Shown: in pieces, positions 1 to 55,941 of the stretch
Layout of the letters: each line of letters opens with the position of its first letter
How positions within the stretch are numbered: position 1 is the stretch's first letter
From: a virus
IMG/VR virus record: IMGVR_UViG_3300021087_000017
Span: 1-55,941 of that record
DNA: 55,941 bases
Reading direction: 5' to 3' (one strand)
Translations under genes and position numbers: made by a program
The notes under the pieces: model-generated
The model's input: only the letters and a program-made list of their open reading frames with translations
What the model was told of the DNA's origin: nothing
Database searches by the model: none

Positions 1-201
1 ATGTTCTGCTTGCGTAATTGCATCAGTTCCAGTAAGAGTTACTAAATCTCGTACAAACGATCCCCCAAGAGTAGTAGTACCTGCAGTGACAGTAACCCCA
101 CCGGCAGTAACCGTTAAACCACCTGAAGTTACCGTCATGCCATCTTCAACAAAAACATCTTCAGGGACACGAGATACTCCTTGTGTCATTTTAAAACTAG
201 C
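1..201. repeat. 201-bp direct repeat, left copy
   Basis: Bases 1-201 are identical to 55740-55940. The copy lies inside a coding region rather than between genes, as expected for the overlap of a circular assembly or of a circularly permuted genome. Position 202 is C, while the matching last base of the window (55941) is A. Confidence 0.95.
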
Positions 202-204
202 CAT
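1..204 (-). CDS. Virion structural protein, 5' part of the gene that crosses the join
   Basis: This is the first 68 codons of the protein whose remainder is at 55347-55739; the reading frame runs off the window start. I place the start at 204 because a GAAAGGAA ribosome site lies about 9 bases upstream. That gives MASFK ahead of the internal Met at 189. The segment contains a short glycine/valine/threonine repeat (GLTVTAGG, GVTVTAGT). Its neighbour at 230-715 is a paralogue. It is probably a small virion decoration or tail-associated protein; the function is inferred only from its place between the connector and nozzle genes. Confidence 0.75.
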   Translation of the reverse strand, partial: MASFKMTQGVSRVPEDVFVEDGMTVTSGGLTVTAGGVTVTAGTTTLGGSFVRDLVTLTGTDAITQAEH

Positions 205-229
205 TTATATATTCCTTTCTTTAGCTAAG

Positions 230-715
230 TTATGATACAGTAGCACTAAACATCGTGGCGATATTAGAACCTGCGGCACAAGTAACCATACCGCTTACTG
301 CATATTGATTAGATGCTATATCAATAAGTTCAACATAATCACCTATCGCACCCCCACCAGTAGTCGTACCATTTAATGTAATGGTATCTGAAGCAGCAGC
401 AGTTACAAAAGAAGTAGCCGCTGTTCCGTCAGCATCAGTAATAATAATCTGACCGTCTATAGTGTCTGTTGCATCTGCTACTTTAATTAAATAATTAGAA
501 GTATTTACTACAGATACAACAAATTTAAATACACTACCCGTGCCTGTTGCAGCAGGAAGCGTAAAAGTTGCAGCGGCATCGCCACCGACTTCGCCCATAA
601 GAAGTGTTCTACCTACATGGTCCGCCGTAGTTATAGAGGCAGTTGCAGTTAGAGTTACAATATCGGCAGTATGCCTATCAACATTTTCACTTATAAGTCC
701 TTGTAATAGAGGCAT
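230..715 (-). CDS. Small virion structural protein, paralogue of the next gene
   Basis: The 161-residue protein is rich in Thr, Ala, Gly and Asp and looks like a beta-rich virion protein. From about residue 20 it matches its downstream neighbour closely; both contain LMGEVGGDAAATFTLPAATG and DTITLNGTT. The two genes are therefore a tandem duplication. An AAGGAGAAAG ribosome site precedes the start. It lies in the late leftward operon between the connector-type gene at 1041-1976 and the nozzle gene at 53408-54913. The exact role (decoration, adhesin or tail ring) cannot be told from the sequence. Confidence 0.8.
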   Translation of the reverse strand: MPLLQGLISENVDRHTADIVTLTATASITTADHVGRTLLMGEVGGDAAATFTLPAATGTGSVFKFVVSVVNTSNYLIKVADATDTIDGQIIITDADGTAATSFVTAAASDTITLNGTTTGGGAIGDYVELIDIASNQYAVSGMVTCAAGSNIATMFSATVS

Positions 716-726
716 AGGCTTTCTCC

Positions 727-1026
727 TTACGACAACACTAGTCGCATTGTTACATCCGTACCGCCTACACGCTGGTAATTTAAGTATTGAGCATCACCTG
801 CTTGTTTAGGTACAGTAAGTGAATGTAGGCCAGCAGCTAATTTAATGTCATTAGCCGTACTAATAGCAGCAGTACTAGAAGCGCCAAAATTAACATAAAT
901 TTCACCATTTAAATGAACCGTTGCCAAATTATAATTTGTAACATTTGTTCCTGCTGCAGTTGAGGCAACGGTTACAGCCGACTGCACATCCCAGAACATG
1001 TTATTTCCTTGCGGTACTTGCGTCAT
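727..1026 (-). CDS. Small structural protein, unknown role
   Basis: The 99-residue protein has the low-charge, Ala/Thr/Val-rich composition typical of small phage beta-sandwich proteins. A TAGGAG ribosome site precedes the ATG. It lies 11 bases upstream of the duplicated structural gene at 230-715 and is co-transcribed with it. I recognise no catalytic motif. A virion role is inferred from context. Confidence 0.75.
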   Translation of the reverse strand: MTQVPQGNNMFWDVQSAVTVASTAAGTNVTNYNLATVHLNGEIYVNFGASSTAAISTANDIKLAAGLHSLTVPKQAGDAQYLNYQRVGGTDVTMRLVLS

Positions 1027-1040
1027 AATCTTCTCCTATA

Positions 1041-1976
1041 TTAAAAAGTTGCCGAAGAGGCATAAACAGAATGGCTTGATCTGGGGATATAAGTAGATCG
1101 TACATAATCATACCTGTTAATAAGTAAAGTTTGCATATGTTTTATGCCCTCATTAAATAAGGCAAAACTACGTTCATACAAAGGTACTTCACTTCTGTAC
1201 AAATAAGCATAAGCAATAGCACCATCTGTAATAATATAACCGAACCTATCTGGAATTGAAGTCGTATCACCGTGAGCAGAAAGGTCTGTACTAGGATGTG
1301 TATAGTAATCAAATGTTAATGTATACGCCTTATCAGGAAAAGGCCATAGACCATACGTATTATCTGGGTGTCTGAATACATGAGTAGGTACACCCCCTGC
1401 ATCAATTTGAGCTACAGTATCTGCACTTGAATGACTGGCAGCAGTTGTACTTTCTGCGCCTCTTGTAGCCCCTGTAAACGTAGTAGAGGTAGTCCCCGTA
1501 TACGTAATACTTTCTGAATTAATAATTATAGTTCCTGTAGAATCAAAGGATGAAGTACTAGATACTGGAATTGTTGTATCGTCATCGTCAATACCACTAG
1601 TTAATGTAGTAGTTACTGTATCGTCTTCCTGCTTAATAAATAAATTTAAATATTCTTTATAATCTAAGTACGTTAAATGGCGGGCAGCATTACCAAAGGT
1701 TTCACTTTTTCTAATTCTAAATGTAGCATAATCTACGTGCTTTGTATTTGAAGGCAATGCATACTTAACTACTCCTGCTGTAAGCGTCTTACTAACTTCT
1801 GCAGCATTAAAAGGCCAACCAAATTCCCGTTGATTAATATAACGGATAGATTGATTGACCGCATTTTTTACTTGTATTTGAATACCACGAGCATCACTAA
1901 AGTCTGATGAGGTAAGTTGTACTTCATTCAGTTTAGCTAACGCCTCATTTGTATATGTTAGAAATGAATTTGCCAT
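1041..1976 (-). CDS. Putative head-tail connector / tail tubular protein A-like
   Basis: The 311-residue protein has an N-terminal helical part (LTYTNEALAKLNEVQL, then a QIQVKNAVNQSIRYINQRE helix), as in the adaptor or gatekeeper proteins of T7-like tails. A Thr/Ser-rich stretch of about 65 residues follows (near 125-190). The C-terminal part is rich in aromatic residues and contains ITDGAIAYAYLYRSE. Its place after the capsid genes and upstream of the tail genes supports a connector role. An AGAAAAGAG ribosome site precedes it. Family membership rests on resemblance and gene order. Confidence 0.6.
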   Translation of the reverse strand: MANSFLTYTNEALAKLNEVQLTSSDFSDARGIQIQVKNAVNQSIRYINQREFGWPFNAAEVSKTLTAGVVKYALPSNTKHVDYATFRIRKSETFGNAARHLTYLDYKEYLNLFIKQEDDTVTTTLTSGIDDDDTTIPVSSTSSFDSTGTIIINSESITYTGTTSTTFTGATRGAESTTAASHSSADTVAQIDAGGVPTHVFRHPDNTYGLWPFPDKAYTLTFDYYTHPSTDLSAHGDTTSIPDRFGYIITDGAIAYAYLYRSEVPLYERSFALFNEGIKHMQTLLINRYDYVRSTYIPRSSHSVYASSATF

Positions 1977-1999
1977 CTATTCTCTTTTCTATAAAGTTA

Positions 2000-2028
2000 G
2001 TGAGGAGGACTTTTATTGTCCCCCTCAC
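2000..2028 (-). terminator. Stem-loop after the capsid gene pair
   Basis: An 11-bp stem with one mismatch (GTGAGGAGGAC at 2000-2010, GTCCCCCTCAC at 2018-2028) encloses a 7-base loop. It lies between the stop of the 177-residue gene and the start of the connector gene. No long U-tract follows on the minus strand, so it may be a leaky terminator, an mRNA-stability hairpin or a processing site that keeps capsid mRNA above tail mRNA. Confidence 0.5.
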
Positions 2029-2042
2029 CATACTCTAACTAA

Positions 2043-2576
2043 CTACGCAAGCTGATCACGATCAACTTCCACAGTGTCTTCAGCCCAACCATTACAGTCA
2101 ATAGCACAAGCGTAAACTCTTAGACGACCTTCCGTAACATCTGCAGAAGCCGCAATCAACTTAACGTCAATCGTATCTGCACTAGTTACAAAACATTCAA
2201 ACAAAGAGTCAGCACCAGTAATAACATCATTAGATTGACCATTACTTCCTTCAGCAAGAATACCTGTTGAAGTAACGTCACCAGCATCAATGATGTCATC
2301 GCCAGCCGCAAAGTCAATATCTACCGTTGGTGAAGAGCCATCAAAAGCTTTCAAAACTTCCGCACCCGCAAATAAAACAAACGTATTTGCAGGAACTTCA
2401 AGAAGTTGAAAGATATCACCGTTAGTACAAGAGTAACCATCAGCGGTTAGCATATCCATGTCGAGGACAGCTTCAATCATCCTCATCTTCTGACCGCCAC
2501 GATCACCCTGATTAATAGCACTGGAGCTGGAACTTACGCCAGTGGTAGCTTTAGCTGTCATATCAAAAGTTGCCAT
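2043..2576 (-). CDS. Virion protein next to the major capsid protein (possible decoration protein)
   Basis: The 177-residue acidic protein (many Asp and Ala) lies immediately downstream of the major capsid gene, 16 bases away, and ahead of a strong stem-loop. This is the usual place for a head decoration protein. Visible stretches include MIEAVLDMDMLTADGY, and the C-terminus is DTVEVDRDQLA. I see no enzymatic motif. The call rests on position, size and composition; a high-copy virion protein is plausible because it shares the promoter at 3.9 kb. Confidence 0.65.
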   Translation of the reverse strand: MATFDMTAKATTGVSSSSSAINQGDRGGQKMRMIEAVLDMDMLTADGYSCTNGDIFQLLEVPANTFVLFAGAEVLKAFDGSSPTVDIDFAAGDDIIDAGDVTSTGILAEGSNGQSNDVITGADSLFECFVTSADTIDVKLIAASADVTEGRLRVYACAIDCNGWAEDTVEVDRDQLA

Positions 2577-2592
2577 AGTGTATATCCCTCCC

Positions 2593-3666
2593 TTATGCTA
2601 TGTTGTACTTGGCATTAGCAACTGCTTCTGGGCGAAGGATTTTCCGACCATAGAGATGCATACCACGCACGATATCCGCAAAACTATCAGGATCACGATA
2701 AGATTCAGTTTTCGTGATCTGACTTGCAGTGGCAATAGCAGAAGCATGACCCGCAACAATAACACCATAGTTAGAGTTCTGGTTAGCGGTACCACTTGTA
2801 CCGGGACCAGTACCTACAGAAGGTAGATTGTTGGAGACATACACCTTAAAGCCGTAGTAGTTGTTTAGAACCAGCCCATTACGCAACGCACCAGATTCAC
2901 CGAAGTCTGAATTTAGAAAACGTGAGTCTTCGTCCATTAGAACTTCCATAAAGTGAGGCGAAATAACAAGCCAGCGACCATCCTTGTCCACAAACTGCGT
3001 GTCCAACAGACGGCCCATACGAGCCACAACCATGTTTGGAGATGCCGTAGCAGTGGGAAGGGCACTAGCACCGGGAAGTCGGGGAGCAAGCGGAATAGAA
3101 TGCGTACCCGCCGAAGTCGTAGTGATGCTACCGAAATCACCCTTCTTTAGCTGCATGGAAGATAGCAACTCATTTGAACCAGCAGTCGAAACAGCCTTAG
3201 TTCCAGATACCGTAGTATTAGCGGTACTGGATACAGCACTGAGAGAAGCTTGAGCAAAACCAGAAAGGTAACCCAAAACTTCCATGTCATACTGATCCTT
3301 CAGACGATAACCCGCCCGATCAGATGCCATCGACTGAAAATTCACATGCGAATGCGCCTCTTCAATGTCATCTACCTTGAAAGCAAAGTAGTTTGCCTTG
3401 TCTACGACAAGACTAAAATCTTCATCATCAAGGTCTTGTGGAGTAACCTGAGCACCACGGGCATATTCTTTGACCGTGATTTCAGGCTCTTTAATAATGC
3501 GGACAGTATCGCCCATACTGGCGATCTCACCAAAGTAATCATTATTGGTGATGTCCTCTGCGACAGACGACTTACGAAAAGCAAGCTGGGTCTGTTTGGA
3601 ATAAATTACAGGGCTAAAATTACCGTTAGGTAAATTGTTATAACCTGCAGCACGAGTAAAAGCCAT
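2593..3666 (-). CDS. Major capsid protein
   Basis: The 357-residue protein forms the icosahedral shell. Its N-terminal part (NGNFSPVIYSKQTQLAFRKSS, then EIASMGDTVRI) and a GYRLKDQYDMEVLGYLSGFAQ helix fit the HK97-fold capsid proteins of marine podoviruses. It follows a dedicated promoter and a leader of about 200 bases, directly downstream of the scaffold gene. A GAAAGGGAGAG ribosome site precedes the ATG. No cleavable propeptide is obvious, consistent with a separate scaffold. Confidence 0.85.
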   Translation of the reverse strand: MAFTRAAGYNNLPNGNFSPVIYSKQTQLAFRKSSVAEDITNNDYFGEIASMGDTVRIIKEPEITVKEYARGAQVTPQDLDDEDFSLVVDKANYFAFKVDDIEEAHSHVNFQSMASDRAGYRLKDQYDMEVLGYLSGFAQASLSAVSSTANTTVSGTKAVSTAGSNELLSSMQLKKGDFGSITTTSAGTHSIPLAPRLPGASALPTATASPNMVVARMGRLLDTQFVDKDGRWLVISPHFMEVLMDEDSRFLNSDFGESGALRNGLVLNNYYGFKVYVSNNLPSVGTGPGTSGTANQNSNYGVIVAGHASAIATASQITKTESYRDPDSFADIVRGMHLYGRKILRPEAVANAKYNIA

Positions 3667-3882
3667 ATTAGCTCTCCCTTTCTCGTATTTAACAGACGCT
3701 AACTTACGATTGTCTTGTAGAGGCTATTTTTTCAGGGTGCATTAATTAATATATTTGGCCTAACATATTAGTAATGGGCCTAAAGTAAAATAGGTAAATC
3801 ATTAAGATAATAGTAGTTGCATATTTTAGTTCGACGTATGAGTAGTCCTGTAATAATAGGAGGTCATAAAATTATACTTATA

Positions 3883-3910
3883 GTTATATAGATATATTAC
3901 GATTTGTCAA
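3883..3910 (-). promoter_or_regulatory. Sigma70-like late promoter for the capsid genes
   Basis: On the minus strand TTGACA (3905-3910) and TATAAC (3883-3888) are 16 bases apart. The -35 lies just past the scaffold stop codon and points at the capsid gene. The bases after the -35 (AATCGTAATA) resemble those of the promoter at 13823-13851 (ATCGTGTAATA). The 247-base gap at 3667-3913 holds only this promoter and an AT-rich leader. Confidence 0.7.
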
Positions 3911-3913
3911 GGA

Positions 3914-4774
3914 TTATCTTGCTGATCCTGAAATATCGTAAATAAATTTATCAGTACGAATAGCTTCCATAATAGCATCTTGATTCTCTTCGTACTCATC
4001 ACTTGACATGTCTTGTACACTAGACTCTCTAAAGTAATCTGAAGTCTCATCTGATTGGGGGCGGCTTCGTTCAGTCTTTTCAGATACAGCAAAAGCAGCA
4101 TCCTTATTACTTTTCTTTTTAGTAGCTTTAATACCCTTATCAGATTTATATAGATCAATTGCTCTGGCTGCAGCTAAGGCATCTACATCATTTTCGTATA
4201 AAACATCTTGAATCCACTTAGGTTGTTCTTCTGCCCATTCGTGAAATTCATCCTGATTTCGTATATCAGCAAAGTCTGGATGTAGTTTCATTAAATGTGC
4301 TTCTGCTTTATTACGCTCTACCTCTTCCTGCATTTCATCTATTTCTTGTATACGATCTTTTAATCCTTGTGATTGTTCTTGGGCTTTTCTTATTGCTATT
4401 GTCTCAATAATACCCGCTACGTCTGGGTATTGCTGTGCCCATGCTTCTATCTCTTCTTCTGTTTTAGGTAGCTTTATTGATTCTTTAGTTGAAGCATCTA
4501 GCTGTGTTTCTAATTGCTTAACCTTTGCTTGTAATTCATCTGTTTGTTTTTGACTATGCCTACGTAAATCACCGTATCTCTTTTTAAATGTTTTTTCTTC
4601 AGAAGACTTAGGGGTTTCTTCTACTTGTTGTTGCTCTTCTTCCTCTGAGTTACCTTGTTCAGAAAGTAATTCTTTTAGCTCTTCTTCTTCTCGCTCAATC
4701 TTTTCTTGATTAGAGTTAGGTTTCTGCATAAAAGTTTTCTTAGGTATTTCTTTAACTTCTTCTAATTCAGGCAT
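3914..4774 (-). CDS. Capsid scaffolding protein
   Basis: The 286-residue, very Glu/Lys/Gln-rich protein is predicted to be mostly helical. The coiled-coil stretches (about 20-100 and 130-175) and the acidic N-terminus are typical of phage scaffolds. It lies between the portal side and the major capsid gene, the standard place for the scaffold. An AAAGGAG ribosome site precedes the ATG. It should drive procapsid assembly and leave or be degraded on packaging. Confidence 0.8.
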   Translation of the reverse strand: MPELEEVKEIPKKTFMQKPNSNQEKIEREEEELKELLSEQGNSEEEEQQQVEETPKSSEEKTFKKRYGDLRRHSQKQTDELQAKVKQLETQLDASTKESIKLPKTEEEIEAWAQQYPDVAGIIETIAIRKAQEQSQGLKDRIQEIDEMQEEVERNKAEAHLMKLHPDFADIRNQDEFHEWAEEQPKWIQDVLYENDVDALAAARAIDLYKSDKGIKATKKKSNKDAAFAVSEKTERSRPQSDETSDYFRESSVQDMSSDEYEENQDAIMEAIRTDKFIYDISGSAR

Positions 4775-4855
4775 CGTAAGTCTCCTTTACCGGGGCCACC
4801 GTAGCTGTATAAATAAATATAAATACAGGGGATGAGTAGCCAGCCTATGGGTTTA

Positions 4856-6505
4856 TTACACTCGTCTGGCAAAACCCTTACCATTACTACGTAATCTTTT
4901 AGTTGGTTTCTTTAGTTTACGTCTAGCAGCTAAACCGCCTAAAGACCAACTTGGATCACCAAACTCACCGCCGTCATCGGATTCTCCGGGCGTACCTTCG
5001 CCTTCACTGTCTTCACCTTCCATACCACTATTGCTTGCTGCCTCTCCCGGTGCTGCGTCTGCATCCACACCCGGTGTATCGGGGTCTTCACCTTGTGATG
5101 GATTACCTATGTTTCCAAAGCCCTGACCTTGACCTGCACCTTGTGATGCAACACCTATGTTTCCAAAGCCCTGACCTTGACCTGCACCTTGCGACGATAA
5201 TGATGGCGCATCAAAGCCAATGGTATCTTCATCAACATCAACTCCGGTAACACCGAAGCTAGGGGTACCCGGAGGGGTTGCGCCGGATAGATCAGCACCA
5301 AATAAGGCATCTACATCTACATCATCTGGAAGGCCCGGAGGGGTTGTATCCTCACCTTTAGAAGTAACATCTGTCCCATATAAAGCCTCATCTTCTGCTT
5401 CTGTTGTTCCAAGTGGTCCCCACATACCATAAGTAGTGCCCCGACCAATTGCATCAAATAATGCCTCAAGACTTGGTAAGTCACCAGCACCCATATTAGG
5501 ATCACCTGTACCTTCTGGCCCGGATTCAGGGCCATCCGGCCCACCAACAGCACCGGGGCCTTCTGCTAGTGTCTCATCTGGTTTTTCTTCTTCTTCTGGT
5601 TCATCTTCTACTTCATCTGGTTCATCGGGCGTCCAAGGATTAGCACCGGGATTATCTGGATCAAACCTTTGATAACCATCTGGCTCATCATATATTTGCC
5701 TACCATTAAGAACAGGAATTTGTAAAATTACACCGTCTTCATTCCTAAAGAAATTAAAGGAAGTCACACCACCAGTAACATCACCAAAATTAGGTAGTGT
5801 AGGTAGTATTCCGGGCGGGGTAGTACCTGCAACTGGTGCTCCTGTACGAACCGGCCCCGGATTAATACCGGCCATTGTAGTATTAGTAAAAGTAGTTGGA
5901 GTAGTAATTTGTCCTACATTTGCTGGTGTAACTGTTGGTTGGGCAGTTACTTGGGGTTGTCCTGTAGCAGGGTTAATAGTATTAGTATACATAGTTTGTG
6001 CAGGTGGTAAATAAGAAGTATTAGGAATAGTTTGTTGAGTAGAAGGATTAACGTAACCACCTGTTTGAAAATTCCGATTATCCTGTTGCATAGGCATTCC
6101 ACCATATCTAGCAGCAGGTTGTTCTTCTGGCATACCTTCTTCGTCTTCTACGTATTCCATATCAACTACAGAAAAGGGTAGCCCACCGGGATTAAACATA
6201 GCAGTATCAGGAATACTGGCTTCATCTGGATTCCCCATCTGGCCCATAGCTTCCATCTTTTTGTAGCCCATCTTAGCTTCATCACGCAGCTTCATAAAAT
6301 GTTCTACCCCGTGATAGCGAACTACATCTTCTGGAATAACCATCTCTCCTTCGCTGACATTTGCTTCAATGTCATCGCGTACTCCCTCTTGAGTACCTCC
6401 GGGTGGAACTGCATTGCCAGAAACAGAATCAACCTCTCCACCTTCTTGCATCAATTCCATATTATTTTCTTCTTTAAACATTTCCATTTGATCATCTAAA
6501 GCCAT
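4856..6505 (-). CDS. Large Pro/Gly/Asp-rich virion-associated protein
   Basis: The 549-residue protein looks largely disordered. The N-terminal part contains GEMVIPEDVVRYHGVEHFMK, a stretch I associate with uncharacterised marine phage virion proteins. The middle is Pro/Thr-rich, then strongly acidic (DEPDEVEDEPEEEEKPDE). A 16-residue unit (GAGQGQGFGNIG core) is repeated twice. The C-terminus is basic (GGLAARRKLKKPTKR). It lies between portal and scaffold genes and its ATG overlaps the upstream stop (TAATG). The function is unknown; a portal- or scaffold-associated role is inferred. Confidence 0.7.
   Translation of the reverse strand: MALDDQMEMFKEENNMELMQEGGEVDSVSGNAVPPGGTQEGVRDDIEANVSEGEMVIPEDVVRYHGVEHFMKLRDEAKMGYKKMEAMGQMGNPDEASIPDTAMFNPGGLPFSVVDMEYVEDEEGMPEEQPAARYGGMPMQQDNRNFQTGGYVNPSTQQTIPNTSYLPPAQTMYTNTINPATGQPQVTAQPTVTPANVGQITTPTTFTNTTMAGINPGPVRTGAPVAGTTPPGILPTLPNFGDVTGGVTSFNFFRNEDGVILQIPVLNGRQIYDEPDGYQRFDPDNPGANPWTPDEPDEVEDEPEEEEKPDETLAEGPGAVGGPDGPESGPEGTGDPNMGAGDLPSLEALFDAIGRGTTYGMWGPLGTTEAEDEALYGTDVTSKGEDTTPPGLPDDVDVDALFGADLSGATPPGTPSFGVTGVDVDEDTIGFDAPSLSSQGAGQGQGFGNIGVASQGAGQGQGFGNIGNPSQGEDPDTPGVDADAAPGEAASNSGMEGEDSEGEGTPGESDDGGEFGDPSWSLGGLAARRKLKKPTKRLRSNGKGFARRV
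5105..5191 (-). repeat. Two-copy tandem repeat within a coding region
   Basis: A 39-base sequence occurs identically at 5105-5143 and 5153-5191, a period of 48 bases. It encodes a 16-residue Gly/Gln-rich unit in the virion-associated protein. The identity of the copies points to recent duplication or slippage. Confidence 0.85.
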
Positions 6506-6723
6506 TATTTATTCCCCATTACGTTTTGTCGTAAGCCCTTAATATGTTTCAATACTTCAATAGCACCTTGAGCTTTATATAAAGTTATGTGTTCTTGAGA
6601 TTGCTCCAAAACTTTATGCTGCTGTTCAATTAAAAAATCTAAGTAGTTACTTAAATTAACCCATTGGCGGTTGTTGTTGAATAGGGGGTGGAGCTTGCCC
6701 CATAGTTCCTCCTGCTTGTTCAT
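6505..6723 (-). CDS. Small protein between portal and Pro-rich protein
   Basis: The 72-residue, mostly helical protein starts inside the 3' end of the portal gene (68-base overlap). Its stop overlaps the next start as TAATG, so translation is probably coupled. It contains helix-forming stretches (LSNYLDFLIEQQHKVLEQSQ). The function is unknown. The tight overlaps at both ends favour a real gene. Confidence 0.65.
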   Translation of the reverse strand: MNKQEELWGKLHPLFNNNRQWVNLSNYLDFLIEQQHKVLEQSQEHITLYKAQGAIEVLKHIKGLRQNVMGNK

Positions 6724-8782
6724 TACCTGTAAATCCTTGTTCTTGTGGTGCAGGTGCCTGACCAGTTCCTATAGCTCCACCACCTGTACCTGCTGTATCT
6801 TGCGGGTTCATTCCGGGGGGAACTTGCTGTGGTTGTTGGGGCTGTTGAGGTTGAGTAGCCTGAAATTGTTTAAGAAGCTCTGCTTGTATAGCTGCATCTT
6901 CCATACTATTTGTAACTTTTTCAGGATCAAGCCCCATAGATTTTGCAATCTCAGCAATGATGTAATGAAACTTAGCAAAAGGAGCTAGTGCTGGATTACT
7001 TGCGACACCTAAGAATTGCATTAATCTCTGGCTTCTAACCTCATTTGCCATTAGACTTTCAGTTCCACGCGCTTTAACTTCTAAGTCTCCTCTAAGTTCA
7101 GGATCAAAATCAAATTGCATATTAAACTGAAAGAAACCTTCACCCAATGGGTGTAACAAATAATCATCTACATTCTTAATAATATTTTTAATTGCACCAG
7201 AAGCAGCACCCATTAACATACTAATGCCACTTGCTGTTCTACCTGTTCCTGCTACACCAGTTTGACCATGTGCAAAAGAAGGAAAGCCTGTACTTTCATC
7301 TGCAAGCTGCCTAGCCTTATCAAACAACTGTAAATTTTCATTTGACACATTGGGGAACTTAGTTCCAAAGATAGCCTGTCCCGGTGCCCCACCCTGCCGT
7401 CTAAATATCTTACCGGGATATACAGACAAGTCTTGCCCCGGAACTAAATTAGTTTCGTCTACCTCTATAATTAAATTACCTGACAATACAGCGTTATCTA
7501 CTGACATACGCATAAAGCCATTCATAAGAGATTGTGTATCCTCCATGTTTTCTGCTATACCTACACCAAAGAAACTATATGGATTTAACTCATAAGGAAC
7601 AGCCATGTAAGGAATACGTACAGGCTTAAATGGATTTATTACAAGCCGGATTATTTTATCTTGACATAACCATATGTTAGCTTGTACTTGGTCCGCATCT
7701 TCAAACTCTTTAGGTAAATCTACTTCTTCTGAATCGAGGTAATCTCTATCTAAAATACCCCAATATTCTAATACTTCAAACCTATTTACATCGTGATGCA
7801 TATCATAATCAGCTAGCGTATCTTCCCACGATTCTTTTAAGTAGGATTCACCCATCGCAACGCATTCTTCAATTACCTTTTCTCTAAAGAAGGGCCTACG
7901 TTTTAGTCCTCTTAATTGTGTCCTGCTTAGTTTATGTCGCTCGACTACATACTGGGCCTCATCCATATTATTTGCATCTGGATCGGGATAAAAATTCCAC
8001 ACACTTACATGGTTAAGCTGTGGGATTATCTTAATTCTAGGAGTGTACTCTCCTTCTTCTGACCAATCTGGGTATTCTTTATTAACCGCAAATGGGCCTT
8101 TAATAATACCTGTTCCAAATAAAGCCATTTCAAAAGCGGTACTGCGAAGATGCTTGGATGCATTGCTTTCCTCAAGCTGATCCATGATTTTCTTTTCCAT
8201 CTTCTTAGCAGCTACCATAGCGGGGCTAAACGTAGCAGAAGTAGGAGTACGGCCTATACCTTCTTCAACATCAATACCTTCTAGTTTCTCTTCTAGCGCA
8301 CCCAGTTCTAAGTTATTAAGTGTTGAGCCGGGAGGTAATTCTTTACCATCATCTTTATGACCATAGGGATTAGTCATCTCTTTTAATTGTTCTGGCTCCT
8401 TCGGATCAAAAGTTACATTTGCTGTAACACCTTCAGGAAGAGTAGTAGGCTCAATACTTAGGGGAAATTTCTGACCAGCAAAAAGTACATCTACAATTTG
8501 ACCATACGCAGCTAGTGTTTTAGTTTTAGTTACTTTAATAAAAGTCCGACATTTTTCTGAATCTGTAAACTTAACATCTTGTCCATACAAACCTCTATAG
8601 TTACGATATGCACTTAACCAACGATCTTCATCGGAATCTCGATAATCTTTTGCACGAGAATACCTTTCCTGCACAAATCTGACAATAGGACTATTACCAT
8701 AATCCTCCTCATCTGAAGAAGTTTTTACATCCTCCATAACCAGTGCACTGTCTTCAATTATTACATCTTCTTCTTCGGCCAT
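6656..8782 (-). CDS. Portal (head-to-tail connector) protein
   Basis: The 708-residue protein is expected to form the dodecameric ring through which DNA is packaged and ejected. It has an acidic N-terminus, a portal-like core (RFVQERYSRAKDYRDSDEDR, later SVWNFYPDPDANNMDEAQY and VPYELNPYSFFGVGIAENM) and a Pro/Gln/Gly-rich C-terminal tail from about residue 630. It lies directly downstream of the large terminase, separated by 10 bases. Size and order match podovirus portals. The low-complexity tail may face the capsid interior (inference). Confidence 0.85.
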   Translation of the reverse strand: MAEEEDVIIEDSALVMEDVKTSSDEEDYGNSPIVRFVQERYSRAKDYRDSDEDRWLSAYRNYRGLYGQDVKFTDSEKCRTFIKVTKTKTLAAYGQIVDVLFAGQKFPLSIEPTTLPEGVTANVTFDPKEPEQLKEMTNPYGHKDDGKELPPGSTLNNLELGALEEKLEGIDVEEGIGRTPTSATFSPAMVAAKKMEKKIMDQLEESNASKHLRSTAFEMALFGTGIIKGPFAVNKEYPDWSEEGEYTPRIKIIPQLNHVSVWNFYPDPDANNMDEAQYVVERHKLSRTQLRGLKRRPFFREKVIEECVAMGESYLKESWEDTLADYDMHHDVNRFEVLEYWGILDRDYLDSEEVDLPKEFEDADQVQANIWLCQDKIIRLVINPFKPVRIPYMAVPYELNPYSFFGVGIAENMEDTQSLMNGFMRMSVDNAVLSGNLIIEVDETNLVPGQDLSVYPGKIFRRQGGAPGQAIFGTKFPNVSNENLQLFDKARQLADESTGFPSFAHGQTGVAGTGRTASGISMLMGAASGAIKNIIKNVDDYLLHPLGEGFFQFNMQFDFDPELRGDLEVKARGTESLMANEVRSQRLMQFLGVASNPALAPFAKFHYIIAEIAKSMGLDPEKVTNSMEDAAIQAELLKQFQATQPQQPQQPQQVPPGMNPQDTAGTGGGAIGTGQAPAPQEQGFTGNEQAGGTMGQAPPPIQQQPPMG

Positions 8783-8792
8783 TTAATTATCC

Positions 8793-10346
8793 TTAATACC
8801 CAAATGTTGCATCTGCAGGTGTGTATCCTTTAGTTAATAGGCTAGCATCAAAATCAAATATGTTAAATCTTGGTCTTGTCATTACACCATAGCGTAGTGC
8901 ATCGTATAAATGATCTTCTGATTTTGTGTCTACATCTTCAGAATTATTCTTATCTAATGGAATGGACGGTAATTGTGATATAAGATTTACACAGTTACTA
9001 AAAAATACTAGCCTTGGTTCTTCTGTAAAATCATCTACCTGTAAACGTCTATGTATTTCGTTTTTACCAGATACTCGACTACCTTTACTTCTATCTGATG
9101 GACGCCATCTACAGCCTTTCATAATCATTTGTTCAGCTAGGCTAGGTCCGGTATCACCTCTTTTGTGCCACAAGGAACTATCTAATACTCCATACTTAAT
9201 TGTACCATCGCCCTGTTCCATATCTAAAACCATGTCTGCTAAATCTGTAGCTAAAACTTTAGATACATACAACTCTCTATAAACAATTAATTGTTCATCT
9301 GGTGAAACCGTAAACCAGACTACTGCACTGTATGAGCCATACCCGTAATCACATGCTCTAAACTTAACCCAGTTAGAAGGAACATCAAAGGGTTCAATTA
9401 CATGTATCTCTCTATTAAACTCTGTAAAGGCTGCACCTTCTTTTATATCCCAATCACCATTTAACAATTGCCGTCTTTGCTGTTCTGGCAGAGACAGAAG
9501 CATCGCTTCATAATCACCTGACTCTGATAAGTAAGGATTATCCGCTAAACTAGCAGGTATAAATTTACGTTTAAATAAAGCAACTCCCTCTTTACTGTGC
9601 CCTTCAGGATAAAGCATTGGATTACCTGTCTCAATATCTGTGGCATTAAATGCTTTATTTGGTACAGCAGGATCAATAAACATTTTTTTAACCCAGCCGT
9701 GCCCCCTACCTCCGGGGTTAGTAGTTGCCCTCATATAGATAGGCAAATCGGGAGCAGTGGATCGTAGACGAGAACGCATGTAATTCCAAGCAAATGGAGT
9801 AGACCATTGTGTCAACTCATCAAAGCCTATCCAGCTAAACGCTAGACCCTGATAACGCGCTACATCTTCGTCTCTATCTAAGTAAGACATCCATAGACGC
9901 GCACCAGATGGCGCGACCCACTGCATCTTTCTTTCTGACCACTTAATTCCCGGCCAGATTTGCGGATACAGTTCCTGCGACTTAAATATTAGCTCTCTTA
10001 GTTCTTCCGTTGTATGGCGTAATAGTAAGCCGCTAAAGCTAGGATGACCCATATAGCGTAATGGATCAGCTAACATCGCATATGATTTACCACCTCCTGC
10101 TGCGCCTCCGTATAGTACTTCTCTTTCACCTGCAGCTAAAAATTCGGTCTGTGGTCCCTCATTAGGTTTAAAGATAACAACATGTGTATCTTCTATTGAG
10201 TCTTTTTTATCTATATGTATCTTACTCTGCTGTGCTTCTTGCACCCGTTCTTTCTTCTTCGATGGCTTGCGCTTTGAGGATTGCCTTTTCCGCATAGTCT
10301 GCCCATCTGCGGAGGCTTGTAGCTTGATCTTTACGCTGTCGCTCAT
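8793..10346 (-). CDS. terL: Terminase large subunit
   Basis: The DNA-packaging motor has an N-terminal ATPase and a C-terminal nuclease (517 residues). Walker A is GGAAGGGKS at 80-88 and Walker B is WIGFDE with D176/E177. The nuclease part shows acidic motifs in FRACDYGYGS, YGVLDSSLW and DHLYDALRY. The N-terminal 55 residues are very basic and lie within a 125-base overlap with the gene upstream. I kept the first ATG because an AAGGAA ribosome site precedes it; Met18 is the alternative. It is followed by the portal gene. Confidence 0.92.
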   Translation of the reverse strand: MSDSVKIKLQASADGQTMRKRQSSKRKPSKKKERVQEAQQSKIHIDKKDSIEDTHVVIFKPNEGPQTEFLAAGEREVLYGGAAGGGKSYAMLADPLRYMGHPSFSGLLLRHTTEELRELIFKSQELYPQIWPGIKWSERKMQWVAPSGARLWMSYLDRDEDVARYQGLAFSWIGFDELTQWSTPFAWNYMRSRLRSTAPDLPIYMRATTNPGGRGHGWVKKMFIDPAVPNKAFNATDIETGNPMLYPEGHSKEGVALFKRKFIPASLADNPYLSESGDYEAMLLSLPEQQRRQLLNGDWDIKEGAAFTEFNREIHVIEPFDVPSNWVKFRACDYGYGSYSAVVWFTVSPDEQLIVYRELYVSKVLATDLADMVLDMEQGDGTIKYGVLDSSLWHKRGDTGPSLAEQMIMKGCRWRPSDRSKGSRVSGKNEIHRRLQVDDFTEEPRLVFFSNCVNLISQLPSIPLDKNNSEDVDTKSEDHLYDALRYGVMTRPRFNIFDFDASLLTKGYTPADATFGY

Positions 10347-10626
10347 GGGCTAATCTTTTCCTTAATCCTACATGCGAAATATAGCGTCCTGTGCGGGTAC
10401 TTAACCAGTTAGCTACTTCTCTATACGAGTATTGCTTTATATACTTTCTAGCTTGTTCTATTGCCTCTAATTCTATGGTTATAGGTAGCAATAAGTCCTT
10501 ATCTTCTGCATCTAGCACGTATCCAAAGGGAATTGTTCTAGCAATTCGTGGTATCTTTAACCATTCGCCCTCTTTTTTTAAATCAGTAGGCTGTGGTAAT
10601 TTCCAAACGCCTATTTCTCTAGTCAT
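10222..10626 (-). CDS. HTH-type protein between the two terminase genes
   Basis: The 134-residue protein has a likely helix-turn-helix (YSYREVANWLSTRTGRYISHVGLRKR) and a basic, helical C-terminus. It overlaps the small-terminase gene by 8 bases and the large-terminase gene by 125 bases, so all three are co-translated. It could take part in DNA recognition for packaging or act as an accessory small terminase. The function is inferred from the HTH and the position. Confidence 0.65.
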   Translation of the reverse strand: MTREIGVWKLPQPTDLKKEGEWLKIPRIARTIPFGYVLDAEDKDLLLPITIELEAIEQARKYIKQYSYREVANWLSTRTGRYISHVGLRKRLAHERQRKDQATSLRRWADYAEKAILKAQAIEEERTGARSTAE

Positions 10627-10990
10627 CGTCCGAAGTATTTTTAGCAGGTAGTAGCATTATACCACCAGAACTCTCTACTTGCAACTTTTCAGTTTTAACT
10701 AGCCCACTTCGATCCAATAATTCTTTTGCTGCAGACATTTTTTCCTTTATACCTAGTTCTGTTGGGTCTGTAATGCCACTAACCATAGCCATAGCTGCTC
10801 TAGGAGCGTTACGAGCCATGAATAACTGCGTAGCATCTAGTACTTCGTCCCGTAGTCCCCGAATAATCTCTGTAGTACTGGTACTTTCCGCATATCCAGC
10901 TAGTAATTTAGCTTTTACTACGTCACCACCGGCTTCATCAAAGAGTACAGAGAGGAAAGAGGACTGTTTTTCTGTTAAATTCTTGCTCAT
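10619..10990 (-). CDS. terS: Terminase small subunit
   Basis: The 123-residue protein begins with an LTEKQSSFLSVLFDEAGGDV-type helix-turn-helix segment seen in small terminases that bind pac DNA. A central helical region follows (KEKMSAAKELLDRSGLV, the usual oligomerisation element). The order small terminase, HTH protein, large terminase, portal supports the call. It starts one base after the stop of a small membrane-protein gene. Confidence 0.75.
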   Translation of the reverse strand: MSKNLTEKQSSFLSVLFDEAGGDVVKAKLLAGYAESTSTTEIIRGLRDEVLDATQLFMARNAPRAAMAMVSGITDPTELGIKEKMSAAKELLDRSGLVKTEKLQVESSGGIMLLPAKNTSDDD

Positions 10991-10991
10991 T

Positions 10992-11171
10992 TTATTCTAC
11001 CTTTTTCTTAGGTTTATCTTCAATACTACCATATCTACTTATCATCCAAGAACAACAATCAAACTTAAATAATCCTTCTGTTGCATATATACGCATATTA
11101 ATTAATATACCGTAGACACTAAAAATTAGTAAGACTGCTGCTATTATACTATATGAGGTTTTCTTACCCAC
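10992..11171 (-). CDS. Small single-pass membrane protein (GTG start)
   Basis: This 59-residue ORF uses GTG, preceded by AAGGAT nine bases upstream that overlaps the end of the previous gene. Residues 7-25 form one membrane helix (YSIIAAVLLIFSVYGILIN). A short loop with Cys-Cys and a basic C-terminus (DKPKKKVE) follow. It lies between late genes near the lysozyme and could be a spanin-like or membrane-modifying protein. That role is speculative; the gene is supported by frame, spacing and ribosome site. Confidence 0.55.
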   Translation of the reverse strand: MGKKTSYSIIAAVLLIFSVYGILINMRIYATEGLFKFDCCSWMISRYGSIEDKPKKKVE

Positions 11172-11172
11172 T

Positions 11173-11616
11173 TTATTTCATCCTTGTAGCCGTGCCACCA
11201 TTACGATAATCTTTGTGCCCATGTCGATACTTCGGACCTATGAGTGCACCCTTTGCTGCACCTTTACGCTTTTTAGGTGGCGTAGTTAATTCAGGCCCCG
11301 TAGCTTTTTTCATCCTAATTTGCTTTTCAGCCTTTGCTACACGAGCTAAATACTCCTCTTCTGACATATCTAGGCCGTATTTTTTCTTCATTGTAGTATT
11401 AAACCACTTCGTAAATTTTGGGCCAAGTTTTTGGTCTGACCCATATTGTTTACTACTCCGGGAGGTATAAAAAGTTTTTGCGCCCATGTAATCGCCAGTC
11501 TTCTTATCATAAAATTTTGCTGGAATAAGACCGGCATCTTTATATGCCTTTATATCAATAGTATCTTCCATATGTCTTGCTTCCGCAGTTTTGGCTCTCT
11601 TTTTCTTTACTGCCAT
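11173..11616 (-). CDS. Basic late protein with C-terminal GHKDYRxGG motif
   Basis: The 147-residue, Lys-rich protein has an N-terminus MAVKKKRAK and a C-terminal tail GHKDYRNGGTATRMK. A closely similar tail occurs in the protein at 14417-15250 and in the small protein at 14268-14417. The basic composition suggests DNA or RNA contact or packaging inside the virion. It follows the lysozyme gene. No enzymatic motif is seen. Confidence 0.7.
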   Translation of the reverse strand: MAVKKKRAKTAEARHMEDTIDIKAYKDAGLIPAKFYDKKTGDYMGAKTFYTSRSSKQYGSDQKLGPKFTKWFNTTMKKKYGLDMSEEEYLARVAKAEKQIRMKKATGPELTTPPKKRKGAAKGALIGPKYRHGHKDYRNGGTATRMK

Positions 11617-11634
11617 TTTAACTATCCCTTTTCT

Positions 11635-12120
11635 TTAATATATATATGTACCATGCTGCATAGAATTAGCTAATTTAATTGCTCTTGTTTTTACTTGTCT
11701 TGCCCACCTAGAATCTAGCATCTCTTCTGCTGCTTTATAATAATCGTGTTGTTCTAATGCGGCCCACATATTAATAAACTTACACAGTCTAGGTACACCC
11801 ATGTTAAATGCCATATCCATTAATACTAATTGTCTTATAACACCTATGTCATTAGTGATAGGCTTTACTTTAAATAATTCTTTTTCTACGATAGCAATAT
11901 CATTTTTTAAAAGAAAGTGTGCATCTTTTTCTGTAATACCATTTTCATAAACTTCTTCTATGGTTTTATTCAATATACCTAATTCAAACTTTGATATACC
12001 TCTGTCTTTAAGATTTCTTCCAATTCCGATTGTATCAATACCTAAGCTATCTTTATATACATTTAGAATGATACCTTCATGTATTGTAAGCTGCTTAATT
12101 AAAATATCTTCATTGAACAC
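11635..12120 (-). CDS. T4-type lysozyme (GH24 endolysin)
   Basis: The 161-residue muramidase cleaves peptidoglycan at lysis. The catalytic triad aligns with T4 lysozyme: E15, D24 and T30, with the same 9 and 6 residue spacings, in HEGIILNVYKDSLGIDTIGI. The start is GTG with a GGAG site, directly after the stop of a membrane-protein gene. No signal peptide is seen, so a holin is needed to release it; several candidates lie just upstream. Confidence 0.88.
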   Translation of the reverse strand: MFNEDILIKQLTIHEGIILNVYKDSLGIDTIGIGRNLKDRGISKFELGILNKTIEEVYENGITEKDAHFLLKNDIAIVEKELFKVKPITNDIGVIRQLVLMDMAFNMGVPRLCKFINMWAALEQHDYYKAAEEMLDSRWARQVKTRAIKLANSMQHGTYIY

Positions 12121-12450
12121 TTATTTCTTTCTCCGCACCTTTGATACAGGAGAGGGAGCTTTCCCTACGTATAAACCAAAGAATGCTGCACCAGCACCTA
12201 CTATAGTAGAAATAAAAGCTGCTTGTGCATTAGTAGGATCAGTCAAGGCCATGAACCATGTAGTAGATTGATAGAAAGCATAAATGTAAGCCAGCATAAT
12301 AAGGCGAGGTACAGTGCGAAAGCTATCCAGTACCATAGCTACTTTACCATACCACGTAGAAACTTCATCCTCTGTATCGGGTACCAGATCAGAAACAGCA
12401 AGTTCATACTCTTTGGTAGTCTCGACTACTTTTACTTTATCTTTCGCCAT
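12121..12450 (-). CDS. Two-TM membrane protein, holin candidate
   Basis: The 109-residue protein has a soluble acidic N-terminus, two membrane helices (about 48-68 and 76-98) and a basic C-terminus (SPVSKVRRKK). It abuts the lysozyme start. This topology and linkage are typical of class II holins, although three further small membrane proteins lie upstream. The role is inferred from context. Confidence 0.6.
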   Translation of the reverse strand: MAKDKVKVVETTKEYELAVSDLVPDTEDEVSTWYGKVAMVLDSFRTVPRLIMLAYIYAFYQSTTWFMALTDPTNAQAAFISTIVGAGAAFFGLYVGKAPSPVSKVRRKK

Positions 12451-12463
12451 TTATTTTCTTTCC

Positions 12464-12763
12464 TTATTTTTTAGCAAAGGCAGAACCAGTTAAGATAGCT
12501 CCGAATGCTAAGTGGAATAGGCCCCCTCCCATAAGAGTAAAGGGATTATGTTGACCTGTAAGTTTTTTCATTAGTTCCATTTGCACCATAGGTTCAGAAG
12601 TGCTATTGATAATATCCATAAATAAACTTATATCCGGGCGATTAATACCATACCATATAGGCACAAACATAAAATCATAAAAGCATATTAGTAGATATAT
12701 TATAAGTGCTGTCCATCGCCATGTCATTGTGGCTTTTTCGTGTGCTGTTAATGTATCTTCCAT
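12464..12763 (-). CDS. Two-TM membrane protein, holin candidate
   Basis: The 99-residue protein has a first helix WRWTALIIYLLICFYDFMFV and a second near the C-terminus (GGGLFHLAFGAILTGSAFA) followed by KK. The WR..L..Y....YDF...P pattern recalls phage holin-like proteins. It lies in the lysis cluster, one base from the upstream microprotein stop. Which of the cluster's membrane proteins is the holin cannot be decided from sequence. Confidence 0.6.
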   Translation of the reverse strand: MEDTLTAHEKATMTWRWTALIIYLLICFYDFMFVPIWYGINRPDISLFMDIINSTSEPMVQMELMKKLTGQHNPFTLMGGGLFHLAFGAILTGSAFAKK

Positions 12764-12868
12764 TTAAATACAAGGAGCAACACATCGCATGTCATTTGTT
12801 AGCATTATTATAGCCACAACACTTATAACTATGATAGCTAATATACTTGCTACCTTTTTAAAACTCAT
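12764..12868 (-). CDS. 34-residue membrane microprotein
   Basis: This short ORF has a GGAAAG ribosome site. It encodes MSFKK followed by one hydrophobic helix (VASILAIIVISVVAIIM) and a short tail containing two Cys. The stop abuts the next ATG. It is likely an accessory lysis or membrane protein; the function is unknown. Confidence 0.5.
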   Translation of the reverse strand: MSFKKVASILAIIVISVVAIIMLTNDMRCVAPCI

Positions 12869-12870
12869 TG

Positions 12871-13254
12871 CTATTTCTTTCCAAAAAACTTAGTAGCACC
12901 CCGTACACCGAATGAGGCAGCTATAATAACACCTAAACTATACTGATACCATTCCGGCATAGTTTCTAGTTGAGCAAAGCCACTCTGTACAATATGTTCT
13001 GCACCGGGAACAAAAGCTAGAATTAATGGTATAGAAAATAGAATTACTAGCCACTCATCTTTCCAGCTATTCTGTGATCCTTTGATTGCCTCTAAGTCCC
13101 AATCAATTTCACCAGTAGCTTGCTTCTCCATGATAGTTGCTTTAGCCTTAGCTTCGGCAACCTTGACTTCGTTGTTTGCTTTTGATGCAGCTACCCGTCC
13201 TTCTAAAAAGGTATTAGCTAAACTGGCAACTGGGCCTATTAGCGCACCTAACAT
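12871..13254 (-). CDS. 3-TM-type holin-like protein
   Basis: The 127-residue protein has an amphipathic start (LIGPVASLANTFLEGRVA), a charged Ala/Lys-rich middle, a segment SWKDEWLVILFSIPLILAFV and a C-terminal hydrophobic part ending FFGKK. This layout resembles the GTA_holin_3TM family of alphaproteobacterial phages and gene transfer agents. The gene starts with TAATG overlap from the upstream small gene. It is the best holin candidate here. Confidence 0.65.
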   Translation of the reverse strand: MLGALIGPVASLANTFLEGRVAASKANNEVKVAEAKAKATIMEKQATGEIDWDLEAIKGSQNSWKDEWLVILFSIPLILAFVPGAEHIVQSGFAQLETMPEWYQYSLGVIIAASFGVRGATKFFGKK

Positions 13255-13415
13255 TATTCATTAAACCTAAGTTCATCAGCATGTTGCTGCGCCATGTGTA
13301 GCGCCTTCTTATGTTTATTATGAAACATGATATTAACCCAACCAAAAGGTTTAGCCAAAGCTAGATACACTTTGGTTTTGCATTTATAGTACATGATTTT
13401 AATTTTAATATGCAT
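13254..13415 (-). CDS. Small basic protein
   Basis: I place the start at 13415 (53 residues, MHIKIKIMYYK) because AAGG lies 8 bases upstream. A longer reading from 13490 would overlap the upstream gene. The protein has a hydrophobic patch (VYLALAKPFGWVNIMF) and ends LRFNE with TAATG overlap into the holin-like gene. The function is unknown. Confidence 0.5.
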   Translation of the reverse strand: MHIKIKIMYYKCKTKVYLALAKPFGWVNIMFHNKHKKALHMAQQHADELRFNE

Positions 13416-13425
13416 ATTCAATACC

Positions 13426-13737
13426 TTATAATTTAGAATCTTTTTTCTTGGGAGTAACGTGTGATGAAGATTCTCCTCCAGACACAACACATGTTATATT
13501 TCTTTCCATGTCATAAAAAGCAATTGTCCACCCTCCTGTTTCGGGGTTCTCATACAGGAAAGTAAGTTGTTGCGTTTTGTCAGTTTTATTAGTAATTCCT
13601 ACCCATACTTTCTCTTCTTTAAAAGTAGTTGATAAATACTCATCTATTTCTTCAGGAGATGCACAAGGTGCAGAAACAGCGTAAGAAGCGGAAGCAATTA
13701 CGCATAGTAGGATACTTAATATGAATGTTTTAAACAT
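13426..13737 (-). CDS. Secreted or periplasmic small protein
   Basis: The 103-residue protein has a clear signal peptide, MFKTFILSILLCVIASASYA, with cleavage likely after SYA. The mature part has Cys residues at both ends that may form a disulphide, and a basic tail (TPKKKDSKL). It is the first gene after the promoter at 13.85 kb and heads the lysis cluster. It may act in the periplasm during lysis or exclusion. I do not recognise the family. Confidence 0.65.
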   Translation of the reverse strand: MFKTFILSILLCVIASASYAVSAPCASPEEIDEYLSTTFKEEKVWVGITNKTDKTQQLTFLYENPETGGWTIAFYDMERNITCVVSGGESSSHVTPKKKDSKL

Positions 13738-13822
13738 TTTAAATATTATCCAATTTTAATTGTTTTTCTACTCCTACGCTTTTCTTTTAGAAAGCTAATA
13801 CTAATAGTATAATTGTAAATAT

Positions 13823-13851
13823 AATATAGCATTTTATTACACGATTGTCAA
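13823..13851 (-). promoter_or_regulatory. Sigma70-like late promoter
   Basis: On the minus strand TTGACA (13846-13851) and TATATT (13823-13828) are separated by 17 bases, in the 125-base gap between two late genes. It points at the secreted-protein gene and the lysis cluster. The sequence after the -35 resembles the capsid promoter. Confidence 0.75.
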
Positions 13852-13862
13852 GTCTTTTTTTT

Positions 13863-14138
13863 TTACCATTTAACTTTATTAGCCCAATATGCAGCACTGA
13901 GTTTTCCTCTTTTAATATTAGCTGCATGTCTGGCTTTGAATGATTTACGTCTAGCTTTATTCTTAGAAGTTGAGGGATTCTTACCTGCCCCACTTACTCC
14001 CTGCTGACCAAAGCGTATTGTCTTTACGGTACTTCCTACTTTAGCTACAACAACGTGAGATTTAGTAGGATGCTTAGGAGTGCGCTTTGGTTTATTATAA
14101 CCCGACACTCCTATGCGTTTTAGTATACTGTCAGACAC
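13863..14138 (-). CDS. Conserved basic phage protein (DUF6321-like)
   Basis: The protein contains stretches I associate with a widespread marine phage family: GYNKPKRTPKHPTKSHVVVA, then KTIRFGQQGVSGAGKNP, KARRKSFKARHA and the C-terminus SAAYWANKVKW. It is strongly basic and probably binds nucleic acid. I favour a GTG start at 14138 (91 residues), with AAGG just upstream and an 8-base overlap with the Cys-rich gene. The frame is open to another GTG at 14207. Function in the family is unknown. Confidence 0.7.
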   Translation of the reverse strand: MSDSILKRIGVSGYNKPKRTPKHPTKSHVVVAKVGSTVKTIRFGQQGVSGAGKNPSTSKNKARRKSFKARHAANIKRGKLSAAYWANKVKW

Positions 14139-14256
14139 TCCAGCCTTCTTCAGCTTCTTCCATAGGTACTCTGACGCACTCACACATTTCAGGAGTACAG
14201 TTTTCACAAGAACAATCTTCTGGGCATTGATTGCAAGTACAGTTTTTACATGCCAT
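14131..14256 (-). CDS. Metallothionein-like Cys-rich peptide
   Basis: This 41-residue ORF has a good GGAG ribosome site. It carries nine Cys in its first 27 residues (positions 3, 6, 8, 11, 15, 17, 20, 25, 27), giving repeated CxC and CxxC spacings with no aromatic residues among them. The tail is acidic (MEEAEEGW). The spacing is that of a metallothionein or another metal-cluster-binding peptide. It lies between two basic late genes, with tight spacing on both sides. Metal binding is inferred; the identity of the metal is open. Confidence 0.65.
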   Translation of the reverse strand: MACKNCTCNQCPEDCSCENCTPEMCECVRVPMEEAEEGWSV

Positions 14257-14267
14257 ATTAATTCTCC

Positions 14268-14417
14268 TTATTTCTTTTTTGACTTATTATTATTATTTTT
14301 ATTATGGAATAAACCACCCTTACGATAGTCAGTATGACTCATTTTCTTTTTAGCTGTGGCAGCAGCTTTATAACCCGCCTTTGTATACGGGTAGTGTTTA
14401 TCTCCTACTTGTGGCAT
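14268..14417 (-). CDS. Small basic protein with HTDYRKGG motif
   Basis: The 49-residue Lys/Asn-rich protein starts in a TAATG overlap with the upstream gene. It contains KKKMSHTDYRKGGLFHNK, matching the C-terminal tail of that same upstream protein, and ends with an Asn/Lys run. It may carry the same virion-targeting or nucleic-acid-binding motif as its neighbours (inference). Confidence 0.6.
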   Translation of the reverse strand: MPQVGDKHYPYTKAGYKAAATAKKKMSHTDYRKGGLFHNKNNNNKSKKK

Positions 14418-15250
14418 TAGTAAAACATCCCTCCTTTACGGTAGTCTTTATGTCCAGTTTTAATTATTCCACCCCTATTATTTTTCCGGGGTCGTCTAGG
14501 ATTTGGTGTAAATATTTCCGGTCCACCATGTCCTCTGGGTTGACCCATAGACCTTCTACGAGCCATCTTGGGTTGGCTAGCATCTTCCGCTATAGCCTGT
14601 CTTACAGCTTGTGTAGTAGGTCGCTTATTTAATGCTTGTCTTGCCTCAAAATTTCGTACCGCTGTTTCTATTTGATTAGGAGTCATACCCTCAGAAATCA
14701 CTCCTGTTTCAAGCATTTCAGCATAATCATCTCTTTCATTTAACCTACGTCTTTTCTGGGCTTCTGATTTATTTTGTCTACTTTTTATACTCCTACCTGC
14801 TTGTGCTTCAGCAGATGCAGCATCTTCTGCATCATAACGTCTTAGCTGTGCCCAATCTCTTTTACTGAGGGTTCCAGCTTTTCTCTTTGCTTCAAGTTTA
14901 ATAATATTATTTGCTCTTTTTCTTGTAGCTGCAGTTTGCTGTTCTTTAGTAAAACCTTGTGCACGAGAACCAGCACCAGTACTAACTCGCTCTCCTTTAG
15001 TACCAACTCCACGAGCTACGTCAAAAGAACCTTCTGTATCTGGATCAAGAGCAGCACCTTCTGCCTCTGCATTTTTACTAGGTACCCCTTTTTGAGCGGG
15101 CATATCACCCTCGTGTTCTTTTTTCCTAGCAGCTAATGCATCTACCCTAGCCTTTTCTTCAGCCTTAGCAGCCCTATTTTTATTTTTCCTTCTTGTCGCC
15201 CAGCCTTTTTTAGCTGCAGCCCTCCGCGACAAAGCTGTTATTATACCCAT
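14417..15250 (-). CDS. Large basic late protein with C-terminal GHKDYRKGG motif
   Basis: The 277-residue, Arg/Lys/Ala-rich protein is mostly helical or disordered and begins MGIITALSRRAAAKKGWATR. Its end, IIKTGHKDYRKGGMFY, is shared with other late proteins here. Such composition suits DNA condensation or a virion core protein. It follows the histone-H1-like gene. No catalytic motif is seen. Confidence 0.65.
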   Translation of the reverse strand: MGIITALSRRAAAKKGWATRRKNKNRAAKAEEKARVDALAARKKEHEGDMPAQKGVPSKNAEAEGAALDPDTEGSFDVARGVGTKGERVSTGAGSRAQGFTKEQQTAATRKRANNIIKLEAKRKAGTLSKRDWAQLRRYDAEDAASAEAQAGRSIKSRQNKSEAQKRRRLNERDDYAEMLETGVISEGMTPNQIETAVRNFEARQALNKRPTTQAVRQAIAEDASQPKMARRRSMGQPRGHGGPEIFTPNPRRPRKNNRGGIIKTGHKDYRKGGMFY

Positions 15251-15274
15251 GTTTATTTACCTTTTATTTCTTAA

Positions 15275-15802
15275 CTACTTACGAATGCTACGTTTTTTAG
15301 CTAGGCCACCCCTATTCATTACCATACCAGTTTTAGGATCATATTTACGCTGACCAGAATCCATAAGATACTTCATATTCTCCTCTGTACTTTTTTTCTC
15401 TTTAGAAGATTTAGAAGTAGCTTTCTTTTTTGGTGTACCATACACCGTTTTTTTAGCTGTTGGCGTTGCTTTAGCCTCAGCTTCTGCTCTCGCTGCCGCA
15501 GCTTTACCCCTAGGAGAATTTTTAAATTTCGTCGCATTGGCTTTTCTTTGTTTAGCCAACATAACTTTATTTTGTTTAGCCAACTTCTGATCCCGCAGTG
15601 CCTCCGCCGCATTTCTAGCTTCTGCTTTTTTTGCCGCAGCTTTGTATTCAGGAGATTTTTTATATTTAGCTGCTTTGGCTTTTTTATTTTTACCATTAGT
15701 AGGTGGTTTTTTACCGCCGCCAGCCGCTGCTGCTTTAACAGGTTTTTTCTTTTTCCTTGCCGCTGCACCGGCTATTTTAGCTAACCCTTTAAGTATACCC
15801 AT
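15275..15802 (-). CDS. Lys/Ala-rich histone H1-like protein
   Basis: The 175-residue protein is dominated by Lys and Ala, as in bacterial histone H1-like proteins. It has two related segments (KYKKSPEYKAAAKKAEARNA and KFKNSPRGKAAAARAEAEAK). The C-terminus is MVMNRGGLAKKRSIRK. It likely binds DNA without sequence specificity, either condensing packaged DNA or coating host DNA. It is second in the leftward convoy, so it may be made early in late transcription. Confidence 0.65.
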   Translation of the reverse strand: MGILKGLAKIAGAAARKKKKPVKAAAAGGGKKPPTNGKNKKAKAAKYKKSPEYKAAAKKAEARNAAEALRDQKLAKQNKVMLAKQRKANATKFKNSPRGKAAAARAEAEAKATPTAKKTVYGTPKKKATSKSSKEKKSTEENMKYLMDSGQRKYDPKTGMVMNRGGLAKKRSIRK

Positions 15803-15803
15803 C

Positions 15804-16010
15804 TTAAATCATTCCTTCTAATTTTAAGGCGCTCTCTACGTGCGCTAATGTATAACGAACACCTGTGTCCGCCTCTATAGCTGCTCTCACGTAGAATACA
15901 TCACTCTGTGGTATGTGTAACTTATCAAAGGAGCCAGCATGAGCAGCCACATAGAAATCTTCTAATACAGTTTCTGTAGCTGTAGGGTATAGTTTTACTG
16001 ATTTTTTCAT
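15804..16010 (-). CDS. First gene of the leftward convoy, small protein
   Basis: The 68-residue protein (MKKSVKLYPTATETVLEDFY...) ends ALKLEGMI. The ATG at 16010 is preferred over a TTG three codons upstream. The ribosome site is weak. It lies about 180 bases downstream of the promoter and operator-like palindromes at 16.1-16.2 kb. I recognise it as a conserved type of small marine phage protein but know no function. Confidence 0.6.
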   Translation of the reverse strand: MKKSVKLYPTATETVLEDFYVAAHAGSFDKLHIPQSDVFYVRAAIEADTGVRYTLAHVESALKLEGMI

Positions 16011-16110
16011 AAATGTCAATCTTTTTTTCTACAAATATAAAAATAATTATATATTAAGTATACTCACTTAATATGTAATAAACGATTTTTATTTTAGGGG
16101 GGATTAGGTA

Positions 16111-16134
16111 TCACTTAAAGTGATCACTTCAGTG
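16111..16134. promoter_or_regulatory. Operator-like palindrome O1
   Basis: TCACTTAAAGTGA (16111-16123) is a perfect 13-base palindrome about a central A. It is followed immediately by an imperfect copy, TCACTTCAGTG (16124-16134). The identical 13-mer recurs at 16180-16192. It looks like a binding site for a dimeric repressor or activator. Confidence 0.6.
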
Positions 16135-16172
16135 TTTCTTTTCTAGTATTTTTTAATTTTTTGAAAACATCT

Positions 16173-16192
16173 AAGTGAATCACTTAAAGTGA
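16173..16192. promoter_or_regulatory. Operator-like palindrome O2 at the leftward start site
   Basis: The same TCACTTAAAGTGA palindrome (16180-16192) is flanked by an extra half site AAGTGA (16173-16178). It begins about 8 bases downstream of the -10 of the leftward promoter, so a bound protein would cover the transcription start. Confidence 0.65.
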
Positions 16193-16199
16193 CTGTACT

Positions 16200-16228
16200 G
16201 TTATACCACCTTTTAGTTACCTTGTCAA
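16200..16228 (-). promoter_or_regulatory. Leftward sigma70-like promoter
   Basis: TTGACA (16223-16228) and TATAAC (16200-16205) on the minus strand are 17 bases apart. It drives the first leftward gene and the late convoy. O2 lies at the start point. Confidence 0.75.
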
Positions 16229-16251
16229 GATAAAAATACATAATATATAAA
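16222..16251 (+). promoter_or_regulatory. Possible rightward promoter sharing the -35 palindrome
   Basis: The near-palindrome CTTGTCAAG gives TTGTCA on the plus strand at 16222-16227. TATAAA follows at 16246-16251 with an 18-base spacer (TATATA at 16 bases is the alternative). The spacing and -35 are weaker than those of the leftward promoter. Confidence 0.4.
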
Positions 16252-16399
16252 TTATTTTAATTAGAGGATATAAATTTATATTAATACATATCTCTCATTA
16301 CTAGGACGTTTTCATCGCACACTAGTCATATACGCGAGAACAGTTATCTTCGTGGTTAACAGTCTCATTTTCCTGATCTGTGTACGTATGTGTATATAA

Positions 16400-16500
16400 T
16401 AACGCACGGGTGCCGGGTGGCCCACGCCCCGCCCGTGACATGATGCGCGTGAGGGCTGCGCGCCGATCCCGCTACATTGTGAGCGTATGTGCCTCACGAC
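16400..16500 (+). ncRNA. GC-rich structured segment, possible non-coding RNA
   Basis: This stretch is far richer in GC than its flanks and contains nested perfect stems: CACGGG/CCCGTG (16405-16410 with 16432-16437), CGTGAGG/CCTCACG (16448-16454 with 16492-16498), and GCGCG/CGCGC inside it. No convincing ORF or tRNA is seen. It could be an untranslated leader RNA, an origin element or imported DNA. Confidence 0.35.
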
Positions 16501-16653
16501 CTGCCACATAATACGTGATAAGGCGTTGCATTATGAGCATATTATACCGATGGGCAAACTGAATGTGTAACAGTTACCCCGATAATCTGGCCTTGTGAAG
16601 TCAAGCATTTGCGGCGAGGTCAAACCAACGATGCCGATGCATAATTAGTTAAC

Positions 16654-16665
16654 CCCAACATTGGG
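16654..16665 (+). promoter_or_regulatory. CCCAA-NN-TTGGG dyad, copy 1
   Basis: This is the CCCAACATTGGG dyad within TTAACCCCAACATTGGGCTAA. Unlike the others it is not followed by a ribosome site and ATG. It lies in the gene-free leader ahead of the early genes. Confidence 0.6.
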
Positions 16666-16771
16666 CTAAAATACCCTACCCCCCTCTCTTACCTGCTACC
16701 TCGTGCGAAGCTACGCTTTCCCGCGAAGTTCGCGCTAAGAGTGGAATAGCTAAATCAATCCCAATCAGCCC

Positions 16772-16800
16772 TTGACACCGAACTGCTAACCCCTTACGTT
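16772..16800 (+). promoter_or_regulatory. Candidate early rightward promoter
   Basis: TTGACA (16772-16777) and TACGTT (16795-16800) are separated by 17 bases, 72 bases ahead of the first early gene. The -10 is poor but keeps the key TA...T positions. Confidence 0.45.
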
Positions 16801-16854
16801 GTTCTTACGTGATTTCACTCTCAAACGTAGTGAGAGAGTTAAATCACTTAGAAC
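16801..16854 (+). promoter_or_regulatory. Long 5'-leader hairpin of the first early gene
   Basis: Three stem blocks pair in order: GTTCT/AGAAC (16801-16805 with 16850-16854), GTGATTT/AAATCAC (16809-16815 with 16841-16847) and ACTCTC/GAGAGT. The hairpin begins just after the candidate -10, so it would form at the very 5' end of the mRNA, upstream of the ribosome site. Confidence 0.55.
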
Positions 16855-16871
16855 AACTAGGAGAACGTACA

Positions 16872-17462
16872 ATGACCACCGAAACCACCACCACCGAAAT
16901 CATCGTCAGCCTTGACCTACAAGCCGAAGGCAAAGCCTTGGCAGACATCAACTCGAAACGTGAGAGCAAAGCTCGCCGTGATTTCCATAAGGACATCGCC
17001 GTTGGCACCGAAGATACCGTAGGTGGCTTTGATGTCCGGCTTGGCAATCTCATGGTTGAGCTTCGCTCTGATATGGCAGAGGGAGAACGCATCTCAACGA
17101 AGTTGATTAAGGCGGCAAACATCGCTTCGATCCCATCACAACGTAGAAGCGAAGCTTTGCGGTTAGTGACCCAACGGGATGCAATCGACACCTTCCTAAA
17201 GGAAACCGGCAGCAAGTTCACCTCGCTTACAGCGATGTTTGCAGCTATCGACAAACAAGCGAAGCTCGATGCAGCGGATGACACCGAAAGCGATGGCGAC
17301 GGCGAAGAAGAAGCCGTTGATGCAGAAGCACCAGCCCCTACACTAGACGATATCGTTGCGGCTTTCGTTGCCAAGGTAACCGACAACGGCTTCTCAATGG
17401 AAGAAGCGATGGACATGGTGATGGCGAAGCTTTCCGGCGATGACGTAGCGGTCGCCGCCTAA
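16872..17462 (+). CDS. First rightward early protein, unknown
   Basis: The 196-residue protein starts at an ATG with a CTAGGAGAAC ribosome site; an upstream GTG at 16809 lies inside the leader hairpin and is not favoured. It has a Thr-rich start (MTTETTTTEIIV), a charged helical middle with AEGERISTKLIKAANIASIP, and a strongly acidic linker (DDTESDGDGEEEAVDAEAPA) before a final helical segment. The first position suggests a host-takeover protein. I recognise no family. Its GC content is clearly higher than that of the late genes. Confidence 0.7.
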   Translation: MTTETTTTEIIVSLDLQAEGKALADINSKRESKARRDFHKDIAVGTEDTVGGFDVRLGNLMVELRSDMAEGERISTKLIKAANIASIPSQRRSEALRLVTQRDAIDTFLKETGSKFTSLTAMFAAIDKQAKLDAADDTESDGDGEEEAVDAEAPAPTLDDIVAAFVAKVTDNGFSMEEAMDMVMAKLSGDDVAVAA

Positions 17463-17468
17463 TGACCC

Positions 17469-17512
17469 ACTTGGGGATACCACGTGAAGCAATTTGCGTG
17501 GTATCACCAAGT
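17469..17512 (+). promoter_or_regulatory. Intergenic RNA hairpin with internal loop
   Basis: ACTTGG and ATACCACG (17469-17484) pair with CGTGGTAT and CCAAGT (17497-17512), with a 2x2 internal loop (GG/CA) and a 12-base loop. No U-tract follows. The form resembles the RNase III processing hairpins between early genes of T7-like phages. Confidence 0.5.
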
Positions 17513-17524
17513 CGATCATTTAAC

Positions 17525-17536
17525 CCCAACCTTGGG
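17525..17536 (+). promoter_or_regulatory. CCCAA-NN-TTGGG dyad, copy 2
   Basis: CCCAACCTTGGG lies 21 bases ahead of an ATG, followed by the shared AGGGAGTTACAT ribosome-site segment. Confidence 0.65.
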
Positions 17537-17557
17537 CCTAACTTAGGGAGTTACATC

Positions 17558-17776
17558 ATGGCACACAAAAAGACCCGCATGTTCAAGCTTACGCCGCATA
17601 TAGGCAATGCGTGGAACCGCATAGAGCAAGACCCGGATACGGACATGCAAGCGGTCATGGACATGACGCATAGGGCGGATATGCATAATGAACGGGCCAT
17701 GCAGGATTGGGAGCGCCAGCAGATGGTGGCACGTATGCAAGCCAAGCTTGCTCAATTCAAACAAGCAATGAAATAA
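17558..17776 (+). CDS. Small early protein, Met/Gln-rich
   Basis: The 72-residue protein begins MAHKKTRMFKLTPHIGNAWN and has an alpha-helical, Met/Gln/Arg-rich C-terminal half. It follows dyad copy 2 with the shared AGGGAGTTAC ribosome site. The function is unknown. Dyad copy 3 begins just after its stop. Confidence 0.65.
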   Translation: MAHKKTRMFKLTPHIGNAWNRIEQDPDTDMQAVMDMTHRADMHNERAMQDWERQQMVARMQAKLAQFKQAMK

Positions 17777-17777
17777 C

Positions 17778-17789
17778 CCCAACATTGGG
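17778..17789 (+). promoter_or_regulatory. CCCAA-NN-TTGGG dyad, copy 3
   Basis: CCCAACATTGGG lies 20 bases before the next ATG, followed by CTAAACTAGGGAGTTAC. Confidence 0.65.
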
Positions 17790-17809
17790 CTAAACTAGGG
17801 AGTTACATT

Positions 17810-17965
17810 ATGTTCTATCTGTTGTCTCACTATTTCAATGTGTTAATCTCAAATGTAGTCGAGTACCTGCTACATCATCCAGAATTTGTTGTGTTTGCTA
17901 CACTCAATCTGTTAGGCATATTCTTATGCCTCGTCGCGTATGTAGTTTATAGCTGCAATCGGTGA
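17810..17965 (+). CDS. Small early membrane protein
   Basis: The 51-residue ORF begins MFYLLSHYFNVLISNVVEYL and has a clear membrane helix, FATLNLLGIFLCLVAYVVYS, ending CNR. It follows dyad copy 3 and its AGGGAG ribosome site. It may be an early inner-membrane protein such as a superinfection-exclusion factor (speculative). Confidence 0.6.
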   Translation: MFYLLSHYFNVLISNVVEYLLHHPEFVVFATLNLLGIFLCLVAYVVYSCNR

Positions 17966-17978
17966 TGCTAATCTGATT

Positions 17979-18030
17979 TATATAAAATAATTACTTGAAC
18001 TCTTGTGAAAGTAATTATATTATATATATA
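17979..18030 (+). promoter_or_regulatory. Hairpin module, copy 1
   Basis: An AT-rich stem (ATAATTACTT with AAGTAATTAT as core, extended by TATATA arms) encloses a loop read as TACTTGAAC...GTGAAAGTA. TATATACACGAG and dyad copy 4 follow. The same module recurs at 19509-19546 with a different stem sequence. Confidence 0.6.
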
Positions 18031-18046
18031 CACGAGGCAACTTAAC

Positions 18047-18058
18047 CCCAACATTGGG
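18047..18058 (+). promoter_or_regulatory. CCCAA-NN-TTGGG dyad, copy 4
   Basis: CCCAACATTGGG is followed by CTTAACTTTAGGGAGTTAC and an ATG at 18081. Confidence 0.65.
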
Positions 18059-18080
18059 CTTAACTTTAGGGAGTTACACG

Positions 18081-18818
18081 ATGATTATCTACGAAGGTCC
18101 ATCGCTACTCGACGGTCAACAGATCGTTGTGATTGCAACGGGCATCAAGCTCAAGTCATCCAATGGCAAGACGGGCAGCATGATCCAGACATGGATACTC
18201 TTGCGTGACATTGATCCACGCGAGGCCAATAAGACTGGCGCTGACTATGCCATCTGCGGTGAATGTCCACATCGTGGCAAAGCTACTACGGCATTGGACA
18301 AGGTGCTGGCCGTGGAGCGGACATGCTATGTCATCCTATTTCAAGCGCCATTGAACGTATGGAAAACATACCATCGTGGCAACTATGACCGTGCTGTTGA
18401 TAGCGAAGCTATTGCCAGTGTAGGTGCTGGCCGCAAGGTGCGCTTGGGTTCCTATGGTGATCCTGCTGCCGTGCCAGCCTATGTGTGGCAAGCTCTGTTG
18501 TCCAAGTCTGCCGGTCGTACTGGATACAGTCACCAATCTGGCCTAGCCAATGCCGATTTTGTGGCTGACATTATGATGGTGTCGGCTGACAATCTGGCAA
18601 TGGCACAATCTGCATGGGCCAAAGGCCAGCGCACGTTTCGTGTCATTGACAGCTTGGACGCCATCACAGATGATGAGGTGCTATGTCCTGCCAGTGAGGA
18701 AGCTGGTCGGCGGACTGACTGCGAGAATTGTGGCCTATGTGCTGGCAGCAGCATCAAGGCGAAGTCGATTGCAATAGTGGCTCACGGCAATGGTGCCAAG
18801 TACGCCACAACAACGTAG
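18081..18818 (+). CDS. Cys-containing early protein, unknown
   Basis: The 245-residue protein starts at the ATG after dyad copy 4. It has two possible metal-binding clusters: CGECPHRGK near residue 59 and, near the C-terminus, a DCENCGLCAG segment. The middle contains VRLGSYGDPAAVPAYVW and GRTGYSHQSG, motifs I have the impression of seeing in phage proteins of unknown function. It could bind DNA or RNA through a zinc site. I assign no function. Confidence 0.7.
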   Translation: MIIYEGPSLLDGQQIVVIATGIKLKSSNGKTGSMIQTWILLRDIDPREANKTGADYAICGECPHRGKATTALDKVLAVERTCYVILFQAPLNVWKTYHRGNYDRAVDSEAIASVGAGRKVRLGSYGDPAAVPAYVWQALLSKSAGRTGYSHQSGLANADFVADIMMVSADNLAMAQSAWAKGQRTFRVIDSLDAITDDEVLCPASEEAGRRTDCENCGLCAGSSIKAKSIAIVAHGNGAKYATTT

Positions 18819-18822
18819 AAAC

Positions 18823-18840
18823 AGCGTCAACATTGACGCT
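18823..18840 (+). promoter_or_regulatory. GCGTCAA-NN-TTGACGC dyad, copy 1
   Basis: AGCGTCAACATTGACGCT is a dyad with an 8-bp arm on each side of CA. It lies just before TAATATGGGGAGAATATT and an ATG. Its central CAACATTG is the same octamer as in the CCCAA dyads. Confidence 0.65.
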
Positions 18841-18860
18841 AATATGGGGAGAATATTGTT

Positions 18861-19094
18861 ATGGCTTATTGCTCAAGGCCGGTAACTGACGAAGAGCTTC
18901 GTCGGGCCGCAGTACTTACAACTATTGAATTAAATAGTTGGCAAGATAGGATTGACGCCAGAACACAGGCTGTCTTTGATAAATACACAAAAGAACAGCT
19001 TGACATGGCTCTTGAAATACAGAGCGAAATGAACGGTATTAAATACGAGTATCGTAGCTGGAAAGCTGCCAAAGAAAAAATACTAAAAAGTTAA
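18861..19094 (+). CDS. Small helical early protein
   Basis: The 77-residue protein has a GGGAGA ribosome site and follows the GCGTCAA dyad. It is charged and helical (SWQDRIDARTQAVFDKYTKE, later YRSWKAAKEKILKS). No family is recognised. A strong hairpin follows its stop. Confidence 0.65.
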   Translation: MAYCSRPVTDEELRRAAVLTTIELNSWQDRIDARTQAVFDKYTKEQLDMALEIQSEMNGIKYEYRSWKAAKEKILKS

Positions 19095-19101
19095 TTGCTT
19101 T

Positions 19102-19133
19102 GGCCCTTGATTTATAAATATAAATTGGGGGCC
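19102..19133 (+). terminator. Hairpin after the small early gene
   Basis: GGCCC and ATTTATA (19102-19116) pair with TATAAAT and GGGCC, with G-U pairs between the blocks and a 2-base apex that would open to a larger loop. No U-tract follows, so it may be an RNA-processing or stability hairpin rather than a terminator. Confidence 0.4.
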
Positions 19134-19153
19134 TTAGCTATTTACTTTGAAAC

Positions 19154-19171
19154 AGCGTCAATGTTGACGCT
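19154..19171 (+). promoter_or_regulatory. GCGTCAA-NN-TTGACGC dyad, copy 2
   Basis: AGCGTCAATGTTGACGCT has the same arms as copy 1, but the centre is TG instead of CA. TAATATGGGAGGAATAG and the next ATG follow. Confidence 0.65.
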
Positions 19172-19191
19172 AATATGGGAGGAATAGAACG

Positions 19192-19509
19192 ATGGGCGAG
19201 GAAAAGGGTGCTAATGGTTGGTCAATACTTGATCAACCTCGCCGGAGAGTTCGCAACAAATTGAGGGATAGAAAGATGACCCAAGTTATACTGACAGGCA
19301 AAACCAAGCACGGCAAGGACCGCATACGCCAGCACGGCAACGTCTGGAATGTGACATCCATGTCTATGCCGGTTGCTCCACATAAAATGATGCTGGAAAG
19401 TCTGCATGAAACGACCACCCTTCGTGTGTCGGGTGAAACCCTACGGTTTAAGGATGCCCGCAACATCGACAAGGTAGATGATAAGGACTTCGACTGGCAA
19501 TTTATATAG
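19192..19509 (+). CDS. Small basic early protein
   Basis: The 105-residue protein begins MGEEKGANGWSILDQPRRRV. A second Met (MTQVILTGKTKHGKDRIRQH) is a possible alternative start at 19276. I keep the first ATG because of its GGGAGGAATAG ribosome site and the conserved leader. The function is unknown. Its stop codon overlaps the next hairpin. Confidence 0.65.
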   Translation: MGEEKGANGWSILDQPRRRVRNKLRDRKMTQVILTGKTKHGKDRIRQHGNVWNVTSMSMPVAPHKMMLESLHETTTLRVSGETLRFKDARNIDKVDDKDFDWQFI

Positions 19510-19546
19510 ATATAGGGTACTTGAACGAAGTGAAAGTACCTATATC
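19509..19546 (+). promoter_or_regulatory. Hairpin module, copy 2
   Basis: GATATAGG and TACTT pair with AAGTA and CCTATATC around GAACGAAGTGA. The loop-proximal bases TACTTGAAC and GTGAAAGTA are the same as in copy 1 (17979-18030), but the stem differs on both arms. TATATACATGAG and dyad copy 5 follow. Confidence 0.65.
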
Positions 19547-19569
19547 ATATATACATGAGTAAGATTAAC

Positions 19570-19581
19570 CCCAATGTTGGG
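19570..19581 (+). promoter_or_regulatory. CCCAA-NN-TTGGG dyad, copy 5
   Basis: CCCAATGTTGGG has TG in the centre. CTAAACTTTAGGAGTTAC and the ATG at 19603 follow. Confidence 0.65.
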
Positions 19582-19602
19582 CTAAACTTTAGGAGTTACG
19601 TT

Positions 19603-19872
19603 ATGAAAATTAAACCTCACATGTTTGCAGATCAAAATGCAGATGCAATTGCGGAATGCACGGAGGGCCTCAGCGATTTGGCCCGCCGTGAGTTGTGGAA
19701 CGTAGTTGTTCCGCGAATGGAGAAGCTAAATGCAGAGAACTTTGGTAGCCCCGGCGAATATTACAGCGCCGACCCAGTGACTAAATACTGGGACTTACTT
19801 AGCGAACAAGCCCAGCGCGATATTAATGAAGCCCTCGAAAACCAAGCCAAAGAATGGCAATTAAACACTTAA
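19603..19872 (+). CDS. Small early protein, unknown
   Basis: The 89-residue protein begins MKIKPHMFADQNADAIAECT and is mainly helical (ARRELWNVVVPRMEKLNAEN). The frame is open upstream to an ATG at 19555, but that reading would translate the conserved dyad leader. The TTTAGGAGTTAC ribosome site favours 19603. The function is unknown. Confidence 0.65.
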   Translation: MKIKPHMFADQNADAIAECTEGLSDLARRELWNVVVPRMEKLNAENFGSPGEYYSADPVTKYWDLLSEQAQRDINEALENQAKEWQLNT

Positions 19873-19890
19873 CAAACTGGAGAATATCAA

Positions 19891-20322
19891 ATGTTGTATA
19901 CATATGACGATCAAACATATAGCGATTTGCATAAGGATGCATATGGCTATAGGCCACGGGACGATGGCTGGGAATATCTCAGCCCTGTGGGGAAACAGAT
20001 CAAGTGGGACAGCGTGATGGAGGATGTTGGCTTGCGCTGGGAGCAGGAAGCTGCCGACGAAGCCGCCGCTGTTGAGCGGTTTGAAGCTCGTGCTCACGAT
20101 CTTGTGGCATACTATGGTGCCCATGATCATGCCGCAGCTATCCGCTGGATAGTTGAGGGGCTTATGCTATCTGCCGATGACCTCGCCCATTATGGCGGTA
20201 CGTATGTGTGCCATAAGCTTGGCTTGCCCTTCTATATGCAGGACATCTTTACCCCTGCATGTGAGGACATTCTTCGCTACGAACTTGATGATGATTTTGC
20301 TGATGGAGACTATGATGAATAG
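19891..20322 (+). CDS. Acidic early protein, unknown
   Basis: The 143-residue acidic protein begins MLYTYDDQTYSDLHKDAYGY and ends DDDFADGDYDE. A CTGGAGAAT ribosome site precedes it. A central Ala-rich helical segment is followed by Cys residues in VCHKLG and PACEDIL. Its strong negative charge could mimic DNA, a common trait of phage inhibitors (speculation). The end overlaps the next start. Confidence 0.65.
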   Translation: MLYTYDDQTYSDLHKDAYGYRPRDDGWEYLSPVGKQIKWDSVMEDVGLRWEQEAADEAAAVERFEARAHDLVAYYGAHDHAAAIRWIVEGLMLSADDLAHYGGTYVCHKLGLPFYMQDIFTPACEDILRYELDDDFADGDYDE

Positions 20323-20506
20323 AGATATTATGATACAAGCGGGCTTCTCTAAAGAGGTAGCTCGTGTAGATGCGGGTTTATGCCCAACGTGTGATGAAGA
20401 GGTTGGTCCCTTCAGGGATGACCTTAGCCGCAAGGAATACGGGATATTTGGTATGTGCCAGCCCTGTCAGGATATGCTGTTCGATTCCGAAATTGGGGAG
20501 GATTAG
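20315..20506 (+). CDS. Small zinc-ribbon-like protein
   Basis: The 63-residue protein starts inside the previous gene with GGAG nine bases upstream. It carries two CxxC pairs, CPTC and CQPC, about 30 residues apart, as in a zinc ribbon. Such small phage proteins often bind nucleic acid or host polymerase; that role is inferred. Confidence 0.6.
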   Translation: MNRDIMIQAGFSKEVARVDAGLCPTCDEEVGPFRDDLSRKEYGIFGMCQPCQDMLFDSEIGED

Positions 20507-20520
20507 AAAGGCAATGGGCT

Positions 20521-20700
20521 ATGAAAACAATTAACACCAACCTTGGGCTTAATTTTACCCCATTTGAACGGGATATAGATCAACGGGTAAGGGAATACTT
20601 TGATGACTACCTGCCGTGGGGCATTGAACATTACCGCCCAGAGGAGATGCAAGGTCTGTATGGGCAATGGTGGGCTAAACAACTGGAGGAGCAGACATGA
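20521..20700 (+). CDS. Small early protein whose start encodes a dyad copy
   Basis: The 59-residue protein has codons 4-9 lying on dyad copy 6, so the N-terminus reads INTNLGLNF. The rest is aromatic-rich (DDYLPWGIEHYRPEEM, GQWWAKQLEEQT). It ends with an ATGA overlap into the next gene. The start is uncertain because no strong ribosome site is visible. Confidence 0.5.
   Translation: MKTINTNLGLNFTPFERDIDQRVREYFDDYLPWGIEHYRPEEMQGLYGQWWAKQLEEQT
20536..20547 (+). promoter_or_regulatory. CCCAA-NN-TTGGG dyad, copy 6 (degenerate, in coding sequence)
   Basis: ACCAACCTTGGG within TTAACACCAACCTTGGGCTTAA matches the other copies except for one arm base. It lies just inside the gene at 20521 and lacks the following ribosome site. 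Confidence 0.5.
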
Positions 20701-20918
20701 AAAAGATTATTCATGTGAACCAGCATGTGATCAAGTCTAACCGTAAGCATGGCGAGGATAAGCCTGTGCTGACTTGCAAGACTTACAAGGATAACATATA
20801 TGCACATGAAGTGTATGTCGAGGGGCCATGCCGCATAGTGTATCGACCTGACAAGCCTCTATCATGTGGCGCTCATGTCTGGATAGAGACTGATGCCACC
20901 ATAACAGTGGAGAAATGA
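20697..20918 (+). CDS. Conserved small phage protein, unknown
   Basis: The 73-residue protein begins MKKIIHVNQHVIKSNRKHGE and contains CRIVYRPDKPLSCGAHVWIE. I recognise this as a sequence type frequent in marine phages, without known function. It is coupled to the previous gene by ATGA overlap. It is probably a small beta-rich protein. Confidence 0.7.
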   Translation: MKKIIHVNQHVIKSNRKHGEDKPVLTCKTYKDNIYAHEVYVEGPCRIVYRPDKPLSCGAHVWIETDATITVEK

Positions 20919-20919
20919 T

Positions 20920-21129
20920 ATGTATAAACACCATCGCTGGGTACCAGCATGTGGCGGCACAGAGCAGCCATTCAAGGCTATGTCTGGGCATGAACTACAT
21001 TATATGTGGTGCCCATCTACGGGGGAACATGCCTACTATGACATGTCTGCCGACCTATTCCTATCAGACCGGGATGCCCATATACATATGTGGGGGGAGG
21101 TGGACAACGAAGAAAGTCTGTGTGTGTAA
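20920..21129 (+). CDS. Small His/Trp-rich protein
   Basis: The 69-residue protein begins MYKHHRWVPACGGTEQPFKA, is rich in His, Trp, Tyr and Met, and contains Cys at 11, 31 and 68. The His/Cys content could suit metal binding. A GGAG ribosome site overlaps the previous stop. It is the last gene before a strong promoter. Confidence 0.6.
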   Translation: MYKHHRWVPACGGTEQPFKAMSGHELHYMWCPSTGEHAYYDMSADLFLSDRDAHIHMWGEVDNEESLCV

Positions 21130-21137
21130 ATTAGCTA

Positions 21138-21166
21138 TTGACATAGTTATATGACTAGTGTATAAC
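21138..21166 (+). promoter_or_regulatory. Strong sigma70-like early promoter
   Basis: TTGACA (21138-21143) and TATAAC (21161-21166) on the plus strand are exactly 17 bases apart, in the gap before the gene at 21202. It would drive the genes leading to replication. Confidence 0.75.
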
Positions 21167-21201
21167 AGTTCTATTGAAACCAACCAAACCATTAGGAGAA
21201 T

Positions 21202-21615
21202 ATGATGTTACAGATTATTAAGATGATTAAGGTTAAGCTGGCCCTTCGCAAGTTCAAGCAAGCGGGTAGGCAAGATGCCTTTCGCCGGGTCACTGATAAG
21301 TATCAGGGCTACGGTGTCGAGGTGACACCAGTCCGTGCCTTCTTCAGTAAGAAGTCTGGCTGTATAAAATTTACAGGTGGACAGTTCATTAAGGTCCGTA
21401 ACGGACATGAGGTTCGCTACTTTGAGCGGGATGCAAAGGGCCTGAAGCAAGCCTTTGCCAAGCGCAAGGCACTACGTGCCCGTAGTGTCGATCACACGGG
21501 GACGGGTACTGAGGTATCCAAGAACCCCATCTGGAATATGTACCGTATGGTAACAATTAACGGGACAAAGGATCATGTCACAAAACCGACAGGTAAAAAG
21601 AAGAAAGCGGCGTAG
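21202..21615 (+). CDS. Basic early protein, unknown
   Basis: The 137-residue, Lys/Arg-rich protein is first after the promoter at 21.14 kb. It begins MMLQIIKMIKVKLALRKFKQ and ends TKPTGKKKKAA. The middle (CIKFTGGQFIKVRNGHEVRY) may be a beta-rich nucleic-acid-binding part. An AGGAGAAT ribosome site precedes tandem ATGs. The function is unknown. Confidence 0.65.
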   Translation: MMLQIIKMIKVKLALRKFKQAGRQDAFRRVTDKYQGYGVEVTPVRAFFSKKSGCIKFTGGQFIKVRNGHEVRYFERDAKGLKQAFAKRKALRARSVDHTGTGTEVSKNPIWNMYRMVTINGTKDHVTKPTGKKKKAA

Positions 21616-21698
21616 CCCTGTCGCTCATGCAATCGCAATCAATCGTCCTCGCAGACAAATCATACAGTCTGCGAGGGCGTATAAACGGAGAGACAAAC

Positions 21699-21860
21699 AT
21701 GCAGTCAGGAGACAAGGTTATGAAGAAACCTGATGATAATAAACGTCGGAAGCCCGCAAGCAACAAGCGATCTGACGATTGGAAACGGACTAGACGCGAA
21801 CAACGTAAGCGTCGGAGACAGGAAAAGGAAAGTTATAATGCTGTATCATATAGCTCTTGA
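21699..21860 (+). CDS. Very basic small protein
   Basis: The 53-residue protein contains an Arg/Lys-rich stretch (RRKPASNKRSDDWKRTRREQ then RKRRRQEKE), probably nucleic-acid-binding. The start at 21699 has a GGAG site 8 bases upstream. The ATG at 21720 also has one and cannot be excluded. It overlaps the next gene. Confidence 0.5.
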   Translation: MQSGDKVMKKPDDNKRRKPASNKRSDDWKRTRREQRKRRRQEKESYNAVSYSS

Positions 21861-22029
21861 CGTTAACTACGACTTTGGTTTTGTTGAGACTTCCCAGACA
21901 ATCCAGACAGAGGTGAAGGGAGACATGCCTTGGCATGAGGCAGTGGAGCAGGAGATTAATAATCTCAAGTCCAATCTTGCTGGCCTCGACTACAGCATTG
22001 AACTGCGCTGGGTTAAGGAGTACGACTGA
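21838..22029 (+). CDS. Small protein, unknown
   Basis: The 63-residue protein begins MLYHIALDVNYDFGFVETSQ and ends LRWVKEYD. An AAAAGGA ribosome site precedes the ATG, which lies within the end of the basic-protein gene. The stop is coupled to the next start as TGATG. No family is recognised. Confidence 0.55.
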   Translation: MLYHIALDVNYDFGFVETSQTIQTEVKGDMPWHEAVEQEINNLKSNLAGLDYSIELRWVKEYD

Positions 22030-22361
22030 TGACTAACGATTTGCTGACTATACCTGACTGGCTGCGCCGTCCTCACAAGAGGGGGCGTAAGCCAAAGGTG
22101 CTAGTCTTAGATGGCGATAGAAAATATATCATGCCCGATACACCTGAAGAGTTCAGCGGCTGGCCTAAGAACTGGTCGAAGGGCCAGACTTTCTACATGT
22201 ATGTGCAGGGTAACATGTCCATCTGTGGCTATCGCCGTGTCCGTGCTGTCATAGGTAGGAAGTGGGTCCGTCTATGCACTGACAACAAGGACAGTCGTAT
22301 GAGAGTGAAGTGGAAGATGTCCCGTAAGGCATGGGACAGGGTGGACGCTCATGCTTGTTGA
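22029..22361 (+). CDS. Basic early protein, unknown
   Basis: The 110-residue basic protein begins MTNDLLTIPDWLRRPHKRGR and has Trp/Arg-rich segments (SGWPKNWSKGQTFYMYVQGN, RVKWKMSRKAWDRVDAH). It is joined to the preceding gene by TGATG and overlaps the cell-wall hydrolase by 11 bases. The function is unknown. Confidence 0.65.
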   Translation: MTNDLLTIPDWLRRPHKRGRKPKVLVLDGDRKYIMPDTPEEFSGWPKNWSKGQTFYMYVQGNMSICGYRRVRAVIGRKWVRLCTDNKDSRMRVKWKMSRKAWDRVDAHAC

Positions 22362-22779
22362 AGCATCGTTGATCTGCCTTGCCCTCAACGTGTACCATGA
22401 GGCACGGGATCAGCCATTGGTTGGGCAGTATGCCGTAGCGGAGGTGGTGGTCAATAGAGTATACGATACTCGATTCCCTCACACAGTATGTGAGGTGGTC
22501 AAGCAAGGGCCAACGTATACATGGACGGATGACTTCCCTGTGCGGCATAGATGCCAGTTTAGCTGGTATTGTGATGGGCTTTCCGACAAGCCTAAAGACA
22601 AAGCGGCATGGGGCATAGCTCTGTCCGTTGCTCGTGATACCTTGACGGGTAGGCCAGCAAGTAATATAGGCTATGCCACGCACTACCACAGCATACACGT
22701 TAAGCCAAGCTGGGCTAGGTCGAAGGTGTTAATTGGTAAGATAGGTGACCATATCTTTTATCGCTGGTCACTTAAATAA
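22351..22779 (+). CDS. SleB-like cell-wall hydrolase
   Basis: The 142-residue protein matches the Hydrolase_2/SleB pattern: LALNVYHEARDQPLVGQYAV with putative catalytic E17, then VVNRVYDTRFPHTVCEVV, CQFSWYCDG and ATHYHSIHVKPSW, with GDHIFYR near the end. This family acts on peptidoglycan. There is no obvious signal peptide. It is encoded in the early convoy, far from the late T4-type lysozyme, so it may serve a step other than lysis. Confidence 0.8.
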   Translation: MLVEASLICLALNVYHEARDQPLVGQYAVAEVVVNRVYDTRFPHTVCEVVKQGPTYTWTDDFPVRHRCQFSWYCDGLSDKPKDKAAWGIALSVARDTLTGRPASNIGYATHYHSIHVKPSWARSKVLIGKIGDHIFYRWSLK

Positions 22780-22798
22780 TAACTGAAAGGAAAATGAA

Positions 22799-23668
22799 AT
22801 GAATAATGTAATCACACTACCCAATGTAATCCCGCAACGTGTGTTCGGAGACATTGACCCTCGCATTGATTTTGATGTGCAGTTTGAGCCTACCAAGGCC
22901 CCCTCAAAGAAGTATGTTATCAACGATACTACGGGTGAGTACCTTGACACCGTTGGTATGTCCTTCAAGTGTGCATCCCATCCCAATTACTTTCGGGGTG
23001 TACAAGGCTGCATGATTGAGGAGATGCCGGGGCATGATCTTGAAGATATTACCTGCAAGTATCGTACTGCCCGTAACAATGCATGGGCTATGATGGACTG
23101 CACTCTACCCAATGCCAAGGTGACTGTACGTACACCTGTGCATGAGTCGGAGATATCGCAGCGTATCATTGCACTGCATGGTATTGATGGGTCATGCAGC
23201 AATCAGGTATTCTTTGGAGGTATTGATTTCTTCTGCACCAATGGTCAGATCAGTGGCGATTGGGACACAGTACGCAGGAAGAATACCTCTGGCTTTGTTC
23301 TGGAACGTTTCATTGATGAGCTACGTGTAGCTAAGGTTGCGTTCTATGAGCATGGTGAACGTATGCAAGAGTGGGCTGACACGTTGACCCAGACGTTTGA
23401 AGTGAAGGAGATGCTTACTTCTTTGCTGGCATCAGAGCGTAAGGCAGAGAAGATGTTAAACCTGTACCATGCAGAGGTAGCTGTACGTGGCGCTAATAAG
23501 TACGCATTGTACAGTGCCTTCACAAACTATGCGACCTATGCAGATGAGCGTAACGGCTTTGAGCTTCGCAATACTGGCAATGATACCGCCAGTGTTTCCA
23601 TGTGGAAGAGAGAACATGAGGTGAGCAAATGGATCAGCAGTCCACAGTTCCTGCAACTAGCAGCTTAG
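22799..23668 (+). CDS. DUF932-like phage/plasmid protein
   Basis: The 289-residue protein resembles the DUF932/DUF945 phage-plasmid family through FFCTNGQISG and NKYALYSAFTNYATY, with a helical C-terminal half. These proteins occur near replication and recombination genes, but their function is not established. An AAAGGAAAATG ribosome region precedes the ATG. Its 3' end overlaps the next small gene by 40 bases. Confidence 0.7.
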   Translation: MNNVITLPNVIPQRVFGDIDPRIDFDVQFEPTKAPSKKYVINDTTGEYLDTVGMSFKCASHPNYFRGVQGCMIEEMPGHDLEDITCKYRTARNNAWAMMDCTLPNAKVTVRTPVHESEISQRIIALHGIDGSCSNQVFFGGIDFFCTNGQISGDWDTVRRKNTSGFVLERFIDELRVAKVAFYEHGERMQEWADTLTQTFEVKEMLTSLLASERKAEKMLNLYHAEVAVRGANKYALYSAFTNYATYADERNGFELRNTGNDTASVSMWKREHEVSKWISSPQFLQLAA

Positions 23669-23814
23669 TCAGCGCCCGTACCTTCTGGGAGATGAAGGTG
23701 CAGCGTGTCATTCAGAAGCTAGAGTATGGTCAGATCAATGAGGCGCAAGCCAAACATGATCTGGCCCTACTTGGCTACGACGAAGAGGTTCTTGAGGATA
23801 TATTTGAGGAGTGA
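23629..23814 (+). CDS. Small acidic helical protein
   Basis: The 61-residue protein starts within the DUF932-like gene with GAGGTGAG upstream. The sequence TFWEMKVQRVIQKLEYGQIN and the end LGYDEEVLEDIFEE look like a short helical bundle resembling a UBA-like or EF-type fold. The function is unknown. Confidence 0.55.
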   Translation: MDQQSTVPATSSLVSARTFWEMKVQRVIQKLEYGQINEAQAKHDLALLGYDEEVLEDIFEE

Positions 23815-23817
23815 AAA

Positions 23818-24318
23818 ATGAATATCTTTAGATTACATGATGATCCAGAGATTGCTGCACAGATGCACTGTGATAAACATATACCCAAGATGATCTTGGA
23901 AACAGCACAGATGCTATCAACTGCATGGCGCATGTCAGACAATGACTATGCAGATAAACATGCTTTGTATAAGGCAGCATACAAGAACCATCCATCAACT
24001 GTGTGGGTACGGCATGGTATTCTAAACTACTTGTGGACACGCCGCTTGTTTAAATATCTGTGCAAAGAATATACGTTTCGATATAGCAAGCACCATGCAA
24101 GTGAGAGACTACTTGAAGCCTTTGCCGATGTTCCATATGAAACACGCCTTATAAAAAAACCGATGCCCTTTCCCCAATGTATGCCTGACCAGTACAAAGT
24201 AGACGCTGATCCCGTTACAGCATACCGCAATTATTACAAGGGAGAGAAAGCGTACTTTGCTAAGTGGAACAAGGGTACTGAAGCACCCGTATGGTGGCAG
24301 GAGGAATATGCAGCATGA
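23818..24318 (+). CDS. Conserved phage protein with CDKHxxKMxLE motif
   Basis: The 166-residue protein begins MNIFRLHDDPEIAAQMHCDK and continues with ILETAQMLSTAWR. Conserved-looking HPSTVWVR and PFPQCMPDQYK segments follow, with an aromatic-rich end. I recognise the type as widespread in phages, with no function I can name with confidence. It overlaps the recombinase start by 4 bases. Confidence 0.7.
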   Translation: MNIFRLHDDPEIAAQMHCDKHIPKMILETAQMLSTAWRMSDNDYADKHALYKAAYKNHPSTVWVRHGILNYLWTRRLFKYLCKEYTFRYSKHHASERLLEAFADVPYETRLIKKPMPFPQCMPDQYKVDADPVTAYRNYYKGEKAYFAKWNKGTEAPVWWQEEYAA

Positions 24319-25394
24319 CCTTACCCCGGTACGTACAGATGTATCGGGCAGCAGATAACACTAAACTCTATCGCTTCAACCCTCCGCAAAATGCAATACT
24401 TGCGGGTGTGGTTGAGCGTGTGGGCTTAGGTAGTGTGCGGTCTGATGCCTATGCAAAAGCGCAGGAGTTGAATGCTAAGATAGATGCTTGGCGTCTAGCT
24501 CTAAACACAATCATAAGTAGTAAGAGTAGGTTGTCTGAATTGGCAGATGACTACTTTGAAAGCAACAACTTTAAGTTGTTAAGGGAGGGTACACAAAAGG
24601 ACTACCGTTATTTTATTGGGATAGCTGTTGCTACGCTCAATGATTGTAGGTTCCACAGCGTTACCTCGCGTCAAGCTAAGGCTTCATATGAGGAGTGGGT
24701 AGATCAGGGTGTATCGTTTGCCAATCACGTATATTCTACAATTAATATGTTATATAACTATGCTATTGATAGAGAGTATTGTATAACTAATCCCTATGTT
24801 GGAGTGAAGCGTAAGCAAGCTGCCCAGAGGAAGGTTGTATGGGAGCATGAACATGTCATGCAATTCCTTGACACAGCCTACAGTGAGTGGAAGTGGCGCA
24901 ACGTAGGGCTGATAGTACAGATGGGATACGAGTGGGTCCAGCGCATAGGTGACATGCGTAACCTGACATGGGAAAGCATCGACATGAACAACAAGATACT
25001 AAACCTTGAACAGTCCAAGCGTAGGGCATCTGTTAGTCTACCTATATCGGATGGTCTACATAGTATGTTGATTACACAGCAGGATGACTTTGGCTTTCAG
25101 CAATACGTTGTACCTATGCTGCAACCACGTGCCGGTAAGTACCTGCCTTACACTAAGACAAACATAAGTAAGATTGGCAGAAGGGTGATGACAGCAGCCA
25201 AGTTACCCAAAGAACTATGGCTCATGGACTTGCGTAGGACAGGCACTACCCAGATGAATGATGCTGGTGTACCTATGGGACAGATCATGTCTGTCACTGG
25301 TCATGCTAATCCGCAAAGCGTCAAGCCTTACATGAACCATACCTATACATCTGCTAATTCTGCATTGACACAACGACAACAGGATATAAAATAA
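24315..25394 (+). CDS. int: Tyrosine recombinase / phage integrase
   Basis: The 359-residue protein has an N-terminal core-binding part (YFIGIAVATLNDCRFHSVTS) and a C-terminal catalytic domain. Visible active-site elements are Arg in WVQRIGDMRNL, Lys in EQSKRRASVSLP, Arg in LMDLRRTG, His in VTGHANP and Tyr in KPYMNH. The usual HxLR box I expect as HDLRR reads MDLRR, so its His is replaced by Met. The start at 24315 overlaps the upstream stop (ATGA). Integration, or resolution of genome multimers, are both possible. I found no attP. Confidence 0.85.
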   Translation: MTLPRYVQMYRAADNTKLYRFNPPQNAILAGVVERVGLGSVRSDAYAKAQELNAKIDAWRLALNTIISSKSRLSELADDYFESNNFKLLREGTQKDYRYFIGIAVATLNDCRFHSVTSRQAKASYEEWVDQGVSFANHVYSTINMLYNYAIDREYCITNPYVGVKRKQAAQRKVVWEHEHVMQFLDTAYSEWKWRNVGLIVQMGYEWVQRIGDMRNLTWESIDMNNKILNLEQSKRRASVSLPISDGLHSMLITQQDDFGFQQYVVPMLQPRAGKYLPYTKTNISKIGRRVMTAAKLPKELWLMDLRRTGTTQMNDAGVPMGQIMSVTGHANPQSVKPYMNHTYTSANSALTQRQQDIK

Positions 25395-25474
25395 TGACTA
25401 GCTGGCATGACTTTATATTAGGCTTTTTATGGGGGGTTGTAACTGTATCATGTTTGATATCTTACACTACGTAG
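25394..25474 (+). CDS. Possible 26-residue membrane microprotein
   Basis: An ATG overlaps the recombinase stop (TAATG) and opens a 26-residue frame, hydrophobic in the middle (FILGFLWGVVTVSCLIS). It overlaps the primase start in another frame. It may be a true coupled microprotein or only a device for translating into the primase. Confidence 0.35.
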   Translation: MTSWHDFILGFLWGVVTVSCLISYTT

Positions 25475-26226
25475 AAGACTTAGAACTAGCTAACGAGGCT
25501 ACTGTACGTAGGGATTGTCCTATCTGCCGGGGCTTCAAGACTTTTACCGCATCAAATCGTGATGGGTTCTTGGTGTGGAATTGCTACAAGGCAGGGTGTA
25601 AAGTACACGGTGGAACACAGACTCACATGACAGTAGCAGACATCAGGGCTAGGCTCATGGGCAAACAAAAGGCTAACTCTGAACTGTTCACCAAGCCAGA
25701 GTACATTGTCTCAATTAGAAGTGCTAACACTGAAGTCCAACAGTGGATACAGCAATGGGACTTAGGGGTTGAGCTTATGTGGGATGTGAAAGAAGATCGT
25801 ATCGTGTTCCCTATCTACGAAGGTAACGTCATGGTTGACGCTACAGGTCGAGCATTCGGTAGACGCTTACCTAAGTGGAAACGTTACGGTAGCTCCGCTA
25901 TACCCTATGTGGTAGGTGATACTAACCAAGCTGTGATCGTTGAAGATTGCATAAGTGCAGCCGTAGTTGCACAAGAAATATCTCATGGATCAGGTGTAGC
26001 TATCATGGGTACATCATTATCGGATGGACAATATCGCTTCTTGTCTCGACAAAAGTATTCGTGTATAGTAGTAGCACTAGACCCAGATGCATTACCTAAA
26101 ACGCTAGGCATGGCAAAAGAACTACATAATGTAGCAGAGACTATTAAGGTATTGAAACTAAACGACGATCTAAAGTATCGCAACCTTGAGGATATAAATA
26201 AATTGGAGAATATGTTATGGAACTAG
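25450..26226 (+). CDS. DNA primase (zinc-binding and Toprim parts)
   Basis: The 258-residue protein is like the primase half of T7 gp4. It has an N-terminal zinc site (CPIC, then CYKAGC) and a Toprim-type core with Glu in AVIVEDCISAAVVA and Asp residues in VVALDPDAL. It makes RNA primers on the lagging strand. The helicase is a separate, overlapping gene, unlike the fused T7 protein. Starts at 25450 or 25429 are both possible. Confidence 0.82.
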   Translation: MFDILHYVEDLELANEATVRRDCPICRGFKTFTASNRDGFLVWNCYKAGCKVHGGTQTHMTVADIRARLMGKQKANSELFTKPEYIVSIRSANTEVQQWIQQWDLGVELMWDVKEDRIVFPIYEGNVMVDATGRAFGRRLPKWKRYGSSAIPYVVGDTNQAVIVEDCISAAVVAQEISHGSGVAIMGTSLSDGQYRFLSRQKYSCIVVALDPDALPKTLGMAKELHNVAETIKVLKLNDDLKYRNLEDINKLENMLWN

Positions 26227-27452
26227 CTCTGCTAAGGTCTTTACTAGATAAAGAATTTTATGACAATCACATTGGTGTGAAGTGTCCGCCAAGATTATTC
26301 ACTAAGGACGCACAGAAAATTAAAAGCGTAGTTGACTATGCCATGAGTACCTACAAGCGTAACCTCACTGTTGATGAGGTGGAAGCTGTGTTCATGGTGA
26401 GCAACCCTACACTGACCACTGCACAGAAGGAAGGCTACACTAAGCTGTTCTCTCAAATTAAGATAGAGACACCTATGGGTAATGATGTAGCAGATGATGT
26501 GTTATCTAAGTTGTTTCAACAAGTCATAGGTGAGGATATAGCTAACTTAGGGTTCGAGTATGTCAATGGGACACAGACAAGTCTTGAACCCCTGCGTCAA
26601 TTGCTTGAAAATTACAATGATAACTTTCTACCTGACTTAAATGTTGAGTGGGATGATATATCTATTGATGCAATCCTTGCAGCTAACACACTTGAATCCC
26701 GCTGGTCCTTCAACATCCCGGTGCTTAACTCACGTATCAAAGGCGTGAATGCTGGTCACCTGATTGAGGTGGGTGCGCGTCCCAATACAGGTAAGACTTC
26801 CTTCCATGCCAACGCTATAGCTGGACCGGATGGTTTTGCAAGGCAGGGTGCTAAGTGTGTGGTGCTTGTAAACGAAGAGGCATACTCTCGTGTCGGAGCA
26901 AGGTATTTAACAGCCTGTTCAGGTATGAGCCTTGAACAGATACATAGTAACAGAGACATGGCACACTCATCGTATAACGAAGTGCAGGGTAATATCTTTA
27001 TGAAAGATTCCACGGGTAAGGACATGTCATACGTAGAGAGTGTATGTAAGAGCCAGTCACCCGACATTGTTGTGCTAGACATGGGAGATAAGTTTGCCCG
27101 CTCAAGTGCAACGGCCCGTATGGATGAAGTGTTAAAGGAGAATGCTATCCACGCTAGACAGATCGCAAAGATATATGGCTGTGCTATGTTTTATATGTCA
27201 CAGTTAAGTGCAGATGCAGAGGGTAAGATACTATTGAACCAAGCTATGATGGAAGGCAGTCGTACAGGCAAGGCAGCGGAAGCTGACCTGATGATACTGA
27301 TTGCTAAGAACCCACAGCTTGCGGTAGGCCCCGGAGATGCAGCAGAGGAAGACCCAATGCGTCATTTGAATATCGCTAAGAATAAATTAACTGGCTGGCA
27401 TGGTACTGTTCACTGTAACTTTGACCATAAGACAGCTAGGTATACTGCATAG
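26217..27452 (+). CDS. Replicative DnaB-type helicase
   Basis: The 411-residue RecA-fold helicase has Walker A GARPNTGKTS and Walker B IVVLDMGDKF, followed by MFYMSQLSADAEG and a GSRTGKAAEADLMI segment typical of DnaB C-terminal domains. The N-terminal 150 residues are helical. It overlaps the primase by 10 bases and has GGAGAAT before the ATG. It unwinds DNA at the fork with the downstream polymerase. Confidence 0.87.
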   Translation: MELALLRSLLDKEFYDNHIGVKCPPRLFTKDAQKIKSVVDYAMSTYKRNLTVDEVEAVFMVSNPTLTTAQKEGYTKLFSQIKIETPMGNDVADDVLSKLFQQVIGEDIANLGFEYVNGTQTSLEPLRQLLENYNDNFLPDLNVEWDDISIDAILAANTLESRWSFNIPVLNSRIKGVNAGHLIEVGARPNTGKTSFHANAIAGPDGFARQGAKCVVLVNEEAYSRVGARYLTACSGMSLEQIHSNRDMAHSSYNEVQGNIFMKDSTGKDMSYVESVCKSQSPDIVVLDMGDKFARSSATARMDEVLKENAIHARQIAKIYGCAMFYMSQLSADAEGKILLNQAMMEGSRTGKAAEADLMILIAKNPQLAVGPGDAAEEDPMRHLNIAKNKLTGWHGTVHCNFDHKTARYTA

Positions 27453-27463
27453 GAGAGGATACA

Positions 27464-27628
27464 ATGAAACATTTAGTTGCTAAAGTTACTAAGCTTACTA
27501 ATCAATTACAGAGTAATAAAAAAGTATTAGAGGTTTACCAAGCGAGGTGGGTGTGGTATCATACGATCCTTGCAGTGGAACTACTCATCTTGATTATTGT
27601 TCAACTATTAATATTGGCAAAGCTATGA
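27464..27628 (+). CDS. Small membrane protein with helical N-terminus
   Basis: The 54-residue ORF after an AGGAGAGG ribosome site has a charged helix (VAKVTKLTNQLQSNKKVLEV) followed by one membrane helix (ILAVELLILIIVQLLILA). It ends in an ATGA overlap with the next gene. It may anchor replication proteins at the membrane (speculation). Confidence 0.55.
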   Translation: MKHLVAKVTKLTNQLQSNKKVLEVYQARWVWYHTILAVELLILIIVQLLILAKL

Positions 27629-27849
27629 CAGAGGAAGAGGAGGAACCCCTGCCCTCTATTACCGGGGCTTCTGATGAGGCTATAGCTTTAGCAGAGCTAT
27701 CGTTTATTATGCTAAGGCGTTTTAATAAACAGGAGAAACTTACTAAACAAGACTTCGATGCTGTGTGGTATGCTCATGTTAATTTAACTACGTTCTGGAA
27801 AGCTGCTCTGTCTACTGAAGGGGCACCCCGAAATGGAAAACTTAATTAG
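27625..27849 (+). CDS. Small acidic protein
   Basis: The 74-residue protein begins MTEEEEEPLPSITGASDEAI, followed by helical segments and ending APRNGKLN. The start overlaps the previous stop. It lies between helicase and polymerase genes; the function is unknown. Confidence 0.6.
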   Translation: MTEEEEEPLPSITGASDEAIALAELSFIMLRRFNKQEKLTKQDFDAVWYAHVNLTTFWKAALSTEGAPRNGKLN

Positions 27850-27864
27850 TAATAGGAGACAACT

Positions 27865-29868
27865 ATGAAAGTTGTATTGGACATAGAGAATAGCGTAACT
27901 AAACGAGGAGGTAAGACACACTTCGATCCCTTTGAGCCTACCAATGAATTAGTTTTAGTTGGTACTCTTACAGAGATGGGAGAGGAAGAACACTTCTCCC
28001 CTGCTAAGAGTTCCGGTCTTCAAAGTATTCTGGATAAGACCACGCTACTTATAGGACATAACATAGCCTACGATCTGGTATGGTTGTGGGAGTGTGGCTT
28101 TGTGTACGACGGTGTAGTGTTTGATACAATGCTAGGTGAGTACCTACTACAGCGTGGACAGAAGCAACCCTTGTCATTAGAGGCTTGTGCTGAGAGGTAT
28201 GAGTTAGAGACACAGAAAGAAAGTACCCTTAAAGATTACCTAAAGAAGGGTGTAAGCGTAGCAGACATACCTACAGAAGAACTATCCGCTTATCTTAGTG
28301 CAGACTTACATGCTACCCAGCAGCTATACAATAAAATACAGGAGCGTTTGCAAGGAGAGAAAGATTGTAAGCTATACAAAACAATTGAGATGACTAACAG
28401 GGTAGCGTGTGTACTGGCACATATCTTTCAGCGTGGGTTCACTGTCAATAGGGATGAGTTACTGCGAGTTAAAGATGAATTTGAAGCAGAGAAACTACAG
28501 CTACAGACTACCTTAGACCAACGGGTTAGTCAGCTAATGGGTGACACACCTATTAATCTTAATAGCCCTGAACAATTGTCATGGGTAATCTATTCTAGGA
28601 AGGTGTATAATAAACAGACATGGGTTAATGACACTAGCTTTGTTACAGGTACAGAGTTTCAACAAAAGATTAAAGAGAACTCAACCATTATGTATAAGAC
28701 AGCAGCCACTAAATGTTCAGGCTGTTACGGGAATGGTAAGATAAAGAAGACACGTAAGGATGGTAAGCCCTTTACCAAAGCAACCAAGTGTGCCATGTGT
28801 GCTGGTGCTGGGTACACCCTGAAACCTACCAAAGAAGTAGCGGGCCTGAAGTTTAACGTGCCCAATAATAGTTGGGTAACTGCCGGGGGATTCACCACTA
28901 ACAAAGGTTACCTCGAAACCCTTGAGGCTACTGCACGAGGCAGGAAGAAGATGATTGCAGTTAGTTTCCTACATGATGTTCGTAGGCTTAGTGCATTGGA
29001 CACTTACCTGTCTTCCTTTGTGGACGGCATTGACCTGTACACCAAGCCAGATGGTAGGCTGCACGTACAGCTAACCCAGCACATGACAGCTACAGGCAGG
29101 TTCAGTGGTCGTAATCCTAACATGCAGAACATGCCTAGAGGTGGTACCTTTCCTATCAAACGTGTGTTTGTCAGCCGCTTTGAGGGAGGTAAGATACTTG
29201 AGGCAGACTTTGCCCAGCTAGAGTTCAGGACAGCAGCGTACCTATCACAAGATAAGCTAGCTATGCAGGAGGTTAGGGAGGGCTTTGATGTACACAGCTA
29301 TACCGCTGATATTATCAGTAGGGCAGGTCAGCCTATAAGTAGACAGGAAGCTAAGGCCCACACCTTTGCTCCCTTATATGGGGCCACTGGCTTTGGGCGT
29401 AGCCCAGCAGAAGCTACCTACTACAAACACTTTATAAATAAGTATACTGGTATAGCTAGATGGCACAGTGCCTTGGCTACTGCCGTTCTATCTAGTGGGC
29501 TTGTAACTACACCGTCTGGCAGAGAGTTTTCCTTTCCAGATTGTGAGCGTAGGCGTAACGGTACACCTTCGCACTTCACACAGATAAAGAATTACCCCGT
29601 GCAATCCTTTGCCACAGCAGACATCGTACCTTTGGTACTACTGTATATTGAGGAGTTGCTTGAGGGTATGAAGACATGCATCGTTAATACGGTGCATGAT
29701 AGTATAGTACTTGATGTTCATCCAGAAGAAGAGGAGTATGCCCTAAGTGTAATAGATGAGGTCAATGACAATCTTCACGACTTGATCCAGCAGCAGTGGG
29801 AAATAGATTTTAATGTACCACTACTGTTAGAAGCAAAAATAGGTGAGAATTGGCTTGACACTAAATAG
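27865..29868 (+). CDS. Family A DNA polymerase with DnaJ-type zinc insert
   Basis: The 667-residue replicative polymerase has a 3'-5' exonuclease (D6/E8, D70, D147) and a polymerase domain: motif A DFAQLEFR with D448, motif B R493...K497...F501...Y505, and motif C VHDS at 611. Between them lie Cys 284, 287, 309 and 312 in two CxxCxGxG units, as in the DnaJ central domain. That insert is the recognised mark of HMO-2011-type phages. Phe at 501 sits where E. coli Pol I has F762. An AGGAGAC ribosome site precedes the ATG. Confidence 0.95.
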   Translation: MKVVLDIENSVTKRGGKTHFDPFEPTNELVLVGTLTEMGEEEHFSPAKSSGLQSILDKTTLLIGHNIAYDLVWLWECGFVYDGVVFDTMLGEYLLQRGQKQPLSLEACAERYELETQKESTLKDYLKKGVSVADIPTEELSAYLSADLHATQQLYNKIQERLQGEKDCKLYKTIEMTNRVACVLAHIFQRGFTVNRDELLRVKDEFEAEKLQLQTTLDQRVSQLMGDTPINLNSPEQLSWVIYSRKVYNKQTWVNDTSFVTGTEFQQKIKENSTIMYKTAATKCSGCYGNGKIKKTRKDGKPFTKATKCAMCAGAGYTLKPTKEVAGLKFNVPNNSWVTAGGFTTNKGYLETLEATARGRKKMIAVSFLHDVRRLSALDTYLSSFVDGIDLYTKPDGRLHVQLTQHMTATGRFSGRNPNMQNMPRGGTFPIKRVFVSRFEGGKILEADFAQLEFRTAAYLSQDKLAMQEVREGFDVHSYTADIISRAGQPISRQEAKAHTFAPLYGATGFGRSPAEATYYKHFINKYTGIARWHSALATAVLSSGLVTTPSGREFSFPDCERRRNGTPSHFTQIKNYPVQSFATADIVPLVLLYIEELLEGMKTCIVNTVHDSIVLDVHPEEEEYALSVIDEVNDNLHDLIQQQWEIDFNVPLLLEAKIGENWLDTK

Positions 29869-29919
29869 AAAATGTGTTAAAACTAACAATCTTTCTAACC
29901 ATAAAAGGAGAAACACAGA

Positions 29920-30822
29920 ATGAATCAGGTAGCAACAATTGATACGACGAACTACGAAGCTATGGCTAAGGTAATGGGCATGGTAGGAGAACAGAACTCT
30001 GACAAGGCCAAGAGCACCTTAGCTAGGCTGCGTATTAATCACTCTGCTATCATGGGCACAGCCGAAATTAAAGGTAAGTCCATGAACTTAGAAGTAGTGG
30101 GTGGTGGAACGTATCGTCTTGAGGTTCCAGATACAGACGAAACCTACTATGCTTCTAGCATTAGCATTCGACCATACATGCAACGCTTTATGTATAAGCG
30201 TTTTGTAAAAGGTAGGGGTACTATCAAGAACATGTTTGTAAAAACCGTGATGGCTGACAGCCTGAACGTAGACTTAAAGGATAACACGGGTGGTCTTAAT
30301 TGTGGTAAGCCCGCTGGATACATCGAAGACTTCAAGGCTCTCCCTGAAGACATGCAGAATTTAATCAGGCAGATTAAAAGAGTGCGTGTTATTTTTGGGA
30401 CAGTAAATTTGACTAACCCTACCAATGCAAATGGTGATGCTTTAAACAGAGAGATGAATGAAATCCCATTCATCTGGGAAGTAGATCAGCGTGAAGCATT
30501 CAAGCACGTTGGAGAACCATTTCAGGCTCTACTGAAGCAGCGTCGGTTGCCTGTGCAGTACAGGATAGGCTGTGAAACTGATGAGCGTAAGCTGCCCAAC
30601 GGTAACACATACTATGTACCTAATGTAAACCTAGACACAACGGAGGTACTCCCTATTGGAGAAGATGTACAAGATACCTTCCGTTCTTTCGTTGATTGGG
30701 TTACCAATTACAATGAGTATATAACTTCTGAATGGGAGGATAAGCATGTTAATAACCTTTCATCTGAAGATGCATCGTTAGTAGAAGAGTTCATCACAGT
30801 TGACACATCCGTAGAAAACTAA
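29920..30822 (+). CDS. Putative single-stranded-DNA-binding protein
   Basis: The 300-residue protein follows the polymerase with an AAAGGAGAAAC ribosome site. It has a mixed beta-rich middle (GTAEIKGKSMNLEVVGGGTY) and an acidic C-terminal tail (SSEDASLVEEFITVDTSVEN). An acidic tail and placement between polymerase and exonuclease fit a phage SSB. There is no direct motif proof, so this is inference. Confidence 0.45.
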   Translation: MNQVATIDTTNYEAMAKVMGMVGEQNSDKAKSTLARLRINHSAIMGTAEIKGKSMNLEVVGGGTYRLEVPDTDETYYASSISIRPYMQRFMYKRFVKGRGTIKNMFVKTVMADSLNVDLKDNTGGLNCGKPAGYIEDFKALPEDMQNLIRQIKRVRVIFGTVNLTNPTNANGDALNREMNEIPFIWEVDQREAFKHVGEPFQALLKQRRLPVQYRIGCETDERKLPNGNTYYVPNVNLDTTEVLPIGEDVQDTFRSFVDWVTNYNEYITSEWEDKHVNNLSSEDASLVEEFITVDTSVEN

Positions 30823-30833
30823 GGAGATTTAAT

Positions 30834-31682
30834 ATGCAACACCCTGCTGAACTGGCGGTGCATCAGTACCTTGATGACGCCACTAATAATAAAACAGAGA
30901 TGTCTGAAGACACAATAGAGGCTGTGTGTACACAAATCGGGGATGCTCTGCGCCGTCAGTTTGGCAAGGACTCCAGTAACAGAAAGGATTTTAAACTACG
31001 TATGTCTAATGTTGGGCGTCCCTATTGTCAGCTTTGGTATAGCAAAAACAAACCGGAGGTAGCAAGACCAAAGGCAACAACATTCGTAATGAACATGATG
31101 ATAGGTGACATAGTAGAAGCCGTGTTTAAAGCGGTACTTACCGAAGCAGGAGTAAAGTATGAAGATAGTGAACAGGTTACTCTTAAACTTACAGACGGCA
31201 CCACTATATCTGGAACTACTGATCTTAGTATTGATGGTGCTGTTGACGACATCAAGTCTGCCTCGAATTGGTCATACCGTAATAAGTTTTCTTCTTATGC
31301 GGACCTAGAAAAGTCAGACTCGTTTGGTTACGTTGGTCAACTAGCTGGTTATGCTAAGGCTTCCAACAAAAAAGCCGGTGGCTGGTGGGTCATTAACAAG
31401 GCTACTGGTGAGTTTAAATATGTTCCTGCTTCAGGATTGAATACGGAGGAAGAGTTTGCTAAAATAGAAACAGTAAAGACTAAGCTGGATGATAACAAAT
31501 TCAGCAGGTCGTTTGATAAAAAACCAGAGTTCTTTAGGGGTAGGTCTACAGGTAGGTATGTGTTAGGGATTACATGCGGGTTCTGCGATTATAAAACAGA
31601 TTGTTGGCCCACATTAGAGGAGCTTCCTTCCATACCCTCCAAAGCTAAAGACCCTAAAGTAGTTAATTACATTACGGAATAG
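30834..31682 (+). CDS. PD-(D/E)XK exonuclease (RecB/Cas4-like)
   Basis: The 282-residue protein has the nuclease core in ISGTTDLSIDGAVDDIKSAS, with the acidic residue and DxK pair, followed by the motif GYVGQLAGYAKAS (QxxxY). C-terminal Cys residues (ITCGFCDYKTDCW) might bind a metal or an Fe-S cluster as in Cas4/AddB relatives. It likely degrades host DNA or processes ends. It sits between the SSB-like and endonuclease I genes. Confidence 0.75.
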   Translation: MQHPAELAVHQYLDDATNNKTEMSEDTIEAVCTQIGDALRRQFGKDSSNRKDFKLRMSNVGRPYCQLWYSKNKPEVARPKATTFVMNMMIGDIVEAVFKAVLTEAGVKYEDSEQVTLKLTDGTTISGTTDLSIDGAVDDIKSASNWSYRNKFSSYADLEKSDSFGYVGQLAGYAKASNKKAGGWWVINKATGEFKYVPASGLNTEEEFAKIETVKTKLDDNKFSRSFDKKPEFFRGRSTGRYVLGITCGFCDYKTDCWPTLEELPSIPSKAKDPKVVNYITE

Positions 31683-31692
31683 TCTTTCTGGT

Positions 31693-32136
31693 ATGAATTA
31701 CAAACAGTATAGTGCTGCCAGAAAGCATGGGTATAGGTCCGGGTTAGAAGTTAAAGTCTCACAATACCTCGACACTAAAAAGATAAGCTTTAAATACGAG
31801 GCTATTAAAATAGAGTGGGAAGACTTGGCTTACCGGACCTATACACCCGACTTCATATTGCCTAACAATATAATCATAGAAGTTAAGGGCAGGTTTGTTA
31901 CACAGGATAGGAGAAAACATAGAGAGATACAACGTCAACATCCACACCTAGACATCAGGTTTATTTTTGAAAACAGTAACAGAAAGCTTTACAAGGGAGC
32001 CAAGTCCACGTATAAAGAGTGGTGCGAAAAGTATGGCTTCCTTTGTTATGATAGGATCATACCCGAAAGCTGGCTGAAGGAGAAGCGTCTTCCTAAGCTG
32101 AATAAATTTATAGCCTGTAAGGAGAAGAGGATATAA
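31693..32136 (+). CDS. T7-type endonuclease I (Holliday junction resolvase)
   Basis: The 147-residue protein matches T7 gp3. The catalytic residues are visible as YRSGLE, YTPDFILP and IIEVKG (E, D, E and K of the active site). It resolves branched DNA before packaging and helps break down host DNA. The basic C-terminus is as in the family. It follows the exonuclease gene by 10 bases. Confidence 0.88.
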   Translation: MNYKQYSAARKHGYRSGLEVKVSQYLDTKKISFKYEAIKIEWEDLAYRTYTPDFILPNNIIIEVKGRFVTQDRRKHREIQRQHPHLDIRFIFENSNRKLYKGAKSTYKEWCEKYGFLCYDRIIPESWLKEKRLPKLNKFIACKEKRI

Positions 32137-32139
32137 GGA

Positions 32140-32487
32140 ATGACAACATATGAAGTAGACCCTAATGATTTCCTCATACAGATAAGTCCTAGCGTTGATG
32201 AGGAGCATAACTGGACAGGAGAAATATCTATTGACTTAATTATAAGTACCTCTGCATCTTTATGTGACGCTGATCATAATAGAATACTAACTCTAGCAAA
32301 AACTATATGTGCTGCTGTGCCTATGTATGAAGATGATCCAGATTTATATGACCGGGCAATGGAATACGTTGCTATATCAGAGGGTGTAGCTAATGATACA
32401 GCTAAGGATGACCCCTACTTTTTTAAACAGAACTACACATCAGAAGGTAACATAATAAGTGTTAACTTCAATAAAGAAGGAAAATAA
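32140..32487 (+). CDS. Acidic protein, unknown
   Basis: The 115-residue acidic protein begins MTTYEVDPNDFLIQISPSVD and ends NIISVNFNKEGK. It lies between endonuclease I and the DUF3310 gene. No motif is recognised. Its charge pattern (many Asp) suggests a cytosolic regulator or inhibitor. Confidence 0.6.
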   Translation: MTTYEVDPNDFLIQISPSVDEEHNWTGEISIDLIISTSASLCDADHNRILTLAKTICAAVPMYEDDPDLYDRAMEYVAISEGVANDTAKDDPYFFKQNYTSEGNIISVNFNKEGK

Positions 32488-32488
32488 G

Positions 32489-32728
32489 ATGGATAACCTA
32501 GATGATATTGTACGTCCACCCCATTATAAAAAGGGCGTTATAGAAACGATTGAGCTAATTAAATCTAGTATGTCTATAGATGAATACAAAGGATATCTTA
32601 TGGGTAACATCTTAAAATATATCTGTAGACATAAGCATAAAAATCCAGCGGAGCCGTGGAAGGATTTGAAGAAAGCCGAATGGTATCTAACGGCTCTAAT
32701 AAAAGAGGAAGCTAATGATGGCGACTAA
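32489..32728 (+). CDS. DUF3310 protein (T7 gp1.7-like nucleotide kinase family)
   Basis: The 79-residue protein matches DUF3310 through RPPHYKKGVIETIELI, YLMGNILKYICRHKHKN and DLKKAEWYLTALI. A nucleotide kinase role is known for T7 gp1.7, which contains such a segment. Here it would support the nucleotide supply with RNR and ThyX. An AGAAGGAAAA ribosome site precedes the ATG. Confidence 0.78.
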   Translation: MDNLDDIVRPPHYKKGVIETIELIKSSMSIDEYKGYLMGNILKYICRHKHKNPAEPWKDLKKAEWYLTALIKEEANDGD

Positions 32729-33716
32729 TAGAAAGCAACGTAGAGCAAAGAATAAAAAAAAGGTGGAGGAAAAGGAATACGATCCCTTAGATAATTCCAA
32801 TGACCAACCCTTTAAAGAACACATGCTGCATATGAAAGAGGCGCATGATGTGGGTCACCTTCTGTGGTTACTAAACACGGGTAAGTTAATTCTCCCCCAC
32901 CATGAGCATCAAGAGGGTGCCCTTAATTTGAAGTTACCCTTTGATGAAATAGAGAACAACTATAACAATACAAATCCAAACATCGTAGTCATAGACGACT
33001 TTATGAACCCCGAAGCCCTACAAAAACTAAAGACGTATTGCTTAGAGTTTCCTTTTTGGAATACCATTTATGGTAGGGGGTACTTAGGTGCATTCAGAGA
33101 GAACGGTTTCTCACCGCAGACATTATCTACTCTGTCTCTGGAGATGGTAACTCACATGCCAAACATATTTGATGATGTGAATAAACGAAACCTATCACAG
33201 ATGTGGGCATTTAAGTATGAGTCCAAGTGTCCCGGCATTGATATCCATGCGGACTTTGCAGCCGTCAATGTAAACTTTTGGATCACGCCTACAAAAGCAA
33301 ACAGAGATTACGACGAAGAGAAAGACATAGGTAAGACAGGGGGCATGTGGATTTGGGATACAGGTGCTCCTCCTGACTGGGACTTTACTCGTTACAATGG
33401 GGATGATAAGACAGAGGTATTAAAATTCTTAGAAGAAAAGGATTCTAGTGCAGTATACGTACCATATAAATATAACAGGTGTGTTATGTTTGACTCTAAT
33501 CTGTTTCATAAAACAGCAGACGTAAACTTTCTTCCCGGCTTTGACAACAAAAGAATAAACGTAACCATGTTGTTTGGTCAACGCGAACATACAGGAGTGG
33601 AACCACAAGACATGGTAGAAGCTGACGCATTGAGGAAGGCTACATCAACGCCTGTTTTAGATACGATTGATGAAGACTCGATCAAGGAGTACGTGGGAAT
33701 TAGGGATGGAGGTTAA
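32715..33716 (+). CDS. 2-oxoglutarate/Fe(II)-type oxygenase
   Basis: The 333-residue protein has the facial triad and co-substrate residue of 2OG-Fe(II) oxygenases: H178-A-D180 in GIDIHADFAAVNVNFWIT, H265 in SNLFHKT and R280 in DNKRINVTM. The N-terminus is basic. Such enzymes hydroxylate proteins or nucleic-acid bases; the substrate is unknown. It overlaps the DUF3310 gene by 14 bases. Its place among DNA-metabolism genes hints at base modification or host protein modification (inference). Confidence 0.75.
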   Translation: MMATNRKQRRAKNKKKVEEKEYDPLDNSNDQPFKEHMLHMKEAHDVGHLLWLLNTGKLILPHHEHQEGALNLKLPFDEIENNYNNTNPNIVVIDDFMNPEALQKLKTYCLEFPFWNTIYGRGYLGAFRENGFSPQTLSTLSLEMVTHMPNIFDDVNKRNLSQMWAFKYESKCPGIDIHADFAAVNVNFWITPTKANRDYDEEKDIGKTGGMWIWDTGAPPDWDFTRYNGDDKTEVLKFLEEKDSSAVYVPYKYNRCVMFDSNLFHKTADVNFLPGFDNKRINVTMLFGQREHTGVEPQDMVEADALRKATSTPVLDTIDEDSIKEYVGIRDGG

Positions 33717-33870
33717 ACTTAAAGTGACTTTAAGAATTGATATAGAGGAGTACCCTATACCAGCAGATGAACTTGTTATACCTGAATTAAAAGATTATAT
33801 TGAGGATATGTTTACTGATGTAGATGGGGTTACTGTTCATAGGATAACAGCCACACAAAATTCTTTATAG
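33706..33870 (+). CDS. Small conserved-looking protein
   Basis: The 54-residue protein begins MEVKLKVTLRIDIEEYPIPA. It has alternating hydrophobic residues, suggesting a small beta sheet plus helix. It starts inside the end of the oxygenase gene. I have the impression of a common marine phage small protein, without known function. Confidence 0.55.
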   Translation: MEVKLKVTLRIDIEEYPIPADELVIPELKDYIEDMFTDVDGVTVHRITATQNSL

Positions 33871-33879
33871 GAGATCAAC

Positions 33880-34038
33880 ATGGAAATACCAATCAATCTC
33901 GTGAACGAAATTATAAACTACCTAGCCCGACAGCCCTATAAGGACGTTGCTAATATAATAGGGGCAGTAATACAACTACAGGCAAGGGAACAGTCCAGCA
34001 CAGAACAGACAGAGCAGAAGGAGCTACCCTTAATATGA
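33880..34038 (+). CDS. Small helical protein before RNR
   Basis: The 52-residue protein after AGGAGATCAAC begins MEIPINLVNEIINYLARQPY. It continues with AVIQLQAREQSSTEQTEQ and ends KELPLI. The stop overlaps the RNR start by 4 bases, so translation is coupled. A partner or regulator of RNR is conceivable. Confidence 0.55.
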   Translation: MEIPINLVNEIINYLARQPYKDVANIIGAVIQLQAREQSSTEQTEQKELPLI

Positions 34039-35948
34039 TAACAGACTATCAGGCATTCATCCATCAGTCACGTTATAGTCGCTGGCTTGATAAGGAGGGG
34101 CGTAGAGAGACATGGGAAGAGACAGTGCGAAGGCTACTAGATTTTTACAAGTCTTTTCTTAAAACAAATCACGGCTATGACATGCCTAAAAAAACGTACA
34201 CTGATCTATACGTAGCTATCGTAACTATGCAGATCATGCCCAGCATGAGAGCTATGATGACGGCTGGCCCTGCATTAGAGCGCAACCATATAGCTGCTTA
34301 TAACTGCAGCTACCTGCCTGTGGACAGCCCTCGCTCCTTTGATGAGTGCCTCTACATCCTGATGCATGGCACAGGTGTAGGCTTTAGCGTGGAGCGTCAG
34401 TTCATCAACCAGCTTCCCACTATCCCTGATCAGTTTGACTCTAGCGAAACTTGTATCGTTGTACAGGACAGTAAGGAAGGTTGGTTCAGATCATTTAAAG
34501 AACTGATTAATCTGTTGTATGCTGGACAGGTTCCTCAATGGGATATGTCTAAGGTACGTCCGCAAGGTGCCAAGCTAAAGACCTTTGGGGGCAGGGCAAG
34601 TGGTCCTGAACCTTTGAATGAACTGTTCAAGTTCACCTGCAACCTATTCAGGAATGCCAGAGGCCGTAAGCTTAATAGCTTGGAGTGTCACGATCTGATG
34701 TGTAAGATTGCTGACGTTGTGGTTGTTGGAGGAGTACGTAGGTCTGCACTGATTAGCCTGTCTAACCTTAGTGATGATCGAATGCGTCATGCTAAGAGTG
34801 GGGATTGGTGGAACACAGAACCTCAACGATCCTTTGCCAATAACTCTGTATGCTATACAGATGGCTTAGATACAGGTTCCTTCCTGCGTGAGTGGAGTGC
34901 CTTGTATGACAGTAAGTCAGGTGAGCGAGGTATCTTCAACCGTCAGGCTGCACAGAAGCAAGCTGCTAAGTATGGACGCCGGGAGTCTGATGTTGACTAC
35001 GGTACAAACCCATGCAGTGAGATCATCCTTAGACCTAAGCAGTTCTGTAACTTGAGTGAGGTTGTTGTAAGGGCAGACGATACGGCAGAATCCTTGCAGG
35101 ATAAGATTGAACTTGCAACTATTCTGGGTACGATCCAGTCTTGCTTCACTGATTTTAAGGGACTAGGTAGGCAGTGGTCTAAGAACACAGAAGAGGAACG
35201 TCTCTTAGGTGTGTCTCTTACAGGCATACTTGACAACGCTATGCTGGCTAATAAGACAAGAGATAGCTTACCTGCGCTGTTAGGTAGTCTTAGGACAGGT
35301 GCAGTTAATACTAACCGTAAGTGGGCAACTATGCTAAACATAGAGCCGTCCGCTGCCATTACTTGTGTTAAGCCTAGTGGTACGGTTAGTCAATTGGTTG
35401 ATGCTGCATCAGGTATACATCCTCGACACTCTGAGTACTACATCAGAACAGTACGTGCAGATAAGAAAGACCCACTGACTTTGTTTATGACGGATGCTGG
35501 GTTCCCTGTCGAGGATGAGAACAAGAAGCCTGAATCAACTGCTGTATTCTCCTTCCCTATTAAAGCACCGAAGGGTGCAATAACAAGGCACGATATGACA
35601 GCTATTGAGCATCTTGAGGTATGGAAAATTTATGCAGAGTATTGGTGTGAACACAAGCCATCCATCACAGTTAGTGTTAAGGAGGATGAGTGGCTAGAGG
35701 TTGGGGCATTTGTATATAAGAACTTTAATGATATGTCAGGTGTAAGTTTTCTACCTATGTCTGAACATATCTATGAGCAAGCGCCTTACCAAGATTGCAC
35801 TAGACAAGAGTACGAAAATCTGTTAGAGTTAATGCCTAGTAAAATAGATTGGAAGAAACTTAGTGAGTATGAAGGTGATGATAATACAATCGCATCACAG
35901 ACGTTTAACTGTGTTGGTGATTTTTGTGAAGTAGTTGACTTAGTTTAG
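34035..35948 (+). CDS. nrdJ: Class II (cobalamin-dependent) ribonucleotide reductase
   Basis: The 637-residue monomeric-type enzyme converts ribonucleotides to deoxyribonucleotides using adenosylcobalamin. Visible motifs are the NPCSEIIL active-site loop with Cys, CNLSEV, the GTGVGFSVER loop and KPSGTVSQ. The C-terminal Cys pair region (FNCVGDFCEV) may relay electrons. No small subunit is present, as expected for class II. The host must provide or take up B12. Neighbours are SufT-like, ThyX and MazG genes. Confidence 0.9.
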   Translation: MITDYQAFIHQSRYSRWLDKEGRRETWEETVRRLLDFYKSFLKTNHGYDMPKKTYTDLYVAIVTMQIMPSMRAMMTAGPALERNHIAAYNCSYLPVDSPRSFDECLYILMHGTGVGFSVERQFINQLPTIPDQFDSSETCIVVQDSKEGWFRSFKELINLLYAGQVPQWDMSKVRPQGAKLKTFGGRASGPEPLNELFKFTCNLFRNARGRKLNSLECHDLMCKIADVVVVGGVRRSALISLSNLSDDRMRHAKSGDWWNTEPQRSFANNSVCYTDGLDTGSFLREWSALYDSKSGERGIFNRQAAQKQAAKYGRRESDVDYGTNPCSEIILRPKQFCNLSEVVVRADDTAESLQDKIELATILGTIQSCFTDFKGLGRQWSKNTEEERLLGVSLTGILDNAMLANKTRDSLPALLGSLRTGAVNTNRKWATMLNIEPSAAITCVKPSGTVSQLVDAASGIHPRHSEYYIRTVRADKKDPLTLFMTDAGFPVEDENKKPESTAVFSFPIKAPKGAITRHDMTAIEHLEVWKIYAEYWCEHKPSITVSVKEDEWLEVGAFVYKNFNDMSGVSFLPMSEHIYEQAPYQDCTRQEYENLLELMPSKIDWKKLSEYEGDDNTIASQTFNCVGDFCEVVDLV

Positions 35949-35956
35949 GAGGGGAC

Positions 35957-36127
35957 ATGGCTTGGTCGAAAGAATTACAGGAGAGTTGGAAGGCACAACA
36001 TGATATTAAAAGTCAACAGAAGGAGTGTGTAGTTTGTGGTTCACCTATTACAAAGGATGAATACAATGAATATAAGATGTGCTCTTGGTGCTATGCAGAG
36101 TCTGTTTTCAAACCGGAAGAACTTTAA
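35957..36127 (+). CDS. Small zinc-finger-like protein
   Basis: The 56-residue protein after GGAGGGG carries CVVCGSP and CSWCYAE, a four-Cys zinc-ribbon pattern. It lies directly downstream of RNR. It might be a redox or zinc protein. It ends in TAATG overlap with another short frame. Confidence 0.6.
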   Translation: MAWSKELQESWKAQHDIKSQQKECVVCGSPITKDEYNEYKMCSWCYAESVFKPEEL

Positions 36128-36234
36128 TGTTTTTAAACAGATACGGAAAAAGTTCAGACAGTGGCTCAACAAGAGTGATCAACCTAGATACCTATCCGGT
36201 AAGGGGAGACTTAAATGACAGCAGCAACAGATAA
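36127..36234 (+). CDS. Possible 35-residue peptide
   Basis: An ATG overlaps the previous stop and opens a short frame (MFLNRYGKSSDSGSTRVINL...). It ends within the start of the SufT-like gene. The coupling is good, but the short length leaves doubt. Confidence 0.35.
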   Translation: MFLNRYGKSSDSGSTRVINLDTYPVRGDLNDSSNR

Positions 36235-36586
36235 ACTAAAACTTCTTAGGGAGAAGATCAAAAGGGAAAAGGATATATCACTTCCTATAGATAAACAGCA
36301 CATCATAAACAATCTCAAGGAGGTGTATGATCCAGAGATGTCGGGAGTTAGTGTGTATGATTTGGGTCTGATCTATAAGATAGATACAGATGAGGAGGAA
36401 GGGGTAGTTGACATTACGCATACTCTCACCAGTGCATTTTGTCCTTATGCGGATGAGATTGTCCACGCTATTCACAAGGCGGGGGAGGTGGAGAATGTTG
36501 AATCAGTTAATGTCATTACAACATTTGATCCACCATTCAATATGGATAAGGTTCCGTATGAAACTAAACTAATGTTAGGGTGGTAA
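36215..36586 (+). CDS. SufT/MIP18 (DUF59)-type Fe-S assembly protein
   Basis: The 123-residue protein matches the MIP18/DUF59 fold: LKEVYDPEMSGVSVYDLGLI, then DITHTLTSAFCPYADEI with the conserved Cys, and TFDPPFNMDKV. Family members help insert Fe-S clusters into proteins. In this operon it could mature an Fe-S or metal protein of the phage (RecB-like exonuclease, or a host redox partner of RNR). A GGGGAGACTT ribosome site precedes the ATG. Confidence 0.8.
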   Translation: MTAATDKLKLLREKIKREKDISLPIDKQHIINNLKEVYDPEMSGVSVYDLGLIYKIDTDEEEGVVDITHTLTSAFCPYADEIVHAIHKAGEVENVESVNVITTFDPPFNMDKVPYETKLMLGW

Positions 36587-36587
36587 G

Positions 36588-37265
36588 ATGGAAGTTAAAT
36601 ACATTAACCATATGGGTAGTGATTTGTCAGTAGTTAATGCTGCCCGTGTATCTTTTGGTAAGCGTTCTGTAGAAGAATGTTATGACCAGATAGATGTAGA
36701 TGGCTACCAACTTACTATCCCACATATCAACAGCAAGGATAGGGGGTTGCTTAGGTACCTTGCTTTACATGAGCACTGGACACCCTTTGCACATACTGCT
36801 TTGACCTACTATATCAAGGCTCCTATTTTTGTAGCTAGACAATTGGGTAAACATCAGGTAGGGTTGGTATGGAATGAGGTAAGCCGAAGGTATGTTGACT
36901 ATACACCAGAGCTTTATAGTCCTGAAGAATGGAGGTTAGCTTCTAAAGATAAGAAACAGGGTAGCTCTGATGAGACTACAGAGTACAGTGTACAGCCCGC
37001 TCATGTGTTCGCTCTTCAATGCTATCAGAATATGATAGAGACAGGTATAGCACCTGAACAAGCCCGTATGGTCCTTCCTCAATCCGCCTATACGGAATGG
37101 TACTGGACAGGAAGTCTGTCTGCATTTCATAGAGTGTATGCACAACGGATTGCAGAGGATGCACAGAAAGAAACTCGTTATGTTGCCCAGCAAATTGGAG
37201 AGGTGTGTGCTAAGTTGTTTCCTGTTAGCTGGAGAAATCTTATTGAAACCGGAGAGTATTTATAA
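36588..37265 (+). CDS. thyX: Flavin-dependent thymidylate synthase ThyX
   Basis: The 225-residue ThyX makes dTMP from dUMP with FAD and methylene-tetrahydrofolate. The signature region reads ARQLGKHQVGLVWNEVSRRY, where the classic RHRxxS box is varied to KHQ...S. Other matches are VVNAARVSFGKRS, LRYLALHEHWTPFAHTALT and MVLPQSAYTEWYWTGS. It starts one base after the SufT-like stop. It supplies thymidine with RNR. Confidence 0.9.
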   Translation: MEVKYINHMGSDLSVVNAARVSFGKRSVEECYDQIDVDGYQLTIPHINSKDRGLLRYLALHEHWTPFAHTALTYYIKAPIFVARQLGKHQVGLVWNEVSRRYVDYTPELYSPEEWRLASKDKKQGSSDETTEYSVQPAHVFALQCYQNMIETGIAPEQARMVLPQSAYTEWYWTGSLSAFHRVYAQRIAEDAQKETRYVAQQIGEVCAKLFPVSWRNLIETGEYL

Positions 37266-37276
37266 GGAGTAATAAA

Positions 37277-37759
37277 ATGAAACAGGTAGACATTACACTT
37301 GATATGATTGACAACGCCCGACAGAAGGCAGCAGAGATGGGCCGGTTAAATAATTCTATATTATATGGAGGAGGAAATATCGCAGGTTTTGTGGGAGAGC
37401 AGTTAGCTCTAGCCTGTCTAGGAGGTACGTGGGAAAATACCTATGAGTATGATCTCGTAATGTCTAACGGTACTAAGGTAGATGTCAAGACTAAACAGAC
37501 ATCAGTAGAGCCTCTGCTACACTACGACTGTAGCATTGCTAAGTATAATACTAAGCAGGACTGCGATGTCTATGCCTTTGTCCGGGTCAAAAAAGACTTG
37601 ACAGAAGGCTGGTATTTAGGTATGCTAGGCAAGGATGAATATTTTAAGAAGGCTACTTTTTTAAAGAAGGGGGATGTTGATCCTAGTAATAACTACACAG
37701 TCAGGGCAGATTGCTATAACCTAAAGATTAACCAATTAAATGAGGAACTACATGGCTAG
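37277..37759 (+). CDS. PD-(D/E)XK-like nuclease, putative
   Basis: The 160-residue protein shows a restriction-nuclease-like pattern: GFVGEQLALACLGG with Glu, then YEYDLVMSNGTKVDVKTKQT with D and the DVK motif. It could degrade host DNA or act in repair or recombination. An AAGGAG ribosome site lies just after thyX. The call rests on motif spacing only. Confidence 0.6.
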   Translation: MKQVDITLDMIDNARQKAAEMGRLNNSILYGGGNIAGFVGEQLALACLGGTWENTYEYDLVMSNGTKVDVKTKQTSVEPLLHYDCSIAKYNTKQDCDVYAFVRVKKDLTEGWYLGMLGKDEYFKKATFLKKGDVDPSNNYTVRADCYNLKINQLNEELHG

Positions 37760-37991
37760 GAGTAAAATTTATTACGAGAAGTATTCTATGCCTCCCTTGA
37801 AGATACAGTACAAGGCAGGTTATGAAGCTTTTAAAAGCAGACGACAGTGGACTAGGAAGTCCCGTAGGGGTGCAACTATAATCATCACCGCTAATCCCTA
37901 CCCTAAAGAAACTATGCAGTATAAGGAGTGGGAGAGGGGCTATAGCCGTGCCTACTTCGATAAGTTAAAAGAGTGGGAAACAATTAGATGA
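37752..37991 (+). CDS. Ribosome-modulation-factor-like small protein
   Basis: The 79-residue basic protein starts at an ATG with GAGGAAC, 8 bases inside the previous gene. The pattern YKAGYEAFKSRR...NPYPKETMQYKEWERGYSRA recalls the GY-A-G...PY...W-GW-A spacing of RMF and related proteins. It could bind ribosomes or RNA. The resemblance is short, so this is a hypothesis. Confidence 0.45.
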   Translation: MARSKIYYEKYSMPPLKIQYKAGYEAFKSRRQWTRKSRRGATIIITANPYPKETMQYKEWERGYSRAYFDKLKEWETIR

Positions 37992-38368
37992 GAAGCCTAG
38001 AAGATGAAGCGGAGGAATTTATGAAAGAAAAAGGAAGCGCCTTTACGTTCGATGCCTATCAGGCAGAGGCTAAGGAGACAGCTATCTATCCTCACAATAT
38101 GAAGATACTATATCCTGCACTTGGCCTGACAGGAGAGGCAGGAGAGGTAGCCAACAAGGTAAAGAAGATTGTGAGGGATGGACTAGATAACATGCCACCT
38201 GATTGGAGGGAACAAATAGCGGGAGAGTTAGGTGATGTACTGTGGTACTGTTCAGCCATAGCCACTGATCTTAATATGTCTCTAGGTCAGATAGCCATGA
38301 GCAACAGGAATAAACTAAGCTCACGTAAAGAAAGGGGAAAGATAGGTGGATTTGGAGACACTCGTTAA
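37988..38368 (+). CDS. mazG: MazG-type nucleotide pyrophosphohydrolase
   Basis: The 126-residue protein has the all-alpha NTP-PPase motifs GLTGEAGEVANKVKKIVRDG and ELGDVLWYCSAIATDLN. MazG hydrolyses NTPs/dNTPs (or ppGpp in proposals for marine phages). It is common in marine phages and fits the nucleotide-supply set. It overlaps both neighbouring genes, so the end of the convoy is translated as a block. Confidence 0.85.
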   Translation: MRSLEDEAEEFMKEKGSAFTFDAYQAEAKETAIYPHNMKILYPALGLTGEAGEVANKVKKIVRDGLDNMPPDWREQIAGELGDVLWYCSAIATDLNMSLGQIAMSNRNKLSSRKERGKIGGFGDTR

Positions 38369-38612
38369 AAAGATAACACCCTATAAAGATAGAAGCTGGT
38401 ACATCAAATGGTGCGCCAGCTTCATTCTTTTAGGGGCCATTGCTATTAGGTCAGCAGGTATCCATCACGAGTTAGATATCATACTTAGTTGTATAGGAAC
38501 AGCTATGTGGGGTTACGTAGGTTTTATATGGCACGATAGAGCGTTGATAGTTGTTAACTCTGTGGCCTGTGCAATGCTTATAGTGGCCTTATTAAAAATG
38601 TTTTTGTTGTAG
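38346..38612 (+). CDS. Small multi-span membrane protein, last rightward gene
   Basis: The 88-residue protein has two or three membrane helices (WCASFILLGAIAIRSAG, IILSCIGTAMWGYVGFIW, VNSVACAMLIVALLKMFLL). It begins within mazG. It ends 5 bases before the end of the convergent 1357-residue gene. The function is unknown. Confidence 0.6.
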   Translation: MDLETLVKKITPYKDRSWYIKWCASFILLGAIAIRSAGIHHELDIILSCIGTAMWGYVGFIWHDRALIVVNSVACAMLIVALLKMFLL

Positions 38613-38625
38613 GAGAGTTACCTAC
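38609..38625. terminator. Short hairpin at the convergence point
   Basis: GTAGG (38609-38613) and CCTAC (38621-38625) form a 5-bp stem over a 7-base loop across the gap between the converging genes. It is too weak and lacks a U-tract to be a convincing terminator. It is the only candidate seen there. Confidence 0.25.
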
Positions 38626-41600
38626 TTCTACGGCCAAGTCCTGTCCCTATAGCGTAAGAAGCTAGGTCTGATAAATCCTCTGCCTTACTGAATGTAGGGT
38701 AACGGTTTTCCTCTTGATAAAATAGCTTAACTGCTGCTACTCTTTGATCTTTAGAAAGTCTACGATATGCTTTTTGTGCTTCAGCTATTTCTGCAGCCAC
38801 ATCGTCCCCCATATAAGCAGCTATACTAGTCTCTGCAATTATTGCTTTCTCTTCTCGTAACATATCATTGACCAAAGGTCTTTGTGCCGCACGGACATGC
38901 TGATCCTCTGTAGTATTTTCTTTATATGCGGGCCGTTGTACTTTATATTCAGCCCTTAACTCAATTTCGTTATCTCTTAAAAACTCTACAATGCTAGGCA
39001 ACGCCTCTTGTATAAGTGTATTTTCAAATCTTTTTATGGTAGGATTTTTAGATTTACTACCTTGTGTCCATTCAGAATAGCCTAACTTATTTAGATACTC
39101 CATATCTTTTGAGTCTCGCTTCCTGAATGATAGTCCGGTTAATGCTTTTATTCCAGAGTAAAGTCTCTTATCATCTGGTTGTCCAATACGAACCCGTTCA
39201 GGTAATAGCCTCTCTTGCTCTGGGGTTAGGCCAAAACCCCTAGCCTGTATTGGACGCTTTACATTTTGGATAAGTTGATCTGAGAAAGATGCACCTAATT
39301 TAGGGTCTTTAGCAACATCCCCAAACGCGTCTGGTCGTACACCAAACCATTTCCCTGCTTCACCCTCATCTCCCAGAAGATCGGGGCTACCCAACCACCT
39401 CTGTGCCTCTTTAATTTGCACAAAGGGTGTCAACCATGATACCGCATAGCTACCTATAGCTCTACCTAATGTTCTAGCTGCCTTCTCTGTAGCTACCAAG
39501 TCTGTTTTATCTACATCTCCTAAGCCTAGACCCTCAATCGTCTCAACTAAATCTGTCATCAAGCCAGCACCAGTACCAGTCCTAATGTTTGTTCCTAAGA
39601 AGGTTTCAGCCAGTTCTTTTATATTATTTTTTCTGCTTAACCACTCCCCTAAATCTCCTTGCATTGCTTGCTTACCTAGTTCAGCAACCATAAGCATCTG
39701 CCTCATTGGAAACTGAGGCGTTGTATCTATTACTTCTCCTTCACTAGTCTTCATCATCTTGTAATCAGCGGGGGCGTCATCCATTGTACGGTACTTGTAC
39801 ATAGCATAAAAGGCTCCAAGCCCTGCTAGATTACGAGATATTCTCTGTCTATCCTTAGTTGTTAATTTCATTTTAGGCAAGTTGGCCCACTTGATAGGCT
39901 TGCCATCAAGCTTCATCGTTCCATAATCCATACCGGGTATGCCATCAAACTTAGTAGAAGGCTTACCTCCCTTCATTAAACTAATGACTTTTTTAGTAAG
40001 GGGTATAGATGCACCGGCCCCATATTGGCCCATTAATTCTAGGGCATTCATCATAAATCTTGGAAAGGGTATTACCCAAGTTGCACGAACCGGACCAAAG
40101 CTTGCGTTTGTTATCCAGTGAGCAACCGCTCTGCCCATCTTAGTATCTGGTTGTTTAGCGTATGTAATATCCGTTGCTAAACGTGTGCTGTCTTCAAGAA
40201 GCTCATAGAAAGACCGCTTACCTTCTGGTTTTAATGAATCATTTAACATACCAGTTAGTTTGCCCTCATTCAATGCTTCAATAAGATCAATGCCCCATTC
40301 ACGCTTTGTTAAATTCTCTAGCTGACCAAAAAACACACCTCTTCTAACTGTAAATTCTTGTAGCCTATTAAATACATTTAAATCTCCAACAAAATCTTCA
40401 CCAACCGATAGGACATTATCAACTACCTTACCTGCTCTAGTGGTAGATTGACCTCTGCCTGTTAGCATTTGAATTTCATTAAGATTACCAAACAAGCGAT
40501 TAAAAGTAGGGGCCAATTCAGGTCTATTTAAAATTAAATCTACATATTCCTTGGCTTCTCTAGGATTTCTAAATGTATGATACATAGGTTTAAAGGCACC
40601 TCTCCATGCATCACTAGACTTAAATGTCCCTAACCCTTTTCTGAAACCACCATGTTGTAAATTATACATTGCAGTTTCAGCTACACTTTGAAGGGCCTCT
40701 AGTGGCATACGTCCACCAGCAGAGGTTAAGTTACGTGCAGCCGTTGCTATCTGAGAAACCATGCCACCCCTACGAATATTCTCTATTCGCTGAGATACAT
40801 TTTTAAGTGCTGAATCCATTGCTGCTGCTGCAGCCTTGTTGGCTAAGTCTACTTCTGTTTCAGGTCTAGCTCTACGGATGTCTGATAGCTTCTTTAAAAC
40901 CTTACCTGCTTCAGAACCAGTGCCTACTATAGTCAGGACGTAATCATCAAAAGAAAATCCATACTTATTCATAGTGTCCGCAATTTCTTGAGCGCCTTGA
41001 CCTGTAAGTTTTTTCTGTACAGTTAGGTCAAATAGATTATCTATTACAGTCTTACTGTCATCCCAAAGATCAGGACTTGCCTTTCTTAAATCACTGGCTA
41101 TACCCACAATGGCATTGAACTTATCTGGATTTAACATGGGGTTGGTTAAGGCATCTATTTGAGAATCAAATTTCCCTGCTGCTAAAGCCTCTTCAGTTTG
41201 TAGAATCGCCGCCTGAAGTTTAGTTGGCTTACCCTCATATTGTTTAGTTAATTCTTCAACACGTTCTGCATGGTATAATTGTCTGGCTCTTTCTTTACCC
41301 AGCCCACGAACCTTCTCAGGATCAATCTCCAATAAACCCGTTTGCTTATTAAGAGTAGATATTGAGGTAGTTGGATCGCCTTCTTTCCAACCTTCTGGCC
41401 TAAGAGAGATTTCAAATTCTTTAATTGTTTGCTGTGCTATATCTTGGTTAGCTGCCGCCGCCTCATCTGCTAATCTGCTAGCTTTTTCTGCTACTTCACT
41501 TCCTGCAGCAAGCATACGCATAGGACTAGGCCCTTCCATACGTGCCCTTGCCCGTGCTGTACGTGCGCCTTCTCTCTTTGCTATCTTAGCTTCTGATCGT

Positions 41601-42691
41601 GCTGCACCTGCTTTTGTTAGTCTGCCTGTTTCAGCAAGTCTCTCTGCTGTTTTTCTAGCACCTACCGTGGCTGCTAGGGTTGAAGCTATTGCTCTTGTAG
41701 GTGTAGTTGCTATTCTGGAAGCTAGAGTCAAACCCCCAAGCGGTGCAACATAATCACTTGCTTCTAATATTGACATTAGCATATCGCCAAACCTGTCAGT
41801 ATCTATATCCGTATCACCAGTTAGTACTTCTTTACCCGCTATAAACTTACCTGCTGCATTAATTCTATCTCTAAGTTCTGGATTTTTATTTATGGCTTGT
41901 ATAGCAGGTGCAGCCATATCCACTATATCGCCACCTGTTTCCATTAGTATTCCTAGCCCACCCAATATGCCACTAAATAAATTTGGGGAAACTTCGGCTA
42001 TAGAAGTTAGTAGAGAGTCCTCTTTGCCCCATCCACCCGGACCATAGTACGCTGCTGCTGCTTCTGCAACAGTTAATTTACGGCCTGTCTCAGCATCAAT
42101 TCTAAGATCAGAATTAGGATTATTAAAGTCAGCCCGCAGATTACGTATATCTTCACTATACTTTTTGCTCTTATCATCTCTTGCTATAGTCCTATCTGTA
42201 TTTGCATCTATCTGAGTTGCTTTATATCTTTTGATAGCTGCTTCCTGCGTATCGTTATTCCCAACAGGTATCTTAGCTTCGGGAGGAAGCTTATCAAATT
42301 CTGCTTGAACGGATGGGGATGGGGGTGCAGGGGGTTCTACCTGTCTCAGCACTGGGGCTAGAACCTGTTTTCTTGGCGTAGGGGCCGACACTACTTTTGT
42401 TTCTGGTTGGCTATCCTCTCTAGTAACAGGTTCCTCTACTACAGTATCCTCACCACCCTCTCGTGGTGAACTATACTCATCTCGTGATGTCCTTCGGCTT
42501 CGAGAAGGCAGTTTAACTTCGGGTAAACCTGCTGCTCTTAGTTCCTTGTTTCTTTTTTCAAAACCTTGTCGAGAAGCATCTATTGATCGCTGCGCTCTAG
42601 CACTAACTCTATTAGCCTGTTCTACTTTTGGATCAAAGACAACTCTTGCACCATCATCTCGTGGTGAACTATACTCATCTACTTTAGCCAT
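38618..42691 (-). CDS. Giant internal virion / ejection protein
   Basis: At 1357 residues this is the longest gene and the last of the late convoy, the place of internal core proteins in T7-like phages. The N-terminus holds a duplicated DEYSSPR segment (residues 5-11 and 71-77) and a Pro-rich linker. The middle contains glycine-rich hydrophobic stretches (SPNLFSGILGGLGILMETGG, AYAV/SWLTPFV type) and long Ala/Arg helices. It likely leaves the virion to form the DNA ejection conduit. No lytic transglycosylase motif was recognised. The assignment rests on size, order and composition. Confidence 0.7.
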   Translation of the reverse strand: MAKVDEYSSPRDDGARVVFDPKVEQANRVSARAQRSIDASRQGFEKRNKELRAAGLPEVKLPSRSRRTSRDEYSSPREGGEDTVVEEPVTREDSQPETKVVSAPTPRKQVLAPVLRQVEPPAPPSPSVQAEFDKLPPEAKIPVGNNDTQEAAIKRYKATQIDANTDRTIARDDKSKKYSEDIRNLRADFNNPNSDLRIDAETGRKLTVAEAAAAYYGPGGWGKEDSLLTSIAEVSPNLFSGILGGLGILMETGGDIVDMAAPAIQAINKNPELRDRINAAGKFIAGKEVLTGDTDIDTDRFGDMLMSILEASDYVAPLGGLTLASRIATTPTRAIASTLAATVGARKTAERLAETGRLTKAGAARSEAKIAKREGARTARARARMEGPSPMRMLAAGSEVAEKASRLADEAAAANQDIAQQTIKEFEISLRPEGWKEGDPTTSISTLNKQTGLLEIDPEKVRGLGKERARQLYHAERVEELTKQYEGKPTKLQAAILQTEEALAAGKFDSQIDALTNPMLNPDKFNAIVGIASDLRKASPDLWDDSKTVIDNLFDLTVQKKLTGQGAQEIADTMNKYGFSFDDYVLTIVGTGSEAGKVLKKLSDIRRARPETEVDLANKAAAAAMDSALKNVSQRIENIRRGGMVSQIATAARNLTSAGGRMPLEALQSVAETAMYNLQHGGFRKGLGTFKSSDAWRGAFKPMYHTFRNPREAKEYVDLILNRPELAPTFNRLFGNLNEIQMLTGRGQSTTRAGKVVDNVLSVGEDFVGDLNVFNRLQEFTVRRGVFFGQLENLTKREWGIDLIEALNEGKLTGMLNDSLKPEGKRSFYELLEDSTRLATDITYAKQPDTKMGRAVAHWITNASFGPVRATWVIPFPRFMMNALELMGQYGAGASIPLTKKVISLMKGGKPSTKFDGIPGMDYGTMKLDGKPIKWANLPKMKLTTKDRQRISRNLAGLGAFYAMYKYRTMDDAPADYKMMKTSEGEVIDTTPQFPMRQMLMVAELGKQAMQGDLGEWLSRKNNIKELAETFLGTNIRTGTGAGLMTDLVETIEGLGLGDVDKTDLVATEKAARTLGRAIGSYAVSWLTPFVQIKEAQRWLGSPDLLGDEGEAGKWFGVRPDAFGDVAKDPKLGASFSDQLIQNVKRPIQARGFGLTPEQERLLPERVRIGQPDDKRLYSGIKALTGLSFRKRDSKDMEYLNKLGYSEWTQGSKSKNPTIKRFENTLIQEALPSIVEFLRDNEIELRAEYKVQRPAYKENTTEDQHVRAAQRPLVNDMLREEKAIIAETSIAAYMGDDVAAEIAEAQKAYRRLSKDQRVAAVKLFYQEENRYPTFSKAEDLSDLASYAIGTGLGRRSR

Positions 42692-42703
42692 ATGCCTTAC
42701 CCC

Positions 42704-44383
42704 TTATTGAAAAAATTTATTTTGTGCGGGCCTTTGTCCAAAGTATGTTGGTCGATTTGTTTCATTAGACAATCTCTTTCGTTGAATAATTCCCTTCCCA
42801 GTCCATACCCCAAAATTACCAGTCTCTCTATAGCGTTCCCAGTTTTGATTAAGGGCATATCTACTATTCATTAATACAACAGTACCGGGTTTTAACTTTT
42901 GCAGGGTAGCGTAATCGGTTTTACCATCTTTCCATACACCATCTACTAGTTTTCCCGGTTTAAATGCTTTAGGTATTGTATCATGGGTAGTCTTTCCACG
43001 CCCAACTTCTTTAAAATGCTTATTAACATTGTTTGTTACATATGTACTTTGAGCATTATACATAGACTGTTTCATAGCCTCACGTTGTTGTAAAACTTGG
43101 GGTGCGTTTGAGTCTTCGAAAGCCTTCCGAAAGTTATTATATGCATTTCTACTTGCTTGGTAAATTTTATCTGCTGTACCACCTTTTAGTATCCTAAACC
43201 GTCCATCTCTATCTAGTTCATATTTAAGACCGGCATCTCGTATAGCATCGTTTTTAATAGAAGTAGCAAAACTTACTACATTAATTTTACTAAAACGATC
43301 AGTCGTTGCTGCAGCTATAGTTGGCATTAACTCTTCCTTTGAGACTTTAATATCTTTAATCTGGTCTTGCCATTCTTGTACTTTGCGTCCAGTTGGCATA
43401 CTACCAGCATCAGTAGCCGCTTCTCTTATTTGCCGACGATAATCTCTTTCCTGTGAGTCTAATAAATTCCACTGTTCTTCAGCATCTGTACCTGATTCAG
43501 CCTTGATAGTCTTTGCTATTGTAAACCTACGATTAAGTTTAACCATTTCAGGTGTATTTTCTTGCTCAAAAATACGCAGCCTTTTACTCCTTTCTTCCAT
43601 ACTACTTCGTTTATCTTGCATACTTACTTGATGTGCTTCTATTATTCGATTATTAGCTTCTGATAAATTCTTAACTTTATCTTGAGTGATCTTTAGCTGT
43701 GATTCAGCCCCGCCGATCTGGGCCTCTTGTAGCCTAGCCGCTTGCTGCTCTTTTTTACCCAGTGCGCCCCATTGAATTTGTACTTGTCTATCACCTGCTC
43801 TGGCTTGCATAGCTTGTCCTGCTGCTTTACCACCAGCACGAGTTGGATTATACCCTCGCGCTTTCATTTCTTGCATAATCCGCTGTTGACTGTTCTGTCT
43901 AAATCCTTTAAACCCTAATGAAGATAAGAAGCCTTGATCTTGTTGTTTAGGATCAATAGCAGGAAGCTCATACGAAAATGGCGTTGCCATATTACTCATC
44001 GCTTGAGTCTGAGTCATGTTACCTTGCTGTTCGCCAGTATAATTAAGTACATCTTGTACCTTTAAATTAGGATTTTCTTTCAGTGCATTTTGATAATCCT
44101 GAATAAATGTAGTTATATTCCCACCATCTTTTGATACACCTCCAAGAGCTTCAATAGCTACTTGGGCATCATTCCAATCACCAGTAAGACCATACATAGC
44201 TTTAAGAGCTTTCCCTGCTTCTCGTTTATCCTTATCATAAATAGTACGTTTTGATGTAGCATCTTGCAATAGAAACTTCATTCTATCATCAAATCTATTG
44301 TTTTGTCTTTCTATATGTTCATCCAACTGCTTTTTAGTTGCAGTAGAAAAACCTTGAACAACGCCTAATCCAAAAGCCCCCAT
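42704..44383 (-). CDS. Coiled-coil internal virion protein
   Basis: The 559-residue, Gln/Lys/Arg-rich protein is mostly helical (EQQAARLQEAQIGGAESQLK and flanks). It lies between the small acidic protein and the giant protein. A CAAGGAGAAG ribosome site precedes the ATG. It is probably a second component of the internal core. It begins GAFGLGVVQGFSTATKKQLD, a possible membrane-interacting segment. Confidence 0.65.
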   Translation of the reverse strand: MGAFGLGVVQGFSTATKKQLDEHIERQNNRFDDRMKFLLQDATSKRTIYDKDKREAGKALKAMYGLTGDWNDAQVAIEALGGVSKDGGNITTFIQDYQNALKENPNLKVQDVLNYTGEQQGNMTQTQAMSNMATPFSYELPAIDPKQQDQGFLSSLGFKGFRQNSQQRIMQEMKARGYNPTRAGGKAAGQAMQARAGDRQVQIQWGALGKKEQQAARLQEAQIGGAESQLKITQDKVKNLSEANNRIIEAHQVSMQDKRSSMEERSKRLRIFEQENTPEMVKLNRRFTIAKTIKAESGTDAEEQWNLLDSQERDYRRQIREAATDAGSMPTGRKVQEWQDQIKDIKVSKEELMPTIAAATTDRFSKINVVSFATSIKNDAIRDAGLKYELDRDGRFRILKGGTADKIYQASRNAYNNFRKAFEDSNAPQVLQQREAMKQSMYNAQSTYVTNNVNKHFKEVGRGKTTHDTIPKAFKPGKLVDGVWKDGKTDYATLQKLKPGTVVLMNSRYALNQNWERYRETGNFGVWTGKGIIQRKRLSNETNRPTYFGQRPAQNKFFQ

Positions 44384-44920
44384 CTAACTTCTCCTTGCCA
44401 TTAATCCAGTAGGTATAACTGGCTCTTCTACATCAGCCATTTCATTTTGTACTTCTTCTGGCTCTACCTCTTCCTCATTTTTACCAAGATTGTCTAGCGT
44501 TTTATCTTGAAGTTCTTTTTCTAATCTTAGTTTAGCACCCCGAACTACTGAATTATGAATCCTTTCTGGATCATCTTTCTCTGTACCCATACTGTAATCA
44601 ATACCGGCAGTGTCTCCTATTAATGCAATTACCTCCATAAGTACAGGAAGTATAAGCATACTTACATCTAGTGTATGTTTACCTTCCATGATACCATGCG
44701 TCTGCATAATATTAGCTAGATCAGTTACAGGAACTCCCATATCTAACACACTAACTACTTGATTTGCCACTTCATCTGAAGATAGCCTAGTTACATAATA
44801 GTCTACAGCATCTTCAACAGAAGAATACTGAGGAGGATTTTTCCATGATCTACTTCCCGGCTCTGCTGTTAAGCCGCTACCGGGAACAGGAGCGTCGAAG
44901 ACGGGTTCAGGTGCTGCCAT
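44384..44920 (-). CDS. Acidic virion-associated protein, unknown
   Basis: The 178-residue protein has a Pro-rich start (MAAPEPVFDAPVPGSG), a hydrophobic helical middle (THGIMEGKHTLDVSMLILPV, then LMEVIALIG) and an acidic Glu-rich tail ending GLMARRS. It abuts the coiled-coil gene and overlaps its upstream neighbour by 14 bases. It is probably an internal core partner. Confidence 0.6.
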   Translation of the reverse strand: MAAPEPVFDAPVPGSGLTAEPGSRSWKNPPQYSSVEDAVDYYVTRLSSDEVANQVVSVLDMGVPVTDLANIMQTHGIMEGKHTLDVSMLILPVLMEVIALIGDTAGIDYSMGTEKDDPERIHNSVVRGAKLRLEKELQDKTLDNLGKNEEEVEPEEVQNEMADVEEPVIPTGLMARRS

Positions 44921-45128
44921 TAAATTCTTCCCTCATCTTTCTTATCTTACCGAAATACTTTGCCATTGATTTTCTGGGATCATTTAAATCTTCTACAGCT
45001 ACCTGTTTCTGTCGGCGTAGTAAACCTTTTCCACCTGAAGAATCAGTAGCACTTTGATAAAATTCATCTTCATAAGCTTTATGCAAATAAGGTGCGCGAT
45101 TTGTAATCATGTCAAAAGTGCCTTCCAT
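44907..45128 (-). CDS. Small basic late protein
   Basis: The 73-residue protein begins MEGTFDMITNRAPYLHKAYE and contains KGLLRRQKQVAVEDLNDPRK. It overlaps the S74-domain gene by 22 bases upstream and the acidic gene downstream. The function is unknown; it is co-translated with virion core genes. Confidence 0.6.
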   Translation of the reverse strand: MEGTFDMITNRAPYLHKAYEDEFYQSATDSSGGKGLLRRQKQVAVEDLNDPRKSMAKYFGKIRKMREEFNGST

Positions 45129-47275
45129 GTATTAACTTTATAGTAACCAGTATCCCTATCTTTCCATACTAAATCAGGGAGATACTTCATAACATCCTGT
45201 GCTATAACGCCTTTAACCCTTCTACTTTTTGCACCAAGTCTTTCAGCGATATCGTTCCATTCCCATGTAAATAGGCCAATGCCAGAATCTAATCTCTTTA
45301 CTAATTTTATGTTTTCTTTTAATCTCATATCTGAAAAAAAGCCACCACTAATAAATGCTGATCCTAGTGTACCTATCAAACCACCAACAGCTTGACCAGC
45401 AGCACTATCCCTATTGGCTTCAGCGGTATCCGCTTTTGTTTGTGCAGTTAATTCAGCAATAGCCATTGCATTATTTCTATCTAACTCACTTTCTGCACTA
45501 GTGTGTGCCCACTCAATGACATCATCATAATATTGCCACACATTATTATATGCAGTATTGGATATATCTAACACCGCCTTTGCATTAAGTTCGTTGGCGC
45601 GATTTACCTGTGAAGTAGCAGCAGTGGCAACATTTCTTCGCCATACTGCATTACTTTGATCCACTACCAATTGGTTTCTTGCATTAAACTGATCTCTTTG
45701 ATTAGCCACTTCCTGATTAAATCGGCTAATAGTATTCACTTGCCCTGAATTAAATTGCTGTTGAGCATTAGCCTGTGATGTATTAAACTGGTTAGTCTGC
45801 GTAGCTAGTTGAGAAAAGAATTGGTCTACTTGATTATCACTAGAAGCATTAAACTGTCTTGATGCATTCTCTGCTGCTGTATCAGTAAGAGTAGCCGCTG
45901 CCCTTTGCTGGGCTTTAAACATATCAGTTTGTTGCTGTATAGATGCATTCGTCATATCTACCTGTAGAAAGTTCTGAGCATTCTGTACTGCAGCTTGCTG
46001 CCTATTATTTAAACTACTAACTTCCAACTGAGCAAGTGAAGCAGCCTCTGCCATAACCGTAGCCTGATTATTACTAAGATTACTTAAATTCATCGTGTTC
46101 GCATTACGTGAATTTTCAAGCTGTATCTGTTGATCTGCTGTAAAATTCATGTTGGCAATGTCACCAATTCTAGCAGAGTTCTGGACACGAGATTGAAAGG
46201 CTTGATCAAACTCTTGCCCCATAAAAACTGCCCGCTGTTGAGCAGATAGCATAGCCCGCTGTTGTCTATTAGATAAATTCTGACTTTCAAACTGTGCTAC
46301 CGTAGCTGCATCTGCTGCAGCTATAGGAGTGGCTGCTTCTAATGTAGCCTGTATAATAGCCTGTCCAGCCATACTAGAGGCTCCTAAACCTCGTTGAGCC
46401 ATCTTAGCTGTAGCTGCACGTAATGCCCCTGCTGCCCATGCAGGAGGATTAGCAGCATCAAAATCGGCTGTTAATATTCCAAGTTGACCTTGAACAGTTG
46501 CCTTATCACTGGGGGTTGCCGTAGCTGCTTGTATCTGTTCCGTAAAGGCGGCTGCTTTTTCAGCATCTGCTACGCCGCTTATAAGTTCACCGTCTTGAAT
46601 ATCTCTTTGTATTTCATTCTGAGTAACAGTAGCTGTACCTTGAGCAGCTTGTATATCAGATACTGCTGTAGTATCCTGTTCTTGCCCTGTTATTCCTACC
46701 TGCTGCCCTACCTGTGCAGCGTCGAAGGGCTGTATAGCGCCCTCAATACCTGCTGCCGCTGTTTGAGCCGTTGTTTTAGCAGCCTCAAATTGGGGTGCCA
46801 TACCAGCCTGTGATGTCTGAGCTAATACTGCTCCTGCCGCTCTATCCCCCACTACCTGACCAGAAGCCGGATCAACAAATTGTCCTTCCTGTAATTGTGT
46901 ACCTACAGGAGTTACCGTTCCTCCAAAGGGAGTAGAAGGCTGGAAGATACGCCGTGTACTTTCATCCTGAATTGATCTACCTGCGGCTGTCTGTGGAGGT
47001 AGATACTGTGGAGTACCTACTCCTGTTACCTGTGGTGCTGCTAGCCCACCTGTCTGATAATTCTTTCTTGTCTTAACCATGCCACCCTTAGCCATCTGCA
47101 TAGCTTGAGTTTTATAATGTTTCATTAACTGATCAGCTTCAGGATTATTCCGTAAAAATTCTCCATACTCTTTTATCGCTGCTGGTGATCCATCTATAGA
47201 ACCAGTATATCCTACAGACTTAGCTAATCTTTTACTTGCTTCATCCGTAAACCTTAATGTTTTTTTCTTTGGCAT
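45107..47275 (-). CDS. Gln/Ala-rich virion protein with C-terminal S74 chaperone domain
   Basis: The 722-residue protein has an N-terminal KGGMVKTRKNYQTGGL motif, a very long Gln/Ala/Asn-rich helical middle (about 170-600), a hydrophobic glycine-rich stretch and a 75-residue C-terminal domain. That domain begins SDMRLKENIK and contains GVIAQDVMKYLPDLV, the pattern of the intramolecular chaperone/auto-protease of the S74 family. S648 would be the cleavage-site serine. S74 domains trimerise fibres or spikes and then cut themselves off. Whether this is a fibre or a needle-like core protein is open. Confidence 0.75.
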   Translation of the reverse strand: MPKKKTLRFTDEASKRLAKSVGYTGSIDGSPAAIKEYGEFLRNNPEADQLMKHYKTQAMQMAKGGMVKTRKNYQTGGLAAPQVTGVGTPQYLPPQTAAGRSIQDESTRRIFQPSTPFGGTVTPVGTQLQEGQFVDPASGQVVGDRAAGAVLAQTSQAGMAPQFEAAKTTAQTAAAGIEGAIQPFDAAQVGQQVGITGQEQDTTAVSDIQAAQGTATVTQNEIQRDIQDGELISGVADAEKAAAFTEQIQAATATPSDKATVQGQLGILTADFDAANPPAWAAGALRAATAKMAQRGLGASSMAGQAIIQATLEAATPIAAADAATVAQFESQNLSNRQQRAMLSAQQRAVFMGQEFDQAFQSRVQNSARIGDIANMNFTADQQIQLENSRNANTMNLSNLSNNQATVMAEAASLAQLEVSSLNNRQQAAVQNAQNFLQVDMTNASIQQQTDMFKAQQRAAATLTDTAAENASRQFNASSDNQVDQFFSQLATQTNQFNTSQANAQQQFNSGQVNTISRFNQEVANQRDQFNARNQLVVDQSNAVWRRNVATAATSQVNRANELNAKAVLDISNTAYNNVWQYYDDVIEWAHTSAESELDRNNAMAIAELTAQTKADTAEANRDSAAGQAVGGLIGTLGSAFISGGFFSDMRLKENIKLVKRLDSGIGLFTWEWNDIAERLGAKSRRVKGVIAQDVMKYLPDLVWKDRDTGYYKVNTWKALLT

Positions 47276-47517
47276 TATTCACCTGCTCCTTTAGTACTTA
47301 ACATTAAGTCAAGCTTATCTTCTAAACGTCTTAATGAGGTCATTATCCTATCTTGAGCATCGCGCATATCTTCTTTGGTAGTATACTCTTCTCGTGTTCT
47401 GGCTACTAGAATATCTATTCTTTTAACTTCCTGTTGTATTGCACGAAAAGCAAATAGTGCTGGGGCAATAACAAGAGTTAATAAAACGTTCCAAAAAAGC
47501 ATTGCGGTTATTTCCAT
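47275..47517 (-). CDS. Membrane-anchored coiled-coil small protein
   Basis: The 80-residue protein has an N-terminal membrane helix (AMLFWNVLLTLVIAPALFAF), then a charged coiled coil (MRDAQDRIMTSLRRLEDKLD). It overlaps the next start (TAATG). It may be a spanin-like or membrane-docking protein within the tail gene block. Confidence 0.6.
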   Translation of the reverse strand: MEITAMLFWNVLLTLVIAPALFAFRAIQQEVKRIDILVARTREEYTTKEDMRDAQDRIMTSLRRLEDKLDLMLSTKGAGE

Positions 47518-47560
47518 GATATAAATAATTTCCTATTACTAAAAATCTAAAACACTATTA

Positions 47561-47800
47561 TTAATTAAACGTAATAACATTTTCTATAAATTTATATTCT
47601 GAAAACGTACTAGAAAAATCAACTCTGTGTATCCGTGCTTCTATGTTTTTACGCCAGAACTTAATAAATTTAGTTAGCTTAGGATACTCTGGCATTACAT
47701 CGTATTGTTGAAATACAAACTCCTGAAGAATGCTATCATAATCAGGAAGGTAGTAAATCACTTTGACAGTAGTAAGGTCATTTCTTATTAAATAGCTCAA
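47561..47800 (-). CDS. Small protein, unusual TTG start
   Basis: The 79-residue frame is read from a TTG within the previous gene; a GTG at 47761 is the alternative. It is rich in Phe, Tyr and Lys (YDSILQEFVFQQYDVMPEYP, LTKFIKFWRKNIEARIHRVD). No family is recognised. Support is moderate because the start is weak. Confidence 0.45.
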   Translation of the reverse strand: MSYLIRNDLTTVKVIYYLPDYDSILQEFVFQQYDVMPEYPKLTKFIKFWRKNIEARIHRVDFSSTFSEYKFIENVITFN

Positions 47801-47927
47801 AGAGTACCTGCACTTTATCCTCTAGTACTTTTACACGCACTAGTATCTCTGCCCTGAAGGCTACTCCTACCGCTGCAACAGCGATTACCCCAGAGAGAAT
47901 CGGCCATATATCTACTACTTGCTCCAT
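47778..47927 (-). CDS. 49-residue membrane-anchored protein
   Basis: The ATG overlaps the upstream stop (TAATG). The protein has an N-terminal membrane helix (WPILSGVIAVAAVGVAF) and a C-terminal amphipathic helix (VLEDKVQVLFELFNKK), much like its neighbour at 47275-47517. The pair could be related membrane-coil proteins. Confidence 0.55.
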   Translation of the reverse strand: MEQVVDIWPILSGVIAVAAVGVAFRAEILVRVKVLEDKVQVLFELFNKK

Positions 47928-48223
47928 TATGATTTTGGATTAGCGTCTTTAACTGCTTTTAATTTAGCAGCCATCTCATCGGAGAAGACACCTTTATGAT
48001 ATAAATCATCTAACTGGTCGCCTATTGATGGGTATGTCCTGCGTCTAATCTCATCATATGGGTGAGCAGATCGGCTGGCAGCAATAATTGCAATCTTAGT
48101 TTCAAGACCATCAATACCGGCACTAGCAACTACGTTTGTGACCCAATTATCTATAGTGTCTTCACGCATCTCTCGACCAAGAATTTCTCTTTGTTCGTCA
48201 GTTAAATCTTCTGGATATGCCAT
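47927..48223 (-). CDS. Tail-fibre-associated small protein
   Basis: The 98-residue protein has a C-terminal part RRRTYPSIGDQLDDLYHKGV...LKAVKDANPKS, which I recognise from proteins encoded beside marine phage tail fibres. An AAAGGAGAG ribosome site precedes the ATG. It may be a chaperone or fibre-tip component. Confidence 0.65.
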   Translation of the reverse strand: MAYPEDLTDEQREILGREMREDTIDNWVTNVVASAGIDGLETKIAIIAASRSAHPYDEIRRRTYPSIGDQLDDLYHKGVFSDEMAAKLKAVKDANPKS

Positions 48224-48235
48224 CTATACTCTCCT

Positions 48236-49237
48236 TTAACCCACCAAAAACCCAGTCATCCAAGTTGTTGGGTATGCTGCCCCGAAAACGTCTATAACTT
48301 TTGAACCGTTACTCACTTGAAGTTGCATAACAACTTCAGCAGCGGCAGCTAGTTTAATTGTTGCCGCTAGAGGTAAATATAGATTATTGCCGGCATTAAA
48401 AACATTTCCTGCATCTAGATTATATTGATACCAGTTATCTGTTCCATCAAAGAAGAAAGCATCTAATATAGTATGGTCTGTTGCTACTTGCAGCATCGCA
48501 ATTCCACCTTGAAAGCAATAAGTTCCTGCAACAGGCGCAACAAACTTATTATTCGCAAGATCAAAATCGCTATTAACATCCCATTCAGCAGCGTCAAGCG
48601 CAATTGTGTACCGTGTGCCATCTCCCGTAACATTGGCTACGTTTGCACTTACCCTGACGCCAAAGGAACACGATAATGGTTTACGAACATGCCCAGCAGC
48701 GTCAAATGCCATATGAGTTGTAGTGCCTAAAGCTGATCCTAGACCAAGTACAAGTTCATCAGCAGTATCATCTAAGCCGATATGAAAATCTTGGGCATTA
48801 CCATCAAATACAATCTTAGCATCCTCTGCACCAGCATCGCCAATCGTCAGTGTCGGCGTGGTGCCGGAAATAAGCGCACTATTTGTAACAGTTAGCGTAC
48901 CCGGTGTAGTGAGATTGCCGCTAAGTTTAGCTGACGTAATAGTAGCATCTGAAGGCGTACCAATCTGAAGCTGTTCACCCATCGCTACGCCAAAGAAGTT
49001 ATCACCAGCAGTAGGAGCAGTCGTAAAGGTAATGTTTGTACCGCTTACCGTGTAATCAGTTGTGGGTTCTTGAATAACACCATTGATGCTAATGATCAGA
49101 GCTTCTGGACGAACAGGCGTAATCGCAATGCCGTTACTGGCTATAGCATGAGTAGCATCGCTACCATCAAAGTCTCCTGAAAAGTCATCCAGCTTACTAT
49201 AGTTTCCGTGCTGGGGTGATTTACCTAAATATGGCAT
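48236..49237 (-). CDS. Tail fibre protein with C1q-like C-terminal domain
   Basis: The 333-residue protein begins MPYLGKSP, as fibre neighbours do. It contains ISINGVIQEPTTDYTVSG (a fibre shaft repeat unit) and an image of LTIGDAGAEDAKIVFDGNAQ. It ends with a C1q/TNF-like trimer domain: FGVRVSANV, FVAPVAGTYCFQGG and FDGTDNWY. It likely forms trimeric host-binding fibres. Confidence 0.75.
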   Translation of the reverse strand: MPYLGKSPQHGNYSKLDDFSGDFDGSDATHAIASNGIAITPVRPEALIISINGVIQEPTTDYTVSGTNITFTTAPTAGDNFFGVAMGEQLQIGTPSDATITSAKLSGNLTTPGTLTVTNSALISGTTPTLTIGDAGAEDAKIVFDGNAQDFHIGLDDTADELVLGLGSALGTTTHMAFDAAGHVRKPLSCSFGVRVSANVANVTGDGTRYTIALDAAEWDVNSDFDLANNKFVAPVAGTYCFQGGIAMLQVATDHTILDAFFFDGTDNWYQYNLDAGNVFNAGNNLYLPLAATIKLAAAAEVVMQLQVSNGSKVIDVFGAAYPTTWMTGFLVG

Positions 49238-49251
49238 ATATTATTTCCTTC

Positions 49252-49521
49252 TTAATCTCTAGCACTTGCTTCGGCAATCCGAAAATCAGACATCTTTTTG
49301 ATTATCTCGTCTGTCCAAACTGCATCAGCAACAACCTTCACATCGTCTGGTTCATTGCTATAATCATCGCCAGCATGAATAACCTTACGGTGAATATTAT
49401 CTTTTGCTTTTATTTCGCCAGTTACATCATCAATAATCTGGTTGTCTGTCTGTATTTGGATATGTTTGAAATCAGACACAACTTCTACTTTTGTAACAAC
49501 TGTTCTTTCAACTAATGCCAT
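49252..49521 (-). CDS. Small fibre-cluster protein, unknown
   Basis: The 89-residue protein begins MALVERTVVTKVEVVSDFKH and ends DFRIAEASARD. It contains VHAGDDYSNEP-like acidic stretches and lies between two fibre genes. The function is unknown; a fibre chaperone or spacer is possible. Confidence 0.6.
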   Translation of the reverse strand: MALVERTVVTKVEVVSDFKHIQIQTDNQIIDDVTGEIKAKDNIHRKVIHAGDDYSNEPDDVKVVADAVWTDEIIKKMSDFRIAEASARD

Positions 49522-49533
49522 TGTTTTTTTCCT

Positions 49534-50211
49534 TTAAGATTCTGACCTATAAGTAATAGAGCCATAGATCAGACTTGTGTCTGTCCAATCGCTATCTACT
49601 AAACCGCTTGTTGCTGTAGCATCTGGATCAAGATTTAGCATCACTATGTTGGTGCCATTCTTCTCAGCGTAGCCGCCGGGATAATGATCAGCAGAAAAAT
49701 TTCCACGGTAATTTGTTACAAGTGACGATCCGTATGCAGCATTAGATACATTAGAGACAGTGAAGGGCAATCCTGTTATATTGCAAGCGCCGGTGGAACT
49801 GCCATTGTCGCTTGTTCGTAGATAGAAATTGCAGTGAACCATCTTACCAATTTTAACGTAAGCACCAAGGGCACTCATATAGCTTATACCTACTGCATTG
49901 CCGCCGAATGATAGAGCGGGCGTCCATGTGCCTTCCTCATAGTCAGCTAACAGATTTGCAGCGGTAGCAGACGTTACACCTAGATAGATGCCTTTATCGG
50001 CAGTGCCGAAGAAGATGTTTCCACCAGTAATCTCAATATCACTCTGACCTGTAGCTACTTCTAAGACAGCGGTGTCGTCGTCCCGCTTGATTGTTATGTC
50101 GTTTGTGCTGCCTTGTCCGGTTAAAATAAGACCCTCTGCTGCGGTGTATCCAATGTTAGCGTCATCACCAGCAGCGGTATCAGACCGGTAAGTTACTTTT
50201 GTTACTGCCAT
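49534..50211 (-). CDS. Tail fibre or receptor-binding protein
   Basis: The 225-residue protein begins MAVTKVTYRSDTAAGDDANI. It has a shaft-like segment (DITIKRDDDTAVLEVATGQS), then GIYLGVTSATAANLLADYEEGTWTPALSFGG, a sequence style seen at fibre tips. The C-terminal part is Gly/Ser/Thr/Asn-rich. It is in the host-recognition cluster. Confidence 0.65.
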   Translation of the reverse strand: MAVTKVTYRSDTAAGDDANIGYTAAEGLILTGQGSTNDITIKRDDDTAVLEVATGQSDIEITGGNIFFGTADKGIYLGVTSATAANLLADYEEGTWTPALSFGGNAVGISYMSALGAYVKIGKMVHCNFYLRTSDNGSSTGACNITGLPFTVSNVSNAAYGSSLVTNYRGNFSADHYPGGYAEKNGTNIVMLNLDPDATATSGLVDSDWTDTSLIYGSITYRSES

Positions 50212-50227
50212 TTAATGATCCTCTTTG

Positions 50228-50983
50228 TTAAGACTTACATAATCCGTATCTGTGAATTGTTCCAGAAGCTATATTCCCCGAACCAAAATAAAATTGAATT
50301 GCATCCATATCTGCTGCTGCGTTGTAGATGCCAACCAGTTCCGTACTAGTTAAAGCATCGCCAGTAGTAAAACCAAAAACATGCCCCTGAACCATTGGTT
50401 TTCGGGCAGAATCACCGGGAGAAAATAGATATATTGTCCCAGATAAGCCCTCTGATGATTGATTGCCAATTGTTGTAAAGCTAGAAAAAATTGTGGATTG
50501 GCCTGTTTCATCTAAATGTCCTTCAGTTCCCATCCGCTGACGTAAGATGCTGTAGCTGGAACTTGAGATAAAGGAAGAGCCGTTATCAGTAGAAATGCGA
50601 ATATTGAAGTTTTGTCCATCAGTTGCTGGAATAATATTTTCAAGTGTAAACATATAACGATCATAAGTAGTATCAATATCGTCAAATTCCAGAGTGGCTG
50701 AACTTGAAGCCGTAGCTGATTCCAAATATATCCAACCAAAACCAGTAGCTGTACCGGAATTTGCTATGGTTGCACCTGAAGCAATGGCTACGGTACTACC
50801 TGATTTAGCTGTAAAGGTATTAGCAGTAAACTGAAAGTCGTCAGCACCAGCTATGGAAATATCAATAGTATCATCTGTATCCGCTGTTATATGCGTATCC
50901 GCATCAGCATCTAAGATTAGAGATTGACCATTCAAATCTGCGCCAGCAAGACCAGATGAAGGTGAAGTTCCAATATAAGGCAT
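50228..50983 (-). CDS. Tail fibre or receptor-binding protein
   Basis: The 251-residue protein starts MPYIGTSPSSGLAGADLNGQ, like the C1q-type fibre. It has a fibre segment (GSTVAIASGATIANSGTATG) and a C-terminal domain with FNIRISTDNGSSFISSSSYS and YGLCKS. It overlaps the next gene by one base. It is one of several modular fibre proteins that probably share an N-terminal docking motif. Confidence 0.65.
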   Translation of the reverse strand: MPYIGTSPSSGLAGADLNGQSLILDADADTHITADTDDTIDISIAGADDFQFTANTFTAKSGSTVAIASGATIANSGTATGFGWIYLESATASSSATLEFDDIDTTYDRYMFTLENIIPATDGQNFNIRISTDNGSSFISSSSYSILRQRMGTEGHLDETGQSTIFSSFTTIGNQSSEGLSGTIYLFSPGDSARKPMVQGHVFGFTTGDALTSTELVGIYNAAADMDAIQFYFGSGNIASGTIHRYGLCKS

Positions 50984-51330
50984 TAAGTTATCTCCATAAT
51001 TGACAGAATCACATCTGTTGCACCAGTACCTGTGACAGATAGTGTATCCGTAGTCTCCATAACGACCTTATTTCCTGACAGCAATTCTAATGAACTATTA
51101 CCGGGAATAGGTGTAGTAGTTAGTAATTCAACATCTTGGTTAGATTCATTATTAGCACCCGCTCTATTACTTGTATCTGTCCCTAAAGTAACCGTAGCAT
51201 TAATAGAAGCACTGGTTGTGTTACCTAATATTAAACCTAATACAACTGTAGTAGTGCTACCGGCAACAGTGTATATTACATCTGCGGATGTCACTCCCGC
51301 CTTAGTTACAACTTTAAATGTGTTAGCCAT
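50983..51330 (-). CDS. Small beta-rich virion protein
   Basis: The 115-residue, Thr/Ser/Val-rich protein begins MANTFKVVTKAGVTSADVIY and ends VILSIMEIT. It is similar in type to the small structural protein at 54923-55264 and lies between fibre genes. It may be a fibre-base or decoration component. Confidence 0.6.
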   Translation of the reverse strand: MANTFKVVTKAGVTSADVIYTVAGSTTTVVLGLILGNTTSASINATVTLGTDTSNRAGANNESNQDVELLTTTPIPGNSSLELLSGNKVVMETTDTLSVTGTGATDVILSIMEIT

Positions 51331-51347
51331 GTTGTCCTTCCTTTATA

Positions 51348-53408
51348 TCAGCCCAAAGCAATTGCTAAAGCAGTGGCATCTCCACTAGTGTATGTAACAA
51401 TATCAGAAGCAGGAATTTGCTTTGTAGTAGTTCCATCAATTACAATAAAAGCATCAGCATCTGCTAGTGTAATTGAAGATGTAGACTTAGCAGAACCATC
51501 TAGTATATTTAATTCATCCGTTGTAACATTAGCACCATCAAGTATTTCTAGTTCCGCCTCTAGTATAGCAGCAGAACCAATCGTAATTCCTCCAGCAGTA
51601 ATAACTCCTGTAGTTGTAATAGTAGATGACCCAGTATCAATAGTACCAAAGCCAGAAGTTATGGAACCACTATTCAGTGCTCCTACGGTAGTTGCTGCCG
51701 TGGTTACTAGATTTGGCATTGCTGTAATTTCATCATCAAAGTACGCAGCTAGATCAGTAACAGCCACTTGTTTCATTGTACCTGCGTCATTAAATACAAC
51801 CCTATCTGCATCAGCAACCGTAGTGGCTGAAGCAGAAGTATCACCATCTATAATATTAAATTCAGTAGTAGTAACCGTAGCACCGTCCAGTATCTCTAGT
51901 TCTGTTTCAGAGATACCTGCACTACCGATTGTCACAGTTCCTGCAAAGGTTACATTAGCACCACTCATTGTCATAGCAGTAGTTGCAGAAGAACCGGACT
52001 TAATTAAAAGTTCACCACCAGATTGAGATAAAGCACCAAAGACAGTTCCATTATCCTTTAGAGTAACATCTGCTCCATTAGCATCCAGAATAATATCGTC
52101 TTCAGCATCTATAATAACATCTCCACCAGATGTCACAGTTAAATTTGTATCGTCGCCTTCAATCTTTTCCCCTGAACCAAACGTAATACCAACATCTGTA
52201 GGTACTACAATATCAGTAGTAGCTGTAAGATTGATAGCACCACCAGATGTTACTGTAAGATCAGTACTGTCACCCTCAATTTTCTCACCAGTACCGAAGG
52301 TTACTCCTACATTAGCTGGAACAACAATGTCAGTAGTAGCCGTAAGGTTAATGGCACCACCAGAGGTTACGGTAAGATCAGTACTATCTCCTTCGATCTT
52401 TTCGCCAGTACCAAAAGTAATACCTACATCAGCGGGAATAACCACATCAGCAGTAGCAGTAAGATTAATATTGTTACCTGAAATAGTAAGGTCAGTACCA
52501 TTACCCTCAATCTTCTCACCGTCATTTCCGAAAGTAACCCCGATATCCGCTGGGATGTTAATGTCGCCACCACCCCCAACTGTGATTGAAAGGTCTGTGC
52601 CATCAGATTCGATTTTCTCTGTTGTAGCAAAAGTGATACCCACTCCACTAGGAATATTAACATCGGCAACAGCAGTGAGATTGATATTATTTCCCGAAAT
52701 TGTAAGATCAGTTCCATCGCCCTCAATCTTTTCTCCGTCATTACCAAATGTAATACCAACATCCGCTGGAATATTAACATCACTTGTTGCTGTAAGATTA
52801 ATGTCAGCACCAGATGTTACGGTTAAGTCTGTGCTATTACCTTCAATCTTCTCTCCTGTACCGAAAGTAATACCTACATCTGCAGGTACCACAATATCGG
52901 CTGTAGCAGTAAGTTTAATGTTGTTGCCGCTAATTGTTAGATCAGTGCCATCCCCTTCGATCTTCTCACCATCATTACCAAAAGTAAGCCCAATATCTGC
53001 TGGAATATTAATGTCCGCACCAGATACTAGATATAAATCTGTACCGTCACCGTAAATATATTCACCACCTTCGTCATACAGATATAATCTTTTTGAACTG
53101 TCTAGTACTACATCATCGCTAAACTTAAAGTGGTCTTCATCTTCCATCCATGTAAGCAGACCATCACTGGTTTCTCCATCGAAGGTTACAGCAATATCAG
53201 TACCAGAAGTACCATCACCAATAGTGATTGCAGTACCCAATAGTTTGGTAACATTGCCGCCTTCTGCTGCAGTACCATCATGTGAATGACCCGTAGATGC
53301 AGCAAATGCAGAAAGAAGTTGTGCAAACTCGTTATTAAAATCCGCAGCATTAATTACTTCGCCAGTTACAATTTCTGTACTGCTTTGTCTTGTATAGGTT
53401 GCCCCCAT
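51348..53408 (-). CDS. Repetitive tail fibre protein
   Basis: The 686-residue fibre has an N-terminal part with EVINAADFNNEFAQLLSAF (tail-docking type), then eight units of about 38 residues (residues 131-440) with core EKIEGDGTDLT and VGITFG. Two diverged units of about 65 residues (ELEILDG...) lie toward the C-terminus. The units form a long beta-structured shaft. Its start overlaps the stop of the nozzle gene. No autocleaving domain is seen. Confidence 0.8.
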   Translation of the reverse strand: MGATYTRQSSTEIVTGEVINAADFNNEFAQLLSAFAASTGHSHDGTAAEGGNVTKLLGTAITIGDGTSGTDIAVTFDGETSDGLLTWMEDEDHFKFSDDVVLDSSKRLYLYDEGGEYIYGDGTDLYLVSGADINIPADIGLTFGNDGEKIEGDGTDLTISGNNIKLTATADIVVPADVGITFGTGEKIEGNSTDLTVTSGADINLTATSDVNIPADVGITFGNDGEKIEGDGTDLTISGNNINLTAVADVNIPSGVGITFATTEKIESDGTDLSITVGGGGDINIPADIGVTFGNDGEKIEGNGTDLTISGNNINLTATADVVIPADVGITFGTGEKIEGDSTDLTVTSGGAINLTATTDIVVPANVGVTFGTGEKIEGDSTDLTVTSGGAINLTATTDIVVPTDVGITFGSGEKIEGDDTNLTVTSGGDVIIDAEDDIILDANGADVTLKDNGTVFGALSQSGGELLIKSGSSATTAMTMSGANVTFAGTVTIGSAGISETELEILDGATVTTTEFNIIDGDTSASATTVADADRVVFNDAGTMKQVAVTDLAAYFDDEITAMPNLVTTAATTVGALNSGSITSGFGTIDTGSSTITTTGVITAGGITIGSAAILEAELEILDGANVTTDELNILDGSAKSTSSITLADADAFIVIDGTTTKQIPASDIVTYTSGDATALAIALG
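52130..53020 (-). repeat. Eight tandem fibre-shaft repeats
   Basis: Units of about 115 bases recur eight times within the fibre gene. They alternate between a form reading GNDGEKIEGDGTDLTISGNN and one reading GTGEKIEGDSTDLTVTSGG. The spread of synonymous differences shows old expansion with recombination. Two of the units are nearly identical. Confidence 0.85.
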
Positions 53409-54913
53409 TAGCGTCTTCCTCCAACTGTAAATTCTAACTGATATGAATGTATGGTAAATGGATTATCTGAACTATCGTGATTAACTCTTACAGCAACAAG
53501 AAAACCTGATCCTTCAATTGCTCGTCTAAAAATAGGTGCTCCACTTGAATCATACACAGCATTTCCGTATGTAGAAGAAGAACTACCAAATATAGCTATA
53601 CCACCGGGAGAAGAGATATCAAAAAATGTAGGCTGTGGAACATCCCTAGAATCAGAATCATATCTTACTCTTAACTGTGCCGATACTGTTCCTTCTACTT
53701 CATAATTTAAAATTACTCTTTGCATTAACTTACGAATACCTGTATCTCCAAGAGATAGATCAGGTGATCTATAAACCGCTACAACATTATCTCCATCAAA
53801 CGTATCCCCACTTTCCTGCCTTCTAACATAACCATCATAGCCACCCTCAATAATATATTCTGTATTACCGATAAACCCAGAATCAGAAGCAGAAGGTTTT
53901 AGTCCTTTAATATCAGCAAACTCATAACCAACTCCTTGAGCAGTACGTTTAAGGGTAGCTAAAATTCCCCTACTATCTGCAGCAGCAGCAGTTGTTGTAG
54001 GATAAAATAATCTATACTGACTTTTATTTCTTACAATAACAGAAGAAATATTATCAAAGCCTATGTCTTGTATTCGTTTTTGTATAGGCTTAGATACTGA
54101 ACCTAATTCTATATCACCAATTCTAGCTGTAGCTGCAATAGTTCTTAATCCATCGGGTGATAAAAATAACAAATCACCACCAATTTCTTGAACTGAAAAT
54201 CCGTCTGCACAACCTAGTGTACGAGTTACAGGTGCTACTTGCCAGTCTGCTATACTTGTTCCTTGTAATTGATAAATTTTATCTTTACCAAAAATAAACA
54301 AAGCCTCACGAAAAACTTTTAATGCTACAATATTAGTATCTACTTTAATAGAACCTGCACCATTAGCTGCTGTAAAATCTGCTTCATTAAAAGGTGCAGA
54401 GAATACTATTTCTTGTGGATTTGTAGACATCCCTGCAAAGAAAGCATGATCTCTAAATATTTGTACAGAGGCAGGATCAGAAGGAGCGCCTGTAGCATTT
54501 AAAAGAGTATACGTCGATCCATCATAAGTAGCTGCATTATTAACATCATCAACCATAATAATTTTTAAGGCATTAGAAAAATTAAAATCATCAAACTTAT
54601 AACGACCAGCAGAAGTTCGTGTAGCTATCGAAGAACCCCAGCCTGTACCAGTACTAAATTTTAATACATTTCCTGCTGCTGCCAATACACCACTATTAAA
54701 AATCTTGACACCAAGTATTTTATTACTACTATCTACTTGGGCACTATCAAACTTAGCAGAACCCGTAAGCCTTCTATACCCACCCTGAATACTTGGCTCA
54801 AAGTTTTGTAACTCTGTAGCCGCTCCCGGTGGCAGTGAGAAATCATCTTTATCAAGAATTAAACCACCACCTAAAGAAACTGTTACAGGAGATATTGCTG
54901 AAGTATCTGGCAT
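53408..54913 (-). CDS. Tail tubular protein B / nozzle-type protein
   Basis: The 501-residue protein begins with LGGGLILDKDDFSLPPGAAT and ELQNFEPSIQGGYRRLTG, a start typical of podovirus tail nozzle/stabilisation proteins with a beta-propeller. It contains repeated beta-blade segments (HAFFAGMSTNPQEIVFSAPF, ALFIFGKDKIYQLQG). It lies before the fibre genes. It should close and extend the tail tube. Confidence 0.7.
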   Translation of the reverse strand: MPDTSAISPVTVSLGGGLILDKDDFSLPPGAATELQNFEPSIQGGYRRLTGSAKFDSAQVDSSNKILGVKIFNSGVLAAAGNVLKFSTGTGWGSSIATRTSAGRYKFDDFNFSNALKIIMVDDVNNAATYDGSTYTLLNATGAPSDPASVQIFRDHAFFAGMSTNPQEIVFSAPFNEADFTAANGAGSIKVDTNIVALKVFREALFIFGKDKIYQLQGTSIADWQVAPVTRTLGCADGFSVQEIGGDLLFLSPDGLRTIAATARIGDIELGSVSKPIQKRIQDIGFDNISSVIVRNKSQYRLFYPTTTAAAADSRGILATLKRTAQGVGYEFADIKGLKPSASDSGFIGNTEYIIEGGYDGYVRRQESGDTFDGDNVVAVYRSPDLSLGDTGIRKLMQRVILNYEVEGTVSAQLRVRYDSDSRDVPQPTFFDISSPGGIAIFGSSSSTYGNAVYDSSGAPIFRRAIEGSGFLVAVRVNHDSSDNPFTIHSYQLEFTVGGRR

Positions 54914-54922
54914 TTATTATTC

Positions 54923-55264
54923 TTATCCTGCTGGTCTAATTTGTTCTTCAATAAAGATAGAAACAGTTAAGTCATTTGCTGCAGAAGCTTGCGCTTTAAA
55001 TATATCGCCTGTTTCTAAGAATATATTAGCATCATTTATACGAAGATAATTATCTGCTGCTACACTAAATGTACTAACTAAATCGAAAGTAGCACTAGCA
55101 GAAGTATCAGTCCATTTAAGTGTTATATCTGCAGCACTTGAACCATCAATATTAGTAACCCATACTTCTTTTATAGTAGCTGAAAAATTAGCAGGGCAAG
55201 TATACACCGTTGTTAAGCCAGTGCTAGACAAAGCTGAAGCAGCATTTATAATTCTTACAGCCAT
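54923..55264 (-). CDS. Small beta-rich virion protein
   Basis: The 113-residue, Ala/Ser/Thr-rich protein begins MAVRIINAASALSSTGLTTV and ends SIFIEEQIRPAG. A GGGG-containing ribosome site precedes it. It is preceded by a strong hairpin. Placement between the duplicated structural genes and the nozzle suggests a tail-ring or decoration protein. Confidence 0.65.
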   Translation of the reverse strand: MAVRIINAASALSSTGLTTVYTCPANFSATIKEVWVTNIDGSSAADITLKWTDTSASATFDLVSTFSVAADNYLRINDANIFLETGDIFKAQASAANDLTVSIFIEEQIRPAG

Positions 55265-55292
55265 GTGCTAGCCCCTTTTATTAAAGGCATAG

Positions 55293-55330
55293 AATACTTG
55301 CTCACCTAATATTAAAGATGAGCAAGTATT
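55293..55330 (-). terminator. Perfect 12-bp stem-loop between structural genes
   Basis: AATACTTGCTCA (55293-55304) and TGAGCAAGTATT (55319-55330) are perfect inverted repeats with a 14-base AT-rich loop. The hairpin lies right after the stop of the cross-join gene. No U-tract follows on the minus strand. It could be a partial terminator, an RNA-stability element or an operator-type dyad. Confidence 0.55.
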
Positions 55331-55346
55331 TATGCATACTTAGTTA

Positions 55347-55928
55347 CTAGGAAACACTAGCACTAAACGGCGTAGCCTCTGTACCAGAAGCATTAAGCAA
55401 ACCACTAACCGTGTACTGGTTAGTAGCAATATCCGTTAATAGGAGATAATCCCCAATTTGTACACCACCCTGCGTAGTACCATTAAGAGTAATAGTATCT
55501 GTAGCAGCAACGGTAGGCCAAGAGATAAGAGAGGCCGTTCCACCAGCCGTAGTATCATTTGTAACAACTACCGAACCATCAATCGTATCAGTCGCATCAG
55601 CAACCTTAATAACATAGTTAGAAGTGTTGACAACAGATACAATAAATTTATACTCATCACCTGAACCCGTAGCCGCTGGCAGCGTAAACGTAGCTGCCGC
55701 ATCACCGCCGACTTCTCCCATAAGAAGAATACGACCGGCATGTTCTGCTTGCGTAATTGCATCAGTTCCAGTAAGAGTTACTAAATCTCGTACAAACGAT
55801 CCCCCAAGAGTAGTAGTACCTGCAGTGACAGTAACCCCACCGGCAGTAACCGTTAAACCACCTGAAGTTACCGTCATGCCATCTTCAACAAAAACATCTT
55901 CAGGGACACGAGATACTCCTTGTGTCAT
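55347..55928 (-). CDS. Virion structural protein (3' part of the cross-join gene; paralogue of 230-715)
   Basis: The 193-residue frame begins at an internal Met; with the upstream start seen at 204 in the left copy the protein is 198 residues. The N-terminus has GLTVTAGGVTVTAGTTT repeats, then the shared LMGEVGGDAAATFTLPAATG and VVNTSNYVIKVADATDTIDG core. It is a tandem duplicate of its neighbour, probably a virion surface or tail protein. The ribosome site lies beyond the window end. Confidence 0.8.
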   Translation of the reverse strand: MTQGVSRVPEDVFVEDGMTVTSGGLTVTAGGVTVTAGTTTLGGSFVRDLVTLTGTDAITQAEHAGRILLMGEVGGDAAATFTLPAATGSGDEYKFIVSVVNTSNYVIKVADATDTIDGSVVVTNDTTAGGTASLISWPTVAATDTITLNGTTQGGVQIGDYLLLTDIATNQYTVSGLLNASGTEATPFSASVS

Positions 55929-55940
55929 TTTAAAACTAGC
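55740..55940. repeat. 201-bp direct repeat, right copy
   Basis: This copy is identical to bases 1-201 and inside the cross-join gene, so it marks closure of the genome. The final base of the window (A at 55941) does not match position 202 (C), probably a read-end or consensus error. Confidence 0.95.
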
Positions 55941-55941
55941 A

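Follow-up and report, generated by a model that had tools for sequence, protein, structure and literature searches.

The question raised by this locus is what a 41-residue, cysteine-rich peptide does among the late genes of a podovirus. The window analyzed here is the whole 55,941-base virus record, and its phage is of the HMO-2011 type, because its terminase large subunit (8793..10346, minus strand) is 79% identical to that of Roseobacter phage CRP-1 and 78% identical to that of Puniceispirillum phage HMO-2011. According to a published survey of HMO-2011-type phages, the main subgroup's most abundant members are still unisolated, and the majority of protein groups have no assigned function (PMC9038755); the word metallothionein is absent from this main comparative paper. 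Also, among full-text, open-licence papers we found none naming a phage or viral metallothionein. The reading we favor, with a probability of about 0.6, is that the gene encodes a metal-thiolate peptide with metallothionein-like function that stands outside the known metallothionein families and buffers or captures zinc or copper late in infection.

The initial annotation had proposed a 41-residue gene at 14131-14256, naming no strand, with a strong ribosome site, nine Cys in CxC/CxxC spacing and an acidic tail. Translation and comparison with relatives confirmed the reading frame on the complement strand (14256-14131; coding region 14256-14134, stop codon TGA at 14133-14131), and its product is MACKNCTCNQCPEDCSCENCTPEMCECVRVPMEEAEEGWSV. 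The ribosome-binding site was found as AAGGAG (14269-14264, minus strand), 7 nt upstream of the ATG. The nine Cys, which make up 22% of the peptide, occupy residues 3, 6, 8, 11, 15, 17, 20, 25 and 27 and form a core (residues 3-27; 14176..14250, minus strand) with the spacing C-x2-C-x-C-x2-C-P-x2-C-x-C-x2-C-x4-C-x-C. The peptide has a net charge of -7, no His, a single aliphatic or aromatic residue within the Cys core, and no signal peptide, as Cys is already present at residue 3. The acidic tail is there as well and should be interpreted with caution: tails differ between subgroups, and GAAGAAGG within it (14151-14144, minus strand) likely serves as the ribosome site for the downstream gene, whose GTG start is at 14138. 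An AlphaFold model of the peptide was poor (mean pLDDT 58.6); low confidence is expected for a metal-held peptide, and the model therefore neither supports nor harms the metallothionein-like reading.

Because its ribosome site and stop overlap the flanking genes, the peptide gene is packed in one late block, in agreement with the operon of basic late proteins proposed earlier. On the downstream side, the 3' end of the peptide gene, TGA included, overlaps the start of the following gene by 8 bases (GTGTCTGA); this gene (13863..14138) codes for a 91-aa basic protein matching phrog_7595, whose function is unknown. On the upstream side, AAGGAG overlaps the TAA stop of a gene for a 49-aa basic protein containing SHTDYRKGGLF (14268..14417), a homologue of which lies 5' of the peptide gene in several relatives, and this is preceded by a gene for a 277-aa basic protein ending GHKDYRKGGMFY (14417..15250). 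The block further contains a phrog_2524 membrane protein, assigned by PHROG match and holin-like by reading (12871..13254), that is also found near class B genes described below; a phage lysozyme assigned by Pfam match (PF00959; 11635..12120); and both terminase subunits, the small one (terS; 10619..10990) assigned by position and by its match to named relatives. All of these genes are on the minus strand.

Several other features of the block were observed. The motif [GS]H[KT]DYR[KN]GG is common to at least three late basic proteins (GHKDYRKGGMFY, SHTDYRKGGLF and GHKDYRNGGTA). The motif set comprises genes at 11173-11616, 14268-14417, 14417-15250 and 15275-15802 (all minus strand), another of which ends MNRGGLAKKRSIRK; relatives also have GG-x-KK-type endings in proteins encoded directly before the Cys peptide. 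The shared motif is possibly a virion-targeting or nucleic-acid-binding tag. Small basic proteins of phrog_7595 were present in at least about 600 viral contigs, beside portal, coat, lysozyme or other genes, and this spread (including L122-L201) suggests an important or mobile gene. Linkage to phrog_7595 was dropped as a functional clue because the gene was found in hundreds of unrelated contexts. Besides, a 103-aa protein encoded at 13426-13737 (minus strand) has an apparent signal peptide, two later Cys and a weak match to phrog_25396 (1.6e-4); many class A contigs encode a homologue close to the Cys peptide, compared with only 1 of 80 phrog_7595 loci.

Relatives of the peptide, here termed class A, were detected in 30 IMG/VR contigs. 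IMG/VR was scanned for the spacing C-x2-C-x-C-x2-C-P-x2-C-x-C-x2-C and, in an alignment-based scan, with NCxCxxCP only; a first, loose seven-Cys scan had returned mostly antisense or poly-Cys frames, and Pro after the fourth Cys was required thereafter. Class A comprised 18 distinct complete proteins, specified by 22 different coding sequences. Overlaps and near-duplicates exist among IMG/VR contigs, and all counts therefore refer to contigs and distinct sequences rather than independent species. The proteins fell into three size groups: 41 aa, 57-62 aa with a PQDDFGY-like tail, and 29-32 aa with almost no tail. In an alignment of 15 distinct sequences, eight Cys columns were invariant and the ninth nearly so; one member (L214) had eight Cys instead of nine. 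C25 and C27 were retained in nearly all members although they lie outside both search patterns. Thus, tails varied among groups, the Cys core was constant, and start, ribosome sites and operon overlaps were conserved. The seven distinct coding sequences of the 41-aa group gave a pN/pS of 0.24, indicating purifying selection. It is this conservation that establishes the gene as real.

A second form of the peptide was found in sister phages. Neighbours were gathered via terS, the anchor of this presence/absence survey, and the upstream region was searched for any Cys-rich frame, with no class B spacing used. Phages with 86-100% identical terS had the 41-aa gene in every locus extending far enough upstream. 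At 72-78% identity, all eight loci extending far enough encoded a different peptide, for example MTKDRCETCECYECDCEECNCECHTEKKNEEVQGVPV (locus L375 ends right at the site of this gene), with eight Cys followed by one His: C-x2-C-x-C-Y-x-C-x-C-x2-C-x-C-x-C-H. No Cys-rich peptide was found among the loci examined upstream of terS at 58-65% identity. A scan for this class B spacing recovered at least about 90 distinct sequences in at least about 118 contigs. Among the matches listed, 108 of 118 class B loci had homologues of window genes, most frequently phrog_2524 and lysozyme, and the strand was almost always the same. When the two classes are aligned, class B matches eight of the nine class A Cys. 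As class A has nine Cys and class B has eight Cys and one His, each offers nine potential metal ligands, a number that is kept while spacing, tails and flanking genes change. Cores of both classes had a net charge of -4 to -7 and 0-2 aliphatic or aromatic residues. Conservation in HMO-type genomes, which the initial annotation had named as a check, was seen in both classes, and the Cys spacing was not lost within class A; the spacing of class B differs, with equal ligand number. A membrane protein of a more distant relative (L398, 4787-5041) has MTCACGNENCKCSTDD at its N terminus, resembling a fusion to a short Cys motif.

We mapped both classes on a tree of terminase large subunits with 62 rows, on which the labels A, B and none required 5 changes, compared with 25.8 when shuffled. 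Class A occupied two well-separated places, the clade of the window and a clade beside pelagiphage HTVC033P in which the gene lies directly before terS, and class B occupied clades adjoining the window. Searches with tblastn in a phage collection told little, as the Cys core is apparently masked by the low-complexity filter (in one run only the tail of the peptide matched), and named records were scanned by pattern instead. By this pattern scan, 16 named records (including HMO-2011 and cultured CRP and HTVC phages, among them CRP-1, CRP-345 and HTVC033P) had neither class, the sole match, in CRP-9, being interrupted by an in-frame stop. The gene is therefore dispensable in the group. In the HTVC033P record (L284), about 670 unannotated bases precede terS (1048-1718); a Cys-rich frame was searched for there and none was found. 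Such a metal or redox role had been expected to be new or rare for marine podoviruses; the peptide is not rare in this phage group, where, although the 16 named relatives lack it, one form or the other (class A or B) is common among uncultured HMO-2011-type phages.

Family searches gave a consistent picture. A Pfam search of the peptide returned 0 families at E<=10, and the SmtA control matched PF02069 at 4.5e-21; membership in PF02069 (SmtA/BmtA) was thus rejected, and the profile check against metallothionein families suggested earlier came out negative. There was no significant match to PHROG profiles for class A or class B, no NCBIfam match for the class A peptide, and nothing significant for the peptide family in Pfam or among PDB sequences. 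Identity as a zinc ribbon or zinc finger was likewise set aside, given the 0-2 aliphatic or aromatic residues of the core and the lack of a Pfam match. Profile libraries miss the gene because it is so short, and the family is conserved in many uncultured relatives yet unlisted in protein-family databases. In the broad functional sense, the peptide has the traits of a metallothionein: low mass, high Cys content, CxC/CxxC pairs, few aromatic or hydrophobic residues and conservation in relatives, together with a conserved ligand number (nine Cys for almost every class A member, eight Cys plus His for all 8 class B survey loci). The earlier term metallothionein-like accordingly holds for Cys density, acidity, lack of a hydrophobic core, ligand number and a bacterial look-alike beside an ArsR gene (see below), and does not hold as membership in PF02069 or any other family searched.

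Comparison with known systems also showed both likeness and difference. SmtA/BmtA and the phage peptide are both small and Cys-rich with CxC/CxxC pairs, and a cytoplasmic site and a metal-thiolate cluster are likely for the latter. SmtA contains a zinc-finger part, whereas class A lacks this part and the His ligands; SmtA has 56 aa versus 41 aa, and the phage gene lies in a late block without an SmtB regulator. No SmtB/ArsR or Zur regulator was found among the searched neighbours of the phage gene, nor any metal-responsive regulator or transporter linked to it in phages. The beta domain of animal metallothioneins is a nine-Cys M3S9 unit that holds three metals in a nine-thiolate cluster. It resembles the phage peptide in its nine Cys, CxC pairs, length of about 30 residues and near absence of hydrophobics, but it is Lys-rich with another order of spacing, whereas the phage peptide is acidic, and no sequence relation was found. 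The mycobacterial copper metallothionein MymT is likewise a small Cys-rich bacterial peptide, set beside the phage peptide by description only. In other viral contigs, different small Cys motifs (CEECxCxRCPCxCxCxCC and CPHCxCPSCPCxCECDCC) end short frames (L206, L241, L246, L269, L209, L232, L249 and L242) and may represent a further family of metal-binding peptides.

Among 84,980 bacterial and archaeal species, the specific peptide pattern had 0 matches and the nine-Cys spacing had 13, the sole convincing gene being one for a His/Cys-rich protein of Janibacter (L323, 1463-1714, minus strand) with the identical seven-Cys spacing. This gene lies immediately downstream of an ArsR-family gene (HTH_5, 2.9e-11), whose end it overlaps by 4 bases. 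Seven actinobacterial relatives (L328-L334) had closely related Cys arrays, and 8 of 8 loci showed pairing with an ArsR-family (ArsR/SmtB-type) gene. Family-wide matches to the Janibacter protein mostly covered only its His-rich part, and those were set aside. In cyanobacteria, smtA is controlled by smtB, and SmtB, an ArsR-family protein, represses smtA (PMC12193353; PMC9337993). The Janibacter protein has no Pfam or NCBIfam name, and together with ArsR it is probably an unrecognised bacterial metallothionein system. The actinobacterial protein differs from the phage peptide in its long His-rich N-terminal part, an often present second Cys repeat, its bacterial origin and its pairing with ArsR. 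The resemblance, which concerns Cys spacing only, may be convergent; as an analogy it supports the idea that the phage peptide works like a metallothionein rather than homology.

On the metallothionein-like reading, a small cytoplasmic peptide would be translated alongside late genes for virion assembly, lysis and packaging. With its nine ligands it would enclose about three d10 metal ions, Zn(II) being the most likely and Cu(I) a possibility, and the resulting thiolate cluster would substitute for a hydrophobic core in holding the chain together. The core is acidic with at most two aliphatic or aromatic residues, so that no hydrophobic core is possible and the chain would most naturally be held by a metal cluster; by established metallothionein chemistry, such cores argue for a metal-held fold. 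Late in infection, the peptide would buffer or sequester zinc or copper released from dismantled host metalloproteins and ribosomes, or might strip metal from host proteins. We infer metal binding in this way and, with it, stoichiometry, metal identity, timing and purpose.

The main rival, which we consider unlikely although well ahead of the other alternatives, is a small adaptor or inhibitor with one or two structural zincs, whose acidic surface or variable tail would contact a protein of the phage or of the host, such as host RNA polymerase, a sigma factor, or a packaging or lysis partner; the metal would be structural and not stored. Phages often encode small zinc-binding effectors, and the tails are conserved within subgroups (PMEEAE[ER]xWSV, PQDDFGY and EEVQGVPV), as expected for partner binding; in one subgroup the gene directly adjoins that of the terminase small subunit, and acidic charge could imitate nucleic acid. 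However, a single Zn site takes four ligands, fewer than the eight or nine present; ligand number is constant despite altered spacing, the core has almost no hydrophobic residues from which to build a zinc-ribbon fold, and one subgroup is almost tailless (31 aa, ending CDCKKKE).

A thiol redox or Fe-S peptide, which would scavenge oxidants or carry an Fe-S cluster in infection, appears improbable. CxxC pairs are typical of thiol redox sites and Fe-S ligands, and the phage has a ribonucleotide reductase-like gene (34035-35948, named by reading of the sequence) that would need a thiol reductant; yet the peptide gene lies in the late block, apart from the reductase, the Pfam, PHROG, NCBIfam and PDB searches gave no match to thioredoxin, glutaredoxin or ferredoxin families, a hydrophobic core is absent, and d10 metal clusters better suit both the dense CxC pairs and the His conserved in class B. 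Still more improbable is a disulphide-rich secreted or lysis-related peptide, as the presence of lysozyme and phrog_2524 genes in the same block might suggest: the absence of a signal peptide, the odd number of Cys in class A, the rarity of disulphides between CxC pairs and the reducing cytoplasm all speak against it. Finally, the frame is short and many random poly-Cys frames fit loose spacing patterns. From base composition, about 0.0015 25-codon windows with at least nine Cys codons are expected per strand in a sequence of this length, a figure that does not yet require a start, a ribosome-binding site or the absence of a stop. A chance open frame has the lowest probability of all, close to nil, and is refuted by the thirty class A and more than 100 class B contigs, the pN/pS value and the conserved translation signals and overlaps.

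The metallothionein-like reading thus stands ahead of these alternatives. A stronger version, that this is the first phage-encoded metallothionein family, with two nine-ligand spacing classes that are common in uncultured HMO-2011-type phages and serve a late takeover of the host zinc or copper economy, is more tentative, and we place it somewhat below even odds. The two independent spacing solutions with equal ligand count give a clear prediction for metal binding by the peptide. In the surface ocean, both zinc and copper are in short supply and tightly handled. A metal-sequestering peptide in a dominant marine phage group would, if true, be a new viral route to trace metals, and lysis would then be linked to the chemical form of the released metal.
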